Shown: one piece after another, positions 1 to 64,000 of the stretch | How positions within the stretch are numbered: position 1 is the stretch's first letter | Layout of the letters: every line of letters starts with the position of its first letter | Position numbers and translations under genes: made by a program | The notes under the pieces: model-generated | The model's database searches: none | Told to the model about the DNA's origin: nothing | What the model saw: the letters and a program-made list of their open reading frames with translations, nothing else | From: Kutzneria chonburiensis | Lineage (GTDB): Bacteria; Actinomycetota; Actinomycetes; Mycobacteriales; Pseudonocardiaceae | Reading direction: 5' to 3' | Assembly: GCF_028622115.1 (NCBI RefSeq) | Contig: NZ_CP097263.1 | Span: 5,518,001-5,582,000, forward strand | DNA length: 64,000 bases

Positions 1-1
1 A

Positions 2-457
2 AAGGCCACCGGGCACAGCGCCGAGGCGGACAAGCTGGTCGGCGACATGAAGTCGCAGATCGCCGACGTGGTGGCCAAGACCGCGAAAAAACCGCTGAGC
101 TATTTCCACGAGTTGTCCGCGGACGGCTACACCGTGACGTCGAAGACCTTCGTCGGCCAGGTGTACGGCTTGTTCGGCCTGCGCAACGTGGCCGACGCCG
201 CCGGCGGCGCGGGTGACTACCCGCAGCTGTCGGCCGAGCAGGTGGTGGCCGCCGACCCGAACCTGATCTTCCTGGCCGACACCACCTGCTGCCAGCAGAG
301 CGCCGCGACCGTGGCCGCCCGTCCGGGCTGGGGCACGCTCAAGGCCGTACGTAACGGCAATGTCGTTACTTTGGACGACAGCGTGGCCTCCCGCTGGGGC
401 CCGCGCGTGGTCGACCTGGTCAAGGCGGTCGCGGCCGCCGTGCAGAAGGCTTCCTGA
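2..457 (+). CDS. ABC transporter substrate-binding protein, iron/cobalamin type (5' truncated)
   Basis: The reading frame is open from the window edge to the stop at 457, so only the C-terminal ~151 residues are present and the signal peptide is outside. The fragment looks like the C-terminal lobe of a BtuF/FhuD-type (TroA-like) binding protein: a GLRNVADAAGG segment, then AADPNLIFLADT and a final RWGPRVVDLVKAVAAAV helix, as in that fold. It would capture a metal chelate, haem or cobalamin outside the membrane and deliver it to the permease that follows 5 bp downstream. The substrate cannot be told from this fragment. Confidence 0.85.
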   Translation, partial: KATGHSAEADKLVGDMKSQIADVVAKTAKKPLSYFHELSADGYTVTSKTFVGQVYGLFGLRNVADAAGGAGDYPQLSAEQVVAADPNLIFLADTTCCQQSAATVAARPGWGTLKAVRNGNVVTLDDSVASRWGPRVVDLVKAVAAAVQKAS

Positions 458-462
458 CGATC

Positions 463-1473
463 ATGGCCAGGCCGACCCGGCTGGCCTGGTGGCATCTCCT
501 CATCACGCTGGTCGTGCTGGTCGCGGTGGCGGTCGGCGCGGTGCTGCTGGGCGCGATCGACCTCGGCTGGCAGCGGGTGCTGGCCGAGGTCTGGGCCCAG
601 CTGACCGGCGGCGTCTCGCCGCTGAGCGAGCAGGAGTCGGCCATCCTGTGGCAGCTGCGGATGCCGAGGGTGGTGCTCGCCGGCCTGGTCGGGGCGGCGC
701 TGGCCTGCTCGGGCGCGACGTTCCAGGGCGTGTTCCGCAACCCGCTGGCCGACCCCTACCTGCTCGGCGCGGCCGCCGGCGCGGGCATGGTCGTGACGAT
801 CGTCGTCGTGCTCGCGCCCGGGGCCGGCGTGGCCTTCCTGCCGGCGGCGGCGTTCGTCGGCGCGCTCGGCGGCGTGGCCCTGACCTGGGGACTCGGCCGC
901 TCGGCCGGCGCCGGCACGGCCACCCTGCTGCTGGCCGGAGTTGCCGTGGCGTCATTCCTGACCGCCGTGCAGACCTTCGTGCAGCAGTTGAACACCCTTA
1001 CGCTGCAACAGGTCTACGGCTGGATCCTGGGTGGACTGTCCACCGGGGGCTGGAGCCAGGTGCTGTCCGCCTTGCCCTATCTGGCGGTTGCCCTGACCGT
1101 GCTGTGCACCTGTTCGGGCCTGCTGGACGTGCTGACGCTGGGCGACGAGGAAGCGTCGTCGCTGGGCGTGCGGCCGGGTGTGGTGCGACTGATCGTGCTG
1201 GGCGCGGCGTCGCTGGCCACCGCCGCCGCGGTTTCGGTGAGCGGCTTGATCGGATTCGTGGGAATCGTTGTGCCGCACGTGATTCGGTTGCTGTTCGGGG
1301 CCAGTTACCGCGTTGTCGTTCCAATGTCGCTGGCCGGCGGCGCCATTTTCCTCATCCTCGCCGACATCGTCGCCCGCACCGCGCTGGCCCCGGCGGAATT
1401 GCCGATCGGCGTGGTGACCGCGTTTACCGGCGCGCCGTTCTTCGTTCTCGTGCTCCGAAGGAGACAGTCGTGA
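463..1473 (+). CDS. FecCD/BtuC-type ABC transporter permease
   Basis: A 336-residue polytopic membrane protein of the FecCD family with about ten hydrophobic segments. Family hallmarks include RMPRVVLAGLVGAALACSG near residue 70, the FRNPLADPYLLG motif, GDEEASSLGV (the loop that contacts the ATPase) and GFVGIVVPHVIRLLFG near the C-terminus. It forms the channel for the binding protein encoded upstream. Its TGA stop overlaps the GTG of the ATPase gene (GTGA, 1470-1473), so the two are probably translationally coupled. Substrate is likely a ferric siderophore, haem or cobalamin. Confidence 0.93.
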   Translation: MARPTRLAWWHLLITLVVLVAVAVGAVLLGAIDLGWQRVLAEVWAQLTGGVSPLSEQESAILWQLRMPRVVLAGLVGAALACSGATFQGVFRNPLADPYLLGAAAGAGMVVTIVVVLAPGAGVAFLPAAAFVGALGGVALTWGLGRSAGAGTATLLLAGVAVASFLTAVQTFVQQLNTLTLQQVYGWILGGLSTGGWSQVLSALPYLAVALTVLCTCSGLLDVLTLGDEEASSLGVRPGVVRLIVLGAASLATAAAVSVSGLIGFVGIVVPHVIRLLFGASYRVVVPMSLAGGAIFLILADIVARTALAPAELPIGVVTAFTGAPFFVLVLRRRQS

Positions 1474-2243
1474 CCGCGCTGCGGCTGGCCGCCGTGACCG
1501 CCGGCTATCGGGGCCGGACCGTGGTGCGGGACGTGAGCGCGCACGTGCCGGCCGGCAGCTGGCTGGCGGTCATCGGCCCGAACGGGGCCGGCAAGTCGAC
1601 CCTGCTGAAGTCGATCGCCGGCCTGGTCCCGTCCACCGGTGACGTGTCGGTTGACGGCCGTTCCGTTGCGGCGCTTGGACATCGTGAGCGGGCCCGGCTG
1701 ATCGGCTACGCCCCGCAGACGCCGTCGCTGCCCGAGGGCCTGACCGTCACGGACTACGTGCTGCTGGGCCGGACGCCGCATCTCGGACCGCTGGGCCGCG
1801 AGAGCCGGTCCGATCTGGACCTGGTCTCCGGTGTGCTGGCCAGACTGGATCTGGGAAAACTGGCTGACCGTCCACTGAGGACACTGTCCGGCGGCGAGCG
1901 GCAGCGGGCGGTGCTGGCCCGGGTGCTGGCCCAGCAGGCCGGCGTGCTGCTGCTGGACGAGCCGACGACCGGCTTGGACATCGGCCACGCCCAGGCGCTG
2001 CTGGAACTGGTCGACCAGCTGCGCAAGGCCGACGGCACCACGGTCGTCAGCACCCTGCACGACCTCACGCTGGCCGCCCAGTACCCGGATCGCGTGCTGC
2101 TGCTGGACGGCGGTGACGTGGCGGCGGTCGGCACGCCGGCCGAGGTGCTGACCGCCGACCGCCTCTCCCGGCACTACGCCGCGTCGGTCACCGTGCTGAC
2201 CGGCCCCGACGGCAGCCTGGTGGTCGCGCCGACCCGGCGGTGA
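1470..2243 (+). CDS. FecE/BtuD-type ABC transporter ATP-binding protein
   Basis: A 257-residue ABC ATPase. Walker A is GPNGAGKST (about residues 36-44), the signature motif is LSGGERQR, Walker B is VLLLDEPTTGLD, and the switch His lies in STLHDL. The GTG at 1470 is chosen because it overlaps the permease stop and sits behind a GAAGGAG-like site at 1457-1463. It powers the importer encoded by the two upstream genes. Its last 70 bases overlap the 3' end of the convergent symporter gene on the minus strand, which is a long antisense overlap. Confidence 0.93.
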   Translation: MTALRLAAVTAGYRGRTVVRDVSAHVPAGSWLAVIGPNGAGKSTLLKSIAGLVPSTGDVSVDGRSVAALGHRERARLIGYAPQTPSLPEGLTVTDYVLLGRTPHLGPLGRESRSDLDLVSGVLARLDLGKLADRPLRTLSGGERQRAVLARVLAQQAGVLLLDEPTTGLDIGHAQALLELVDQLRKADGTTVVSTLHDLTLAAQYPDRVLLLDGGDVAAVGTPAEVLTADRLSRHYAASVTVLTGPDGSLVVAPTRR

Positions 2244-3475
2244 GCCAGCACCTCCCGCAGCCGATCGCGGTCCAGCTCCCCCTGCCAGCGGGCGATCACC
2301 AGGGTGGCCACGCCGTTGCTGATCACGTTGATGGTCGACCGCGCCTCGGACATGAACCGGTCGATGCCGACCAGAAGGGCAATGCCCACAACGGGAATCG
2401 CCGGGTTGTCGAACGCCTGCAAGGACGCGGTCAGCGTGATCAGGCCGGCCCCGGTGACGCCGGCCGCACCCTTGCTGGAGACCAGCATGAACGCCACCAG
2501 GCCCAGTTGCGTCGGCAGGCTGACCGTGTGCCCGGTGGCCTGCGCGATGAACAGCGAGCCGAGCGTGAGGTAGACGCAGATGCCGTCCATGTTGAACGAA
2601 TACCCGGCCGGCACCACCATTCCCACCACCGACCGGCTCACGCCGGCGTTCTCCAGCTTGGTCATCAGCCGCGGCAGCACGGTCTCGCTGGACGACGTGC
2701 CGACCACGACCAGGATCTCGTCGGACAGGTACCGGATCACCTTGAAGACGTTGAAGCCGGCCAGCCGGGCCACCAGCCCCAGGATGACCACGACGAACAC
2801 GATGCACGTGACCCAGAACGTCACCACTAGCAACGCTAGATTTCCGAGCACGCGGCCACCGAACGCCCCGACCGTGTAGGCGATGCCGCCGAACGCGCCG
2901 ACCGGGGCCACGTACATGATCGCCTTGATCAGCTGGAACATGAGCTGTGCCAACAACTCCAGGCCCCGCACGATCGGCGTGGCCCGCGGGCCGAGCCCGC
3001 TCAGGGCGATGGCCACCAGCACGGCGATCACCAGCACCTGGATCGGCTGGCTGCCGGTGAACGCGCCGACGAACGAGGTCGGCACCAGGCTGAGGACGAA
3101 GTCGGTGATGCTGGTGCTGGTCGCCTCGGCCGACTTGATGGTGGCCTGCGCCAACGTGGGATCGGCCGCGATGTTCAGCCCGTCGCCCGGCCGCAGCACG
3201 TTGCCGACGACCAGGCCCAGCAGCAACGCAATCGCCGTCATGGCCAGGAAATAGCCCATGGCCCGCGCCGCGAGGCCGCCGGCTCGAGCCAGGCTGCCCA
3301 GCCTGGCGATGCCGACGACGACGGTCAGGAAGATGGTCGGCGCGGTGACCACCTTGACCAGGTCGAGGAAGAGATCCGCCAGCCACTTCGAGCCGGCGGC
3401 CTGCTTCGGGAACGCCAACCCGAACACGGCCCCCAGCGCGATGGCGGTCAACACCCAGACGTAGAGCCTTCGCAT
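2174..3475 (-). CDS. dicarboxylate/amino-acid:cation symporter, DctA/GltP family (copy 1)
   Basis: A 433-residue protein of the DAACS (SLC1-like) family. The N-terminus MRRLYVWVLTAIALGAVFGL is followed by the conserved FLDLVKVVTAPTIFL stretch, the serine-rich hairpin VVGTSSSETVLPRLM, the GYSFNMDGICVYL motif (equivalent to the NMDGT motif) and a C-terminal GIDRFMSEARSTINVISNG helix with cation- and substrate-binding residues. It should import C4-dicarboxylates, glutamate or aspartate with Na+ or H+. The ATG at 3475 matches the family start, but no Shine-Dalgarno is visible before it and hairpins lie just upstream. It is a close paralogue of the gene at 3750-5069. The NMDGI rather than NMDGT form suggests a shifted substrate preference. 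Confidence 0.9.
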   Translation of the reverse strand: MRRLYVWVLTAIALGAVFGLAFPKQAAGSKWLADLFLDLVKVVTAPTIFLTVVVGIARLGSLARAGGLAARAMGYFLAMTAIALLLGLVVGNVLRPGDGLNIAADPTLAQATIKSAEATSTSITDFVLSLVPTSFVGAFTGSQPIQVLVIAVLVAIALSGLGPRATPIVRGLELLAQLMFQLIKAIMYVAPVGAFGGIAYTVGAFGGRVLGNLALLVVTFWVTCIVFVVVILGLVARLAGFNVFKVIRYLSDEILVVVGTSSSETVLPRLMTKLENAGVSRSVVGMVVPAGYSFNMDGICVYLTLGSLFIAQATGHTVSLPTQLGLVAFMLVSSKGAAGVTGAGLITLTASLQAFDNPAIPVVGIALLVGIDRFMSEARSTINVISNGVATLVIARWQGELDRDRLREVLAHRRVGATTRLPSGPVSTVTDAA

Positions 3476-3491
3476 GACGCGAAGAATGGCC

Positions 3492-3518
3492 CCGGACGGG
3501 GACAGGGGTCCCGTCCGG
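3492..3518 (-). promoter_or_regulatory. small hairpin just upstream of symporter copy 1
   Basis: Inverted arms at 3492-3503 and 3508-3518 (CCGGACGGGGAC with GTCCCGTCCGG, one bulged G) lie 17 bases ahead of the ATG at 3475, where a ribosome-binding site would normally be. No SD-like sequence is visible between hairpin and start. It could affect translation of the symporter; this is inference only. Confidence 0.4.
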
Positions 3519-3575
3519 AGACCACCCGACGCGGCGGATGTACCCGTACGGACCGGATACCGCGCAAACAGGAAA

Positions 3576-3618
3576 GGTCGGCGTGCCGTCGGCAGGAGGG
3601 ACCACCGGCACGCCGACC
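3576..3618 (-). terminator. 12-bp perfect stem followed by a T-rich run: terminator or attenuator
   Basis: Perfect inverted arms GGTCGGCGTGCC (3576-3587) and GGCACGCCGACC (3607-3618) enclose a 19-nt loop. On the minus strand the right arm is followed by TTTCCTGTTT, giving the look of an intrinsic terminator. It lies between the two symporter genes, so it may end copy 2 transcripts or act as an attenuator in the leader of copy 1. Confidence 0.6.
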
Positions 3619-3629
3619 CAGGTGTGGAA

Positions 3630-3667
3630 GGCGTGGGTCGCGACCTCGGGACGTCACGACCCACGCC
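3630..3667. terminator. second hairpin between the symporter genes
   Basis: Perfect 11-bp arms GGCGTGGGTCG (3630-3640) and CGACCCACGCC (3657-3667) with a 16-nt loop. Together with the hairpins at 3576-3618 and 3710-3737 it forms a run of strong stems in one 240-bp gap. Confidence 0.5.
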
Positions 3668-3709
3668 ACCGAAAGGGCCCTGCCTGTGACCCTCCCGGCA
3701 ACGCCCCGC

Positions 3710-3737
3710 CGCGGCCGAAGTCGGGGGTTCGGCCGCG
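3710..3737 (-). terminator. hairpin 12 bp after the stop of symporter copy 2
   Basis: Perfect 10-bp arms CGCGGCCGAA (3710-3719) and TTCGGCCGCG (3728-3737) with an 8-nt loop, directly downstream of the minus-strand gene ending at 3750. Most simply a terminator for that gene, though no T-run follows. Confidence 0.6.
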
Positions 3738-3749
3738 ACGGCGCGGGTC

Positions 3750-5069
3750 CTACGGTGTTCCGGCCAGCTCCTCGGCGGCGCGCTCGACGTCGACCGAGGT
3801 CGGGTTGTCCAACACCTGCTTGAGCCGGTCCCGGTCCAGCTCGCCCTGCCAGCGGGCGATGACCAGGCTGCCGACGCCGCTGCCGATCACGTTGGTCAGC
3901 GCGCGGGCCTCGGACATGAACCGGTCGATGCCGACGATGAGCGCGATGCCCACGACCGGGATGACACTGCCGAACGCGCTCAGCGAGGCGGCCAGCGTGA
4001 CCAGACCGGCGCCGGTGACGCCGGCCGCGCCCTTGCTGGAGATCAGCATGAACAGCAGCAGCCCGATCTGGGTGCCGATGCCGATGTCGTGGCCGGTGGC
4101 CTGGGCGATGAACAGCGCGCCCATGGTCAGGTAGATGCAGGTGCCGTCCAGGTTGAACGAGTAGCCGGTCGGCACGGTCAGGCCGACCACCGAGCGGCTC
4201 GCGCCGGCCGCCTCCAGCTTGGTCATCAGCCGCGGCAGCACCGTCTCGCTGGACGAGGTGCCCAGCACGATCAGCAGCTCGTCCTTGATGTAGCGCAGGA
4301 ACTTGAAGACGTTGAAGCCGACCCAGCGGGCGATCAGGCCCAGCACCACCACGATGAACAGGATGCAGGTCAGGTAGAACGAGACCATCAGGAAGGCCAG
4401 GCTGCCCAGGATCTTGCTGCCGAACGCGCCGACCGTGTAGGCGATGCCGCCGAACGCGCCGATCGGGGCGACCCACATGACCGCCTTGATCACGCTGAAC
4501 ATGAGGGCCTGCAACGACTCCAGCGCCCGCAGGATCGGCTTGCCGCGCTCGCCGAGTCCGGAGATGCCGATCGCGACGAACACCGCGACCACCAGCACCT
4601 GGATCAGCTGGGGCTGGGTGAACGCGCCGACCAGCGAGCTCGGCACCAGGGAGAGGATGAACTCGGTGACCCCCTCGCTGGCCGCGCCGGCCTGCTTGAG
4701 GGTGCTGTCGGCGGCCTTCGGGTCGACGTGCAGGTTCAGGCCGTGGCCCGGCTGTAGCAGGTTCACCACGACCAGGCCGATGACCAGCGCGACCAGGGTC
4801 ATCACGATGAAGTACGCGATCGCGCGCAGCGCCAGCCCGCCGGCCTTGGCCAGGTTGCCCAGGCTGGAGATGCCGACCACCACGGTCAGGAAGATGATCG
4901 GCGCGGTGACCATCCTGATCAGGTTCACGAACAGGTCGGCCAGCCATTTCGAGCCGGCGGCCTGGTGCGGGAAGACGAGCCCGAAGATGATGCCCAGCAC
5001 GATGGCCGCGATCACCCAGAAATACAGCTGCCGGAACCACGGTCTACGGGCGGCGGTCGCCGTCGACAT
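3750..5069 (-). CDS. dicarboxylate/amino-acid:cation symporter, DctA/GltP family (copy 2)
   Basis: A 439-residue DAACS-family transporter, paralogous to the gene at 2174-3475 over nearly its whole length. It has the serine-rich VLGTSSSETVLPRLM hairpin, GYSFNLDGTCIYL (canonical NLDGT form) and the GIDRFMSEARALTNVIGSG C-terminal helix. Eight transmembrane segments plus two re-entrant loops are expected. The ATG at 5069 follows an AAGGAG site at good spacing. It imports dicarboxylates or acidic amino acids by cation symport. The two copies probably arose by tandem duplication and then diverged; this copy keeps the canonical substrate motif and a clear ribosome-binding site. Confidence 0.93.
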   Translation of the reverse strand: MSTATAARRPWFRQLYFWVIAAIVLGIIFGLVFPHQAAGSKWLADLFVNLIRMVTAPIIFLTVVVGISSLGNLAKAGGLALRAIAYFIVMTLVALVIGLVVVNLLQPGHGLNLHVDPKAADSTLKQAGAASEGVTEFILSLVPSSLVGAFTQPQLIQVLVVAVFVAIGISGLGERGKPILRALESLQALMFSVIKAVMWVAPIGAFGGIAYTVGAFGSKILGSLAFLMVSFYLTCILFIVVVLGLIARWVGFNVFKFLRYIKDELLIVLGTSSSETVLPRLMTKLEAAGASRSVVGLTVPTGYSFNLDGTCIYLTMGALFIAQATGHDIGIGTQIGLLLFMLISSKGAAGVTGAGLVTLAASLSAFGSVIPVVGIALIVGIDRFMSEARALTNVIGSGVGSLVIARWQGELDRDRLKQVLDNPTSVDVERAAEELAGTP

Positions 5070-5188
5070 GCCCTACTCCTTCACCCGTCAGTGGGAATTG
5101 CAGTGATACTTGGCACACACTTACCGTGCTTCAAGGTTGCAAGGCGAAACTTTGGGTTCACCTGACGTTGACGGCTACCCTTCCTGCC

Positions 5189-6109
5189 ATGCTGGACCGG
5201 CGAGCGTTCCTGCTGGCCGCCCTCGGCGTCGGCGCCGCGGCGGCCTGCTCCGGCCCGCAGGCGCCCCAATTGGCCAAGCTCGTGATGCTGACCGGCCCGC
5301 CCGGCGCGGTGTTCCGCGAGCTCGGCGCGTCGCTGGTGACCGCACTGAAACCGCACCTGCCGGACACGATGATCACCGCCCGCGAGACCGGGTCGTCGGT
5401 CGACAACCTGCGGCTGCTGGCCGAGGGCGGCGGGCAGCTCGGGCTGGCCTCCATCGACGCCGTGGAGAGCACCGGCCAGGCCCCGCCCGGGATCAGCGCC
5501 ATCGGCCGGGTCTACGACAGCTTCCTGCACCTGGTGGTGCTGGCCGACTCGCCGATCAACTCGTTCGCCGACATCGACGGCCGCACGGTGTCGCTGGGCG
5601 CGCCCGGTTCCAGCACCGGCTTCACCTCCGACCGGCTGCTGGAGTTGACCGGCGTCAAGCCGGTCGGCCGGCAGATGAGCCAGTCCGACGGGGCCAAGGC
5701 GCTGGCCGACCGGTCCCTGGACGCGATGCTCACGCTGACCGGGATTCCCACGCCGGCCATCACCGACCTGGCCGGCAAGCGGTCCATCCGGCTGGTGACG
5801 CTGAAGGCCGAGGCCGCGCTGCTGGCCACCCACTACCCCGGGCCGTACGTGCCGGCGACCATTCCGACCACGACGTACGTGAACGTGCCGCCGTGCGAGA
5901 CGGTGGCCGTGCCCAATCTGCTGTTGACCCGCAACGACCTGCCCGACGACGTCGTGCGCATCGTCACCGAGACCGTGTTCACCGAGGTCTCGGCCATCAC
6001 CAAGGGGCATCCCGAGGCCAGCCACATCAACGTCCGTACCGGGATCGCCACCGGCATCGTGCCGCTGCACCCGGGCGCGGCCGGCTGGTTCCGGGATGTG
6101 AAGCGCTGA
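5189..6109 (+). CDS. TAXI-family TRAP transporter solute receptor (lipoprotein)
   Basis: A 306-residue secreted lipoprotein. The N-terminus MLDRRAFLLAALG ends in an AAAC lipobox with Cys20, so the ATG at 5189 is preferred over an upstream start. The body matches TAXI receptors: LAEGGGQLGLASIDAV, DGRTVSLGAPGSSTGFTSDRLL, SLDAMLTLTGIPTPAI and VPNLLLTRNDLPDDVV. Such proteins bind a small acid (for example glutamate or 2-oxoglutarate) for a TRAP permease with DctQ/DctM membrane parts. No TRAP membrane gene is adjacent; the nearest transporters are the two divergent DAACS symporters, so it may pair with a distant permease or act as a sensor. Confidence 0.88.
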   Translation: MLDRRAFLLAALGVGAAAACSGPQAPQLAKLVMLTGPPGAVFRELGASLVTALKPHLPDTMITARETGSSVDNLRLLAEGGGQLGLASIDAVESTGQAPPGISAIGRVYDSFLHLVVLADSPINSFADIDGRTVSLGAPGSSTGFTSDRLLELTGVKPVGRQMSQSDGAKALADRSLDAMLTLTGIPTPAITDLAGKRSIRLVTLKAEAALLATHYPGPYVPATIPTTTYVNVPPCETVAVPNLLLTRNDLPDDVVRIVTETVFTEVSAITKGHPEASHINVRTGIATGIVPLHPGAAGWFRDVKR

Positions 6110-6604
6110 ATGCTGTTGCTGCTCAACGGTCCGCCCGGGGTCGGAAAGTCCACTGTGGCCGCTCGTTACGTCGATGACCACCCGCTGGCTTTGAACCTCG
6201 ACATCGACGTGCTGCGAGCCCAACTCGGTCGGTGGCAGGACGATCTCACGTCGGCCGGGCTGGCGGCCCGGGACCTGGCGGTGGCGATGGCCCGCACGCA
6301 TCTGCTGGCCGGGCACGACGTCGTCGTGCCGCAGTTCCTCGGCCGGCCCGAGTTCATCGACCGGCTGGCGGCGCTGGCCGTCGACGTGGGCGTGCGCTTC
6401 GTCGAGGCGATTCTGTTGGACAGCAAGGAGAATACGCGGCGGCGGTTCCAAGAGCGCGACGATACCAGCAAGGCCGTCGACCCGCTGGAATTGTCCACAA
6501 TGTACGACCGGCTGCTGGCGCTGGCCGAGACCCGTCCACAGGCCCGGATCGTGCCCACGACCGACATCGACGGCACCTATGCCCGCCTGCTGGCCGTTCT
6601 CTAG
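6110..6604 (+). CDS. small AAA/P-loop kinase-like protein
   Basis: A 164-residue single-domain P-loop protein. Walker A GPPGVGKST is at residues 7-15, followed by LNLDIDVLRAQLG (a likely substrate-binding Asp region) and a lid with ENTRRRFQERDDTS. The size and layout resemble the gluconate kinase/chloramphenicol phosphotransferase-like group often annotated simply as AAA family ATPase. It begins immediately after the stop of the TAXI receptor gene, so the two are likely co-transcribed. The phosphoryl acceptor is unknown. Its last bases overlap the convergent regulator gene by 4 bp. Confidence 0.75.
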   Translation: MLLLLNGPPGVGKSTVAARYVDDHPLALNLDIDVLRAQLGRWQDDLTSAGLAARDLAVAMARTHLLAGHDVVVPQFLGRPEFIDRLAALAVDVGVRFVEAILLDSKENTRRRFQERDDTSKAVDPLELSTMYDRLLALAETRPQARIVPTTDIDGTYARLLAVL

Positions 6605-9009
6605 AGCAGCCGGCGGACGGTGTCGGCGGCCGGGGAGTCCAGGTCTGTGTACAACGTGAGGGCCTGTTCCAGATGCTCACGTGAGTCCAGGGCCCGGCCG
6701 AGGCCCGCATGCGCGCGAGCCTGCTGGTCGAGGGCCCCGATCTGCGTCGCGACGGCCAGGGCCTCGCTGTGGTGGACGGCATCGGCCGTCTCGCCGAGGC
6801 CGTTGAGGGCGTAGGCCTCGCCGTCCCGGTCCTCGATCTCACGGAAGATTTCCAAGGCCTGCCGGTACTTCTCGGCGGCGAGCTCCGGTTCCCCGAGTGC
6901 GTTGTGCAGAGTGCCGAGGCCCTCGACCGTCCATGCCTCGCCGTCGCGATCGCCCAGTTCGCGGTGGATGGCCAGGGCCTGGTCGAAGTGACGCCGGGCA
7001 TCCGCGCTGTGGCCCGTGCACACCTCGACCGAGGCGAGACCGCTCAGCGCCCAGGCCTCGTCGTCACGGTCGCCGAACCGCCGGCACACGGCCAAAGCCT
7101 GCCTCAGGTGGTCGGCCGCCGCCTCGTACTGGCCGAGCCGCTCCTCGACGCCGCCGAGGTTGATCAGCACCCTGGCCTCGCCCATCTCGTCGCCGGCCTG
7201 CCGGCACAACGCGGCCGCCTGGCCGTAGTGCTCGGCGGCCAGTTTGTAGCGGCACAGTCGGGTGTCGGCCACGCCGAGATTGGTCAGCGCCCGGGCCTGG
7301 CCGGCCCGGTCGCCCGTCTGCCAGAACAGGGAAAGAGCCTGTTCGAGCCGGTCGACGGCCTGCTCCAGGTTGCTCAGCTGGAGATGCGTTGCCGCCAGCT
7401 CGGTCGCCGCCCGGGCCTGCACGGCCGGGTCGCCGCCGCGGCCGGCGGCGTCGTGGGCCCGGCCGTGGACGATCAGCGCATCGGCGAAGTAGCCGGTCGA
7501 GAGGTAGCGGAACAGGATGCTGGACAACCGAATCGTGTGGCTGGGCCAGCCGTGGTCGGCGGCGTACGAGGCGACCGCGACCAGGTTGGGCCGCTCGGCG
7601 TCCAACCACGCGAGGGCATCGCCCACTGTGGACAGTGCGGGAACCTCGGGCTGGCGGTGCGCGTCGGCCGGGTACAGCGTCGCCGCCGCGAGGGCGGCCG
7701 CGCCGAGGTAGTGGTCGAACAGACGGGTCAGCGCGGCCTGGCGCTCGGCGGGCGGGTCCTCGTCGGCCGCCCGGGCCACGGCATAAGCCCGGACCAGGTC
7801 GTGGCACGTGTAGCGGCCGGCGGCGTCCCGCTGCACGAGATGGTCGTGGTGCAGGAGATCCAGCTCCGTTTGGATAACCGCCGGGTCGGTGTCGGCCAGC
7901 GCGGCAACGGCGTGCGGCTCGAACTCCGGCCCGGGATGCAGCGCGGCCAGCCGCAACAGGCGCCGGCGCGGCGCGGGCAGACTTCGGTAGGACAGGTCGA
8001 GGGCCAGTTCCACGCCACTGTCCAGGCGATGGTCGCGGTGGCGTTCGTCGAGCCGGTCGGCGTGGTCGGCCAACGTCCAGCCCGGCGTGGCGCGGATGTG
8101 CCCGGCGACGAGGTCGAGGGCCAGCGGCAGATGGCCGCAGCGCCGGGCGATCCGGGTCATGGCCGCCGGATCCGGGTCGAGGTCGGGCAGCGCGTGACCG
8201 AGGAACGCCAACGACTCCGGCGGCGTGAACAGGTCGATGGTCACGCGGCGCAGCCCGGCCAGGCGGCGACGACTCGTGACCAGGGCCAGGCCCGCATCAC
8301 CGGGCAACAACGGCTCGATCTGCGACTCGTCGGCCGCGTTGTCCAGGATCACCAACGCTTCCGTGAGCCGGGACCGGTACTCGGCCACCCGGGCGTCGAG
8401 GTCGGCGCCGATCTTGTGGCCGGGCACGCCCAGCAGCCGCAGGAAGCCGTCCAGCACGGCCCCCGGATCGGCCGGCGGCTGCTCCGGGTCGAAACCGCGC
8501 AGGTCGACGAACAGGACCTGGTCGCGGGCCAGCAGATGCCCGACGTGCACGGCCAGCTCCGTCTTGCCGACGCCGGCCATGCCCTCGATCACGGCCAGCC
8601 GGCTTTCCCGCAGCACCGCGATTTCCGCTTCGCGGCCGACAAATCCGGGCGGATCCGGCGGCAGTTCGCCGTGCACGCGGACCTGCGCCGCCGCCCGGGC
8701 CTCGCCGCCGACGACCCGCAGCGCCTGCCGCCACTGCGCGACATAGCCGACGTCCGGGTTGAGCGCCTGCACGACGGCCAGCACCAGATCGGTGTTCAAC
8801 CGCCGCCGGCCGGTGCGGAAGCAGTCCACCACCGTGGTCTTGCCGGCCTGCTCGGTGTCGGGACGGCCGGCCTCGCGCCAGGCCGCGTTGACCCGGGCCG
8901 TGATGCGCTCGTACGAGAGATCGCCGGCCCAGAGCTTCAACTGCCGCAACGCGATGACGAGGTCGTCGAGCGCGCGGGCCCGTCCCGGATCGGGCGGCTG
9001 GTCGGCCAT
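6601..9009 (-). CDS. NB-ARC/TPR (STAND-type) transcriptional regulator
   Basis: An 802-residue signal-transduction ATPase. Residues 1-100 form a helical region resembling the N-terminus of AfsR-related regulators (ALDDLVIALRQLKLWAG). An NB-ARC module follows: FVGREAEI at about 123-130, P-loop GMAGVGKT at 143-150, LVILDNAADESQ (Walker B-like), LVTSRRRL and GHLPLALDLVAGHI. The C-terminal half is a run of about eight TPR repeats with A.A..LG and GD..GEA signatures, rich in Gly-Asp turns. Such proteins are ATP-switched scaffolds; DNA binding is not proven here because no canonical HTH is obvious. Single gene between two divergently placed neighbours. Confidence 0.85.
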   Translation of the reverse strand: MADQPPDPGRARALDDLVIALRQLKLWAGDLSYERITARVNAAWREAGRPDTEQAGKTTVVDCFRTGRRRLNTDLVLAVVQALNPDVGYVAQWRQALRVVGGEARAAAQVRVHGELPPDPPGFVGREAEIAVLRESRLAVIEGMAGVGKTELAVHVGHLLARDQVLFVDLRGFDPEQPPADPGAVLDGFLRLLGVPGHKIGADLDARVAEYRSRLTEALVILDNAADESQIEPLLPGDAGLALVTSRRRLAGLRRVTIDLFTPPESLAFLGHALPDLDPDPAAMTRIARRCGHLPLALDLVAGHIRATPGWTLADHADRLDERHRDHRLDSGVELALDLSYRSLPAPRRRLLRLAALHPGPEFEPHAVAALADTDPAVIQTELDLLHHDHLVQRDAAGRYTCHDLVRAYAVARAADEDPPAERQAALTRLFDHYLGAAALAAATLYPADAHRQPEVPALSTVGDALAWLDAERPNLVAVASYAADHGWPSHTIRLSSILFRYLSTGYFADALIVHGRAHDAAGRGGDPAVQARAATELAATHLQLSNLEQAVDRLEQALSLFWQTGDRAGQARALTNLGVADTRLCRYKLAAEHYGQAAALCRQAGDEMGEARVLINLGGVEERLGQYEAAADHLRQALAVCRRFGDRDDEAWALSGLASVEVCTGHSADARRHFDQALAIHRELGDRDGEAWTVEGLGTLHNALGEPELAAEKYRQALEIFREIEDRDGEAYALNGLGETADAVHHSEALAVATQIGALDQQARAHAGLGRALDSREHLEQALTLYTDLDSPAADTVRRLL

Positions 9010-9120
9010 GGCCCCACGCTAACCAGTCGCGGTCGCCGGCGTTCGGATTCGGTCGGATTCCCCGGCCGGTTCTCCATCCGTCGCACATTTGCCCCGTCGG
9101 TATCCACGGGAGGGGAACAC

Positions 9121-9486
9121 ATGAGACCGTCCATCGCCGCACTCGCCGTCGGCGCGGCCGCCGCGCTCATCTCGATCGGTGGCGGGGCCGTCGCCGAGGC
9201 TGCACCCGCCGCCCCGGCGTCGACGCCGGCCACCTGCCCGTCCTCGGGCTCCGGCGACGTCATCGTCACGACCACCACGCTCACCGTACGGACCGGGCCC
9301 GGCACCAACTACGCCGCCCAGGGCGCCGCGGTCCACGGCGGCGACGTGCTGTTCTGCAGCCCCGTACGGGCCGGCGGCCGCTACACCGCCTGCGGGCACA
9401 GCAACGCCAACGGCTGGATCCCCGTGTACCGGGGCAGCCGCATCGGCTGGGGCTACATCGCCAGCACCTGCGTCTCGGACTACTAA
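9121..9486 (+). CDS. secreted SH3-like domain protein
   Basis: A 121-residue protein with an Ala-rich signal peptide (residues 1 to about 28, ending AEAAPA) and a small mature domain beginning near residue 40. TLTVRTGPGTNY is the typical opening of bacterial SH3 (SH3_3) domains, and GWIPVYRGSRIGWGYI closes it. Cys residues near 40, 80, 90 and 118 could form disulfides outside the cell. The ATG at 9121 follows GGGAGGGG at good spacing. Bacterial SH3 domains often bind cell-wall peptides; the exact role is unknown. Confidence 0.8.
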   Translation: MRPSIAALAVGAAAALISIGGGAVAEAAPAAPASTPATCPSSGSGDVIVTTTTLTVRTGPGTNYAAQGAAVHGGDVLFCSPVRAGGRYTACGHSNANGWIPVYRGSRIGWGYIASTCVSDY

Positions 9487-10898
9487 CCCCCACCCCCGCG
9501 AGTCCCGCTCTCAGACACACCGAAATACGGTTTCAGGCAGAACTGCCTGAAACCGTATTTCGGTGTGCCGCTAAGCGGGACTCGCGGGGTTATCACGACG
9601 TCGAGGCCGGGGTTGGCGTCGTCGAGGCGGAGGGTGCCGCCGGCGGCGGCCACGAGGTCGGCGCAGATGGCCAGGCCGAGCCCGGTGCCGCTGACGTTCT
9701 GGTGCTGCGGGGAACGCCAGAACCGGTTCAGGGCCTGGATTCGGTCGTCCGCGCTCAGGCCGACGCCGTTGTCGGCGACGTGCAGCTCACCGTCCACGAA
9801 GAACACTCGAACGGTGGTGCCGCCGGACAGCCGGGCGGCGTTGGCCACGAGCTCGTCCAGCACGCTGCCGTAGGAGACCGGAACCCGTTGCCCCGCAGGC
9901 ACATCGGTCTCCACGGCCAGGCCGAGGTGCTGCCACTTGGGCAGGTGCACGGACACCAGCAGCGCGAGGTCGACGGTCTCGGCGGCGGCGTCCAGCCGGG
10001 TCGCGGCCAGCAGCGCGTCGAGCACGTTGCCCATCTCCTGGGCCTCCTCGACGGCGATCTGGTGCGCCTCACGGGCGAACTCCTCGCCGGGCAGGTGCGG
10101 CTCCAGGTTGTCGACGGCCAATCGCAGGCTGGCCAACGGATTGCGCAGCTGGTGGGAGGCGTCGGCGACGAAGTCGCGCTGCCGGCGCATGGCCGTGTTG
10201 ACCACGTCCACCATGGTGTTGAAGGAATTGCTGAGCCGCCGCAGCTCGGGCGGCCCGCTCACGTCGTCCACATGGGTGTCGACGAGGCCGCCGGCGATGG
10301 CGGCGGTGGCCTCGTCCAGCCGCCGGATCGGCCGCAGGATCCAGCGCGACACCGGCCACGCCGCGGCGATCACGGCCAGCAGCGGCAGCACACCCAGCAG
10401 GGCCCGCCATCCCCACTGGGACAGGATGTCGGACCGCAGCCGGTCGGTCGGCGACACGGCCACCACCGCCGCCACGACCTCGCTGTCCCGGCCCACCGGC
10501 TCCACCACGACCAGCGGCGCCGGCTCCCACGGCATCACGGCGTCAGGCGGGCTGGGACGGTAGCCGGAGAAGGCGGCGGTCAGCCCGGCGGCCACGGCCG
10601 GGTCGGTGAGATCGGGCCGCTGCCGGGACGCGAACAGCACCTTGCCGCCGGGCTGCACCAACGCCACCGGAATGCCGTACAGCTGGTCGTAGCGGCTCAG
10701 CTCGTCCTGCAACGCCTCGGTCCGCCCCGAGGTCAGCGCCGTCTCGGCCAGCGTGGCGAACCGGCTCACGTCGGCCAGCCGGTCCAGGTACGTCGTCTGC
10801 GTCTCGCGCTCGGCCACGGCGTTGCCCAGCGGCAGGCCCAATGCCGCGCCCAGCAGCAACAGCAGCGGGATGAGCACCAACAGCAGCCGGCGCAGCAT
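9483..10898 (-). CDS. sensor histidine kinase (HAMP, HisKA, HATPase)
   Basis: A 471-residue membrane kinase. TM1 is LLLVLIPLLLLLGAALG near residue 10; an extracytoplasmic region of about 120 residues follows; TM2 is LLGVLPLLAVIAAAWPVS; then a HAMP segment, and the phosphoacceptor His in DFVADASHQLRNPLASL. The ATPase domain has the N-box LDELVANAARLS, G1 VADNGVGL and G2 GTGLGLAICADLV. Its ATG overlaps the TGA of the response regulator gene (TGATG at 10896-10900). The final ~30 residues are encoded by a large palindrome (9494-9589) and are unlike kinase C-termini, suggesting that the native stop has been replaced. Confidence 0.92.
   Translation of the reverse strand: MLRRLLLVLIPLLLLLGAALGLPLGNAVAERETQTTYLDRLADVSRFATLAETALTSGRTEALQDELSRYDQLYGIPVALVQPGGKVLFASRQRPDLTDPAVAAGLTAAFSGYRPSPPDAVMPWEPAPLVVVEPVGRDSEVVAAVVAVSPTDRLRSDILSQWGWRALLGVLPLLAVIAAAWPVSRWILRPIRRLDEATAAIAGGLVDTHVDDVSGPPELRRLSNSFNTMVDVVNTAMRRQRDFVADASHQLRNPLASLRLAVDNLEPHLPGEEFAREAHQIAVEEAQEMGNVLDALLAATRLDAAAETVDLALLVSVHLPKWQHLGLAVETDVPAGQRVPVSYGSVLDELVANAARLSGGTTVRVFFVDGELHVADNGVGLSADDRIQALNRFWRSPQHQNVSGTGLGLAICADLVAAAGGTLRLDDANPGLDVVITPRVPLSGTPKYGFRQFCLKPYFGVSESGTRGGGG
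9494..9589. repeat. 96-bp palindromic element between convergent genes
   Basis: Outer arms of 16 bp (9494-9509 and 9574-9589, core GCGAGTCCCGCT) and inner arms of 25 bp (9516-9540 and 9543-9567) separated by 2 nt pair perfectly; a 6x6 internal loop lies between them. It sits directly after the + strand gene ending at 9486 and inside the 3' end of the histidine kinase gene. It should work as a bidirectional terminator. The outer-arm sequence AGCGGGACTCGCG recurs at 29796-29808, so part of it is a dispersed repeat. Confidence 0.85.
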
Positions 10899-11560
10899 CA
10901 GCCCACCAGGCGGTAGCCGACGCCCCGCACGGTCTCGATCCGCACCCGCCCGCCGAGCTTGCCGCGCAGCGCCGCGACGTGCGTGTCCAACGTCCGGGTC
11001 GGCGCCTCCCACGACGCCTGCCAGACCTGGTCCATGATCAGGTCCCGGCTGACCACCTGGCCCGGCCGCGCGGCCAGCAGGGCGAGCAGGTCGAACTCCT
11101 TGCGGGTCAACGCCAATTCGCGACCCTCGACCGTGACCGCCCGGGTGGCACTGTCCAGTCGCAACGGTCCGACCTCGACCAGCTCGGCGTCCACGACCTC
11201 GCCTCGGGCCGACCGCGTCCGCCGCAGCACGGCCTCGATACGGGCCAGCAGCTCAGCCGTGCCGAACGGCTTCACCACGTAGTCGTCGGCCCCGGTGCGC
11301 AGGCCCAGCACCCGGTCGCGTTCCTCGCCGCGGGCGGTCACGGCGATCACGGCCGTGCCGGCATCGCGCCGCAGCCGGCGCAGCACCTCGATGCCGTCCC
11401 CGTCCGGCAGACCCATGTCGAGCAGCACGACATCGGCCGGCGGCGAGCTCAGCGCGTCGGCCACCGTGCCCACCCGGTGGACGTCGTAGCCGGCGTGGCG
11501 CAGCGCCGTCACCAGGCCCCGCGCCACCCGGTCATCGTCCTCGACGACGAGGATCCGCAT
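10898..11560 (-). CDS. OmpR/PhoB-family response regulator
   Basis: A 220-residue two-domain regulator. The receiver domain (residues 1-115) has the acidic pair in MRILVVEDDDRVARG, the phosphoacceptor Asp in VVLLDMGLPDGDG, the Thr in VIAVTARGEE and the Lys in DYVVKPFGTAELLARI. The C-terminal winged helix contains REFDLL-like TRKEFDLLALLAARPGQVVSR and the recognition region RTLDTHVAALRGKLG ending VRGVGYRL. The ATG at 11560 gives the normal family N-terminus. It is the cognate partner of the kinase that overlaps its stop. Confidence 0.94.
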   Translation of the reverse strand: MRILVVEDDDRVARGLVTALRHAGYDVHRVGTVADALSSPPADVVLLDMGLPDGDGIEVLRRLRRDAGTAVIAVTARGEERDRVLGLRTGADDYVVKPFGTAELLARIEAVLRRTRSARGEVVDAELVEVGPLRLDSATRAVTVEGRELALTRKEFDLLALLAARPGQVVSRDLIMDQVWQASWEAPTRTLDTHVAALRGKLGGRVRIETVRGVGYRLVG

Positions 11561-11581
11561 GGACAGCGATGGTAGGCGCAA

Positions 11582-12652
11582 TCAGCTCTTGCGCTCGGCG
11601 GCCTCTTCGACGCGGGTCTCGTCCGACTCCGAGGCCGGCTCCGACGAGTCCTCGGCCTTGGCCGGCTCCTCGACCTTGTCGCCCTCGGGCTCCTCGACGG
11701 CGTCCTCGTCGACAGCCTTCTCCGAAGGCTCGTCGCCATCTTCGGCGGCGTCCCCGGCCGCGGCACTCAGACCGGCCTCGTGCGCCTCGCGAATGGCGAC
11801 CAGGTCCTCACGCGGCCCCCGGTTGCGCGCCACGATCATGTACACGACCGCGCCGATGAACACGATGCCCGCGACGAAAACGTTGATGCGGACGCCGAAC
11901 ACGTGCGTCGCCTCGTCGTTGCGCATGAGCTCGATCCAGAACCGGCCCGCCGTGTAGGCCGCGACGTACAGCGCGAACGCCCGGCCGTGGCCCAGCTTGA
12001 ACTTCCGGTCGGCCCACACCACGACCAGCGCGACCCCGACGTTCCACAGCAGCTCGTACAGGAAGGTCGGGTGCACCAGCTCGGTCGGCGGGCCCTGGGC
12101 CACGCCGTTGATCAGGTCGGGGACGCCGGTGGCCGGGTCGACCCGGTTGTAGATCTCCAGCGCCCACGGCACGTCGGTGGCCCGGCCGTAGAGCTCCTGG
12201 TTGAAGTAGTTGCCGATACGGCCGATGGCCTGGGCCAGCACGATGCCGGGCGCGATGGCGTCGGCCACCGCCGGCAGCGGGATGCCACGCCGCCGCGCGC
12301 CGATCAACGCGCCGACGCCGCCCAGCGCGATGGCCCCCCAGATGCCGAGGCCGCCGTTCCAGACGTACAGCGCCGCGATCGGGTTGCCGCCGGGGCCGAA
12401 GTAGGTCCGCCAGTCGGTGGCCAGGTGGTACAGCCGGCCGCCGACCAGGCCGAACGGCACGGCCCAGACCGCGAGGTCGGTGATGAAGCCCTTCTGGCCG
12501 CCGCGGGCCTGGAAGCGCTTCTCGCCCCACACGATCGCCACGATGATGCCGGCGATGATGCAGAGCGCGTAGGCCCTGATCGGGATCGGGCCGAGGTGCC
12601 ACACGCCCTGGGGCGGGCTGGGGAAGCTGGCCAGGTTCACGGTAATCGGCAC
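11582..12652 (-). CDS. lgt: prolipoprotein diacylglyceryl transferase
   Basis: A 356-residue integral membrane enzyme that moves diacylglycerol from phosphatidylglycerol to the lipobox Cys of prolipoproteins. Seven membrane segments are visible, with the signature GRIGNYFNQELYG, the upstream GGRLYHL (essential His region) and FWIELMRND. The GTG at 12652 (protein begins VPITVNLASFPSPPQGVWHLGP) fits family N-termini better than longer starts. The C-terminus carries an acidic, Glu/Pro-rich tail of about 80 residues, common in actinobacterial Lgt. It follows trpA by 58 bp, an arrangement common in actinobacteria. Confidence 0.95.
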   Translation of the reverse strand: MPITVNLASFPSPPQGVWHLGPIPIRAYALCIIAGIIVAIVWGEKRFQARGGQKGFITDLAVWAVPFGLVGGRLYHLATDWRTYFGPGGNPIAALYVWNGGLGIWGAIALGGVGALIGARRRGIPLPAVADAIAPGIVLAQAIGRIGNYFNQELYGRATDVPWALEIYNRVDPATGVPDLINGVAQGPPTELVHPTFLYELLWNVGVALVVVWADRKFKLGHGRAFALYVAAYTAGRFWIELMRNDEATHVFGVRINVFVAGIVFIGAVVYMIVARNRGPREDLVAIREAHEAGLSAAAGDAAEDGDEPSEKAVDEDAVEEPEGDKVEEPAKAEDSSEPASESDETRVEEAAERKS

Positions 12653-12710
12653 GGGGCCCACCGTACTTGAGGCCTTGTGACGGCTGTGCCCCGGCCGGGT
12701 CCGGATCAGG

Positions 12711-13480
12711 TCACAAAGTGGGGACCACCGGGTTGCGGACGCCGTCGGCCAGCTCCTTGGCCAGCGCGGCCACGCCTGAGTCACCCTCGGCCGACCTGGT
12801 CACGAAGGCCGAGCCGACGATGACCGCGTCGGCGAAACCGGCCAGTTCGGCCGCCTGCGCCCCGGATTTCACGCCGAGGCCGACGCCGACCGGCAGGTCG
12901 GTGTGCGCGCGGACCCGGGCCACCAGTTGCGGGGCGGCCGAGCCGACGGCGTCCCGTGCGCCGGTCACGCCCATCACGGACGTGGCGTACAGGAAGCCGC
13001 TGCTGGCCGCGGCGGTCATCACGATGCGCTCCTCGGTCGAGGACGGCGCGACCAGGAAGATCCGGTCGAGGGCGTGGGCCTGCGACGCCGCCATCCACTC
13101 CGCGGCCTCGTCCGGCACCAGGTCCGGCGTGATGATGCCGAGGCCGCCGGCCGCGGCCAGGTCACGGGCGAAGCGGTCGACGCCGTAGTGGTAGATCGGG
13201 TTCCAGTAGCTCATGACCACGGCCTTGCCGCCGGCCGCGGACACCGACTCCACGACCTCGAAGACGTGCCGCAGCCGGAAGCCGTTGGCCAGGGCCTGGT
13301 CGGCGGCGGCCTGGATGGTCGGGCCGTCCATCACCGGGTCCGAGTAGGGCACGCCCACCTCGACCAGGTCGCAGCCGCCGTCGATCATGGCCTTGAGCAG
13401 CGACTTCGAGCCCTCGACGGTGGGGAAGCCGGCCGGCAGGTAGCCGATCAGCGAAGACCGTCCCTCGGCGAGCAGCGACA

Positions 13481-13481
<1 letters not shown>
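12711..13481 (-). CDS. trpA: tryptophan synthase alpha subunit
   Basis: A 256-residue TIM-barrel protein that cleaves indole-3-glycerol phosphate to indole and glyceraldehyde phosphate. It shows LIGYLPAGFPTVEGS, the catalytic Glu/Asp region DLVEVGVPYSDPVMDGP, and the phosphate-binding SVMGVTGARDAVG and VGLGVKSGAQAAEL. Its ATG overlaps the trpB stop (TGATG at 13479-13483), consistent with the alpha2beta2 complex that channels indole. Confidence 0.97.
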
Positions 13482-14692
<1,211 letters not shown>

Positions 14693-14711
14693 GACTCCCC
14701 AGAAGTGCTGG

Positions 14712-15520
14712 TTACCGGCTGGGCCGGGGCAGGCCGGGTGCGAGCCGGCGGTGACGAGCTGGGTCACGGCCGCCTTCGGGTCGCCGCTGGTGATCAGGCT
14801 TTCACCGACCAGCACCGAGTCCGCGCCCGCGCCGGCGTAGGTCATCAGGTCGCCGGGGCTGCGCACGCCGGACTCGGCCACCTTGTAGGTGTCGAACGGC
14901 AGGCCGGGGGCCAGCCGGCTGAACATGTCCCGGTCCACCTCGAGCGTGTGCGGGTTGCGCGCGTTGACGTCGAGCACCTTGGCGCCGGCCTCCAGCGCGC
15001 GGTCGCACTCCTCGGCGTTGTGCACCTCGACCAGCGCGACCATGCCCAGCGACTCGACACGGTCCAGCAACGCCTCGAGCGCGTTCTGCTCCAGCGCGGC
15101 CACCATCAGCAGCACCATGTCGGCGCCGTGCGCCCGCGCCTCGTGCACCTGGTACGGACTGACGACGAAGTCCTTGCACAGCAACGGAACATTGACCGCG
15201 GCCCGCACCGCGGCCAGGTCGGCCAGCGAGCCGCCGAAGTGCCGCTGCTCGGTCAGCACGCTGATCACCCGCGCGCCCGCCGCCTGGTATTCCCTTGCCA
15301 GCTCGGCGGGATCGAGCACCGGGGCCAGCTCGCCGCGGCTCGGGCTGCGCCGCTTGACCTCGGCGATGACGCCGATGCCGGGCGCGTTCAGCGCGGTCAT
15401 CACGTCCCGCGGCGCCGGGGCCGCGGCCGAACGTTCCTTGATGACCTCGAACGGGATTTCGGCCTGACGCACGGCCAGATCGGCGCGGACGCCGTCGATG
15501 ATCGAGTCGAGCACGGTCAC
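14712..15520 (-). CDS. trpC: indole-3-glycerol phosphate synthase, apparent 3' frameshift
   Basis: A TIM-barrel enzyme of about 269 residues that closes CdRP to indole-3-glycerol phosphate. Motifs are [15 protein letters not shown], the LLCKDFVV lysine, [32 protein letters not shown] and [11 protein letters not shown]. The GTG at 15520 follows AAGGGGAG. As written, the frame reads past its end into trpB (open from 15520 to 13481). One extra C in the run at 14726-14729 would give the usual actinobacterial ending HPACPRPSR and a TAA at 14712-14714. The coordinates assume that restored stop. Either a one-base sequence error or a recent deletion is likely. Confidence 0.9.
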
Positions 15521-15647
15521 GCCAACTCCCCTTCCCGCCGAAACGATGCTAACCCCGCGATGGATCCGGCACGTACGGCGGGTCACCAATGGACACCCTG
15601 GTAGTCAAGGCCCTATCCGATAACAATCACGCCGCGTGCCGCTTCCG

Positions 15648-16190
15648 TCACTGACTGGCGGTGGGGTCCGAGCCGCTGTCCAACTGCTGCCAGAGCTCCC
15701 GGTCCGGGTCGCTCACCCGCCTGGCCTGCGCCGGAGCCTGGTATTTGGCCCCGAGCCGGGGCATCTTGTGCCCGGACCGGACCAACAGGACACCGGCCAG
15801 CGTCACCGCCAGCCCGGCCAGCACCGCCACGCCGTGACCCGCCGAGATGGTGGCGAACGGGTAGGCGCTCGGGTGTTGGGCGAAGATCTCGTCGACGCCG
15901 TCGAAGGCCAGCCAGACCGTGCCCACGCCGACCAGGAACACCACGCCGCCGGCGATCCGCCGCACCAGGCCGCCGGTCGCCACCACGCCGGCGATCAGGG
16001 CCAGCGCCAGCAGGGCCAGCGGCACCAGCGCGGCTTCCCGCTCCGAGCCGTTGAGCCTGGTGGTGACGACCCCGGTCAGCGGGTCGCTGTGCTGCGTCCA
16101 GGACCACGTCATCAGCGACGACACCCAGAGCAGCAGTGCGGCCAGCGCCAGCAGGCCCACCACCGTCCAGAGTGGACGCCGCTCAGACAT
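15648..16190 (-). CDS. Trp biosynthesis-associated membrane protein
   Basis: A 180-residue protein with four transmembrane segments (near residues 8-26, 55-73, 78-100 and 120-140). It matches the actinobacterial family routinely found between trpE and trpC (Trp_oprn_chp type): [22 protein letters not shown] at the N-terminus and a [13 protein letters not shown] extracellular start. Its ATG overlaps the trpE stop by 8 bp. The function is not known; position suggests a role linked to tryptophan synthesis or enzyme localisation. Confidence 0.88.
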
Positions 16191-17721
16191 CGGCGGTCAC
16201 CGACTCGCGGGCCGGCCGCAGCGTCTCCGCGGTGGCGATGGCGGCCAGCACGGCGCGGGCCTTGTTCAGGCACTCGGTGTCCTCGGACTGCGGGTTCGAG
16301 TCGGCCACGATGCCCGCGCCGGCCTGCACGTAGGCCACACCGTCCCGGACAAGGGCGGTGCGGATGGCGATCGCCGTGTCGCCGTCGCCGGCGAAGTCCA
16401 GGTAGCCGACGATGCCGCCGTACAGGCCGCGCCGGGTCGGCTCCAGCTCCTCGATCAGCTCCATGGCCCGCGGCTTGGGCGCGCCGGACAGCGTGCCGGC
16501 CGGAAAGCAGGCGGCCATCGCGTCGAAGGCCGTCTTGCCCTCGTCCAGCTCGCCGGTGACGGTGGAGACGATGTGCATGACGTGGCTGTACCGCTCCACC
16601 CTGAAGAAGTCGACCACGTGCACCGAGCCCGGCCGGCAGACCCGGCCCAGGTCGTTGCGGCCCAGGTCGACCAGCATCAGGTGCTCGGCCCGCTCCTTGG
16701 CGTCGGACAGCAGGTCCTTCTCCAGCATCGCGTCCTCGTCGGCGTCCACGCCGCGCCAGCGCGTGCCGGCGATCGGGTGCGCGGTCGCCTTGCCCTCGCG
16801 CACCGTGACCAGCGCCTCCGGGCTGGCCCCGACGATGTCGAAGCCCTCCAGCCGCAGCAGGTACATGTACGGGCTGGGGTTGGTCGTGCGCAGCACCCGG
16901 TAGACGTCCAGGGCGTCGGCCGTGGTGTCCATCTCGAACCGCTGCGACAGCACCACCTGGAACGCCTCGCCCGCGCGGATGGCCTCCTTGGCCGTCTCCA
17001 CGGCCGCGCCGTACTCCTCGGACGTGCGGCGGCGGCGCATGCGCACCTCGGCCGGCCGCAGCACCGACGACGTCGGCGGGGCCTCGGTGGACAGCTCCTC
17101 GGTCATCCGGTCCAGGCGGCGCACGGCGTCGTCGTACGCCGCGTCCACCCGCTCCGGGGAGTCGTCCCAGTTGACGGCGTTGGCGATCAGCGTGATGGCG
17201 CCGGAGTGGTGGTCCAGCGCGGCCAGGTCGGTGGCCAGCAGCATGACCATCTCGGGCAGCTGGAGGTCGTTCTCGGCCAGCTCGGGCAGCCGTTCCAGGC
17301 GGCGGACCGCGTCGTAGCCGACGAAGCCGACCATGCCGCCGGTCAGCGGCGGCAGGTCCGGCAGCGGGTCGGTGCGCAGGATCTCGATGGTGTCGCGCAG
17401 CGCCTGCATCGGGTCGCCGCCGCTGGGCAGGCCGACCGGCGGCGTGCCGGTCCAGGCCGCCTCGCCGTCGAGCACGGTCAGCGCCGCCGGGCTGCGGACG
17501 CCGACGAAGGACCAGCGCGACCAGGAGCGGCCGTTCTCGGCCGATTCCAGCAGGAAGGTGCCCGGCCGGTCGGCGGCTAGCTTGCGGTACACCCCCACCG
17601 GCGTCTCGGCGTCCGCCAGCAGGCGGCGGACGACCGGGATGACCCTGCGCTGCGCCGCCAGCGCGCGGAACTCCTCGCGGCTGGGACTGACCTCCCCGAA
17701 GGCACTGACCATGACCGTCAT
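16183..17721 (-). CDS. trpE: anthranilate synthase component I
   Basis: A 512-residue chorismate-utilising enzyme. The N-terminal part carries the feedback-site region [18 protein letters not shown] (the LLES element binds tryptophan in this family). The C-terminal catalytic region contains [49 protein letters not shown] and the final [12 protein letters not shown]. The start is uncertain between the ATGs at 17721 and 17712. No trpG or trpD is present here. The promoter region is shared with the divergent leader-tetR transcript and contains a TetR-type palindrome. Confidence 0.95.
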
Positions 17722-17733
17722 TCTGCCGTGCGG

Positions 17734-17779
17734 TTGACGCGCGGCGGATACGACCCTAGATTTCAATGGTTGTTGAAAT
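17734..17779 (+). promoter_or_regulatory. promoter with TetR-type palindrome between trpE and the leader-tetR unit
   Basis: On the + strand TTGACG (17734-17739) and TAGATT (17757-17762) form a sigma70-like promoter with a 17-bp spacer. The palindrome ATTTCAA-N6-TTGAAAT (17760-17779) overlaps the -10 and the predicted start site, a classic position for autorepression by the TetR encoded downstream. It also lies 39-58 bp upstream of trpE, so it could affect that gene. Confidence 0.65.
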
Positions 17780-17790
17780 TAGGAGTGCAC

Positions 17791-17871
17791 GTGACCGAGC
17801 TTGCGAGGGAACCATTCAACACAGGGACCTGGGTCGCAGACCCGCCGAGCGCCAGCGAGGTGGGCCTGTGA
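17791..17871 (+). CDS. 26-codon conserved leader ORF upstream of tetR (copy 1)
   Basis: GTG at 17791 follows AGGAG with 6-nt spacing and opens a 26-residue ORF starting VTELAREPF and containing [10 protein letters not shown], ending SEVGL before a TGA at 17869-17871. The TGA overlaps the GTG of the TetR gene by 4 bases (GTGA), and the peptide's final codons contain the GAGGTGGG that acts as the tetR ribosome-binding site. An 81-bp sequence differing at only five positions lies upstream of bioA (47390-47470) in the same arrangement. I do not recognise the peptide. It may be a translational-coupling leader or a mobile regulatory module. Confidence 0.65.
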   Translation: MTELAREPFNTGTWVADPPSASEVGL

Positions 17872-18458
17872 CCGATCCGAAGCGGCGGGGTCGCCGGCCT
17901 GCCGGCGACGACACCAAGGCCGCCCTGCTCGCGGCCGCCCGGGAAGTCTTCACCGAGCAGGGGTTCGACGGTGCCACGGTACGCGCCATCGCGGCGCGGG
18001 CCGAGGTCGACGCGGCGATGGTCAACCACTGGTTCGGCGGCAAGCAGGGCCTGTTCGCCGCCGCCGTGCAGCTGCCCGTGACTCCTGAGTTCGTCCGTGA
18101 CGTCGTGTTCGCCTCCGGCCCGGTCGAGGAGCTCGGCGCCCGGGTCGTGCGCCAGTTCCTCACCGTCTGGGACGGCAGCGGCGGCGGCGCCTTCACCACC
18201 CTGGTCCGCAGCGCCGCCACCCAGGAGTCCGCGGCGGCGATGCTGCGTGAGTTCATCACCTCGGTGTTCGGCACCCTGCTCAAGGAACTCGGCGTCGACC
18301 AGCCCGAACTGCGCCTCGGCCTGTTCGGCTCCCAGCTGGCCGGCCTCGGCCTGGCCCGGTACGTCATGCGGCTGGAGCCCATCGCCTCGGCCGACATCGA
18401 CACCCTCGTCGCCAGCGTCGGCCCCACCCTCCAGCGCTACCTCACCGGCAAGGTGTGA
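17868..18458 (+). CDS. TetR/AcrR-family transcriptional regulator
   Basis: A 196-residue regulator. The N-terminal HTH is clear: LLAAAREVFTEQGFDGATVRAIAARAEVDAAMVNHWFGGKQGLF at about residues 25-68. The C-terminal ligand domain is of the TetR_C type (ELGARVVRQFLTVWD, ARYVMRLEPIASADIDTLV). The GTG at 17868 overlaps the leader ORF stop. It probably binds the palindrome at 17760-17779 and represses its own operon, and perhaps divergent trpE. The ligand is unknown. Confidence 0.9.
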   Translation: MTDPKRRGRRPAGDDTKAALLAAAREVFTEQGFDGATVRAIAARAEVDAAMVNHWFGGKQGLFAAAVQLPVTPEFVRDVVFASGPVEELGARVVRQFLTVWDGSGGGAFTTLVRSAATQESAAAMLREFITSVFGTLLKELGVDQPELRLGLFGSQLAGLGLARYVMRLEPIASADIDTLVASVGPTLQRYLTGKV

Positions 18459-18463
18459 CCGAC

Positions 18464-18583
18464 GTCAGGAAGGGCCCCTTACTGACGTTGAACGCCAGTA
18501 TCGGTCCCTTGATCTTGCCGGCGGTGTCAGGAAGGGGTCCTTCCTGACGTTCAACGTGAGGATCGGTCCCTTGATCTTGCCGG
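18464..18583. repeat. two tandem 62-bp repeats with terminator-like hairpins
   Basis: Unit 1 begins at 18464 and unit 2 at 18526. Both start with an inverted repeat (GTCAGGAAGG...CTGAC; the second is a perfect GTCAGGAAGG-ggt-CCTTCCTGAC) and share GATCGGTCCCTTGATCTTGC-like 3' halves. They fill the gap between convergent tetR and hisI. Tandem duplicated bidirectional terminators are the simplest reading. Confidence 0.75.
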
Positions 18584-18602
18584 ATTGCGAGCGGTCGAGC
18601 CG

Positions 18603-18959
18603 CTACGCCGGAGGCGGCGCCAACAGCTCGTCGGCGTCGAAACAGGTGCGGTCGCCCGTGTGGCAGGCGCCGCCTTCCTGGTCCACCACAAGCAAAATCG
18701 TGTCGCCGTCGCAGTCAAGCCGCACTTCGTGCACCCGCTGCGTGTGACCCGAGGTCTCGCCCTTGATCCACTGCTTGCCCCGGCTGCGCGAGAAGTACGT
18801 CGCCTCGCGCGTGGTCAGGGTCCGGTGCAGGGCCGCGTCGTCCATCCACGCCACCATCAGCACCTCGCCCGTGCCGCGCTGTTGCGCGACCGCGCACACC
18901 AGCCCTTCGGCGTTTCGCTTGAGGCGACCGGCAATCTTCGGGTCGAGGGTGTCGCTCAC
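18603..18959 (-). CDS. hisI: phosphoribosyl-AMP cyclohydrolase
   Basis: A 118-residue enzyme that opens the adenine ring of PR-AMP (third step of histidine synthesis). It shows [34 protein letters not shown] and the metal-binding [21 protein letters not shown] cysteines. It is a single-domain HisI without the HisE pyrophosphohydrolase. The GTG at 18959 overlaps the upstream gene's TGA (GTGA), so it is coupled to the hisF operon. Confidence 0.96.
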
Positions 18960-19339
18960 GTCGTGCTTCCCATGTGTCGGCGGGCGGGCAGGGTGATCTG
19001 CAGGACCAGCGAGTAGACGTGCGCCGCCGCCAGGATCCCCGACAGCACCGCGATCCAGACCTCGATGGCCAGCAACGCGAACGAGGCGTACAGGAGTGCG
19101 CACAGCACTGTCCACAGTAGAGCCGGGATGCGCACCGGCCGGATCCCCCCGAGCAGTCCTGCTCCCAGCCCCAGGCTGATCACCGCAACCGGGGCCGGCA
19201 GGATGATCGACCCCAGGTCCCCGGCCTGGATGCCCAGCACGAGGAACGTCAGCAGGAACACCAGTCCCCCGCCGGCCAGCACCAGCGCCGCGATCTTGAT
19301 CTCGACCGGCGCGGCCGACCCGGGCAGCACCTGTCTCAT
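18956..19339 (-). CDS. small membrane protein between hisF and hisI
   Basis: A 127-residue protein with four hydrophobic segments (about residues 15-37, 42-62, 68-90 and 92-112) and no recognisable catalytic motif. Its ATG overlaps the hisF stop (ATGA) and its stop overlaps the hisI start (GTGA), so it is locked into the his operon. I know of no defined function for it. Confidence 0.8.
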
Positions 19340-20109
19340 CGGATCACCACTCCCGCGCCGCGCAACTCGTCCTTCACCTCGCCGATGGACAGCGTGCCGA
19401 AGTGGAACACGCTCGCGGCCAGCACGGCGTCCGCGCCGGCCTCGATGGCCGGCGGGAAGTGGTCGACCTGGCCGGCGCCGCCGCTGGCGATCAGCGGCAC
19501 GCTCACCCGGGACCGCACCAGGCGGATCAGCTCCAGGTCGAAGCCGGCCTTCGTGCCGTCGGCGTCCATCGAGTTGAGCAGGATCTCGCCGACACCCAAC
19601 TCCTGGCCGCGGGCGGCCCACTCGACCGCGTCGATGCCGGTGCCGCGGCGGCCGCCGTGCGTGGTCACCTCGAAGCCCGACGGCGTCGGCTGGCCGTCGG
19701 CCGGCACCCGGCGCGCGTCCACCGACAGCACGATGCACTGCGCCCCGAACCGCTGCGAGCACTCGCGCAGCAGCTCCGGGCGGGCGATCGCCGCCGTGTT
19801 GATGCTGACCTTGTCCGCCCCCGCACGCAGGAGCCGGTCCACGTCCTCCGGCGCGCGCACGCCGCCACCGACCGTCAGCGGGATGAACACCTGCTCGGCC
19901 GTGCGCCGTACCACGTCGTACGTGGTCTCACGGTCCGACGACGAGGCCGTCACGTCCAGGAACGTCAGCTCGTCCGCACCGGCCGCGTCGTAGGCCGCCG
20001 CCAGTTCCACCGGGTCGCCCGCGTCGCGGAGATCGGTGAAGTTGACGCCTTTGACGACTCGGCCCCGGTCGACGTCGAGACAGGGGATCACACGGACTGC
20101 GACGGGCAT
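19336..20109 (-). CDS. hisF: imidazole glycerol phosphate synthase cyclase subunit
   Basis: A 257-residue TIM barrel that forms IGP and AICAR with ammonia from HisH. It has the family start [20 protein letters not shown] with catalytic Asp, [28 protein letters not shown], the second catalytic Asp in [16 protein letters not shown], and the C-terminal phosphate site [12 protein letters not shown]. Its HisH partner is encoded 3.5 kb away, beyond an accessory insertion. Confidence 0.97.
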
Positions 20110-20118
20110 GGGCCCAGC

Positions 20119-20853
20119 CTACGGTCCCGTGAGCAGGTGGCGCAGGTACCGGTCCGGGTCGGCCAGGAACTCACGGGTCAGCCGCACCGGGAGCGCCCGG
20201 TCGAAGTCCACCGGCTCGATCGCGCCGTCCTCCCCCATCTCCAGGATCGCCGCCCCCGGCAGCGACAGCAGCACCGGCGAGTGCGTCGCCACGATCAGCT
20301 GGCAGTCCTGGTCCACCAGGTCCGCCATCCTCGCCACCAGCGCCAGGCACCCTCGCACCGACAGCGCCGCCTCCGGCTCGTCCAGGACGTACAGCCCGTT
20401 CGGTCCGAACCGATGAGTCACGAGGTCCAGAAAGGACTCCCCGTGCGACCTCTCGTGCGGCGAGCGTCCCCCGTAGTGCTTGATCGAGTCGCCGCCCAGC
20501 CGCTCGATCTCCGTCGCCACGTTGTAGTACGACTCCGCGCGCAGGAAGAACCCCGTCCGCGGCCGGCCGATGCCCCGCGTCAGCGTCAGATAGTCCCCCA
20601 GCGACGACTCCGTAGCCCCGGTCGCGAACCGGAAGTCCTGGCTGCCGCCCTCAGGGTTGAACCCCGCGGCCACCGCGATCGCCTCCACCAGCGTGGACTT
20701 GCCCGCCCCGTTCTCCCCGATCAGGAAGGTCACGCCCGCCTTGAGGTCCAGACCGTCCACTTCGGACAGCCAGCGGACCACCGGCAGCGTGAACGGGTAG
20801 CGCCCGGTCGACGGCTCGTCCAGCCGCACCCGCCGTATGAACAGCCCAGCCAT
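20119..20853 (-). CDS. AAA/ABC-type ATPase (YhaN/RecF-like small ATPase)
   Basis: A 244-residue ATPase with Walker A GENGAGKST (residues 47-55), a signature-like region after a short insert (GESFLDLV) and Walker B GLYVLDEPEAALSV, then LIVATHSPVLLSLPGA. The layout is that of standalone ABC-type AAA_15/AAA_21 ATPases, which lack transmembrane partners. It lies 9 bp after hisF in antisense-free tandem and 9 bp from the Uma2 gene, so the two accessory genes may be co-transcribed into hisF. Role unknown; relatives often occur in defence or DNA-repair settings. Confidence 0.75.
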   Translation of the reverse strand: MAGLFIRRVRLDEPSTGRYPFTLPVVRWLSEVDGLDLKAGVTFLIGENGAGKSTLVEAIAVAAGFNPEGGSQDFRFATGATESSLGDYLTLTRGIGRPRTGFFLRAESYYNVATEIERLGGDSIKHYGGRSPHERSHGESFLDLVTHRFGPNGLYVLDEPEAALSVRGCLALVARMADLVDQDCQLIVATHSPVLLSLPGAAILEMGEDGAIEPVDFDRALPVRLTREFLADPDRYLRHLLTGP

Positions 20854-20862
20854 CCCCCGACC

Positions 20863-21453
20863 CTACGTGCTCAGCGTGTCCAAGCTGCCGAGGTCGATGC
20901 GCACCGGAAACGGCACCGAAGTGACGAACTCGCCGATGGTGGTGCCGGCGTCCCGATAACCGCCGTCATCGCCCAGCCGGCATTCGATCAGTGAGACGGC
21001 CGGCCTGAGGTCGATGATCCAGTAGTACGGGATACCGGCCTCGGCGTATTCGCCACGCTTGACGACATGGTCCATCCGGGCCGAGCCGCGCGACACGATC
21101 TCCACGACCAGCCGCACTTCGGAGGCACGCAGGAGCGCGTCCTCCCGGTTCGCCCGGTCATAGGCCGCCCGGTCGATCACGATGAGGTTGGGCCGGCGGA
21201 CATGGCCCGGCGCGTCCGGCGGCACGAGCTCCAGATTGACATCGATGTTCGACAGCATGACCAGACCACCGGGCAGATGTGGCTTGAGTTGCGAACGCAG
21301 CTCGCCGTCGGCCGATGCCGGGAGCGGAAACCTCGGCGGCATCATCACCAGGCAGCCTTCTTGGAGTTCCCACCACGTGTCGGCGTCCTCGGGTAGGCGC
21401 TCGTAGTCGGCGATCGTCAGCGGGCGAGCGAAACGGCCCGGCAAGATGGTCAT
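20863..21453 (-). CDS. Uma2-family endonuclease-like protein
   Basis: A 196-residue PD-(D/E)XK fold protein. It shows the Uma2 pattern: LTIADYERLPEDADTWWELQEGCLVMM at the N-terminus, then VRRPNLIVIDR (acidic residue), LVVEIVS (Glu) and the lysine in VVKRGEYAEAGIPYYWIID. The ATG at 21453 is chosen over an upstream start because AGGAGG lies just before it. The family is widely annotated as restriction endonuclease-like, but its role in actinobacteria is not settled. It is followed by the small ATPase gene at 20853. Confidence 0.85.
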   Translation of the reverse strand: MTILPGRFARPLTIADYERLPEDADTWWELQEGCLVMMPPRFPLPASADGELRSQLKPHLPGGLVMLSNIDVNLELVPPDAPGHVRRPNLIVIDRAAYDRANREDALLRASEVRLVVEIVSRGSARMDHVVKRGEYAEAGIPYYWIIDLRPAVSLIECRLGDDGGYRDAGTTIGEFVTSVPFPVRIDLGSLDTLST

Positions 21454-21713
21454 GAATTCCTCCTGTCCGCCCACATCGTGCCGCGTCACGGCGTCGACCG
21501 CCCCGCCCGAGCGGCCAGTTCCCTCGCTCAGCCGGACTGAATACCGACTTCCGGGCGTCGTCCGTCACTTAGCGTGGCGAACTAGGTAATTCCGCCTATA
21601 CCTAGCCATATCTCGGGATGGCGACGGCCGTCACGGCGGCAATACGCTGCGAGCGGCGGAGCCGGCCACGAGTCTCCGCATACCCGCAAACCCTCTTCCC
21701 TGCGGAGGTGCGC

Positions 21714-22190
21714 GTGTCGACTACCCTGCAAACGATTGCACGAATGGAGCTGCGAATCCACCGGTGGCTGACCAGAAACAGCGTTCGACTGCTGCGGATC
21801 AGCATGGGTGGCATCATTCTTACTTTTGGATTCCTCAAGTATTTCCCGGGCCTGAGCCCGGCGGAGCACATGGTGGAGACGGTGAGCCGGACGCTGAGCC
21901 TCGGCCTGGCGCCCGATCGACTGACGATGGACGGGTTCGCCACGATCGAATGCCTGATCGGCCTGTCGCTGATCACGAACATCGGCCTGCGGATAGCGAT
22001 CTACCCGATGGCGCTGTGGGCGATCGGCATTCTGCTGCCACTGGCGCTGATGCCGGCGGAACTGTTCAGCGGTCCCGACCACATGCCGACCCTCGAAGGC
22101 CAATACGTGCTCAAGGACCTCATTCTGCTGTCGGCGACGATGGTCATCGCGGACACCACGGTCCGCCGACGAGCGTCAACCAACGGTTGA
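21714..22190 (+). CDS. DoxX-like membrane protein
   Basis: A 158-residue protein with four transmembrane helices. After the start VSTTLQTIARMELRIHRWL, the RISMGGIILTFGFLKYFPG helix carries the DoxX/YkgB-like G..F..FG..K pattern. The GTG at 21714 follows GGAGG. Relatives are small quinone-pathway or stress membrane proteins of unclear function. Its last codons and stop lie inside the first operator of the downstream Clp_N gene. Confidence 0.7.
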   Translation: MSTTLQTIARMELRIHRWLTRNSVRLLRISMGGIILTFGFLKYFPGLSPAEHMVETVSRTLSLGLAPDRLTMDGFATIECLIGLSLITNIGLRIAIYPMALWAIGILLPLALMPAELFSGPDHMPTLEGQYVLKDLILLSATMVIADTTVRRRASTNG

Positions 22191-22220
22191 CAGCAGCCGA
22201 GAAGTCAACCTAAGGTTGAC
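22175..22220 (+). promoter_or_regulatory. paired 17-bp operators on the -35 and -10 of the Clp_N regulator promoter
   Basis: Two palindromes GTCAACC-N3-GGTTGAC lie at 22175-22191 (N3 = AAC) and 22204-22220 (N3 = TAA). TTGACA at 22187-22192 overlaps the first, and TAAGGT at 22211-22216 (18-bp spacer) lies in the second. The predicted start is about at the ATG (22224), so the mRNA may be leaderless. Repressor occupancy of both boxes would block the promoter. Confidence 0.75.
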
Positions 22221-22223
22221 GAC

Positions 22224-22940
22224 ATGACGACGCCACGACTCGACGACATGATCAACCTGGTCGCCACCCTGCACCCCGACGGCGACCCGCTGGAACGGCT
22301 CACCGAGGCGGTGGTGCAGGCCGACCGCCTCGGCGAGCTGTCCGACCACCTGGTCGGCCACTTCGTCGACCAGGCCCGCCGGGCCGGCGCCACCTGGACG
22401 GACATCGGCCGCAGCATGGGCGTGAGCAAGCAGGCAGCCCAGAAACGCTTCGTGCCCAAGGAAGAACCGATGGACTGGGGCCCGTTCAGCCGCTTCACCG
22501 ACCTGGCCCGGCAGGTGGTGGTCGGGTCCCGCGGCGAGGCGATGGCCGCCGGCCACCGCTACATCGGCACCGAGCACGTGCTGATCGCCCTGATCGCCGT
22601 GCACAAGGGCCTGGCCTCGCAGGCCCTGATCGCGCAGGGCATCACCGAGGAGCAGATCCGCGCCGCGGTCAAGGTCGCCGCGCCCTACACCGACGAGAAG
22701 ATCACCGAGGACATCCCGTTCACGCCGCGCGTGCGCAAGGTGCTGGAGCTGGCGGTGCGCGAGGCACTGCGCCTTGAACACAACTTCATCGGCACCGAAC
22801 ACGTGCTGCTGGGCCTGCTCGCCGAGGCCGACGGCGTCGGCGCGCAGGTGCTCAAGGGCCTCGGCGTGAACACCGAGGCGCTGGAGCACTACATCGTGGC
22901 CAAGCTCAGCGAGTTGCTGCGAGAGCGTCAGGGAGAGTGA
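22224..22940 (+). CDS. Clp N-domain protein with N-terminal helix-turn-helix
   Basis: A 238-residue protein combining a probable HTH (residues 57-75, [21 protein letters not shown]) with two Clp_N repeats (about 90-160 and 165-235; [14 protein letters not shown] and [14 protein letters not shown]). There is no AAA ATPase domain, so it is not an unfoldase. It is more likely a regulator that senses something through the Clp_N fold, or an adaptor. The paired operators directly upstream suggest autoregulation. It overlaps priA by 35 bp at its 3' end. Confidence 0.85.
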
Positions 22941-23637
22941 ACGCGCCGGCGTAGAGGGCCTTGCCGACGATGGCGCCCTCGACGCCGTCCGCGGCCAGCC
23001 CGGCCAGCGCGACCAGATCGTCCACACTGGACACACCGCCGGAGGCGATCACCGGGGCGTCGGTCCGGTCGCAGACAGCGCGCAGCAGCTCCAGGTTGGG
23101 GCCGCGCAACGTGCCGTCCTTGCTCACGTCGGTCACCACATAACGCGAGCAGCCGTCACGGTCCAGCCGCTCCAGCACGTCCCACAGGTCGCCGCCGTCC
23201 TGCGTCCAGCCGCGGGCGGCCAGCCGGTGCCCCTGCTCGGTGATCCGCACGTCAAGGCCGACGGCCACCTTGTCGCCGTGCTCGGCGATGGCCTTGGCGC
23301 ACCACTGCGGGTTCTCCAGCGCGGCGGTGCCGAGATTGACCCGGGTGCACCCGGTGGACAGCGCGGCGGCCAGCGACTCGTCGTCGCGGATGCCGCCGGA
23401 CAGCTCCACCTTCACGTCCAGCTTGCCGACGACACCGGCGAGCAGCTCACGGTTGGAGCCGCGGCCGAACGCGGCGTCGAGGTCGACGAGATGGATCCAC
23501 TCGGCGCCGTCGTGCTGCCACGCGAGCGCGGCCTCCAGCGGGTCGCCGTAGGAGGTCTCGGTGCCGGCCTCGCCCTGGACGAGCCGCACGGCCTTGCCGT
23601 CGGCGACATCGACGGCGGGGAGCAGGTAGAACGTCAC
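22906..23637 (-). CDS. priA: bifunctional HisA/TrpF isomerase PriA
   Basis: A 243-residue TIM barrel. [49 protein letters not shown] and [13 protein letters not shown] mark the HisA/PriA family. In actinobacteria this enzyme also performs the TrpF step (phosphoribosylanthranilate isomerase), which fits the absence of trpF from the trp cluster here. The start is GTG at 23637. It is 10 bp downstream of hisH and overlaps the convergent Clp_N gene. Confidence 0.95.
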
Positions 23638-23647
23638 GGGCGAAACC

Positions 23648-24289
23648 CTATCGCGTGCTGGCCAGCCAGTTCTCCAGCAGGTGCGCGCCGGCGTCGCCGG
23701 ACTTCTCCGGGTGGAACTGGGTGGCGCACAGCGCGCCGTTCTCCACCGCGGCGACGAAGTCCTCGCCGTGGTTGGCCCACGTCACCAGCGGCGCCTTGAG
23801 CGTGGCGCTGTCCGGCACCAGCTCCCACTTGCGCACGCCGTAGGAGTGCACGAAGTAGAACCGCGCGTCGTCGTCGAGGCCGTCGAACAGCATCGACCCC
23901 TCGGCGGCCTGCACGGTGTTCCACCCCATGTGCGGCAACACTTCCGCGTGCAGCCGCTCCACGGTGCCGGGCCACTCGCCGCAGCCCGCGGACTCGATGC
24001 CGTGCTCGACGCCGCGCTCGAACAGGATCTGCATGCCGACGCAGATGCCCAGCACCGGCCGCCCGCCGGCCAGCCGCTCGCCGATGATGCGGGCGCCGCG
24101 CACGGCGTTCAGTCCGGTCATGCACGCCGCGTACGCGCCGACACCGGGCACCACCAGGGCGTCCGCGGCCAGCGCGGCACGATGGTCGGCGGTCACCTCG
24201 ACGTCGGCGCCGATGCGGCGCAGCGCGCGCTCGGCCGAGCGGAGGTTCCCTGATCCGTAATCCAGCACGACTACACGGGGCACGAGCAC
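23648..24289 (-). CDS. hisH: imidazole glycerol phosphate synthase glutaminase subunit
   Basis: A 213-residue class I glutamine amidotransferase. It opens with [19 protein letters not shown] and has the nucleophile Cys in [13 protein letters not shown] and the His-Glu pair in [10 protein letters not shown]-like [12 protein letters not shown]. It supplies ammonia to HisF. The start is uncertain between GTG at 24289 and GTG at 24283; neither has a clear ribosome-binding site. Confidence 0.95.
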
Positions 24290-24310
24290 AGCTTAGAGGG
24301 CCCAATCGAC

Positions 24311-24326
24311 CGTGATCTACGTCACG
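24311..24326. promoter_or_regulatory. CRP/FNR-type palindrome
   Basis: CGTGA-TCTACG-TCACG is a 16-bp palindrome matching the GTGA-N6-TCAC pattern of Crp/FNR-family sites. It sits 22 bp upstream of hisH (minus strand) and 122 bp upstream of the acyltransferase gene (plus strand). The regulator is not in this window. Confidence 0.45.
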
Positions 24327-24447
24327 CTACGGAACGCATTCCCCCGGCAGACCAACTATTCGAGTAGCTCGTCCGTCTTACGGGCTATTGCCGGTGTCGT
24401 ACCGTAGCCGGCTGCTGCTGCCGTCGGACGATCGTAAGGATTGCACC

Positions 24448-25569
24448 GTGACCCAGCTGGCCACTCCGGCCCTGTCGACGAGCTCCCACACCGAGTCCCT
24501 CGGTGGGCGCCTGCCGTCGCTGACCGGCCTGCGCTGGGCCGCCGCCTTCCTCGTGTTCGGCATGCACGTCCGCAACTTCGGCTTCTTCGGCCCCGGCCCG
24601 GCGGCCAACGTGATGGCCACCGTGTTCCAGGCCGGCGGCACCGGCGTGTCGTTCTTCTTCATCCTGTCCGGCTTCGTGCTGATGTGGTCGTCCCGGCCCA
24701 AGGACACCGCGCTGGGCTTCCTGCGCCGCCGGGTCGCCCGCATCTACCCGGTGCACCTGGTCTGCGCGGCGCTCGCGCTGGTGCTGGCGCTGACCATCGG
24801 CTCCGAGTTCGTGCCGACGATCGGGCAGCTGGTGGCCAACGTGCTCCTGCTGCACTCGTGGTTCCCGGACTACTTCTACTACCAGAGCCTCGATCCGGTC
24901 AGCTGGTCCCTGGTCTGCGAGCTGCTGTTCTACGTGTCGTTCCCGCTGTTCGGCCGGCTGGCCCGGCACATGCAGGCCCGTGGCGCGGTGGTCTTCGCGG
25001 TGGTCAGCGCGCTGTCGGTGATCGCGGTGCCGATCGCGATCACCGTGCACCCGACGTCGTGGCCGGTGTACTTCCTGCCGCTGGCCCGGCTGGGCGAGTT
25101 CACCCTCGGCATCGCGCTGGCCCGGCTGGTGATGCTGGGCCGGTGGCGTGGCCCGGGCCTTGACGTCGCGCTGGGCGTGACCCTGATCGGCTACTTCCTG
25201 GTGCCGGCGCTGCCCAGCGCCTTCGGCAACACGTTCTGCACGCTGCTCGGCTTCAGCCTGCTGATCCCGGCGGCGGCGATGGCCGACCTGCGCGGCACGC
25301 ACTCGGTGTGGCGGCTGCCGGTGATGGAGCGCCTTGGCGAGTGGTCGTTCTCGTTCTACATGGTGCACGCCATGGTGCTCGGCGCCGTGAAGACGCTGCT
25401 GCCGGGCACGATCTCGCTCAACGCGCCAGCCGCGCTGATCGTCGTGCTGGCCATGTTCGGCGTGAGCCTGGGCCTGTCCTGGGCGCTCTACACGTTCGTG
25501 GAGACGCCCGGCCGCAAGTTCATCGTCGGCGGCCGCAAGAAGGCTAAGACGGCGCCATCCCCTGCGTGA
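24448..25569 (+). CDS. acyltransferase 3 family membrane protein
   Basis: A 373-residue OafA/YrhL-type acyltransferase with about ten membrane segments. SLTGLRWAAAFLVFGMHV carries the conserved R and the His expected at the active site; SFFFILSGFVLMWSS, FLRRRVARIYPVHL and SWSLVCELLFYVSFP follow in family order. It would transfer acetyl or another acyl group to a sugar or lipid outside the membrane. The GTG at 24448 follows AAGGA. It overlaps the convergent gene by 26 bp. Confidence 0.9.
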   Translation: MTQLATPALSTSSHTESLGGRLPSLTGLRWAAAFLVFGMHVRNFGFFGPGPAANVMATVFQAGGTGVSFFFILSGFVLMWSSRPKDTALGFLRRRVARIYPVHLVCAALALVLALTIGSEFVPTIGQLVANVLLLHSWFPDYFYYQSLDPVSWSLVCELLFYVSFPLFGRLARHMQARGAVVFAVVSALSVIAVPIAITVHPTSWPVYFLPLARLGEFTLGIALARLVMLGRWRGPGLDVALGVTLIGYFLVPALPSAFGNTFCTLLGFSLLIPAAAMADLRGTHSVWRLPVMERLGEWSFSFYMVHAMVLGAVKTLLPGTISLNAPAALIVVLAMFGVSLGLSWALYTFVETPGRKFIVGGRKKAKTAPSPA

Positions 25570-26230
25570 CCGGCACGACCGGCAGCACGGTGTTCAGCGG
25601 GGCCTCCTTGACGACCTTGCGGCTGGCCTCGGCCGGCAGCTTGGCCAGCCACGCGTCGGCGTGACCGGCGTCGACCAGTGATGCCACCTGGGCCACGTCG
25701 TCCCGTCCGGCGGCGGTGAACAGCGCCGCCAACGCCGACGGACCGCCGCCCGGCCAGTCCTGCACGCGCTTGAGCATCGCCTGGTCGGCGGCGTCCAGCG
25801 TCTCGCCGAAGTGCCGCGCCACGGCGTCGTGACGGCTGCGCTGGTCCCGCTTGTCGCTGTTGATGAGGAACGTGGCACGCAGCAGGAGCCGCGCCGCGCC
25901 ACCACGCGGGTTGGTCGCCTCCAGCAGCCCGAGGACGTCACGGTGGGCGCCCCAGGCCCAGCCGTACAGGCTCTTCTCGTAGATGGGGTGCGCGGTGACG
26001 GCGTTGTCGTCCCAGCGCACGGCCAGCGCGCGCTCGCCGATGCGCAGGCAGGTGCGGGCCAGCGCCACCGCGCGCGGGAAGCGCGCCGCCGGGGCCGGCA
26101 GGACCACGGTGCCGGAGCCAACGGGGACCAGCACCGCCGGGCCCTCGCCCTCGTCGTGCAGCCGGATCTGCAGCTTGGCAGTCGGCACGGGGGTCCAGAT
26201 GAGCATCCTCGCAAGCTCGGTCACGGTCAC
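25544..26230 (-). CDS. conserved protein of unknown function
   Basis: A 228-residue soluble protein that I do not recognise. There is no signal peptide or membrane segment. Notable stretches are LIWTPVPTAKLQIRLHDEGEGPAVLVPVGS near the N-terminus and HPIYEKSLYGWAWGAHRDVLGLLEATNPRGG in the middle. The latter half is helical and charged. Starts at GTG 26230, GTG 26224 or ATG 26206 are all possible. Confidence 0.6.
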   Translation of the reverse strand: MTVTELARMLIWTPVPTAKLQIRLHDEGEGPAVLVPVGSGTVVLPAPAARFPRAVALARTCLRIGERALAVRWDDNAVTAHPIYEKSLYGWAWGAHRDVLGLLEATNPRGGAARLLLRATFLINSDKRDQRSRHDAVARHFGETLDAADQAMLKRVQDWPGGGPSALAALFTAAGRDDVAQVASLVDAGHADAWLAKLPAEASRKVVKEAPLNTVLPVVPVTQGMAPS

Positions 26231-26411
26231 ACATCATGCCAAGATCGTCAGCGCGACACCGCGCGTGCCGGCCGTTGAGGCCGAATCGCAGCGTTGCGAT
26301 CGACGCCGCCGAACGGACGCAAACCCGTGGCCGATGGATACGGCGGTGGACGCGGCCGGCGATCGGGTGACCATCATTTTGCCCGCTCCACATGCTGCTA
26401 GCGTCACTGCG

Positions 26412-28780
26412 GTGGTGTTGGCGGAGCGGAGTTGCGCGGTCTGCGGCAAGGTGCTCGCCGACCCGCACCGCGTGCGCTACTGCTCGAACGCGTGCCGGCA
26501 GCGGGCCTATCGGCGCCGGGCCACGTCGGCCGCGCGGGCCAGCACACCGTCGGCCATGAACTCCGACATCCCGGGGGCGCTGCCGGCGCTGGTGGACAGC
26601 TTCGTCGGACGACGGCCCGAGATCGAGCGGCTGACCCAGCTGCTGGCGCAGCGCCGGCTGGTCACGCTGGTCGGGCCGGCCGGTGTCGGCAAGACCCGGC
26701 TGGCGCTGGAGGTGGCCGGGCGGCTGCCGCAGCGGGCCGTGCTGGTCGAACTGGACAGCCTGGACGACGGCGACCGCATCACCCAGGTCGTGGCCGGCGC
26801 GTTCGGCGTGCGTGAGCTGCCCGGTCGGACCATCAACGACGCCCTGTTCGACGTGCTGCGTGGTACCCGGACGCTGCTGGTGCTGGACAACTGCGAGCAC
26901 CTGGTCGACGCGAGCGCGCACTTCGTCGACCTCGCACTGCGGCGCTGCCGCGGGCTGCGGGTGCTGGCCACCAGCCGGGAGGCGCTGGCCATCCCCGGCG
27001 AGCTGGTGTTCTCCGTCGACGGACTGCCGCTGCCCGGCGGCTCGGATCCGTTGCGCAGCGACGCCGTGCGGCTGTTCGTCGACCGGGCCCGTGAGCGGGA
27101 CAAGGATTTCGGGCTCGACTCGGACACGGTGGCCCAGATCGCCGCCGTGTGCGCCGAGCTGGACGGCAGCCCGCTGGCCATCGAGCTCGCCGCGCACCGG
27201 ATCCCGATGCTCTCGGTGGGCGCGATCCATGATCGGCTGGCCGGCCGGCTGGAGCTGTTGACAACGCAGCATCGGACGGGATCCGCACGTCAACGCAGCC
27301 TTCGGCAGGCCATCGACTGGAGCCACCAGCTGCTCGGACCGGGCGAGCAGGTCGTGTTCCGCCGGCTGTCGGTGCTGGCCGGTACGTTCGATCTGGACAC
27401 GGCGATCGCGGTCTGCGCCGACGACGAGTTCCGCCCGGAGCAGGTGTTCGAGCTGGCCTTCCGCCTCCAGGCCGGCTCGCTGATCACCACGGCGGGCTCG
27501 TCGAGACTGCGGATGCTGGAGTCCATCCGGTTGTACGCGCGGGAACGGCTCGACGCCTCCGAGGACGGGTCCGCCACCCACGACCGGTTGACGAGCTGGT
27601 TGACCGAGCTGGCCCAGCCGCTGGTCCGGGAGCCCGTGTGGTTCCCGCTGGCGGCGCAGCGCCGATTGGAGGGATTGATCGACAACTTGATGGTGGCCGT
27701 GCGGTGGACCGCGTCCGTCGACGACGAGCGCAATGCCGTGCTCACCATGGCCACCGTCCGCTGCTGGATGCCGCGTGGCTTCCTCACCGAGGGGCGCAAG
27801 CTGTTGCGGGCCGCCTTGGACCGGGTGCTGATCCGGCCCGAGCACCGCTGCCTGTTGCTCACCTACGCCGGCTACCTCGCGACCGTGCAGGGCGATATCC
27901 AGGAGGGTGTCACCCACCTCGCCGAGGCGTTGGCGCTCGCCCGCACCACCGGCGATCCCGTGCCGCTCATCAGCGCCCTGTACACCATGGGTGCGGTCTG
28001 CCAGGCCACCGAGCGGCTCGCCGACGCGCGGGAGCGGTTCACCGAGGCCCTTGATCTCGCCACCGGTCTCCGTGACGAGACCGCCGTCGCCATGGTGTTG
28101 GAGCGGTTGGCCCTCACCGCGCACTGGCAGGGGGACCTCGACCGGGCCGACGAGCTCATCACCGGTGCTCTTCGGCGGTTCCGGGCCGGTCCGGTCTGCC
28201 ACGGCCTGAGCCTGGCGTTGCACACCGCCGGCACCATCGCCCTGCGCCGCGGTTCTCTGGGGTCCGCCGAGGACTTCTTCGCCGACAGTCTGCGCAACGC
28301 CCCCGCTTCGTGGCTCGAGGTGCCGTTCGCCCTCGAGGGCCTTGCCATGGCCGCCGGCCGCCGCGGTCTCGGCGAGCGCGCGATCCGCCTCTTCTGCGCC
28401 GCCCGCTACATCCGCGGCGGCGACCGGCTCTACGCCGAGCCGGCGTGGCGCCGTCAGGTCGAGGCCAGCCTCGGCGACTGGGGCGTGCCCGACGACGACC
28501 AGATCGACCGCATCGCCGCCGAGGTCGGCCGGCTGTCCCGGGACCAGGTCATGGCCTACGCCTTGCACGACCGTTGGCCCGATCCCCCGCCGCCCCCGTC
28601 CTCGCCCCCGACGAGCACGACGTCGCCGTGCTGCTGCCCGCCGGCCTCACCAACCCCGAGATCGCCGCGCGGCTGGGCATCAGCGTCCGGACGGTCGCCT
28701 ATCGGCTCAATCGCATCCGCACCAAACTCGGTCTCCTCACCCGGGACGATGTCGTCGCCTGGGCCTCCCGCGACGCGTGA
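26412..28780 (+). CDS. LuxR-type ATPase regulator with N-terminal zinc finger; apparent frameshift
   Basis: A large (~790-residue) regulator. A treble-clef-like finger lies at residues 8-28 (CAVC at 8-11, CSNAC at 24-28). NB-ARC/AAA features follow: FVGRRPEIERL, P-loop GPAGVGKT near 88-95, LLVLDNCEHLVDA, VLATSREAL and DGSPLAIELAAHR. Then come an alpha-helical/TPR region and a C-terminal LuxR HTH (LTNPEIAARLGISVRTVAYRL). The HTH is in a different frame from the rest; one extra C in the C-rich tract at 28584-28609 would join them and end at the TGA at 28778-28780. As written, the ATPase frame runs on to 28808 with a meaningless Pro/Ser tail. The start is GTG 26412 or 26415. Confidence 0.85.
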
Positions 28781-29087
28781 GCCCAAACCCTTGAGAAAAT
28801 TTTCGTAGGCATTGCGACCGATTGACCGAGGACGGCCGCCGCACCCGATGTTCATTTGAGCAAACAAATTAAAAGCACAGAATTTGCCCCCGACACAACT
28901 CGATCGGTCCAATTTTGCCGAGTTATCCGAATCCGCCCCACACCGCTCGCACCGTTGATATGGTTGTCACGCAGCGCACCACAGAGTGAAGATTCGGACA
29001 GCGTCATTCCGCTTGTTACCGATACGTCGGCGGCGATGTCGATCCACGCCCCACAGGAGTCCGACACCGCCTAGGGGAGGAATGCAG
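28781..29087. other. 307-bp AT-richer intergenic region before the lectin-like gene
   Basis: No convincing gene is present. The stretch around 28790-28960 is visibly AT-richer than the rest of the window (for example runs such as GAAAATTTTCG and AAACAAATTAAAAGC), consistent with promoter DNA for the secreted lectin-like protein or with a recent insertion. I could not define -35/-10 boxes with confidence. Confidence 0.5.
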
Positions 29088-29645
29088 ATGAAGGTCGTGA
29101 CAAGGATTGTTGCCGCAATGTTCGCGGTGGCATCGCTCTGCGCTTCTGCGCAGTACGCGAACGCCGAAACGTCAACGAATCAGACGCCCGTCTCTCTTCA
29201 ACAGCTGAAAGCCGCACCCGCGGCGGTCTATCGCATCCACAACAATAACAACAGCGGCACCAAGTGTGCGGCGATCCCCGGTGCGAGCAAGGCGCAGGGC
29301 GAGCGGGTCATCCAGTTGGGCTGCGGCACCTGGCCGGACCACTACTGGTACTTCGTCGACGCCGGGAACGGCCTCTACAAGATCGTCAACAACAACAGCA
29401 ACATGTGCCTGGCCATTCCCGGGGCGAGCAAGGCGCAGGGCGAAGGGGTCATCCAGTGGCCGTGCGGCAACTGGCCGGACCACTACTGGTACTTCGTCGA
29501 CGCCGGAAACAGCCGGTACCGGATCGTCAACAACAACAGCAACATGTGCCTCGCGGTTCCCGGTGCCAGCGGAAGCGATGGTGTGCAGTTGATTCAGTGG
29601 CCATGCGGCGACTGGCCTGACCACTTCTGGTACTTCACCAGCTGA
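29088..29645 (+). CDS. secreted ricin-type beta-trefoil (RICIN/CBM13-like) lectin
   Basis: A 185-residue exported protein. The signal peptide is residues 1-26 (ANA before E27). The mature part is three near-identical repeats (about 47-90, 96-137, 143-183). Each begins with a Y.I.NNN(S)N..C.A(I/V)PGAS pattern and closes with the WPDH(Y/F)WYF variant of the QxW motif. Three repeats make one beta-trefoil sugar-binding domain with no catalytic module attached. The ATG at 29088 is chosen because GGGGAGG lies 7 bases upstream; ATG 29082 is too close. It probably binds glycans outside the cell. Confidence 0.88.
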   Translation: MKVVTRIVAAMFAVASLCASAQYANAETSTNQTPVSLQQLKAAPAAVYRIHNNNNSGTKCAAIPGASKAQGERVIQLGCGTWPDHYWYFVDAGNGLYKIVNNNSNMCLAIPGASKAQGEGVIQWPCGNWPDHYWYFVDAGNSRYRIVNNNSNMCLAVPGASGSDGVQLIQWPCGDWPDHFWYFTS

Positions 29646-29782
29646 GCACATACCAAGGCGAGAGGCCTCCAGCGTGGTCAGGTTTACCATGGCCACTCTG
29701 GGGGCCTCGGCAAGTTCCAGGATCAGGACCACGAAAAAGCACGGCGGGGCGTCCACGCCGACTCTGCTCCAACCCGTGAATC

Positions 29783-29819
29783 ACCCTGCCGCTGAGCGGG
29801 ACTCGCGAAGATAGGGTGT
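29783..29819. repeat. dispersed repeat/terminator hairpin
   Basis: CCGCTGAGCGGGACTCGCG at 29790-29808 repeats the outer-arm sequence of the palindrome at 9494-9589. The core CCGCT-G-AGCGG forms a hairpin, flanked by CACCCT (29783-29788) and AGGGTG (29814-29819). It lies between convergent genes and may act as a terminator. Confidence 0.6.
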
Positions 29820-29860
29820 GCGCCCGGTGGGCGGCGGACGCCACCGGAATGCGCTTTCCG

Positions 29861-30523
29861 TCAGGCGCTGACCAAACGGGCGTTGTGCGCCAGAATCGCC
29901 GCCTGCACGCGGTTGTCGCAGCTGAGTTTGGTGAGCAGGCGACTGACGTGGGCCTTGACCGCGCCCTCGCTGAGATAGAGCTTGCGGGCGATCTGGAGAT
30001 TGCCCATGCCCTGGGCGAGCAGGCCGAGGACCTCGCGCTCGCGACCGGTGAGGTGGTTGACGAGGGTGCGGGCCCGCTCGACCGGTTCGGGGTCGATGTC
30101 GACGATGCGGTCGAGCACCCGGCGGGTGATGGCGGGCGACAGCATGGCCTCGCCGGCGGCGACGGCCCGCACGGCGGTGACGAGCTCGCGGGGACTGCCG
30201 TCCTTGAGCAGGAAGCCGGAGGCGCCGGCCCGGACGGCCCGCCGGATGTGGCTGTCGTCGGCCACCGAGGTGAGCAGCACGACAGCGGTGCCGGCGGACA
30301 GCGCCCGGACCTGCTCGGCGGCGGCGAGGCCGTCCAAGCCGGGCATCCGGACGTCCATCAGCAGCACCCTTGGCAGATGTTTGCGCACGAGTTCGACGGC
30401 GCCCGGCCCGCTGGCGGCCTCGGCCACGACCCGCACGTCCGGCGCCTGTTCGAGCACCCGGCGGATACCGCCGCGCACCAGCGCCTCGGAGTCGACGACT
30501 CCCACGGTGATCGCATGGTTCAT
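29861..30523 (-). CDS. NarL/LuxR-family response regulator (orphan)
   Basis: A 220-residue regulator. The receiver domain has the phosphoacceptor Asp in LLMDVRMPGLDG, the Thr/Ser in VVLLTSVAD and the Lys in GFLLKDGSPREL. The C-terminal LuxR HTH is LTGREREVLGLLAQGMGNLQIARKLYLSEGAVKAHV. The acidic pocket reads VVDSEAL, where most homologues have two adjacent acidic residues. The ATG at 30523 gives the family N-terminus, but its ribosome-binding site is weak. No histidine kinase is adjacent. Confidence 0.9.
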   Translation of the reverse strand: MNHAITVGVVDSEALVRGGIRRVLEQAPDVRVVAEAASGPGAVELVRKHLPRVLLMDVRMPGLDGLAAAEQVRALSAGTAVVLLTSVADDSHIRRAVRAGASGFLLKDGSPRELVTAVRAVAAGEAMLSPAITRRVLDRIVDIDPEPVERARTLVNHLTGREREVLGLLAQGMGNLQIARKLYLSEGAVKAHVSRLLTKLSCDNRVQAAILAHNARLVSA

Positions 30524-31013
30524 ACCCGTGATTGTGCGGCCCGACCGGCTGAATGAAAACCGTTGCGTAACGGGTTGCAGGGGTGCACGTAACGCGGAAC
30601 CGGGTCCGGCCGGCCGCGCTGCCCACAACTCTAGGCCCCGGCTGCCCGGACGCCCCTCGACCTGGCCGGAAGATACGCGGCGTACCCGGCCTTCGTGTCC
30701 GGCCGGCGATGGCCACGCCCGGGCGGCCTGCTCAGGACGGGACAGGGCGGCAGCGACGGGGGGCACGAGCCGGCCTCGCATCGGAACAGGGCGGCGAGAT
30801 TGCGCACCGGGGTGGACACGGTGCCGCAAGGGCCGCCGCATCACCGCAATGGACGTGGCGAACCTGGGCCGCACCGACGCGCGGTGAGCGAGGTGGTGCG
30901 CCTGCATCCGGTGTTGCTGGTGATGCGCACGGTGGTGAAACCCGTTCGGCTGGACGGAATCCGGCGGCGACCGGGACGGAACTGCCGGTCATGGCGCCGC
31001 GGCCGCGAGGGGG
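30524..31013. other. 490-bp region without a recognisable gene
   Basis: It lies between the divergent response regulator and soxR. Open frames here have no ribosome-binding sites, no family resemblance and arginine-rich shadow composition. It may hold promoters for both genes or a decayed gene. I see nothing else that I can support. Confidence 0.5.
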
Positions 31014-31044
31014 TTGAACGTTCGAGTTAACTCCAGGTTAGGCT
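31014..31044 (+). promoter_or_regulatory. SoxR-type promoter with 19-bp spacer and SoxR box
   Basis: TTGAAC (31014-31019) and TAGGCT (31039-31044) are separated by 19 bp, the over-long spacer typical of MerR/SoxR-activated promoters. GAGTTAACTC (31024-31033), matching the AGTTAACT core of the SoxR box, sits in the centre of the spacer. The expected start site is at or near the GTG at 31051, so the transcript may be leaderless. Confidence 0.75.
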
Positions 31045-31050
31045 CAACGG

Positions 31051-31554
31051 GTGGTGAAACTCCCCGACTGGCTGTCCATCGGCCAGGTGTCCGAACGCAG
31101 CGGAGTCGCGCAGACGGCACTGCGGTTCTACGAGGAACGCGGCCTGATCGCGGCCGAGCGCACGGCCGGCAACCAGCGCCGGTACCCACGCTCGGTATTG
31201 CGCCGGCTGGCGTTCATCCGCACGGCGCAACGAGTCGGGCTCAGCCTCGAGGACATCGGCGCGGCGCTGGCGACACTGCCCGAGCGGCGCACGCCGACCA
31301 AGGCCGACTGGGCCCGGCTGTCCCGGGAGTGGAAGACCGAGCTGGACGCGCGAATCGACTCCCTGCAACGACTTCGCGACAAACTGAGCGGCTGCGTCGG
31401 CTGCGGCTGCCTGTCGCTGAAGGTGTGCACGCTGGTCAACGCCGAGGACCGGATGGCCGACCACGGTCCGGGAGCGCCGCGGCTGCGCGCTGCCGCCGAG
31501 GGGGTATCGAGTGAGTGCCGTCCCCACCACACAGTGATCACCGTTGCGCCATAA
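31051..31554 (+). CDS. soxR: redox-sensitive transcriptional activator SoxR
   Basis: A 167-residue MerR-family protein. The N-terminal winged helix reads LSIGQVSERSGVAQTALRFYEERGLI, then the RRYPRSVLRRLAFI wing and a dimerisation helix to about residue 112. Four cysteines at 115, 118, 120 and 126 (CVGCGCLSLKVC) form the SoxR [2Fe-2S] site that senses redox-active compounds by one-electron oxidation. The tail runs about 20-25 residues past the E. coli length, as is common. The SoxR-type promoter directly upstream points to autoregulation. Confidence 0.95.
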   Translation: MVKLPDWLSIGQVSERSGVAQTALRFYEERGLIAAERTAGNQRRYPRSVLRRLAFIRTAQRVGLSLEDIGAALATLPERRTPTKADWARLSREWKTELDARIDSLQRLRDKLSGCVGCGCLSLKVCTLVNAEDRMADHGPGAPRLRAAAEGVSSECRPHHTVITVAP

Positions 31555-31611
31555 GGATGCAGCTGCCCGACGCGCCTTGAAGGCCGGTGTCGGCCGTCGC
31601 AGACTGGACAC

Positions 31612-32511
31612 GTGAAGGTCATCTCGGACGCCGATGTGCGTGCCGCCCTGCTGCCCGGGGCGGCGGTCCGAGTTTCCCGAGACGCCCTCGTAGATGCCTA
31701 CCACGGCACGCTCAAGGCCCCGCCGCGCACCGGAATCGACGTCGGCTCAACGGAACTCGTGTTCACGGTCGGTGGAAATGCTTCCGGCACCGTGGGTTTC
31801 CGCTGCTACGGCCTGTGGCCCGGGCACGCCGACCAGCTGGTTGCGGTGTGGGACAACGTGGGCACGCTGCGCGGCGTCGTCGTCGGCACGGCCCTTGGCG
31901 CTCTCCGTACCGGCGCGCTGGGTGGTGCGGCGGTCGACGCGCTGGCCAAACCCGACGCCTCGATCTGCGCGGTCATCGGCTCCGGCACGCAGTCCTGGGC
32001 CCAGCTGTGGGCCGCCTGCGCGGTGCGGACGTTCAGCGAGGTCCGGGTGAGCTCGCCGACGCCGGCCAACCGGGCCAAGTTCGCCGCGCGGGCCCGTGAC
32101 GAGCTCGGGCTGAATGCAATCGACCTGGCCGACAGCGTCGAGGCTGTACGGGACGCCGATGTCGTGCTGGTGGCGACCAAGTCGACCCGCCCGGTGCTGC
32201 CGGCCACCGCGTTCTCGCCCGGCTGCCACGTGAACACCATCGGGCCCAAGCTGCGCGGGGCCAGCGAACTGCCGCCGGAACTCGCCAGCGTGGCGGCGAT
32301 CGTGGCCACCGACTCGCCGGCGCAGGCCGCCGCCTACGGCAACCCGTTCTTCACCGGGCGCAAGCTGGCCCACCTGGGCGGCATCATCGCCGGCGAGCTG
32401 CCCGGCCGGATCAGCGAGGGCCAGATCACCCTGTTCTGCTCGACCGGCCTGGCCGGCACCGACGTGCTGCTGGCCGATCACGTGCTCAACGAGTTGGACC
32501 TGGCCGGCTGA
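31612..32511 (+). CDS. ornithine cyclodeaminase/mu-crystallin family protein
   Basis: A 299-residue NAD(P)-binding protein. VVVGTALGALRTGALGGAAVD and ICAVIGSGTQSWAQLWAACAV (dinucleotide-binding GSGTQ) are typical, followed by VRVSSPTPANRAKFA and VVLVATKSTRPVLPA, GCHVNTIGP. The family includes ornithine cyclodeaminase, ketimine reductases and amino-acid dehydrogenases; the exact substrate cannot be told. The GTG at 31612 begins VKVISDADV. No close operon partner except kptA 44 bp downstream. Confidence 0.88.
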   Translation: MKVISDADVRAALLPGAAVRVSRDALVDAYHGTLKAPPRTGIDVGSTELVFTVGGNASGTVGFRCYGLWPGHADQLVAVWDNVGTLRGVVVGTALGALRTGALGGAAVDALAKPDASICAVIGSGTQSWAQLWAACAVRTFSEVRVSSPTPANRAKFAARARDELGLNAIDLADSVEAVRDADVVLVATKSTRPVLPATAFSPGCHVNTIGPKLRGASELPPELASVAAIVATDSPAQAAAYGNPFFTGRKLAHLGGIIAGELPGRISEGQITLFCSTGLAGTDVLLADHVLNELDLAG

Positions 32512-32555
32512 TATCGGTGGACGGCCGGGTCCCCGACCGCCCACACTTCCGGCAC

Positions 32556-33086
32556 ATGAACGAGAAAGACACGATCCGACTCTCCAAACGGCTGTCGCGA
32601 CATCTGCGGCACGCCCCGGAGGAGATCGGCATCCAGCTCAGCGCCGACGGCTGGACGGACGTCGCCGCGCTGCTCGGCGCCATGCGCATCACCAGGGAAC
32701 AACTCGACCACGTCGTCGCCACCAACGACAAGCGCCGCTTCGCCTTCGACGAGACCGGGGCCCGGATCCGGGCCAGCCAGGGCCACACCGTGCCGGTGCA
32801 GCTCGATCTGCCGGTCACCACACCGCCGGACACGCTCTATCACGGCACGGTGGCCAAGTTCCTTGACGACATCATGGCCGAGGGACTGCGGCCGATGACC
32901 CGGCACGACGTGCACCTCTCACCGGACATCCCCACGGCGATCAAGGTGGGCTCGCGTCGCGGCAAGCCGGTCGTGCTGGCCGTCGACGCCGGCCGCATGC
33001 ACGCCGACGGGCACGTGTTCCGGTTGAGCGCCAACGGAGTCTGGCTCACCGAACACGTGCCCGCCGGGTACCTCAGCTCGAGATGA
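32556..33086 (+). CDS. kptA: RNA 2'-phosphotransferase (KptA/Tpt1 family)
   Basis: A 176-residue enzyme of the NAD+-dependent RNA 2'-phosphotransferase family. Conserved elements are the N-terminal RLSRHLRHAPEEIGI (catalytic Arg-His), FAFDETGARIRASQGH (second Arg), LYHGT and DVHLSPD. It transfers an internal RNA 2'-phosphate to NAD+, giving ADP-ribose 1'',2''-cyclic phosphate. Bacteria lack the tRNA splicing that makes the usual substrate, so the role here is open. The ATG at 32556 matches the family start. The 3' end overlaps the tiny membrane gene by 14 bp. Confidence 0.92.
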   Translation: MNEKDTIRLSKRLSRHLRHAPEEIGIQLSADGWTDVAALLGAMRITREQLDHVVATNDKRRFAFDETGARIRASQGHTVPVQLDLPVTTPPDTLYHGTVAKFLDDIMAEGLRPMTRHDVHLSPDIPTAIKVGSRRGKPVVLAVDAGRMHADGHVFRLSANGVWLTEHVPAGYLSSR

Positions 33087-33233
33087 ACCAGGCGATCGCG
33101 CCGCCCGCGGCCAGCACGGCGAGCACGGCCAGCACGGTCGCGGCGATCTTGGCCGTCTTCCACATGGTGTAGACGCCGCCGATCAGGAAGCCGCACACGG
33201 CCAGCAGGGCGATGGCGATGTACTCACGCGGCA

Positions 33234-33234
<1 letters not shown>
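33073..33234 (-). CDS. tiny membrane protein at the end of hisDCB
   Basis: A 53-residue protein with two hydrophobic segments (residues 5-25, then 30-50) separated by TMWKTAK. The ATG at 33232-33234 overlaps the hisB TGA (TGATG), so translation is coupled to hisB. No function known to me. Its 3' end overlaps kptA on the opposite strand. Confidence 0.75.
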
Positions 33235-34936
<1,702 letters not shown>

Positions 34937-36256
34937 TCAGGAGTCCTTGAAGCGTGCGGTGACGGCTTGGCCGTGAGCGGGCAGGTCCTCGGCATTGGCC
35001 AGCGCGACCACCTTGTCGGCGACGTCGCGCAACGCGTCCTCGGTGTAGTCGACGACGTGGATGCCGCGCAGGAAGGTCTGCACGGACAGGCCCGAGGAAT
35101 GGCGGGCACAGCCGGCGGTGGGCAGCACGTGGTTGGAGCCGGCGCAGTAGTCGCCGAGCGAGACCGGCGCGTAGGCGCCGACGAAGATCGCGCCGGCGTT
35201 GCGGACCCGGTCCGCCACCGCGCGGGCGTCGGCCGTCTGGATCTCGAGGTGCTCGGCCGCGTAGGCGTCGACGACCTTCAGCCCGTCGTCCACAGTGGAC
35301 ACCAGGATGGTGCCGGACTGCCGGCCGGCCAGCGCTTCCGCCACCCGGGCGCTGTGCTTGGTCGCGCCGACCTGCTTGTGCAGCTCGGCGTCGACCGCGT
35401 CGGCCAGCCGCTCCGAGTCGGTCACCAGCACGCTGGCGGCCAGCGTGTCGTGCTCGGCCTGGCTGATCAGGTCGGCGGCCACGTGCGCCGGGTCGGCCGT
35501 GTCGTCGGCCAGGATGGCGATCTCGGTCGGGCCGGCCTCGGAGTCGATGCCGACCAGGCCGCGCAGCAGCCGCTTGGCCGCCGTCATGTAGATGTTGCCG
35601 GGGCCGGTGATCATGTCCACCGCCGCCAGCTCGGCGCCGTCGGTGTCCACGCCCCCGTAGGTCAGCAGCGCGATGGCTTGCGCGCCGCCCACCGCCCACA
35701 CCTCTTCGACGTCCAGCAGCGCGCACGCCGCCAGGATCGTCGGGTGCGGCAGGCCGCCGTGCTCGGCCTGCGGCGGCGAGCACACGACCAGCGAGCCCAC
35801 GCCCGCGGTCTGCGCCGGCACCACGTTCATCACCACGGTCGACGGGTACACCGCAAGGCCGCCGGGCGCGTACAGGCCGACCCGGCCGACCGGCACCCAG
35901 CGCTCGGTGACCGTGCCGCCCGGCACCACCTCGGTGGTCTTGTCCTGGCGGCGCTGGTCGGCGTGCACCTTCCGGGTCCGCGCGATCGCCTCTTCCAGGG
36001 CCTCCCGGACCTTCGGGTCCAGCTCGGCCAGGGCCCGCGCGACGCGCTCCCGCGGGACGCGGACCGAGGCCGGCTTGATCCGGTCGAACCGCTCCGCGAA
36101 CTCCAGCACCGCCGGCACGCCCCGGTCGCGCACCGCCTCGACGATCGGCCGCACCTGATGCAGCACCGCGTCCACGTCGACCTCGGCGCGCGGCAGGGTG
36201 ACGCGCAGTTGAGCCGCGGACGGGACGTGACCACGCAGGTCGGTGCGGTTGAGCAT
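34937..36256 (-). CDS. hisD: histidinol dehydrogenase
   Basis: A 439-residue Zn- and NAD-dependent enzyme doing the last two steps of histidine synthesis. Signatures are [68 protein letters not shown] (Zn-site Gln/His), and [20 protein letters not shown]. The ATG at 36256 (MLNRTDLRG) is chosen over longer starts. Confidence 0.97.
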
Positions 36257-36312
36257 GGCCTCAGGGTACCGAGGCCCCTTGACCGGTTTCGCGGCCACGC
36301 TCGACCGGCCGG

Positions 36313-37836
36313 TCAGCGAATGGTCCAGGTCTCCAGGTTCCACCACGGTCCCCAGGTCAGGGGCCCATGCACAGCCGGCTCGGTGATCGCAACCGAGCCG
36401 GCCCAGTTGTCGTGCACGGCGTAGGTGTGGGTGACGAAGGCCAGCGTGACCAGGCTGGGTTCACCGAGGTAGGCCCGCTGGGCGGCCCGGAAGGCGGTGG
36501 CCCGGGCGGCGGGGTCGGTGGCCTTGTGCGCGGTGTCGAGGGCCGTGTCCACGGCGGCGTCGGAGTAGCCGGTGGTGTTGGCGGTGCCGCCGGTGCGCAG
36601 GACCTGGCGGACGGCCAGGTCGGGGTCGAACGGGTTGCCGCCGGCGACGATCTGGGCGACGCCGGCGCCGGCCACCGCGGTGACGTCGAAGCCGACGGCC
36701 CGGAGCTGGGTGGCAAACGCTTGCGCGATGGCGCGGCGCTCCAGGTCGCCGGCCGGGTAGCCGACGGTGAACGCCGCTCGGACGCCGCCCTTGGCGCGGA
36801 TGCCGTCGGCCCCGGCGACCCAGCCGGCCTGGTCGAGGATGCGGCCGGCGGCCCCCCGGTCGAAGCGGTAGACGGCCTGCGGGTCGACGAACTCGGGCAG
36901 CGAGTCCGGCATCGGCGTGGAGGCCGGCGTGCCCTTGCCGCCCAGCGCGTTGCCGATGAGGTCCTTGCGGTCGATCGCGAAGTTCAGCGCCAGCCGCACC
37001 GAGTGGTCGCTCGTGACGGGGTTGTCCGCCGGCAGCGTGACGGCCCGGTAGTCGGCGGTGTCCTCGGTGATGACCTTGACGCCGTCGAACTTGGCCACCG
37101 CGACCGCCTCCGACGGCGGCACCTCGATGCCGTCGAAATCGCCGTTCTGCAACCGCTGGATCCGGGTCGCGTCGTCGGGCACGAAGACCACGGTGACCTT
37201 CACGACCTTGGGCGGCACGCCGTAGTAGTACTTGTTCAGCCCCAGCACGAGCTGCTTGCCCTTGTCCCAGCCGGCCACGCTGTACGCGCCGGTGCCGGGC
37301 GGCTGCGCGGCGGTCAGGGCGGTGTGCGGGATGACGCCGAGCACCAGCCGGGTCGGGAACGACGGGAACGGGTACGACAGGTCGAAGCGGACGGTCAGCT
37401 CGTCGACCGCCGTCACGCCGTCGAGCATGTCGAAGTCCGGCCGCAGCGGGGACTTCACCGCCGGGTCGAGCACCGCGTTGTACTCGGCGACGACGTCGGC
37501 CGCGGTCAGCGGGCTGCCGTCGGCGAACCGCACCCGCTCGTGCAGCTTCACCGTCCACGACTTGCCGTCCGGCGACGGCTGCGGCAGGTCCGTGGCCAGC
37601 ACCGGCCGCAGCGTCCGGTCGGCCTGGTAGCCGACCAGCCCGTCGTACATCCGTGAGCCGCCCTCGGGCGCGAAGCCCTGCACCGGGTTCAGGCTGGCCG
37701 GCTCGGTGGCGTCGGCCAGCGTGATGGTGGTGTTGTCGTCGACGGTCCCGGCCCGGCTCGGCGTCGGCTCGCCGGTGCACGCCGCGAGGACCACGGCAGC
37801 GGTGAGCAGGGAGGCGGGTAGCAGGAGTCGACGCAC
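36313..37836 (-). CDS. peptide/nickel-type ABC transporter substrate-binding lipoprotein
   Basis: A 507-residue SBP_bac_5 family protein. The lipobox is LAAC (residues 17-20). Hallmarks are [57 protein letters not shown] and [23 protein letters not shown]. It binds a peptide or similar solute outside the membrane. No permease or ATPase gene is adjacent, so the rest of the transporter is elsewhere or it serves a different system. Confidence 0.93.
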
Positions 37837-37879
37837 ACCCCGACCCTAACCAGACCACCGCCCCAGCGCCTGAGCGGCC

Positions 37880-38395
37880 TCAGGGCGGCCAGGGCTGGGC
37901 CTTCGGGTCGGCGGCGAACCGCCGCAGCCAGGCCGCGGCGGCCCGCGGCTCGGGGTGCGGCGACTTGGCCAGGCTGTCGGCCAACGCCAGCACGTCCTCC
38001 GGCCGGTAGTAGCACCGGCTCCACCTGTCGTCGGCCAGCTTGATGTCGACGGTGTTGACGGTGAGCACGAGATAGCCGATCCGCCCCATCGGCTCCCGGA
38101 ACCGGTGGACGCGGGCGAACTCGACCTCGGGCAGGTAGTAGCCCCGAAAGCTGCTGCCGCGAACAGTCAGCCGGTCGTCCCGGATCCGGTTGGGCGGCAG
38201 CAGCCGCCAGACGCCGATGGGCACGAACACGACGACCCAGATGCCGAGCGCAACGGCGCCGGTGACGGTGAAGGGCACGCCATCCGTCCGGCCGATGCCC
38301 GCCGCAACCAGCAGCAGGACCGCGAGGATCATGCTCGATTGAAGCAGAACCGCGCCCCGAAACCGGTTGGTGCGGCGTAACCAGACGTCAGCCAC
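37880..38395 (-). CDS. membrane protein with a PH-like domain
   Basis: A 171-residue protein. Two membrane helices (about residues 14-32 and 42-62) precede a soluble part resembling bacterial PH domains: LTVRGSSFRGYYLPEVEFARVHR and IGYLVLTVNTVDIKLAD. The ATG-less start is GTG 38395. No clear function. Confidence 0.6.
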   Translation of the reverse strand: MADVWLRRTNRFRGAVLLQSSMILAVLLLVAAGIGRTDGVPFTVTGAVALGIWVVVFVPIGVWRLLPPNRIRDDRLTVRGSSFRGYYLPEVEFARVHRFREPMGRIGYLVLTVNTVDIKLADDRWSRCYYRPEDVLALADSLAKSPHPEPRAAAAWLRRFAADPKAQPWPP

Positions 38396-38439
38396 GTCGT
38401 GAGTATGCGCCGCGGCCGCCGTCCGCGTTGGCCGATTCG

Positions 38440-39279
38440 CTACATGTCCATCCCCAGATCCAGCGCCGGCGAGGAGTGTGTGAGACGGCCGACAGACAGG
38501 TAGTCGACGCCGGTCTCGGCGTAGGTCCGGGCCACGTCCAACGTCAGCCCACCGGACGCCTCCAGCAGCGTGCCGGTGCCGGCGGCCTTGGTGCGGCGGA
38601 AGGCTTCGGCGCACTGCTCGGGGGTGAAGTTGTCCAGCAGCACGAGTTCGGCGTTGGCGGCCAGGGCCTCGTCGAGCTGGTCGAGGGTGTCGACCTCGAC
38701 CTCGCACGACAGCTCGGGCGCGTAGGCGCGGGCGGCGGCCAAGGCCGCGGTGACGGAGCCGGCGGCCTGGACGTGGTTGTCCTTGATGAGGATGGCGTCG
38801 CCGAGCCCGAGGCGGTGGTTGACGCCGCCGCCGCAGCGCACGGCGTACTTCTCCAACAGCCGCAGCCCGGGCAACGTCTTGCGGGAATCCCTGACGGCAC
38901 AACCGGTTCCGGCGATGACCTCGACCCACGCGGCGGTGGCGGTGGCGATGCCGGACAGATGACACAGCAGGTTCAGCGCGGTCCGCTCGGCGGTGACGAG
39001 ACCACGAATCGGCCCGCGCACGACCAGGGCCGGCTCGCCGGCGGCGAGCCGGGAGCCGTCCTCGACGCGGGACACGACCTCGTAGTCGGTCACCTCGTCC
39101 AACACGGCCAAAGCCGCTGGCACGCCGGCGATGGTGCCGGGCTTGCGCGGCGTGAAACTGCCGACGGCAATGGAATCGGACGGCACGGTGGCCAGCGTGG
39201 TGACGTCCGGCCCGTACCGCAGGTCCTCGGCCAAAGCGGTCTTGATGACCCGCCGCATGTCCTCGATGTCGATGCTCAT
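38440..39279 (-). CDS. nadC: nicotinate-nucleotide pyrophosphorylase (carboxylating)
   Basis: A 279-residue quinolinate phosphoribosyltransferase. It shows LAEDLRYGPDVTT, TALNLLCHLSGIATATA, the active-site RDSRKTLPGLRLLEKYAVRC, GGGVNHRLGLGDAILIKDNHV and VDYLSVGRLTHS. The ATG at 39279 sits behind GGGAG at 5-nt spacing, so it can start on its own although the frame is open back into nadB. Confidence 0.95.
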   Translation of the reverse strand: MSIDIEDMRRVIKTALAEDLRYGPDVTTLATVPSDSIAVGSFTPRKPGTIAGVPAALAVLDEVTDYEVVSRVEDGSRLAAGEPALVVRGPIRGLVTAERTALNLLCHLSGIATATAAWVEVIAGTGCAVRDSRKTLPGLRLLEKYAVRCGGGVNHRLGLGDAILIKDNHVQAAGSVTAALAAARAYAPELSCEVEVDTLDQLDEALAANAELVLLDNFTPEQCAEAFRRTKAAGTGTLLEASGGLTLDVARTYAETGVDYLSVGRLTHSSPALDLGMDM

Positions 39280-40886
39280 GCCACTCCCTAGCAAGGCCCG
39301 CTCGAACAGGAACGGCCGCCCGGCCGCGTCCAGTCGCACGGGGATGGACCGCTGCCACACGGCGTCGTTACGGCCCTGATAGTCGGTACGGACATGGCAA
39401 CCGCGCGACTCGGTGCGCTCGGCCGCCACGGCCAGCAAAATCTCCGCGGCCATGGTCAGCGCCGCGTCCTCGACCGACTCGCGCGTCCCGAGTGGACGGA
39501 CGACGGTCGACTTCTCCAACACCGCGGCGGCCGCGGCCAATCCCTCCACGTTGCGGCCGATGGCCGCGTGCCGGGACATGGTGCGCTGCAAGACATCCCG
39601 CTCGGTCACGGCCGCGGCCAGCGAGCCGACCAGCTCCGCCTTGCGCGGGTCGCCGAGCCGACCGGCGGCCCGATCGGCGGCAATGGCCTTGACCGCACGG
39701 GAACCGACGACCAGACCTTCGAGCAAGCTGTTGGACGCCAGGCGGTTCGCCCCGTGCAGACCGGACCGGGCGACCTCGCCGGCGGCGTAGAGACCGTTCA
39801 CCGCGGTGCGACCGTCCACAGTGGCCACTACGCCACCACACGAGAAATGTGCCGCCGGAGCAACGGGAATCGGATCCACCGCCGGGTCGACACCGATCGC
39901 GGCGCAGGCCGAGTACACGGTCGGGAAGCGAAGACGGAACGCGTCACCGTCGAGATGGGTGGCGTCCAGGAACACGTGATCGGTGCCGGTCTCGTTCATC
40001 CGACGGGTGATCGCCGCCGACACCACGTCCCGTGGCGCCAGGTCGGCCAGCGGATGCACCCCGAGCATCACCCGGGAACCGTTGGCGTCCAACAGAACCG
40101 CACCCTCGCCGCGGACCGCCTCGGTCACCAGCGGACACCGCCCGCGAGCACCGGAACCGGTGTAGAGCACGGTCGGGTGGAACTGCACGAACTCCAGGTC
40201 GGCCACGACCGCGCCGGCCCGCAGCGCCAAGGCAATGCCGTCGGCGGTGGCAACCTCGGGATTCGACGTTGCCTGGTACAGCTGGCCAAGGCCGCCGGTG
40301 GCCAGCAGCACGGCCGGGGCCCGCAGCACGCCGGGAACGCCGTTTCCGTCCAGCACAAGCAATCCACCGACCGCGCCGGACGGCGTCCGCAGCGCCTCGA
40401 CGGCAACATGGTTGTCCAGCATGGCGATCCGGCCGTCACGGGCCTGCGCCAGCAGGGCGCGTTCAACCTCGGCCCCGGTCGCGTCGCCGCCGGCGTGCAC
40501 GACACGGAACGCCGTGTGGCCGCCTTCCCGGGTACGCGCCAGCTTGCCGTCCGAACCCTGGTCGAACACCGCGCCCCACCGGCGCAGACGGGTCACCGCC
40601 GCCGGGCCGCCGCTGACGATCGCCGACACCGCGGCGGCGTCGCACAGCCCCGCGCCGGCGGTCAGCGTGTCGGCCACGTGCCGGTCGACGGTGTCGCCTT
40701 CCTCGTGCTCACCGGGCAGCACGACGGCCACGCCGCCCTGCGCCCAGCGCGTGTTGCCGTCGCCCAGTTCGGCCTTGGTGACGACCAGAACCCGCAGGCC
40801 AAGGGCCTGAGCGTCCAACGCGGCGGTCAGGCCGGCCACGCCGGTGCCGACGACCACAAGATCGGCATCGGCCTCCCAGCGGGGCT

Positions 40887-40890
<4 letters not shown>
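39280..40890 (-). CDS. nadB: L-aspartate oxidase (no stop before nadC)
   Basis: A flavoprotein of about 537 residues that oxidises aspartate to iminoaspartate. FAD-binding [16 protein letters not shown] is at the N-terminus; [44 protein letters not shown] and [19 protein letters not shown] follow, ending in the C-terminal helical domain. The GTG at 40890 overlaps the nadA stop (GTGA). As written, the frame has no stop and continues into nadC, giving one 816-codon ORF. A TAG lies one frame off at 39288-39290. See the finding on this junction. Confidence 0.92.
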
Positions 40891-41903
<1,013 letters not shown>

Positions 41904-41931
41904 GATGTCCTCCCAAGTTGCGGTCCCGCCG

Positions 41932-41954
41932 GTTTTCGCCTTAGAATCGAAAAC
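41932..41954 (+). promoter_or_regulatory. palindromic operator in the nrtR/nadA intergenic region
   Basis: GTTTTCG-N9-CGAAAAC spans 41932-41954 and ends exactly at the nrtR GTG (41955). A + strand promoter TTGCGG (41918-41923) - 18 bp - TAGAAT (41942-41947) places the -10 in the middle of the palindrome. The position suits control of nrtR and, on the other strand, nadABC. Confidence 0.7.
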
Positions 41955-42670
41955 GTGCCAGATCCTATCAGCCAACCGGGGTTAACAGGCAATGAAGTAC
42001 TGGCAGCAGTGCTCCAGGTGAGGCGCGAATCACTCCAGGTCCTGCTCTGGCAGCGCGCTCAGGAACCGCACGCTCGCCGCTGGTCACTGCCGGGTGGACG
42101 GCTGCGTTCCGACGAGGACGTCGAGGCGTCGATCCGCCGGCAGCTGGCCGAGAAGGTGGACGTCAGGAAACTGGCACATGTCGAACAGCTCGCCGTGTTC
42201 AGCGCCCCGGACCGGGTGCCGGGCGGTCGGATCGTCGCCACCGCGTTCGTCGGCCTGATCCCGTGCGACGTCGACCCCGAGGTGCCCGACGACACCGCCT
42301 GGTACCCCGTCGACGACCTGCCGGACACCGCCTTCGACCACGAGGCCATCGTGCGGCGGGCCCAGGGCCGGCTGCGAGCCAAGCTCTCGTACACCAACCT
42401 CGGCTTCGCCCTGGCGCCGCCGGAGTTCACGATCTCGGCGCTGCGCGGGCTGTACTCGGCGGCGCTGGGCTACCGCGTGGCCGCGACCAACCTCCAGCGC
42501 GTGCTGTCCCGGCGCGGACTTCTGGAGCCCACTGGTCACACTTCCCCGCCGGGGCCGTCCGGAGGCCGCCCAGCTGCGCTGTTCCGGTTCACCGGGCACG
42601 GAATGCTCGTCACGGACCCGTTCGCCGTGCTGCGACCACCCGGCAGGGGGCGGCCGCCGACGTACGGTAG
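41955..42670 (+). CDS. nrtR: NrtR-type NUDIX transcriptional regulator; apparent 3' frameshift
   Basis: A protein of about 238 residues with an N-terminal NUDIX domain ([26 protein letters not shown] in place of a full NUDIX box, so probably no hydrolysis) and a C-terminal winged helix ([29 protein letters not shown]). This architecture and the position facing nadABC match NrtR repressors of NAD synthesis, which sense ADP-ribose. As written, the frame passes through to 43124 inside the next gene. One extra G in the run at 42646-42650 would end it at TAG 42668-42670, five bases before the next GTG; those coordinates are used. Confidence 0.82.
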
Positions 42671-42675
42671 ACGGC

Positions 42676-43356
42676 GTGGCCGAGACGCTCCCGATCTTCC
42701 CGCTGGGCACTGTGCTGCTGCCCGGGGCGTCGTTGCCGTTGCACATCTTCGAGCCGCGCTACCGCCAGCTGACCGTGGACCTGGTGACCGGCGCGGTGAC
42801 CGGGCGAAGCTTCGGCGTGGTGGCGATCAGACAGGGCTGGGTCACCGATGTGGACGAGCTTTCCCAGCTGCACGAGGTCGGCTGCTCGGCAACGCTGCGC
42901 CAGGTCGACCGGCTGCCCGACGGCCGGTTCGACATCGTGACCCGGGGCGAGCGCCGGTTTCGCCTGCTGGACCTGGACTCCGGCAGCGCGCCGTACCTGC
43001 TGGGCAGCGTGGAATGGCTGCCCGACGCCGAAGTAGCCGGCGCCAGCGTCGCCGCCGCGCCCCAGTTGTCCGATTCGGCGCGGGCCGCACATCGCCGCTA
43101 CTGCAACGCCGCCTGGCACCGTGAGGACTGGACCGAGCCCGAGATCGGCGCCGACACGGGCACCCTGGCCCACCTGCTGGCCGCCGACTGCCTGCTGACC
43201 ATTGAGGACCGCCAGGGCCTGCTCGAGGAGCGCAACCCGTTGCGACGCCTGCGAATGGTCCGCCGCGTGCTCAACCGTGAGACCGGCATCCTGCGCGAAC
43301 TCCGCGCCATCCCCGCCGCCCTCTCGGAGTTCTCCATCCGCCCCAGCACGAACTGA
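42676..43356 (+). CDS. LON peptidase substrate-binding domain protein
   Basis: A 226-residue standalone Lon N-domain protein: LPIFPLGTVLLPGASLPLHIFEPRYRQL at the start is diagnostic, with FGVVAIRQGW and CSATLRQVDRLPDGRF following. It has no protease or ATPase part. Such proteins may bind unfolded or damaged proteins; their role is unclear. The GTG at 42676 begins VAETLPIFP. Confidence 0.92.
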   Translation: MAETLPIFPLGTVLLPGASLPLHIFEPRYRQLTVDLVTGAVTGRSFGVVAIRQGWVTDVDELSQLHEVGCSATLRQVDRLPDGRFDIVTRGERRFRLLDLDSGSAPYLLGSVEWLPDAEVAGASVAAAPQLSDSARAAHRRYCNAAWHREDWTEPEIGADTGTLAHLLAADCLLTIEDRQGLLEERNPLRRLRMVRRVLNRETGILRELRAIPAALSEFSIRPSTN

Positions 43357-43363
43357 CTTTGAA

Positions 43364-43415
43364 GCTTGGAAGGGGGCCTTCCTCCACTCGGAGCGGAGGA
43401 AGGCCCCTTCCAAGC
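43364..43415. terminator. bidirectional terminator hairpin
   Basis: Arms of 22 and 21 nt (43364-43385 and 43395-43415) pair around a 9-nt loop, with one bulged G; the left arm starts GCTTGGAAGGGGGCC. It lies 7 bp after the LON gene and 12 bp after the convergent DUF2567 gene. Confidence 0.85.
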
Positions 43416-43427
43416 GTCAAAACGGGG

Positions 43428-44078
43428 TTAGCCGAGGCGGCGGCCCAGGTCGTCCATGCCGTTCCAGGCCGTGAGGGTGCCGTAGGCCAGGGCAGTGGCC
43501 AGGGGCTGGGCGAGGATGACCCACGTGGACTCGAGGACCGGGGCCTGGTCGAAGACGGTGCGGTTGGCGGGCGTGCCGGACAGGGCGTAGTGGCTGCCGG
43601 CCCAGGAGACGCCGACCTTCATGGCCAGCCACGCGCCCAGCGCCGAGCCGAGCACGGCGGCGATCATGATCACCGGGCCGCGGCGTTCCCGCAGCATCCA
43701 CACGACACCGCCGACGACCAGGCCCATGCCCAGGCCGAGCAGCACGAACAGGATAAGGTCGTCGAACCGGTGGTAGCTCTCGTCCAGCAGCGGCAGCTGC
43801 TGACCGTCCACCAGGATCACGCGCTGCGCCGGCGCCAGGATGGACCACAGCCAGCCGACCAGCAGCCCGGTGAGCGCCACCGTGGACGCCACGCTGATCG
43901 CGGGCAGCAGGTCCCGCTTGACCACGACGTGCGGCCGCCGCGCCTGCGGCAGCATGGCCATGATCTCGGCCACCGACGGCGTACGGACCTCAGAGGACAC
44001 CGACGCCGGCTCCGGGTCCTTCTCGGTCACCGGCGGGATGCGCATCGGCTCGGCCCGCTCGCCCGCTTGCTCCGACAT
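43428..44078 (-). CDS. DUF2567-family membrane protein
   Basis: A 216-residue protein with about four membrane helices (VALTGLLVGWLWSIL, DLILFVLLGLGMGLVVGGVVWML, VIMIAAVLGSALGAWLAMKVG and a C-terminal WVILAQPLATALAYG) and a charged cytoplasmic N-terminus. It matches actinobacterial DUF2567. It starts 10 bp after bsaP, so it is probably in the bioB-bsaP transcript. No known function. Confidence 0.78.
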   Translation of the reverse strand: MSEQAGERAEPMRIPPVTEKDPEPASVSSEVRTPSVAEIMAMLPQARRPHVVVKRDLLPAISVASTVALTGLLVGWLWSILAPAQRVILVDGQQLPLLDESYHRFDDLILFVLLGLGMGLVVGGVVWMLRERRGPVIMIAAVLGSALGAWLAMKVGVSWAGSHYALSGTPANRTVFDQAPVLESTWVILAQPLATALAYGTLTAWNGMDDLGRRLG

Positions 44079-44088
44079 TCGAGCGACC

Positions 44089-44292
44089 CTAGCCGACACT
44101 CGGTGACGTCGACGTTCGCTCGCCGTGTCGGCTGCAATTCGCCACCCATCCGGCGGGTGTCACCTGCACGACCATGCGCCGCCCGCAGTCGCCGCAGAAC
44201 CGCGGCGGGTCGATCGAGGCCAGCAGGGCCGCACAACGCGCGTGGTCGCCCTCGGCGGCGGGAAGCCCGCAACGGGCGCAGAAGGCACTCAT
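44089..44292 (-). CDS. bsaP: biotin synthase auxiliary protein
   Basis: A 67-residue Cys-rich protein: CARC at residues 5-8, Cys20, CGDC at 33-36 and Cys53, with His17 and His56 nearby. Its ATG overlaps the bioB stop (ATGA). Size, cysteine pattern and tight linkage match BsaP, the small actinobacterial protein recently shown in mycobacteria to be needed for BioB to make biotin. It probably binds a metal or Fe-S cluster and donates to or stabilises BioB. Confidence 0.85.
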
Positions 44293-45299
44293 AGCGACTG
44301 GTTCAGCGCCTTCACCGGCATGCTCAGCTCGTCCAACATGGCCAGGTCCTGGTCGGCCGGCCGGCCCAGGTTGGTCAGGTAGTTGCCGACGATGATGGCG
44401 TTGATGCCGCCGAGCATGCCCTGCTTGGTGCCCAGGTCGCCGAAGGTCAGCTCACGGCCGCCGGAGAAGCGCAGCAGCGGCCGCGGCATGGCCAGCCGGA
44501 ACGCCGCCACGGTGCGCAGCGCGTCGCGGCCCTCGACCACCTCGTACTGCTCGTACGGAGTGCCGGGCTGCGGGATCAGGAAGTTCATCGTGCACTCGTC
44601 CGGCCCCAGCTCGGCCAGCTGGGCGGCGAACTCGGCCCGCTGCTCGACGGTCTCGCCCATGCCGATGATGCCGCCGCAGCAGACCTCCATGCCGGCCTCG
44701 CGGATCATGCGCAGGGTCTCCCAGCGCTCTTCCCACGTGTGCGTGGTGACCACGTTCGGGAAGTGCGAGCGGGCGGTCTCCAGGTTGTGGTTGTAGCGGT
44801 GCACGCCCATCGCCACCAGCTCGTCCACCTGCTCCTGCGTGAGCATGCCGAGCGAGCAGGCGATCTGGATGTCGTTGCCGTCCTCGCGGATGGCCTTGAT
44901 GCCTTCACGGACCTGCGACAGCAGCCGGGCGTCCGGGCCGCGCACGGCGGCCACGATGCAGAACTCGGTGGCCCCGGTGTCCCGGGTCTCCCGCGCCGAC
45001 CGCACCAGGCCGGGGATGTCCAGCCAGGCCGAGCGCACCGGCGACGGGAAGCGGCCGGACTGGGAGCAGAAGTGGCAGTCCTCGGGGCAGCCGCCGGTCT
45101 TCAGGCTGACGATGCCCTCGACCTCGACCTCCGGCCCGCACCAGCGCATCCGCACCTCGTGGGCCAGCTGGAGCAGCTCCTCCAGCCGGTCGTCGCCGAG
45201 CCGGAGCACCGCCAGCAGCTGCTCCTCGGACAGCCCTTCGCCCCGCTCGAGCACCTGCTCACGGGCGACGGCGAGGATGTCGGTGTCGACGGCAGTCAC
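44289..45299 (-). CDS. bioB: biotin synthase
   Basis: A 336-residue radical SAM enzyme that inserts sulfur into dethiobiotin. The cluster motif is [16 protein letters not shown] (CxxxCxxC); [29 protein letters not shown] and [11 protein letters not shown] are BioB-specific. The GTG at 45299 follows AAGGAG. The C-terminus is typical ([14 protein letters not shown]). Confidence 0.96.
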
Positions 45300-45375
45300 T
45301 GGCAGCTCTCCTTGCTCGGGGCAACGCTCGGCAGCAGTCTGCCGCACGTGACCTCGTCACATCGTGTTACAAGAC

Positions 45376-46092
45376 TCACGCCGTGAACTGCTCGGCGAAG
45401 ACGTCCGGGTCGAACGTGCCGCCGAGCCACGGTGACATGCCGGCCCGAGCGACCTCGAGGAAGTCCGAGGGGTCCAGCAGTCCCGCGCCGGCCGGCAGCG
45501 CGCCCAGCAGCGGCCCGCCGGCCGCCTCCGGCAGGTCGACGAGGTTGCAGCGGGACGCAAGGTCGGGCTCGGCCGGCCAGCTGCCGATGACCACGCCCGC
45601 GGACTCGATGCCCCGCTTGAGCAGCACCTCGGCGGTCAGCGCGGTGGCGTTGAGCGTGCCGAGGCCGGCCTCGGCCACGATCAGCACCAGTGCGTTGAGC
45701 GCCCAGGCCACGTCGGCCAGCGTCGCGCCCTCGTCGTCGAACCGGACGAGCAGCCCGCCCGCGCCCTCGACCAGCACCAGGTCGTGCTCGGCGGCCAGCT
45801 CGGCGACCACCGAGGCGATCTCGCCGGGGTGCACCTGGGGCAGGCCGGCGCGGGCCGCGGCGGTGTCCGGGGCCAGTGGCTCCGGGTAGCGGCGCAGCTC
45901 ACGCGTCGTGATCTTGCCGGCGATTCTCGCGACCTCGTCCAGGTCGCCCGGCTCGTGCGGGCCGACCCCGGTCTGGGCCGGTTTGACCACGGCGACCCGC
46001 TGGCCGTTGTCCACCGCGAGGGCCGCACAGGCCGCGGTGACCATGGTCTTGCCGACGCCGGTGCCGGTGCCGGTGATCACGAGGATGTTCAC
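45376..46092 (-). CDS. bioD: dethiobiotin synthetase
   Basis: A 238-residue P-loop ligase that closes the ureido ring. ITGTGTGVGKTMVTAA is the ATP site; VAVVKPAQTGV and LVLVEGAGGLLVRFDDEGATLAD follow. The start is GTG 46092. It lies between bioA and bioB on the same strand. Confidence 0.95.
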   Translation of the reverse strand: MNILVITGTGTGVGKTMVTAACAALAVDNGQRVAVVKPAQTGVGPHEPGDLDEVARIAGKITTRELRRYPEPLAPDTAAARAGLPQVHPGEIASVVAELAAEHDLVLVEGAGGLLVRFDDEGATLADVAWALNALVLIVAEAGLGTLNATALTAEVLLKRGIESAGVVIGSWPAEPDLASRCNLVDLPEAAGGPLLGALPAGAGLLDPSDFLEVARAGMSPWLGGTFDPDVFAEQFTA

Positions 46093-46127
46093 GACCCATC
46101 AGATTAGTGGTTGGGCATCGGTCGGGC

Positions 46128-47393
46128 TCAGCCGACCGTCGCGGCCGCAACTATCGCGGTGCAGACCTGAGCCAGGTCGTCGTCCCCGATCACGTACGGC
46201 GGCATGGTGTAGATGAGGTCGTTGAACGGCCGCAGCCACACTCCGTGATCGACGGCGGCCCGCTGGGCGGCGGCCATGTCGACGGGATGGTCCAGCTGGA
46301 CGGCCCCGATCGCGCCCAGGACCCGCACGTCGGCGACGCCGGGGATGTCACGCGCTGCGTCCAGGGCGTGCAGACCGGTCTCGATACGTTTGATCTCGGC
46401 CCGCCAGTCCTGGCCCAGCAGCAGGTCGATGGACGCGTTGGCGACCGCCGAGGACAGCGGGTTGCCCATGTACGTCGGCCCGTGGGCCAGCACCGGCACC
46501 TCGCCCCGGGAGATGCCGTCGGCCACCCGTGACGTGCACAGCGCGGCCGACATCGTCACATATCCGCCGGTCATGGCCTTGCCGACGCACATGACGTCCG
46601 GGCTGATGCCGGCGTGGTCGGCGGCGAACAGCTCGCCGGTGCGGCCGAAGCCGGTGGCGATCTCGTCGAACACCAGCAGCACGTCGTTGGCCAGGCTGAC
46701 CTCGCGCAGGACGTGCAGGTAGCGGGGGTCGTGGAAGCGCATGCCGCCGGCGTTCTGCACCACCGGCTCGACCACGATCGCCGCCAGCTCGTCGGCGTGC
46801 TGCTCGACCAGGTCCACCAGGTGCTGCACGTAGTCGTGCTCGAACTCGGCCGGCGGGGCGTCGGCGAAGACCTGCTCCGGCAGCACGCCGGCCCACAACG
46901 AGTGCATGCCGCCCTCGGGGTCGCAGACGCTCATCGGGTGGAACGTGTCGCCGTGATAGCCGCGCCGCCACGTGAGCAGCCGTCGCTTGGCCGGCCGGCC
47001 GAGTGACCGCCAGTACTGGAGGCACATCTTGATCGCGACCTCCACCGACACCGAGCCGGAGTCAGCCAGGAACACGTGTTGCAGCGGCTCCGGCGTGATG
47101 TCGACGAGCTTCTTGGCCAGCTGGACCGCCGGCTCATGGGTCAGGCCGCCGAACATCACGTGGCTCATCCGGCCGAGCTGCTCCCGGACGGCGTCGTCCA
47201 GCACCGGGTGCCGGTAGCCGTGGATGGCCGACCACCAGGAGGCCATGCCGTCGACCAGCTCCCGCCCGTCGGCCAGCCGCAGGCGGACGCCTTCGGCGTC
47301 GGTCACGACCAGCGGGTCGATCCGGCCGGGCATGGGCGCGTACGGATGCCACACGTGGGCGCGGTCAAGGGCGAGCAGCTCGTCGGGCGTCAC
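46128..47393 (-). CDS. bioA: adenosylmethionine-8-amino-7-oxononanoate aminotransferase
   Basis: A 421-residue PLP aminotransferase making DAPA from KAPA. It has [65 protein letters not shown] and the PLP lysine in [13 protein letters not shown]. The GTG at 47393 overlaps the stop of the conserved 26-codon leader ORF, which also supplies the GAGGTGGG ribosome-binding site. Confidence 0.96.
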
Positions 47394-47470
47394 AGGCCCA
47401 CCTCGCTGACGCTCGGCGGGTCTGCGACCCAGGTCCCAGTGCTGAATGGCTCCCTCGCAAACTCGGTCAC
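47390..47470 (-). CDS. 26-codon conserved leader ORF upstream of bioA (copy 2)
   Basis: GTG at 47470 opens a 26-residue ORF starting VTEFAREPF, containing [10 protein letters not shown] and ending SEVGL, with TGA at 47390-47392 overlapping the bioA GTG (GTGA). It differs from copy 1 (17791-17871) at five nucleotides, giving three amino-acid changes (L/F, N/S, A/V). The minus-strand TAGGGT at 47477-47482 is a plausible -10, placing transcription start at the GTG itself, so this copy may be leaderless. Confidence 0.65.
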
Positions 47471-47532
47471 GGTGTGACCCTAACCCGCTGCGGCTCAGCG
47501 GTTTCTCAGTGCTCGGTCCCTAAATTGGCCGC

Positions 47533-48570
47533 GTGATCGGTCCAGTGACGAACATCCTGACCTCCGTGGCGCTGGTCGCCGCGTCCGCCACCGGCATCCA
47601 GCTGCCCGCACCGACCGGGGTCTTTCCCGTCGGCGCCAGCACTCTGCACCTCGTCGACCACAGCAGAGCCGACCTGTGGGTGCCTTCGGAACCCCGCGAG
47701 CTCATGGTCAGCCTCTACTACCCCGCGTTCCCCGGCGGTCGTTCGGTCCCGTACGCCACCGAGGCCGAGACCACCTTGCTGGCGCGGTCCCTCGGCCTGC
47801 CGCCCGCCGCCGGTCCCGCCTTCGCCGCCGCGCGCACCAACAGCCACAGCGGCATTCCCTTGCCCGGCAAGCATCCCCTCGTCCTGCTCTCCCCCGGCCT
47901 CGGCGCGCCGCGTTACACGCTCACCACCCTCGCCGAGGACCTGGCCAGCCACGGCTATCTCGTCGCGTCCATCGACCATGCCTACGAGTCCGCCGGCACC
48001 CTCTTCCCCGGCAACCGCATGCTGACGTGCATCGCCTGCACCGCAACGGATCTGCGGCCCCTCGAGGTCAACCGCGGCCGGGACGCCTCGTTCGTCGTCG
48101 ACCAGCTGGTCTCGCGTTTTCCCGGTCTCATCGACGTTTCCCGTATCGGCATGGCCGGCCACTCCATCGGCGGCGCGTCCGCGCTGGCCGCCATGGAGCA
48201 GGATCCCCGCATCAAGTCCGGCGTCAACATGGACGGTTCCTTCCACGTGGTCGCCACCACGCACCGCCCGTTCCTCATGCTGGGCAGCGACCTTCACCGG
48301 CCGGGCGGCGTCGACCCCACCTGGGACCAGGTCTACCCCCAGCTCGACGGCTGGAAGCGCTGGCTCACCGTGACCGGCTCCAGCCACTACTCCTTCACCG
48401 ACGCCCCAACCCTTTTCCCGCAGATCGGCCTGCCGTCCCCCGGCCCCGGCCGCGCCATCGCCATCACCCGCGACTACGTGCTGGCGTTCTTCGACCAGAC
48501 ATTGCGGGGGCGCGCGGAGCCGATCCTCGACGGGCCTACGGCGGGGAATCCTGAGGTGGTGTTCCACTGA
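47533..48570 (+). CDS. secreted alpha/beta hydrolase (PAF-acetylhydrolase/lipase-like)
   Basis: A 345-residue enzyme with a probable signal peptide (residues 1-25). VLLSPGLGAPRYTLTTLAEDLASHGYLVASIDHAYES carries an oxyanion-type region; the nucleophile elbow is AGHSIGGASAL, and a catalytic His is expected in TVTGSSHYSFTDAPTLF. The layout resembles chlorophyllase-like and PAF-acetylhydrolase-like hydrolases. The start is GTG 47533. It overlaps the convergent protease gene by 35 bp. Confidence 0.85.
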   Translation: MIGPVTNILTSVALVAASATGIQLPAPTGVFPVGASTLHLVDHSRADLWVPSEPRELMVSLYYPAFPGGRSVPYATEAETTLLARSLGLPPAAGPAFAAARTNSHSGIPLPGKHPLVLLSPGLGAPRYTLTTLAEDLASHGYLVASIDHAYESAGTLFPGNRMLTCIACTATDLRPLEVNRGRDASFVVDQLVSRFPGLIDVSRIGMAGHSIGGASALAAMEQDPRIKSGVNMDGSFHVVATTHRPFLMLGSDLHRPGGVDPTWDQVYPQLDGWKRWLTVTGSSHYSFTDAPTLFPQIGLPSPGPGRAIAITRDYVLAFFDQTLRGRAEPILDGPTAGNPEVVFH

Positions 48571-50071
48571 GGACGGTCAACAACGCGGTCCCGTCGGGCG
48601 ACCCCAAGCCGGTGCACGAATCCCAGCCCGGTGAGGCCGAGTAGCCCTGGTTGTCGCCGGCGGTCACGTCACGGAAGCCGGCGGTGAGGGCACCGGGCTT
48701 GGAATCCTTGTACAGCAAAGGTTGCAACAGGCCGAGCGGTCGGCCCAGGTGCTGCACGAGGCGAGCAACCAAGGCCGACCAGAGCGGGGCGACGGCGCTG
48801 GTGCCGCCGGCGGGATAGCTCTTGCCGTGCACGAGAACCATGTACCCGGTCTTGGGATCGGCAACGGCGGCGACATCGGGCACGCCGCGACCGGATTCCG
48901 GTGCACCGCAGGCGGATTGGTAGGCGGGGCGGGGGAAGAACGTGCTCACGCCACCGCCGGTGGCATGGTCGCCGACGCCGTTGTTCCACACGGTCTCGGC
49001 GGAAATGACGCCCGTCGAAGCGTCGGCGGTAAGTGAGGTTCCGCCGCAGGACAACACGTTCGGGCTGGATGCGGGGAAGTCGACGTGCTGCTTGCCGTCG
49101 GTCTGCTCGTCGGCGGCGCCCCAGTCACCGGACGAAGCGACAACCGTGACGCCGAGGGCGGCGGCGTCGGCGAAGGCGTCGTCGAGGGCAAGACGGGTCT
49201 GCTCGGTCCACAGGTCCTCGGCGGCGCCCCAGCTGATGCTGACGGCGGCCGGCGTGGGCGAGGCGTGCACGGCGGTGCTGACGGCGTCGACGAAACCCTG
49301 ATCGGTGTTGGGTGCGAAGTAGACGAGCTGCTGCACCTCGGGCACGAGCCCGCCGATGACCTCGATGTCCAGCAGCACCTCGTCATCGGCCGCGTCGCCG
49401 GGCGTGTTCACGCCACCGTCCACGCTGACCGCCCGCACCGGCACCGGACCGACACCCAAGCCCTGGAAGTACGTCGAAATCTCGGCATCGGTGTAGCCGC
49501 CGCCGAGTTCGATCACGGCGATGGTCTGCGTGACACCGGGAACCGCCGCGGGAAACCCGTAGATCTTGGCCAGCTGGGGCGGCGTGTAACCCATCGCCGT
49601 ACCGGCATCGGCTCGCGGCCGGCGCGCCTGCGGACGGTCGTCCAGCCCCAGCACAGCCGTCACGATGCCGCCCAGCTCGGCCGGCACTTCCAACGAGCCG
49701 ACCCGGTGCCGCCGCCGGGCACCGTCCATCGACACGGCCTCCAGCGACACGCCGAACGCCTGGTGCAGCGCGGCCAGATCGCCCCGCACGGACAGCCGCC
49801 GCGACGCCAGGTCCTCAGCGACGACGTCCACACCGAGTCCACTCAGGACGGTACGAACCTGTTGCACGTCAGCGGGATCGGCGCCATACCGCGCGGCCAG
49901 CTCCTGCCGGCCGATCACCGAGGGCCCGGAAACGAGACCGGCCGGCAGCTCGGCCCGCCGCCGCAGCACCACCGTGGCGGTGACTACGGTCGACGGATCG
50001 AGCGTGCCGGCCGGCGTGAGGCCGTGGGCCGCCGGTCGAGTGCTTCCGGGTAGGACTACTCGTGCTGGCAT
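48536..50071 (-). CDS. S53 family peptidase (sedolisin/kumamolisin type)
   Basis: A 511-residue serine-carboxyl protease. An activation prodomain (residues 1-160, with LSGLGVDVVAEDLASRRLSVRG) precedes the catalytic domain. Catalytic residues are expected in VIELGGGYTDAEI, DDEVLLDIEVIGG (Glu/Asp), VVASSGDWGA (oxyanion Asp) and the Ser of AGGTSAVAPLWSALVA. A Ca-binding C-terminus reads GFRDVTAGDN. No signal peptide is obvious. It is active at acid pH in characterised relatives. Confidence 0.93.
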   Translation of the reverse strand: MPARVVLPGSTRPAAHGLTPAGTLDPSTVVTATVVLRRRAELPAGLVSGPSVIGRQELAARYGADPADVQQVRTVLSGLGVDVVAEDLASRRLSVRGDLAALHQAFGVSLEAVSMDGARRRHRVGSLEVPAELGGIVTAVLGLDDRPQARRPRADAGTAMGYTPPQLAKIYGFPAAVPGVTQTIAVIELGGGYTDAEISTYFQGLGVGPVPVRAVSVDGGVNTPGDAADDEVLLDIEVIGGLVPEVQQLVYFAPNTDQGFVDAVSTAVHASPTPAAVSISWGAAEDLWTEQTRLALDDAFADAAALGVTVVASSGDWGAADEQTDGKQHVDFPASSPNVLSCGGTSLTADASTGVISAETVWNNGVGDHATGGGVSTFFPRPAYQSACGAPESGRGVPDVAAVADPKTGYMVLVHGKSYPAGGTSAVAPLWSALVARLVQHLGRPLGLLQPLLYKDSKPGALTAGFRDVTAGDNQGYSASPGWDSCTGLGSPDGTALLTVLSGTPPQDSPP

Positions 50072-50080
50072 GCCCCAAGT

Positions 50081-51295
50081 TCACAGGACGACAGGGAGCT
50101 CCTCAAGTCCGTGCATCAAAACGCTGATCCGCCACTGGAGCTCCTCGGCCGGCACGGCCAGCTTCAGGTCCGGGAACGCGGCCAGCAGCCCACGGAAGGC
50201 GATCTCGCCCTCCAGCCGGGCCAGCGGCGCGCCGAGGCAGTAGTGGATGCCGTGGCCGAAGGCCAGGTGCCCGCCGACCGGACGGGAGATGTCGAGCTGG
50301 TCGGCGTGCTCGAAGTGGTTCTCGTCCCGGTTGGCCGAGCCCAGCCCGACCAGCACCAGCTGCTCGGCCGGGATCGTCACCTCGCCCAGCACGACCGGCT
50401 CGGTGGTGTACCGGAAGGTCGACATGTTGACCGGGCTGCGGTAGCGCAGGAACTCGTCGATCGCGGTCGGCATCAGCGACGGGTCGGCCTTGAGCCGCTC
50501 CAGCTGGTCCGGGTTGGTCAGCAGGGCCAGCACGCCGTTGCCGATCAGGTTCACCGTGGTCTCGTGGCCGGCAATCAGCAGCAGGAAAGCCATGGAGACC
50601 AGTTCCTTCTCGCTGAACCGGTCGTCGTCCTCGCTGGTCTCGATGAGCGCGGACAGCAGGTCGTCGCCGAGGTTGGACCGCTTGTCGGCGATCAGCTTGG
50701 TGAAGTACTGCACCATCCACATGCTGGCCGCGCCCACCTGCTCGGCGGTGCCGCTGGAGATGATGATGTTGGAGTTCACCCGGAACGTGTCGCGGTCCTC
50801 GTCGTCCACCCCGAGCAGCTCGCTGATCACGGTGATCGGCAGCGGGAAGGCGAACACGTCGAGCAGGTCGACCCGGTCGCCCGCGGTCAGCTCGCCCAGC
50901 AGCTCGGCGGTGATCTGCTCGATCCGCGGCCGCAGCTGCTCGATGCGCCGAGCGGTGAAAGCCTTGGTGACCAGGCGGCGCAGCCGGGTGTGGTCCGGCG
51001 GGTCCATGGCCAGCATGTGCGCGTTCAGGTCGTCCGCGAACGGACGGCTCTCCGCCTCGTCGACCCGGTTCTTGGCCGACACCTCGTTCATGCCGGCGCT
51101 GCTCTTGTGCACGGTCGGGTCGGCCAGCAAGGTCCTGGCCTCCTCGAAGCGGCTGACCACCCACACCTTGAAGCCGTTGGGCGTGACGACCAGCCGGGCC
51201 GGGGCGTCCGCGCGCAGCTCGGCCTGGTAGCGCTGCGGATCCTGGAAGAACTCCGGCGTGAAGAAGTTCGCGGGCGCCGTCTCGGTGCCTGTCAT
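50081..51295 (-). CDS. cytochrome P450
   Basis: A 404-residue class I P450. The I-helix is LLLIAGHETTVNL, the ExxR motif is in DEFLRYRSPV, and the haem loop FGHGIHYCLGAPLARLE carries the Cys ligand near residue 350. It resembles CYP107-type enzymes acting on secondary metabolites or xenobiotics. The ATG at 51295 follows GGGGAA. No ferredoxin gene is adjacent. A possible -10 TATAGT lies upstream on the minus strand. Confidence 0.93.
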   Translation of the reverse strand: MTGTETAPANFFTPEFFQDPQRYQAELRADAPARLVVTPNGFKVWVVSRFEEARTLLADPTVHKSSAGMNEVSAKNRVDEAESRPFADDLNAHMLAMDPPDHTRLRRLVTKAFTARRIEQLRPRIEQITAELLGELTAGDRVDLLDVFAFPLPITVISELLGVDDEDRDTFRVNSNIIISSGTAEQVGAASMWMVQYFTKLIADKRSNLGDDLLSALIETSEDDDRFSEKELVSMAFLLLIAGHETTVNLIGNGVLALLTNPDQLERLKADPSLMPTAIDEFLRYRSPVNMSTFRYTTEPVVLGEVTIPAEQLVLVGLGSANRDENHFEHADQLDISRPVGGHLAFGHGIHYCLGAPLARLEGEIAFRGLLAAFPDLKLAVPAEELQWRISVLMHGLEELPVVL

Positions 51296-51425
51296 GGGTC
51301 TTCCCCTAACCATGCAAACTGATTGGTGTTCCCCAACTATAGGTTAACCCCGTTCACACCAGTCTGCCCACGTGCTCCCCGGGCCGCATCCATTATCGAC
51401 GAATGTGCCCGGGCTCACAGGCCTC

Positions 51426-54400
51426 TCAGCCCAGGCAACCCGGTCCCAACAGGGCCTTGAGGTCGCCCATCAGTGACGGTGACGGGTCCACCCGCAGCCC
51501 GTCGTCCAGCCGCAGCATGGTGCCGCGGCGGCCGTTCATCAGGTTCAGGTGCACCTCGGTCGAGCCGGGATGCGACTTGAGCACGTCCTTGAGCTGGGCC
51601 ACCAGCGGCCGGGTGCACTTGGCCGCGTGCATGGTCAGCTTCACCGGCATGCCGCTGGCCGCCATCTCCAGATCCGGCAGGGCCAGGTCGTTGGCGATCA
51701 GCGAGGTCCGGTCGTCTCGCCGGGCGATACGGGCCTTGACCAGCACGATCGCGTCCTCGGCCACGCTCATGCCGACCACCGAGTAGGTCTTCGGGAAGAA
51801 CAGCACCTCGATGCCGCCGGCCAGGTCCTCCAGCTGCGCCGACGCCCACGACTCGCCCGACTTGTTGATGCGCCGGGTCACCGAGGCCAGGATGCCGCCG
51901 ACGGTGACCTGCGCGCCGTCGGGCAGGTTGCCTTCCAGGATGGTGGCGATCGCGGTGTCGGACTGGACCTCCAGCACCCGCTCCACGCCGTTGAGCGGGT
52001 GGCCCGACACGTACAGGCCGAGCATCTCCCGCTCCAGCGTCAGCTGGTGCTTGGACTCCCAGTGCTCGTCCGGGACCTTCACGTCGAACACGCCGCCGGC
52101 GTTGTCCTCGCCGTCGTCCCCGCCGCCGAACAGGTCGAACTGCCCGACCGCCTCGGCCTTCTTGGTGTCCATGATCGCGTCGACGGCCTCGATGTGCACC
52201 ATGTGCAGGCCCTTGCGCGGGTGGCCGAGCGAGTCGAAAGCGCCGGCCTTGATCAGGGATTCGATGACCTTCTTGTTGCAGGCCGCGGCATCCACCTTGC
52301 GCAGGTAGTCGGAGAAGTCGGTGAACGCGCCCTTGCCCGTACGGGCGGCCACGATCGACTCGACCACGTTCGCGCCGACGTTGCGGATGGCGCCGAGGCC
52401 GAAGCGGATGTTCTCACCGACCGGCGCGAACTCGCGCATCGAGTCGTTGACGTCCGGCGGCAGCACGGTGATGCCCATCTTGCGGCACTCGGCCAGGTAG
52501 ATGGCGGCCTTGTCCTTGTCGTCACCGACCGAGGTGAGCAGGCCGGCCATGTACTCGGCCGGGAAGTTGGCCTTGAGGTAGGCCGTCCAGTACGAGACGA
52601 GGCCGTACGCGGCCGAGTGCGCCTTGTTGAAGGCGTAGTCGGCGAACGGGACCAGGATCTCCCAGAGGGTCTTGACGGCGTCCTGCGGGTAGCCGTTGTC
52701 CAGCATGCCCTTCTCGAAGCCGGCGTACTCCTTGTCCAGGATCTCCTTCTTCTTCTTGCCCATCGCGCGGCGCAGCAGGTCGGCCTGTCCGAGCGTGTAG
52801 CCGGCCAGCTTCTGCGCGATGGCCATGACCTGCTCCTGGTACACGATCAGGCCGTAGGTGCCGCCGAGGATGTCCTCCAGCGCCTCGGCCAGCGCCGGGT
52901 GGATCGGCGTGATCTCCTGCTGCTTGTTCTTGCGCAGCGCGTAGTTCGTGTGCGACTTGGCGCCCATCGGGCCCGGCCGGTAGAGCGCGCCGACGGCGGA
53001 GATGTCCTCGAAGTTGTCCGGGCGCATCAGGCGCAGCAGGTCGCGCATGGGCCCACCGTCGAGCTGGAACACGCCCAGCGTGTCGCCCCGGCCCAGCAGC
53101 TCGTACGTCTTCTTGTCGTCGAGGGCCAGCTGGTCGAGGTCGGGCGGGGTCTTGCCGTTGAGCTTGATGTTCTTCATCGTGTCGTCGATGACCGTGAGGT
53201 TGCGCAGGCCGAGGAAGTCCATCTTCAGCAGGCCGAGCGTCTCGCAGGTCGGATAGTCGAACTGCGTGATGATCGAGCCGTCCTGCGGCCGCTTCCACAC
53301 CGGGATGTGGTCGGTCAGCGTCTCCGCGGACATGATCACCGCGCAGGCGTGCACACCGGCGTTGCGGATCAGGCCCTCGAGGCCGCGGCCGGTGTCGATG
53401 ATCTCCTTGACCTGCGGGTCCTGCTCGTACAGGGCGCGGATCTCGGTGGCCTCGCCGTAGCGCTTGTGCTGCGGGTCGAACAGGCCGTTGAGCGGGATGT
53501 CCTTGGCCATCACGGCCGGCGGGTAGGCCTTGGAGATGCGGTCGGCCACCGCGTAGCCGGGCTGGCCGTAGAGCACGCGGGCCGAGTCCTTGATCGCCGC
53601 CTTGGCCTTGATGGTGCCGAAGGTGATCACCTGGGCGACCTTGTCCTCGCCCCACTTCTCGGTCACGTACCGGATGACGTCGCCGCGGCGGCGCTCGTCG
53701 AAGTCGATGTCGATATCGGGCGGGGAGACGCGGTCCGGGTTGAGGAAGCGCTCGAAGATCAGCCCGTGGGCCAGCGGGTCGAGGTCGGTGATGCCCATCG
53801 CGTAGGCGATCAGCGCGCCTGCCGCGGAGCCACGGCCCGGTCCGACCCGGATGCCGTTGTTCTTGGCCCACATGATGAAGTCGGCGACCACCAGGAAGTA
53901 GGCCGGGAAGCCCATCTGGAGGATGACGCCGATCTCGAACTCGCACTGCTTGCGGTGCTCTTCGTCGATGCCGTTCGGGAACCGGCGCTCCATGCCGGCC
54001 CACACCTGCTGCTTGAAGTACTCGTCCTCGGTCATGCCCTCGGGGATCGGGAACCGCGGCATCAGGTTGTGGAACTTGAACATGTCGGTCGTGTCGACCT
54101 TCTCGGCCACCAGCAGCGTGTTGCGGCAGCCCTCCTGCCAGGCGTCGGAGGAGTCGATCGCCCGCATCTCGTCCGGCGACTTCAGGTAGTAGCCCGTGCC
54201 GTCGAACTTGAACCGCGTCGGGTCCTGCAGGGTCTTGCCGGTCTGCACGCACAGCAGCACGCCGTGGGCGTCGCGGTCGGTGTCGAAGGTGTAGTGCGAG
54301 TCGTTCGTCACCACGAACGGCAGGTTCAGCTGCTTGGCCACGTTGACCAGGCCGTCGCGGACCCGGCTCTCGATCTCGATGCCGTGGTCCATCAGCTCGA

Positions 54401-54962
54401 CGAAGAAGTTCCCTTCGCCGTAGATGTCCTTCCAGTCCGACGCCGCCTGCAGGGCTTCCTTGTCCTGCCCCAGCCGCAGCCTCGTCTGCACCTCGCCCGA
54501 GGGGCAGCCCGTCGTCGCCATCAGGCCCTTGCTGTTGGCCGCCAACAGCTCCCGGTCCATGCGCGGCCACTTGCCCAGCTGGCCCTCCAGGCTGGCGTAG
54601 CTCGAGGCGCGCATCAGGTTGTGCAGGCCTTCGTTGCTCGCCGCCCAGATCGTCTGGTGCGTGTAGGCGCCGCTGGCCGACACGTCGTCGTTCTTCTGGT
54701 GCGGCTCGCCCCAGGTGATCCGTCGCTTGTCGTGCCGGGAGCCCGGCGCCATGTACGCCTCGATGCCGATGATCGGCTTCACCCCGGCGGCGGTGGCCTG
54801 CCGGTAGAAGTCGTACGCCCCGTACATGTTCCCGTGATCGGTGATCGCCGCCGCCGGCATGCCCAGCCGATCGCACTCGGTGAACATGTCCTTGAGCTTG
54901 GCGGCGCCGTCGAGCATCGAGTACTCGGTGTGCACGTGGAGATGCACGAACGAGTCGGACAT
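51426..54962 (-). CDS. dnaE: DNA polymerase III subunit alpha
   Basis: A 1178-residue replicative polymerase (DnaE1). The PHP domain is at the N-terminus ([19 protein letters not shown]); the catalytic Asp motif is [16 protein letters not shown]; the helix-hairpin-helix and OB-fold ([15 protein letters not shown]) are C-terminal. Length and domain order fit DnaE1 rather than the shorter DnaE2. The start ATG 54962 follows GGGGAGG at slightly long spacing. Confidence 0.97.
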
Positions 54963-55120
54963 AGGTGACGGCCTCCCCTGGGGCTGACAAGCGACGATCG
55001 CCCCCTATCTTGCCCCTCCGCCACCGGCGATCGGAAACCGCCGCGCCCGTGTCGGGAAAACCCTGCTGGGGCCGGCATGTTCGGCCACACCGACGAGGCC
55101 GACGCCGGTGCGGCCGCCGG

Positions 55121-55348
55121 TCAGTCCAGGCGGGCCAGGAACGCGGCCCACGCGGTCCGCGGAAAGCTCAGCCGGGGGCCGGCCCGGTGCTTCGAATCAC
55201 GCACGAGCACCCCGACCGTATCCACCGCCCATTCGACACAGCCAGACCCGTTATTCGCGCTGGCCCTGCTTTTTCGCCATATCCGGCCCATGGAATCCAC
55301 CTCGACGACAACGGGCCTGCGGTCGAATCGCTTCACCGGACCAGTCAC
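55121..55348 (-). CDS. DUF397 family protein
   Basis: A 75-residue protein with the DUF397 signature: WRKSRASANNGSGCVEWAV, VLVRDSKHRAGPRLSF and WAAFLARL. The GTG at 55348 follows GGGGAGG. DUF397 genes usually sit next to an XRE/DUF5753 regulator; here the nearest such gene is 4.3 kb away at 59641, so the pair is split. Confidence 0.85.
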   Translation of the reverse strand: MTGPVKRFDRRPVVVEVDSMGRIWRKSRASANNGSGCVEWAVDTVGVLVRDSKHRAGPRLSFPRTAWAAFLARLD

Positions 55349-55654
55349 ATCGCCTCCCCGCCAGTGGGCAAAGACCGAGCCGCGAAACGGCTACAGGTCG
55401 CTACAGAGCGTATCGAAGTGGTCTTGACCGCTCAACCGCCGTGTGAGGGAGCGTTCGGCCCGCAAATCCCTTAATTCAGGGACTCAAGCAGGACCGATCG
55501 GGTGAACTCCACGGTGACTCGCTGACGTCCGTGTGAATGTGACGATAAACGAGGGCTCGACCGTTCGAGTACTGGGCAAGCCCACCACGCGGGGTGACAA
55601 TGGATGACCACGCCGGCCACCACCCGGGCGCGGGCGTCATCGGCGGAGGCACGC
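55349..55654. other. 306-bp region without a supported gene
   Basis: Between DUF397 and the second STAND gene, on opposite strands. No XRE gene is present where one would expect the partner of DUF397. Possible promoter DNA for both flanking genes. I see no clear -35/-10 pair or strong inverted repeat. Confidence 0.5.
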
Positions 55655-57772
55655 ATGCGAGCTGACCGGTCCGACGGATACTCCCGCAACGACCTGCACA
55701 GCCGCGTGACCGGCAATGTCGTGCAGGCGCGGGAGATCGACCAGGTCGTCGTCCAGGTGCCAGCGCCGGCCCGCCGCGAGCCGCCGCCGACACCGCACCA
55801 GCTGCCGCCGCCCAGCCGTGGCTTCGTCGACCGGACGCTGGTACTGGCCGAACTGTCCCAGCTGGTCGAGGGGCGGGTCGACGAGGGCGGCCCGACGGTG
55901 GCGGTGCTCAGCGGCATCGGCGGCGTCGGCAAGACGGCCATCGCGGTGCAGTGGGCGCACGCCAACCAGGGGCGGTTCGGCGACGGCCAGCTCTACGCCG
56001 ACCTCGGCGGCGGCAGCGTGACGGTCAGCGACGTGCTCGGCGGCTTCCTGCGCGCGCTCGGCGTGCACGAGCACTACATCCCGCCGCGGCTGGCCGAACG
56101 CGCGGCGCTGTTCCGGACCAGGACGGCGGCCCGACGCCTGCTGATCCTGCTCGACGACGTCGACCAGGCCGCGCAGGTGCGCCCGGTGCTGCCCAACTCG
56201 GCCGGCAGCGTGGTGCTGGCCACCAGCAGGCGGCGGTTGAGCAGCCTGGTGCTGGACGGGGCCGAGCTGATCGACGTCCATCCGCTGGACAAGCCGGACG
56301 GCCGCCGTTTACTCACCCGAATGCTGCCGGCCGGCCGGGCCGACGACGAGCACGACGCGGTGGACGAGCTGGTGGACCTGTGCGGCGGCCTGCCGATCGC
56401 GCTGCGGGTCGCGGGCGCGCGGCTGGCCGAGCGGCGACGGTGGCCGCTGCTGCGGCTGGTGCACGACCTTTCGGACGAGCAGAGACGACTGGGCCGGCTG
56501 TCGGTGTGGGGTGAGGCGGGCGTGGAAGAGGTCTTCGACATCGCTTACCGGGGACTGCCGGACAGCGCGCGGACCCTCTACCGGCGGCTCGGCCTGCTGC
56601 CGGGGCCGGATTTCGGAATCGCGGTTGCCGCGATCGTCTCGGAATACCCGCTCGAACAAGCCGAAGAGGCAATGGCCGTCCTCAGCGAACGGAATCTGGT
56701 CGAGGAACACGGCGCCGACCGGTTCCGTTTCCACGATCTTGTCCGATTGCATGCCCGAAAACGGGCCGAGATCGAGGATGACGGTCAGCGGCGGGACCAC
56801 GTAATACAGCGCATGGTCGACTGGTATCTCCTCGGCGCGGCCGCCGCCGATTACGCTGTTCTGGGCAGTGGGCGCTGGCGATTGGCTGCCCATGATCTCG
56901 GGAAATGGGTGCCCGCGTTCGACGCGGCCGCCGCGATGGGGTGGCTGACCGCCGAGAGCACCAACCTGCTGGCCGTGGTCCGGCTCGCCGCCGACCTCGG
57001 CCGCCAGCAGACGGTGTGGCAGTTCGGCGAGGCGCTGTGGGCGCTGTTCCACAGCCGGAAGAACTACGCCGACTGGATCGACGTCCATGTGCTCGCCGTC
57101 CGGGCGGCGCGGGCGTGCGGCAACGTGCCCGCGGAGGTCCGGATGCTCAACCAGCTCGCGCGGGCCCGCATCGAGTTGGGACAGCACGCCGCGGCCCGGT
57201 CCGAGTTGACGGACGCGCTGGCACTGGCCGACTCGTGCCCGGATCCCCGGCCCCGGGCGGTGGTGGTGGAATCGCTGGCCCTGTTGGCCAGGGCCACCGA
57301 CGACCTGACCGAGTCGATCGAGAAGTTCCACGAGGCACGGGCCCTCAACGACGAGGTCGGCGACTGCCGTGGCGTGGCAATCCAGACCTACCAGCTGGCC
57401 GGCGTGCTGGTGCGGGACGACCGGCCCGGCGACGCCGTGCGGGAGTTGCAGTCGTCGCTGCGCATCGCCCGCGAGCTCGATGACCCGCTGCTGACCGCGC
57501 GGATGCTGATCGAGGAGGGCCGCGCCCGACTGGCCCTGCGCGAGACCGGGGCGGCCGAGCAGGTGCTCACGTTGGCTGCTCGGATCACCAGGACGCTGGG
57601 CCAGCCGGTCAAGGAAGCCGAGGCGCTGGCGCTGTTGCTGGGCCGCGCCAAGGAATCCGTGGACCTGGCCGGCGCGCGGACCACCGCGCTGCGGCTGGCA
57701 CAGCTGTACGACGAGACCGGCAGTCCGAAGGCGGCCGAGGTGCGGCGCTGGCTGGCCGAGACCGAGCCCTAG
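55655..57772 (+). CDS. NB-ARC/TPR STAND protein
   Basis: A 705-residue ATPase scaffold. The N-terminus contains RVTGNVVQAREID, similar to the G.VVQAG-type motif before NB-ARC domains in actinobacteria. The P-loop GIGGVGKT is at 87-94, followed by LILLDDVDQAAQV (Walker B-like), VVLATSRRRL and GGLPIALRVAG; TPR repeats fill residues ~430-700. The ATG at 55655 is chosen because GGAGG precedes it; ATG 55604 gives 17 more residues. It may be a regulator or, like some STAND proteins, an immune sensor. It overlaps the next gene by 4 bp. Confidence 0.82.
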   Translation: MRADRSDGYSRNDLHSRVTGNVVQAREIDQVVVQVPAPARREPPPTPHQLPPPSRGFVDRTLVLAELSQLVEGRVDEGGPTVAVLSGIGGVGKTAIAVQWAHANQGRFGDGQLYADLGGGSVTVSDVLGGFLRALGVHEHYIPPRLAERAALFRTRTAARRLLILLDDVDQAAQVRPVLPNSAGSVVLATSRRRLSSLVLDGAELIDVHPLDKPDGRRLLTRMLPAGRADDEHDAVDELVDLCGGLPIALRVAGARLAERRRWPLLRLVHDLSDEQRRLGRLSVWGEAGVEEVFDIAYRGLPDSARTLYRRLGLLPGPDFGIAVAAIVSEYPLEQAEEAMAVLSERNLVEEHGADRFRFHDLVRLHARKRAEIEDDGQRRDHVIQRMVDWYLLGAAAADYAVLGSGRWRLAAHDLGKWVPAFDAAAAMGWLTAESTNLLAVVRLAADLGRQQTVWQFGEALWALFHSRKNYADWIDVHVLAVRAARACGNVPAEVRMLNQLARARIELGQHAAARSELTDALALADSCPDPRPRAVVVESLALLARATDDLTESIEKFHEARALNDEVGDCRGVAIQTYQLAGVLVRDDRPGDAVRELQSSLRIARELDDPLLTARMLIEEGRARLALRETGAAEQVLTLAARITRTLGQPVKEAEALALLLGRAKESVDLAGARTTALRLAQLYDETGSPKAAEVRRWLAETEP

Positions 57773-59466
57773 TCCACCCGGCAGATCCGGATGGTCTCGT
57801 CATAGGGCGTCATCAGGACCTTCACGGCGTTGCCGCTCGGCGAGTCGAGGTCGTTCTCACTGAGCAACAGGGTCCACAGCAGGAACGCCGACATGTACAC
57901 CCGCTCCGCGGCCGCCGGCTTCCCGCGCATCGCCGGCAGAGCCTGGAACAGCCGCCCGTCCGACGCCCGCAGCAGGATCTGGTCGCCGAAGACGGCCGCG
58001 GCGACGGTCACGCCGGGCAGCTCCGCGTGGGCTTCGGTGGTCCACACCTCGGCCGCACGGCGGTCGTCGAGGTCGAAGCGGAGCACGATCTCGCAGCGTT
58101 CCTTGTCGCGGATGTTGACGTCGTCGTACTCGACCGCCGTGATCACGTCCTCGACCGAGGACTGCCACGCCCGGCCGACCGCGTCGGACACGCGCTCCAG
58201 CCGCACCATGGTCAACCGACCCCGGCGGTGTCGCTCCGCCACCACCCGGACCTGGTACGACGTGATCCGCTCCGGCGGCTTGTACACCGGCCGTGGGACC
58301 GCATCACACCGGACCGGCTCGGTCGACGGCTCCCGGCCGAGCAGCTCGAGGATGATCCCGCGCAGGTGCTCCAGCCCCTTCTCGCCGCGGCTGATCACGT
58401 GTGGGACGACCGCGTCGAACTGGCCGTCCTTGTAGTCGGCGATCGCGGTCTCGACCTGGTTCCGCAGGTCGCCGTCCGGGTCCAGCTCGGCGGTTTTCTC
58501 CAGGTACGGCCGAAACGGTGACTCCTCCGCGAGCTCGACCACGCCCGTCCGCAGTGCGAGCACGGGACGGCCGATCGCGCCGGCGTAGAACGTGACGCTG
58601 CCGTGGTCGCCGACCACCAGATCGGCGGCGATCACGGCGGCCCGCCAGCCGCCGTCGAAGGCCGGCAGGATGATGAGCCCGGCCTGCTGCTCGGCGCCGA
58701 GCGCCAGGTCGGTCCCGAACTGGCCGTCCACCGCCGGAATGTTCGGGTGCTGCACCAGCACGATCCGGTACTGGTCGGCCGGCAGTGCGGCGAGCAGCCG
58801 GGCGATGACCTTCTTGTGCTTGCGGTACAACGACTCGTCGGTGTAGGTCGTGGCGATCACGATCAGCCGTTGGTCGGGCCGGACACCGAAGTCCGCGCGG
58901 AACGTCGGCCGGCGCACCATGTTCCGCCGCAGCATCGCGTAGGCCGGGTCGTCGACCACCCGGACCCGGTCGAGCAGGCGACGGCACCGCCGAGGCAGTT
59001 GCGCGCGCTGCTCCTCGGCCGACAGGCAGATCACCCTCGGCACGAGCAGATGGAACCGCCGCCGGGTGAGCTCCCGGGTGGACAGCCCGACCGGCGTCCG
59101 GCTGCTGCCCGTGTTCCGCCGGCGGATGCGGTTGTAGCCGGCCCCGTGCGGCATCACGACCAGGTTGGGCCAGCGACGCCGGAGCAGTCCTCGGGTCGCA
59201 TGGGTAGAGAGGACGACGGCGTAGCGCGTGCGGACCGCAACGCGCCACGGCACGAGCTCGATGCCCAGGTCGCTGAGGCGTTTGCGCAGCGCCTCGCAGT
59301 CGAACTGGGACCTGGTGCGCCCGGCCTCCAGGGTCACCTCGATCTTGATCCGGTCCAGGCCCTTCAGCGCGGCCAGCAGGTCGACAAGGCGATCGACGGT
59401 GGCCCCGCTGTGCAGCACCAGCAGGATCACGTCGATCAGCGCCCGCTTCCGGGCCTTCCTCAGCAC
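57769..59466 (-). CDS. CDP-glycerol glycerophosphotransferase-like protein (GT-B fold)
   Basis: A 565-residue protein. The N-terminal region (VLRKARKRALIDVILLVLHSGATVDRL) and the conserved VVMPHGAGYNRIRRR, then LIVIATTYTDESLYRKHKKVIARLL, LVQHPN and VVGDHGSVTFYAGAIGRPVLAL, match the donor-site pattern of TagF-like glycerophosphotransferases. A C-terminal domain of about 200 residues is unlike TagF. The GTG at 59466 follows GGAGG. It may modify a wall polymer or glycan; the substrate is not certain. It is divergent from the XRE gene across a set of palindromes. Confidence 0.65.
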   Translation of the reverse strand: MLRKARKRALIDVILLVLHSGATVDRLVDLLAALKGLDRIKIEVTLEAGRTRSQFDCEALRKRLSDLGIELVPWRVAVRTRYAVVLSTHATRGLLRRRWPNLVVMPHGAGYNRIRRRNTGSSRTPVGLSTRELTRRRFHLLVPRVICLSAEEQRAQLPRRCRRLLDRVRVVDDPAYAMLRRNMVRRPTFRADFGVRPDQRLIVIATTYTDESLYRKHKKVIARLLAALPADQYRIVLVQHPNIPAVDGQFGTDLALGAEQQAGLIILPAFDGGWRAAVIAADLVVGDHGSVTFYAGAIGRPVLALRTGVVELAEESPFRPYLEKTAELDPDGDLRNQVETAIADYKDGQFDAVVPHVISRGEKGLEHLRGIILELLGREPSTEPVRCDAVPRPVYKPPERITSYQVRVVAERHRRGRLTMVRLERVSDAVGRAWQSSVEDVITAVEYDDVNIRDKERCEIVLRFDLDDRRAAEVWTTEAHAELPGVTVAAAVFGDQILLRASDGRLFQALPAMRGKPAAAERVYMSAFLLWTLLLSENDLDSPSGNAVKVLMTPYDETIRICRVD

Positions 59467-59508
59467 CTGAGCCTCCTCGACACCGATGAGGGATAGCGAA
59501 GTGCCATG

Positions 59509-59572
59509 TAGCAGACTGCTAGTAGCATTGCGCCCGCTGGCACAACGCCAGCTAGCATGAATGCTAGCTGGC
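59509..59572. promoter_or_regulatory. GCTAGCA-type palindromes between divergent genes
   Basis: A 26-bp near-perfect palindrome (arms GCCAGCTAGCAT and ATGCTAGCTGGC, 2-nt spacer) lies at 59547-59572; a shorter one, TAGCAG-A-CTGCTA, is at 59509-59521. Further TAGCA/TGCTA half-sites lie between them. They are placed between the glycerophosphotransferase-like gene and the XRE regulator, which probably binds them. Confidence 0.65.
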
Positions 59573-59640
59573 TGATTGCTGCTGGCATAGAGGTAGGAGG
59601 CTGAACGCCACGTGGCAGATAGGGAGGTGGCGGGGAGACT

Positions 59641-60495
59641 ATGACGAACCAGAGCCCGGTTGTCCAGCAACGCTGGCTACGGTCCGAGCTCCGGCGCGCG
59701 CGTGAACGGTCGGGCGCGACCCAGAAGGACGTCGCGGACGCCCTTGACTGGTCGACGTCCAAGGTCATCAGGATCGAGACGGGCGCCGTCGGGGTGAGCA
59801 CGACAGACCTGCGGGCGCTGCTGGCGTACTACGGGGTCACCGACAAGTCCGCCATCGACCAGCTCGTCGACGCGGCCAAGGGCCTCCGGAGGGAGGCCTG
59901 GTGGGACAAGTACCGCGGCACGCTGTCGCCGCAGTTCCTCACGGAGATCAGCTATGAGTCGTCGTCGGTCCGGCTGCGCCAGTACCAGACGCAGGTGGTG
60001 CCGGGGCTGTTGCAGACCGAGCAGTACGCGCGGCAGCTGATGACCACGTTCGCGGAGGAGCCGGAACGGATCGAGCTGGGGGTTCGCGTCCGCATGGAGC
60101 GCCAGACGCAACTCATCCGCGAGGACGGCCCGGAGCTGTTCTTCGTGCTCGACGAGGCGGTTCTCCGTCGTTGGCTCGGCGGCCCCGACGTGCTGCGGGG
60201 TCAGCTCGACCACCTGCGGGCGGTCGCCGAGCGGCCGAACGTCAACATCCAGGTGCTGCCGTTCAACGCCGGCGGCCACCGCGGCATGTTCGGCTCGTTC
60301 ACGCTGTTCGAGTTCCCGCTCGAGGAGCAGGACTTCGCCGTGCGGGTCGAGCACAGCGGGCCGGACATGCTCATCCGGGACAACCCCGAGGAGATCAGCT
60401 TCTATCTCGAGACGTTCTTCGAGCTGGAGGCGCTTGCCCTGCCCAAGGGCGAGCTGAGCACCGTGATCGACAAGGTGCTTTCGGAACTGCCCTGA
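59641..60495 (+). CDS. XRE-family regulator with DUF5753 domain
   Basis: A 284-residue protein. The N-terminal HTH is LRSELRRARERSGATQKDVADALDWSTSKVIRIE (about residues 15-48). The C-terminal DUF5753 domain (about 95-275) contains YESSSVRLRQYQTQVVPGLLQTEQYAR and VLPFNAGGHRGMFGSFTLFEF. Such proteins usually pair with DUF397 proteins and regulate development or secondary metabolism. It probably autoregulates through the palindromes upstream. Confidence 0.92.
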   Translation: MTNQSPVVQQRWLRSELRRARERSGATQKDVADALDWSTSKVIRIETGAVGVSTTDLRALLAYYGVTDKSAIDQLVDAAKGLRREAWWDKYRGTLSPQFLTEISYESSSVRLRQYQTQVVPGLLQTEQYARQLMTTFAEEPERIELGVRVRMERQTQLIREDGPELFFVLDEAVLRRWLGGPDVLRGQLDHLRAVAERPNVNIQVLPFNAGGHRGMFGSFTLFEFPLEEQDFAVRVEHSGPDMLIRDNPEEISFYLETFFELEALALPKGELSTVIDKVLSELP

Positions 60496-60509
60496 CGGGT
60501 GGACGGTGT

Positions 60510-60540
60510 TGAGGCGCGCCGGCGTGGCCGGCGCGCCTCA
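60510..60540. terminator. 14-bp perfect terminator hairpin
   Basis: Arms TGAGGCGCGCCGGC (60510-60523) and GCCGGCGCGCCTCA (60527-60540) with a GTG loop lie between the convergent XRE and permease genes, 14 bp after the XRE stop. Confidence 0.85.
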
Positions 60541-60555
60541 CCATGTGTCCGCCTC

Positions 60556-62199
60556 CTACACCGACCGGACCGTGAGTTGCACCAGGACCGGGCCCGAGGT
60601 CTGGCAGACCTGGCCGCACGAGGTCTCCAGCGTGCAGCACAGGGAGCAGACGGCGCCGCCGTGGTGGGCGCAGTCGACGATGTCGGGGAGTTCGTACGGG
60701 TCCTGGCAGACCTCGCAGACGTGGGTGAGGGTGAGGTCGGTGGCGCCGGAATCGGGGCCGGAGACGAGGTTGGGGCGGGCGAGGTAGTACTTGCCGCCGG
60801 TGAGTTTGGCCATCAGCGGCACGGCGATCATGGCCAGCAGCAGGGCGATGAACGGGCTCCAGGCGGCGGCGATCTCACCGAAGGCGCCGAAGTAGGCGAC
60901 GACGGAGACCACCGAGGCAAGGACCATGGAGCCGAAGCCGACGGGGTTGACGGCGTACAGGTAGGCGCGCTTGAACTCGACGTAGGGCGGGCTCCAGCCC
61001 AGGGGCTTGCAGATCACGAGGTCGGCGACGACGGCGCCGATCCACGCGATGGCGACGTTGGAGTAGAAGCCGAGGATGTTGTTGAGGAAGGCGAACGCGC
61101 CGAACTCCATGAGGGCCAACGCGATGCCGCAGTTGACCAGCACGTACCAGGCCCGCCCCGGGTGGCGGTGCAGCACACGGGAGAAGAAGTTGGCGAAGGA
61201 CAGGGACCCGGAGTAGGCATTGGTGGTGTTGATCTTGATCTGGGAGACCACGACGAACAGGGCGGCCAAGGGCAGGGTGACGGCGCCGAGGGCCGGGCGC
61301 ACGGCCTCCACGTAGGGAGCGATCGGCTCCAGGACGGCGGACTGTCCGATCGCCCCCAACGCGCAGAACGCCAGGAACGCCCCGCCCAACTGCTTGAGCG
61401 CGCCCAGCACCACCCAGCCGGGCCCGGCGGCGATGACCGCCGCCCACCAGGCCCGCCGGTTGGCCTCGGTCTTGGCCGGCATGAACCGCAGGTAGTCGGC
61501 CTGCTCCCCGATCTGCCCGATCAACGACAGCGCGACGCCGGCCCCGAGGCCGACGCCGGTCAGCGACAGGCCGCCGCCGAACGAGGTGAACTGGCCGAAC
61601 TTCTCCGGATGCGTGGCCAGCACGACCACGAACGGCAACACCAGCCCGGCGATCCACACCGGCTGCGTCCACACCTGCATCCGGGCCAGCGCCCGCATGC
61701 CGAACAGCACGAACGGCAGCACGATCAGCGTGGTCAGCAGGTAGCCCAGCGCCAGGGGTAAGCCGAAGGCCAGCTGGAACGCCTGGGCCATGATCGACCC
61801 CTCCAGCGAGAAGAAGATCACCGTGAAGCTGGCGTAGATCAGCGACGTCAGCGTCGACCCGAAATAGCCGAAGCCGGCGCCCCGGGTCAGCAGGTCCATG
61901 TCCACGCCGTAGCGGGCGCAGGCGGTGGCGATCGGGATGCCGGTCAGGAAGATGACCACCGCCGCGATACCGATGGCCAACGCGGCCGACGAGAAGCCGT
62001 GCAGCATCACGATGCTGGCGCCGATGGCGAAGTCGGCCAGGTAGGCGATGCCGCCGAGCGCCGTGCTGGCCACGGAGAACGGGGACCAGCGGCGGAACGA
62101 CTGGGCGGCGTAGCGCAGCGAGAAGTCCTCGCTGTCCTCGTTGGCCGCGAGCCAGGCGTAACGACGCTTGGGCGCGGTCTCCGGCGCGGTGACGGTCAT
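60556..62199 (-). CDS. cytosine/purine (NCS1) permease with Cys-rich C-terminal domain
   Basis: A 547-residue NCS1-family transporter: twelve membrane segments with GGIAYLADFAIGASIVMLHG, TRGAGFGYFGSTLTSLIYAS, GQIGEQADYLRFMPAKTEANR and KINTTNAYSGSLSFANFF. After the membrane part, residues ~495-547 form a Cys-rich tail: CEVCQDPYELPDIVDCAHHGG then CSLCCTLETSCGQVC (eight or more Cys). That tail looks like a metal-binding module added to the transporter. The ATG at 62199 is chosen. It imports cytosine, purines or hydantoin-like compounds. Confidence 0.88.
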   Translation of the reverse strand: MTVTAPETAPKRRYAWLAANEDSEDFSLRYAAQSFRRWSPFSVASTALGGIAYLADFAIGASIVMLHGFSSAALAIGIAAVVIFLTGIPIATACARYGVDMDLLTRGAGFGYFGSTLTSLIYASFTVIFFSLEGSIMAQAFQLAFGLPLALGYLLTTLIVLPFVLFGMRALARMQVWTQPVWIAGLVLPFVVVLATHPEKFGQFTSFGGGLSLTGVGLGAGVALSLIGQIGEQADYLRFMPAKTEANRRAWWAAVIAAGPGWVVLGALKQLGGAFLAFCALGAIGQSAVLEPIAPYVEAVRPALGAVTLPLAALFVVVSQIKINTTNAYSGSLSFANFFSRVLHRHPGRAWYVLVNCGIALALMEFGAFAFLNNILGFYSNVAIAWIGAVVADLVICKPLGWSPPYVEFKRAYLYAVNPVGFGSMVLASVVSVVAYFGAFGEIAAAWSPFIALLLAMIAVPLMAKLTGGKYYLARPNLVSGPDSGATDLTLTHVCEVCQDPYELPDIVDCAHHGGAVCSLCCTLETSCGQVCQTSGPVLVQLTVRSV

Positions 62200-62330
62200 G
62201 GGCACCGACGGTAGGAAGGCCGTTTTACGTCCAGGTTCCGGCGCTGTTACCCCCCACCGGGCAGGTGATCTTCCCCGGTGCGGCGCACCGGGACGGACGG
62301 CGCGCCGGTCGACCGGGTAGCGTGCCAGCC

Positions 62331-63254
62331 GTGGCCGTGCCGGATCCTGTCGACTTCCGTCTGCTCTCGCTGATCGCCGAGATGGGACGGGCCGCCGTGC
62401 ACGACGTCGCGGCGCGGTTGGGCATGGACCCGCGGGAGGCGGCCGCACGCCTGGTCGCGCTGTCCGCGCAGGGCATGCCGCTGCTGGTCGGCGTGGAGTG
62501 CGACCCGAACGGGATCAGGGCGGCGCTGGCCGCCGCCAGCCGGCCGCCGCAGCAACAGCAGTGGCCGGGCTACCAGCAGCCGCAGTACGCCCCGCCCCAG
62601 CAGCAGGTGCCACAGCCGCAGTACCAGCAGCACCCGCAGCCGCAGTACGCCCCGCCGCCCCAGTACGCGGCGCCGCAGAGCGTGCCGTTCCCTGCGCAGC
62701 AGCAGGCCGCCCCCACGCCGGTGCAGCCCGCCGCGCCGCAGCAGCCGCCGGCCGGCGGCACGTGGGGGCCGCCGCAGACGGCCGCGTGGGCCCGTGGCGA
62801 CGAGCAGACCGTCACCGCCGCGCCCGTGCCCCCGCCGAAGTTCACCGTGGGCACCACGCAGCAGACCGTCGGCCTTGAGGGCGAGCAGCTGTCCATCCAG
62901 CTCGTCGAGGTCGTCGACCCGGCCGACTTCCTGTTCACCGCCGCCGGCTACCGGCTCCAGGAGGGCGAGCGGGCCGTGGTCGTGCACACCGAGCTGACCA
63001 ACCGCGGCACCGTGCCGTTCTCCTCGCTGCCCGATCTGTACCTGCTGCTCATCGCGGCCGACGGGCAGACCGTGTCCAAGGCCCCGGTGTCGCTGTCCTC
63101 CCGGCCGCCGCACCGCATCGGCGTGCAGCCGGGCGAGACCGCCGGCGGGCACACCGTCTACGTGCTGCCCGACTCCACCGAGCTCACCTCGGTCCGCTGG
63201 AGCCCCCGCCCCGACGACCCCGCCCACTCCCTCACCTGGGAGATCGAGCCCTAA
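62331..63254 (+). CDS. winged-helix N-terminal protein with Q/P-rich linker
   Basis: A 307-residue protein. Residues 1-70 look like an AsnC/Lrp-type wHTH (FRLLSLIAEMGRAAVHDVAARLGMDPREAAARLVALSAQG). A Gln/Pro/Tyr-rich linker (about 70-160) contains repeats such as PQPQY and QYAPP. The C-terminal domain (about 180-307) resembles DUF4352/telomeric-repeat-binding-like extracellular domains (GEQLSIQLVEVVDPADF, ERAVVVHTELTNRGTVPF). The start is GTG 62331. No transmembrane segment is clear. Function unknown. Confidence 0.65.
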   Translation: MAVPDPVDFRLLSLIAEMGRAAVHDVAARLGMDPREAAARLVALSAQGMPLLVGVECDPNGIRAALAAASRPPQQQQWPGYQQPQYAPPQQQVPQPQYQQHPQPQYAPPPQYAAPQSVPFPAQQQAAPTPVQPAAPQQPPAGGTWGPPQTAAWARGDEQTVTAAPVPPPKFTVGTTQQTVGLEGEQLSIQLVEVVDPADFLFTAAGYRLQEGERAVVVHTELTNRGTVPFSSLPDLYLLLIAADGQTVSKAPVSLSSRPPHRIGVQPGETAGGHTVYVLPDSTELTSVRWSPRPDDPAHSLTWEIEP

Positions 63255-63267
63255 CCCACCCGCGTTT

Positions 63268-63337
63268 CACTTTTCGCCACATGCGCTTCCTATGTGGCAC
63301 TAGACGCCACATAGGAAGCGCATGTGGCAGAAAAGTG
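63268..63337. terminator. 31-bp palindromic terminator
   Basis: Arms 63268-63298 and 63306-63337 pair over 31 bp (23 bp perfect, GCCACATGCGCTTCC..., then one bulge and CACTTTTC/GAAAAGTG) with a 7-nt loop. It lies between convergent genes, 13 bp after the wHTH gene and 4 bp after the pseudouridine synthase stop. Confidence 0.88.
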
Positions 63338-63341
63338 GAGC

Positions 63342-64000
63342 TCAGCTCTCGGCGCGGATACGCTCGAGGGCGATGCGCAGGTCGTCCGGGTACTGGCTCT
63401 CGAACGTCACCCACTCGCCGTCGGCCGGGTGGTGGAACGACAGCGACTTGGCCTGCAACCACTGGCGCGACAGGTTGAGCCGCTTGGCCAGGACCGGGTC
63501 GGCGCCGTAGGTCAGGTCGCCGACGCACGGGTGGTGCAGGGCGGAGAAGTGCACGCGGATCTGGTGCGTGCGGCCCGTCTCCAGGTGCACTTCCAGCAGC
63601 GACGCCGCCCGGAACGCCTCCAGCATCTCGTAGTGCGTGACGCTCGGCCGGCCGGTAGCCACCACGGCCCACTTGTAGTCGTGCTTGGGGTGCCGGTCGA
63701 TCGGCGCGTCGATGGTGCCGCGCGTCGGGTCGGGATGCCCCTGCACGAGCGCGTGGTAGACCTTGTCCACGGTGCGTTCCTTGAACGCCCGCTTGAGCAC
63801 GGTGTAGGCGTGCTCGCTCTTGGCCACGACCATCACGCCGGTGGTGCCCACGTCCAGCCGGTGCACCACGCCCTGCCGCTCGGCCGCGCCGGACGTGGAG
63901 ATCCGGATACCGGCGGCGGCCAGGCCGCCGACCACGGTCGGGCCGTTCCAGCCGGGGCTCGGGTGCACGGCCACGCCCACCGGCTTGTCGACGACGACCA
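63342..64000 (-). CDS. RluA/RluD-family pseudouridine synthase (5' truncated)
   Basis: The frame is open to the window edge; about 219 residues of the C-terminal part are present. The catalytic HRLD motif ([18 protein letters not shown]), [16 protein letters not shown] and [20 protein letters not shown] identify the RluA/RluD type, which modifies uridines in 23S rRNA or tRNA. The N-terminal S4 domain, if present, lies outside the window. Confidence 0.93.

What the first reader, a model, noticed from the sequence alone, without database searches (positions are those of the whole stretch)
17791..17871. Conserved 26-codon leader ORF overlapping a TetR gene, repeated upstream of bioA
Two 81-bp ORFs, 30 kb apart and on opposite strands, are identical at 76 of 81 positions and each ends in TGA overlapping the GTG of the next gene by four bases. 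The same few codons provide the downstream ribosome-binding site (GAGGTGGG). The downstream genes (tetR here, bioA at 47393) are unrelated, so the conserved part is the leader itself. Shared core residues are [10 protein letters not shown]. This looks like a mobile or recurrent translational-coupling leader. I do not recognise it from known families.
Basis: partly seen in the sequence, partly recalled or inferred. Interest (0 to 1): 0.8.

Follow-up and report, generated by a model that had tools for sequence, protein, structure and literature searches.

The report
Mobile 77-bp start-codon leader repeat
The repeated leader is one copy of a small mobile DNA element, 77 bases long, that has inserted itself at the start codons of many unrelated genes in Kutzneria and related actinobacteria, adding a short open reading frame in front of each gene; it resembles in design, though not clearly in sequence, the MIRU repeats used to type tuberculosis strains.

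Summary
The two 81-bp ORFs are copies of a dispersed repeat: a 77-bp unit plus the NTGA start codon it abuts. The window genome (genus inferred as Kutzneria) carries 14 full units at 11 sites, some in tandem with a 77-bp step. Across it and five congeners, 27 distinct sites have a sequence-checked empty counterpart; 26 lie at a gene start, both window sites included. So it is mobile. Units are co-oriented with the gene and often sit where one gene's TGA overlaps the next start. The reading frame is kept open (0 of 160 full-length units with an internal stop; 32 after column shuffling) but the peptide is not conserved; both ends and a covarying hairpin are. Best reading: a non-autonomous mobile element that lands on start codons and keeps the gene translated by coupling to its own short ORF. 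It has the design of mycobacterial MIRUs (length, start-codon insertion, -4 overlap, tandem variation, even the same senX3-regX3 junction) without a significant sequence or model match. Translation and coupling are inferred; the mobiliser is unknown; two of the seven window-genome sites with the closest copies are not at starts, so targeting versus selection is open.

The parts
17791..17871 (+). Element copy 1: 77-bp unit 17791-17867 plus the NTGA (GTGA, 17868-17871) that is the tetR start; its 26-codon [29 protein letters not shown]
   Evidence: site empty in four congeners (L155, L157, L165, L166), filled in G002 (L068)
17793..17835 (+). Left hairpin (weak support)
17836..17869 (+). Right hairpin with tip GA-GC-GNNA-GC-GA; its 3' arm holds the ribosome-binding site
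17857..17864 (+). GAGGTGGG, presumed ribosome-binding site for the downstream gene
   Evidence: GCGAGGTGG or GCGAGGAGG in 32 of 44 aligned copies
17760..17790 (+). Native tetR leader: palindrome ATTTCAATGG/TTGTTGAAAT (17760-17779), presumed ribosome-binding site AGGAG (17782-17786), now in front of the element's ORF
   Evidence: kept in empty sites of close congeners
17868..18458 (+). TetR-type regulator gene, start overlapped by the element
47390..47470 (-). Element copy 2: 77-bp unit 47394-47470 plus GTGA 47390-47393 (bioA start); [29 protein letters not shown]
   Evidence: site empty in all five congeners searched (L416-L420)
47477..47483 (-). TTAGGGT, -10-like box 6 nt before the element's GTG, suggesting a leaderless start; found 7-8 nt before the bioA GTG in four congeners, TAGCCT 7 nt before it in the fifth
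46128..47393 (-). bioA, start overlapped by the element

Best explanation
The leader is a non-autonomous mobile element of 77 bp that begins with GTGA, folds as two hairpins and carries an ORF open to its 3' end. It is inserted, in the sense orientation, directly at the NTGA of a gene's start codon, often where that NTGA is also the stop of the gene before. After insertion the old start region (Shine-Dalgarno or leaderless promoter) starts the element's ORF. That ORF ends in a TGA overlapping the gene's own NTG by 4 nt, behind a GAGGNGG ribosome-binding site, so the gene goes on being translated by termination-reinitiation. Shown: dispersal, exact insertion and empty sites, start-codon placement, tandem growth in 77-bp steps, open frame without peptide conservation, covarying right hairpin. 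Inferred: translation of the ORF, coupling, selection for it, and that a trans-acting enzyme moves it.
For: Copies: 14 units at 11 sites in the window genome; a match in 13 of 60 genomes, 73 of 298 of the order and 8 of 394 of the class (four of the eight outside the order), the window's own genome counted in each. Insertion: 40 arrays at 27 distinct sites have a sequence-checked empty counterpart in another Kutzneria genome (L144 dropped because it matched its own locus); the DivIVA / 3-methyladenine-glycosylase site (named from the translations) holds two units in G000 and is empty in five congeners with flanks up to 95% identical. Placement: of 91 arrays 49 lie on a stop+start overlap against 6 of 948 NTGA sites in the window, and only 4 on a stop alone against 22 in the control (Fisher p = 1e-10); in a second set of 97 arrays 56 stop+start, 26 start only, 5 stop only. 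Frame: 170 of 188 distinct units (picked by their ends and a terminal NTGA) are open and in frame with the terminal TGA; interior stops in 3 of 188 against 49 and 51 in the other sense frames; among 160 full-length units 0 against 32.2 +- 3.7 after column shuffling. Structure: 29 cells with both-side changes in the right hairpin against 9.9 +- 2.7 shuffled and at most 17 when slid.
Against: No ribosome or protein evidence. Some copies are not at starts: inside a uracil-DNA-glycosylase-like gene, breaking its frame (L014), and in a promoter region (L010). These are 2 of the 7 window-genome sites whose copies are at least 94% identical to the query, a larger share than in the whole set, where 7 of 91 and 6 of 97 arrays fell in the class 'neither' (one of the 7, L078, is a start by inspection). 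The Y1 transposase family was found in 1 of 7 genus genomes, as a 58-aa frame, and not in the window genome; other transposase families were not searched. No long copy carrying a mobiliser was seen in 80 of 118 loci. Structure is not uniformly supported: six of seven single units fold no better than shuffles (z -0.15 to -1.35; the seventh -3.00), the number of pairs with both-side change (5) is as in shuffles (4.4), and RNAalifold predicts other, invariant pairs. In the column shuffle frame 1 is also depressed (43 against 74.5; frame 2 48 against 46.6), so linkage explains part of the frame-0 result. Computed folding does not show the element's ribosome-binding site to be more hidden than native ones (mean unpaired 0.48, n = 84, against 0.34, n = 44). 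Copies are related, so shuffle controls overstate significance. An empty site could in single cases be a loss.
Confidence: 0.85

Rival explanations
1. Each copy is a functional regulatory leader (attenuator or riboswitch-like) acquired because it controls its gene; spread reflects useful regulation, not a selfish element.
For: Right hairpin covaries; frame kept open; PMC2734929 (abstract and passages) reports that longer tandem repeats upstream of M. tuberculosis fpg1 went with higher expression.
Against: Host genes share no function (tetR, bioA, protocatechuate dioxygenase, ribosomal, flagellar, murF, regX3, kdpE; named from the translations); at 27 sites at least one congener lacks it; no Rfam match in the window; one copy breaks a gene.
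Confidence: 0.12
2. Insertion is close to random at NTGA-like sites and the start-codon pattern is what selection keeps. (A rival about targeting only; compatible with the best explanation otherwise.)
For: Mid-gene and promoter copies exist, and they are 2 of the 7 window-genome sites with the closest copies, as expected if young insertions are less sorted.
Against: Stop-only NTGA sites should be as harmless, yet hold 4 of 91 and 5 of 97 arrays against 49 and 56 on stop+start; three of those five are followed by a further unit.
Confidence: 0.4
3. A conserved small protein spread by gene duplication.
For: Close copies share [10 protein letters not shown].
Against: Flat codon-position entropy; the centre of the peptide is unrelated in Geodermatophilaceae-type and G005 copies.
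Confidence: 0.03
4. True descendants or relatives of the mycobacterial MIRU rather than an independent family.
For: Same design; same senX3-regX3 junction used; similar hairpin tip GAGCG..AGCGA followed by GAGG and NTGA. R1 with filters off places a full-length match on the MIRU unit of L249, both ends on NTGA (6.1 bits, E 5.9), and one overlapping the MIRU of L253 (5.1 bits, E 9.2). In one pair the tip aligns in register with 14 of 1000 shuffles as good.
Against: Those R1 scores are at chance level and below 50 other matches in the same list (best E 0.13, elsewhere); pairwise scores are reached by 0 to 601 of 1000 shuffles depending on the pair, and the best-scoring pair is out of register.
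Confidence: 0.3

Closest known systems
MIRU (mycobacterial interspersed repetitive units; Supply et al. 1997, not read, seen through passages of PMC12548453, PMC4213456 and PMC2734929)
   Same: Short (40-100 bp; three 77-bp units between senX3 and regX3 in H37Rv), dispersed, said to be mobile and to insert at start codons with an internal ORF coupled at -4 nt, variable tandem copies. Several of the 53-bp-type units read here in mycobacterial genomes also run from NTGA to NTGA.
   Different: No significant sequence or model match; 77 bp as the main unit, two predicted hairpins; hosts are Pseudonocardiaceae, Geodermatophilaceae, Nocardia and others; no genome of the presumed Mycobacterium genus (g37) is among the 73 matching genomes.
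REP/BIME elements moved by RAYT (Y1) transposases (recalled)
   Same: Short, non-autonomous, hairpin-forming, dispersed.
   Different: Coding-strand start-codon placement; no Y1 transposase found in the window genome.
Leader peptides of attenuation systems (recalled)
   Same: Short ORF before a gene.
   Different: Peptide not conserved; host genes unrelated; the leader moves between genes.

Membership tests
MIRU | 40-100 bp unit, dispersed | tested here: met
   77 bp in 160 of 188 distinct units; 11 sites in the window genome
MIRU | ORF overlapping the next gene's start by 4 nt, same orientation | tested here: met
   exceptions told
MIRU | insertion at start codons / NTGA of coupled genes (the 'DTGA' wording is recalled) | tested here: met
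   27 sites with an empty counterpart, 26 at a gene start by the rule
MIRU | tandem copy-number variation | tested here: met
   same site with 1, 4 and 2 units (L084, L102, L119) and with 1, 1, 5 and 1 (L077, L082, L106, L112)
MIRU | sequence similarity to mycobacterial MIRU | tested here: not met
   no significant match; chance-level matches at two MIRU places are told under rivals
MIRU | measured translational coupling | not testable with these tools
   needs reporters or ribosome profiling
REP/RAYT | Y1 transposase in the genome | tested here: not met
   0 in G000; a 58-aa frame in 1 of 7 genus genomes
MITE with terminal inverted repeats | terminal inverted repeats | tested here: not met
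   ends are GTGACCGAGC... and ...GGGCCTGTGA: a direct GTGA at both ends, no inverted repeat (sequence)
Attenuation leader peptide | conserved peptide | tested here: not met
Rfam RNA family | match at gathering score | tested here: not met
   0 matches in the window

The most novel reading that the evidence does not exclude
A start-codon-homing element: the mobility mechanism itself recognises translation start sites, Shine-Dalgarno-led and leaderless alike, for instance through an RNA intermediate or the initiating ribosome, and has arisen at least twice in actinobacteria (here and as MIRU).
Probability: 0.17. Interest if true: 0.88.

Novelty: new variant of a known kind. Interest (0 to 1): 0.62.

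Why it matters
MIRUs are widely used typing markers, yet none of the passages read here says what moves them. This second family has recent insertions and clean empty sites in congeners, so target choice and mobility can be studied in soil actinobacteria. It also affects annotation: start codons, leader ORFs and some N-termini in these genomes are element-derived, and in the window genome a tetR and a bioA gene now stand behind an acquired leader.

Tried and rejected
Central GGGTC-GCA-GACCC hairpin alone: covaries (27 cells against 10.6 +- 2.3 shuffled; 20 when slid by one) but competes with the two-hairpin fold; kept as an alternative. RNAalifold's own consensus pairs mostly invariant bases (0 of 7 pairs with both-side change). 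Left hairpin: weak, one covarying pair (14 cells against 7.9 shuffled, 12 when slid). Hidden ribosome-binding site: not supported. Y1/RAYT mobiliser: not supported. Autonomous long copy: 80 of 118 loci scanned; 103 complete, 6 lone 5' and 18 lone 3' ends; two lone 5' ends have a 3'-like motif 855 and 2697 bases on, the second inside a complete copy, the first (L333) with a long reverse-strand frame that I read as a sugar-kinase-like gene, not a transposase (no family search run). Which N of NTGA belongs to the element: examined, contradictory (L124 and L140 have A on the right with G in the empties; L107 has G on both sides with A in the empties), left open. Plasmid and phage carriage: no match. 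Print search for such repeats outside mycobacteria: the listings show none; subscription papers are not held. PMC12210973 (passages) uses MIRU only as a typing marker. The class 'start only' is not a clean measure (control 349 of 948, because in-frame internal NTGs count), so only stop+start against stop only is tested. On checking the calls I withdrew a claim that the closest copies share the start bias (2 of 7 do not) and for that moved the random-insertion rival from 0.35 to 0.40 and the novel case from 0.20 to 0.17; I also added the chance-level model matches at two MIRU places.

Full report
The observation. The two ORFs exist as described. The window lies in a 10.41-Mb single-contig genome. 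The core pattern occurs 8 times and the 81-bp query finds 42 places at E <= 10, of which 14 full units at 11 sites are counted here, among them a pair and a triple in tandem with a 77-bp step. Shorter hits include one unit cut short (L019) and four ORF starts carrying only the 5' end (L022, L024, L025, L026).

A dispersed family. 13 of 60 genomes match at E <= 1e-6, the window's own included (15 candidates per genome were scored, so copy numbers are lower bounds). A covariance model from 44 copies (A1; R1) matches 73 of 298 genomes of the order and 8 of 394 of the class (four of the eight outside the order). No match in plasmids or phages.

It moves. Flanks of 10 window-genome sites with the element removed were searched in five congeners, then those of 29 arrays of the other Kutzneria genomes. 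Each of the 10 sites has a contiguous counterpart in at least one congener. Among the loci then held, 40 arrays at 27 distinct sites have a sequence-checked empty counterpart in another genome. At 26 of them the empty site is a gene start with NTG, mostly NTGA; the exception is the glycosylase-like gene, whose site is not an NTGA. The bioA site of the window is empty in all five congeners and the tetR site in four, filled in the fifth. The DivIVA/glycosylase site is empty in five congeners with flanks up to 95% identical, so that insertion is recent.

Where it lands. Of 91 arrays (95 listed, four partial copies left out) 49 lie on an overlapping stop+start, 31 on a start, 4 on a stop alone and 7 on neither by a GC3-based rule; one of the 7 (L078) is a start by inspection. 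In the window 948 NTGA sites give 6 stop+start, 22 stop only, 349 start only (many of them in-frame codons inside genes) and 571 neither. A second set (101 of 118 named loci; Kutzneria and A. arida left out) gives 97 arrays: 56 stop+start, 26 start, 5 stop only (three followed by a further unit), 6 neither, 4 without a terminal NTGA; 4 more at locus edges were dropped. Stop+start against stop only differs from the control with p = 1e-10 and 5e-11. Starts include Shine-Dalgarno-led ones (tetR) and apparently leaderless ones with a TANNNT box 12-13 nt upstream (bioA, L012, L076, L111, L127). Hosts, named from the translations, include rpsI, murF, fliQ and ruvX, and regX3 and kdpE. The exceptions matter: one copy breaks a glycosylase-like gene and one lies in a divergent promoter region, and these are two of the seven window-genome sites with copies at least 94% identical to the query.

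What is conserved. Both ends, GTGASCGAGCTTGCGAG... and ...GAGCGYYAGCGAGGNGG....NTGA, and base pairing. The right hairpin has a tip GA-GC-GNNA-GC-GA and arms with 29 cells changed on both sides against 9.9 +- 2.7 shuffled, although the number of such pairs is not unusual and six of seven single units fold no better than shuffles. The frame is open: 170 of 188 distinct units run open and in frame to the terminal TGA; 3 of 188 have interior stops in frame 0 against 49 and 51 in the other two, and 0 of 160 full-length units against 32.2 +- 3.7 after column shuffling (frame 1 is also below its shuffle, 43 against 74.5). The peptide is not conserved: entropy by codon position is flat. Relatedness of copies weakens the controls.

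How it works. The old start region now starts the element's ORF; that ORF ends in TGA overlapping the gene's NTG behind GAGGNGG. Translation is therefore kept by coupling; this is inferred. A switch by hiding the ribosome-binding site is not supported: it is predicted no more paired than native sites.

What it resembles. PMC12548453 (passages) states that MIRUs appear mobile, insert at start codons and couple an internal ORF at -4 nt; PMC4213456 (passages) gives three 77-bp units between senX3 and regX3 in H37Rv; PMC2734929 (abstract and passages) gives 40-100 bp, 41 locations, and expression rising with repeat length at fpg1. Supply 1997 itself was not read. The same junction is filled by the present element in G001, G002 and G005 and empty in G000, G003 and G006. 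R1 gives only chance-level matches at two MIRU places (E 5.9 and 9.2) and pairwise scores are not decisive. So it works like a MIRU but is not shown to be one by descent.

Open. The mobiliser is unknown. Whether start codons are targeted or merely retained is open: the rarity of stop-only sites speaks for more than tolerance, the two off-start young copies speak for sorting by selection.

Noticed in passing
window 18464-18583 (+): Two 58-nt repeats (88% alike) with the palindrome GTCAGGAAGGNNYCCTTMCTGAC just after tetR. The pattern has 62 matches in the genome (32 forward, 30 reverse, 0 in control; perfect palindromes count on both strands); two inverted pairs stand exactly 1347 bp apart (4629004/4630351 and 6911873/6913220), as terminal repeats of an insertion sequence would, so the small copies may be its MITE.
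   Followed up: partly
L022, L024, L025, L026 (window genome): ORFs (CoA transferase subunit, miaA and others, named from the translations) whose N-terminus VSELASEP... is the 5' end of the element fused in frame (L026 is a short ORF): element-derived N-termini.
   Followed up: no
L014 (G000:C1:895925-896005): A copy inside a uracil-DNA-glycosylase-like gene breaks its frame in the window genome; the gene is uninterrupted there in G003.
   Followed up: partly
L113, L117: Arrays with a 78-bp step, in which the units read as one fused in-frame ORF instead of overlapping by 4 nt.
   Followed up: no
window 9494-9589: 47-nt inverted repeat, 89% complementary, with a 2-nt loop; possible terminator or small mobile repeat.
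   Followed up: no
G087 and G236 (taken for Mycobacterium, unnamed): 23 and 28 matches to a query with a 53-bp MIRU-type unit, many in tandem: large MIRU sets.
   Followed up: no
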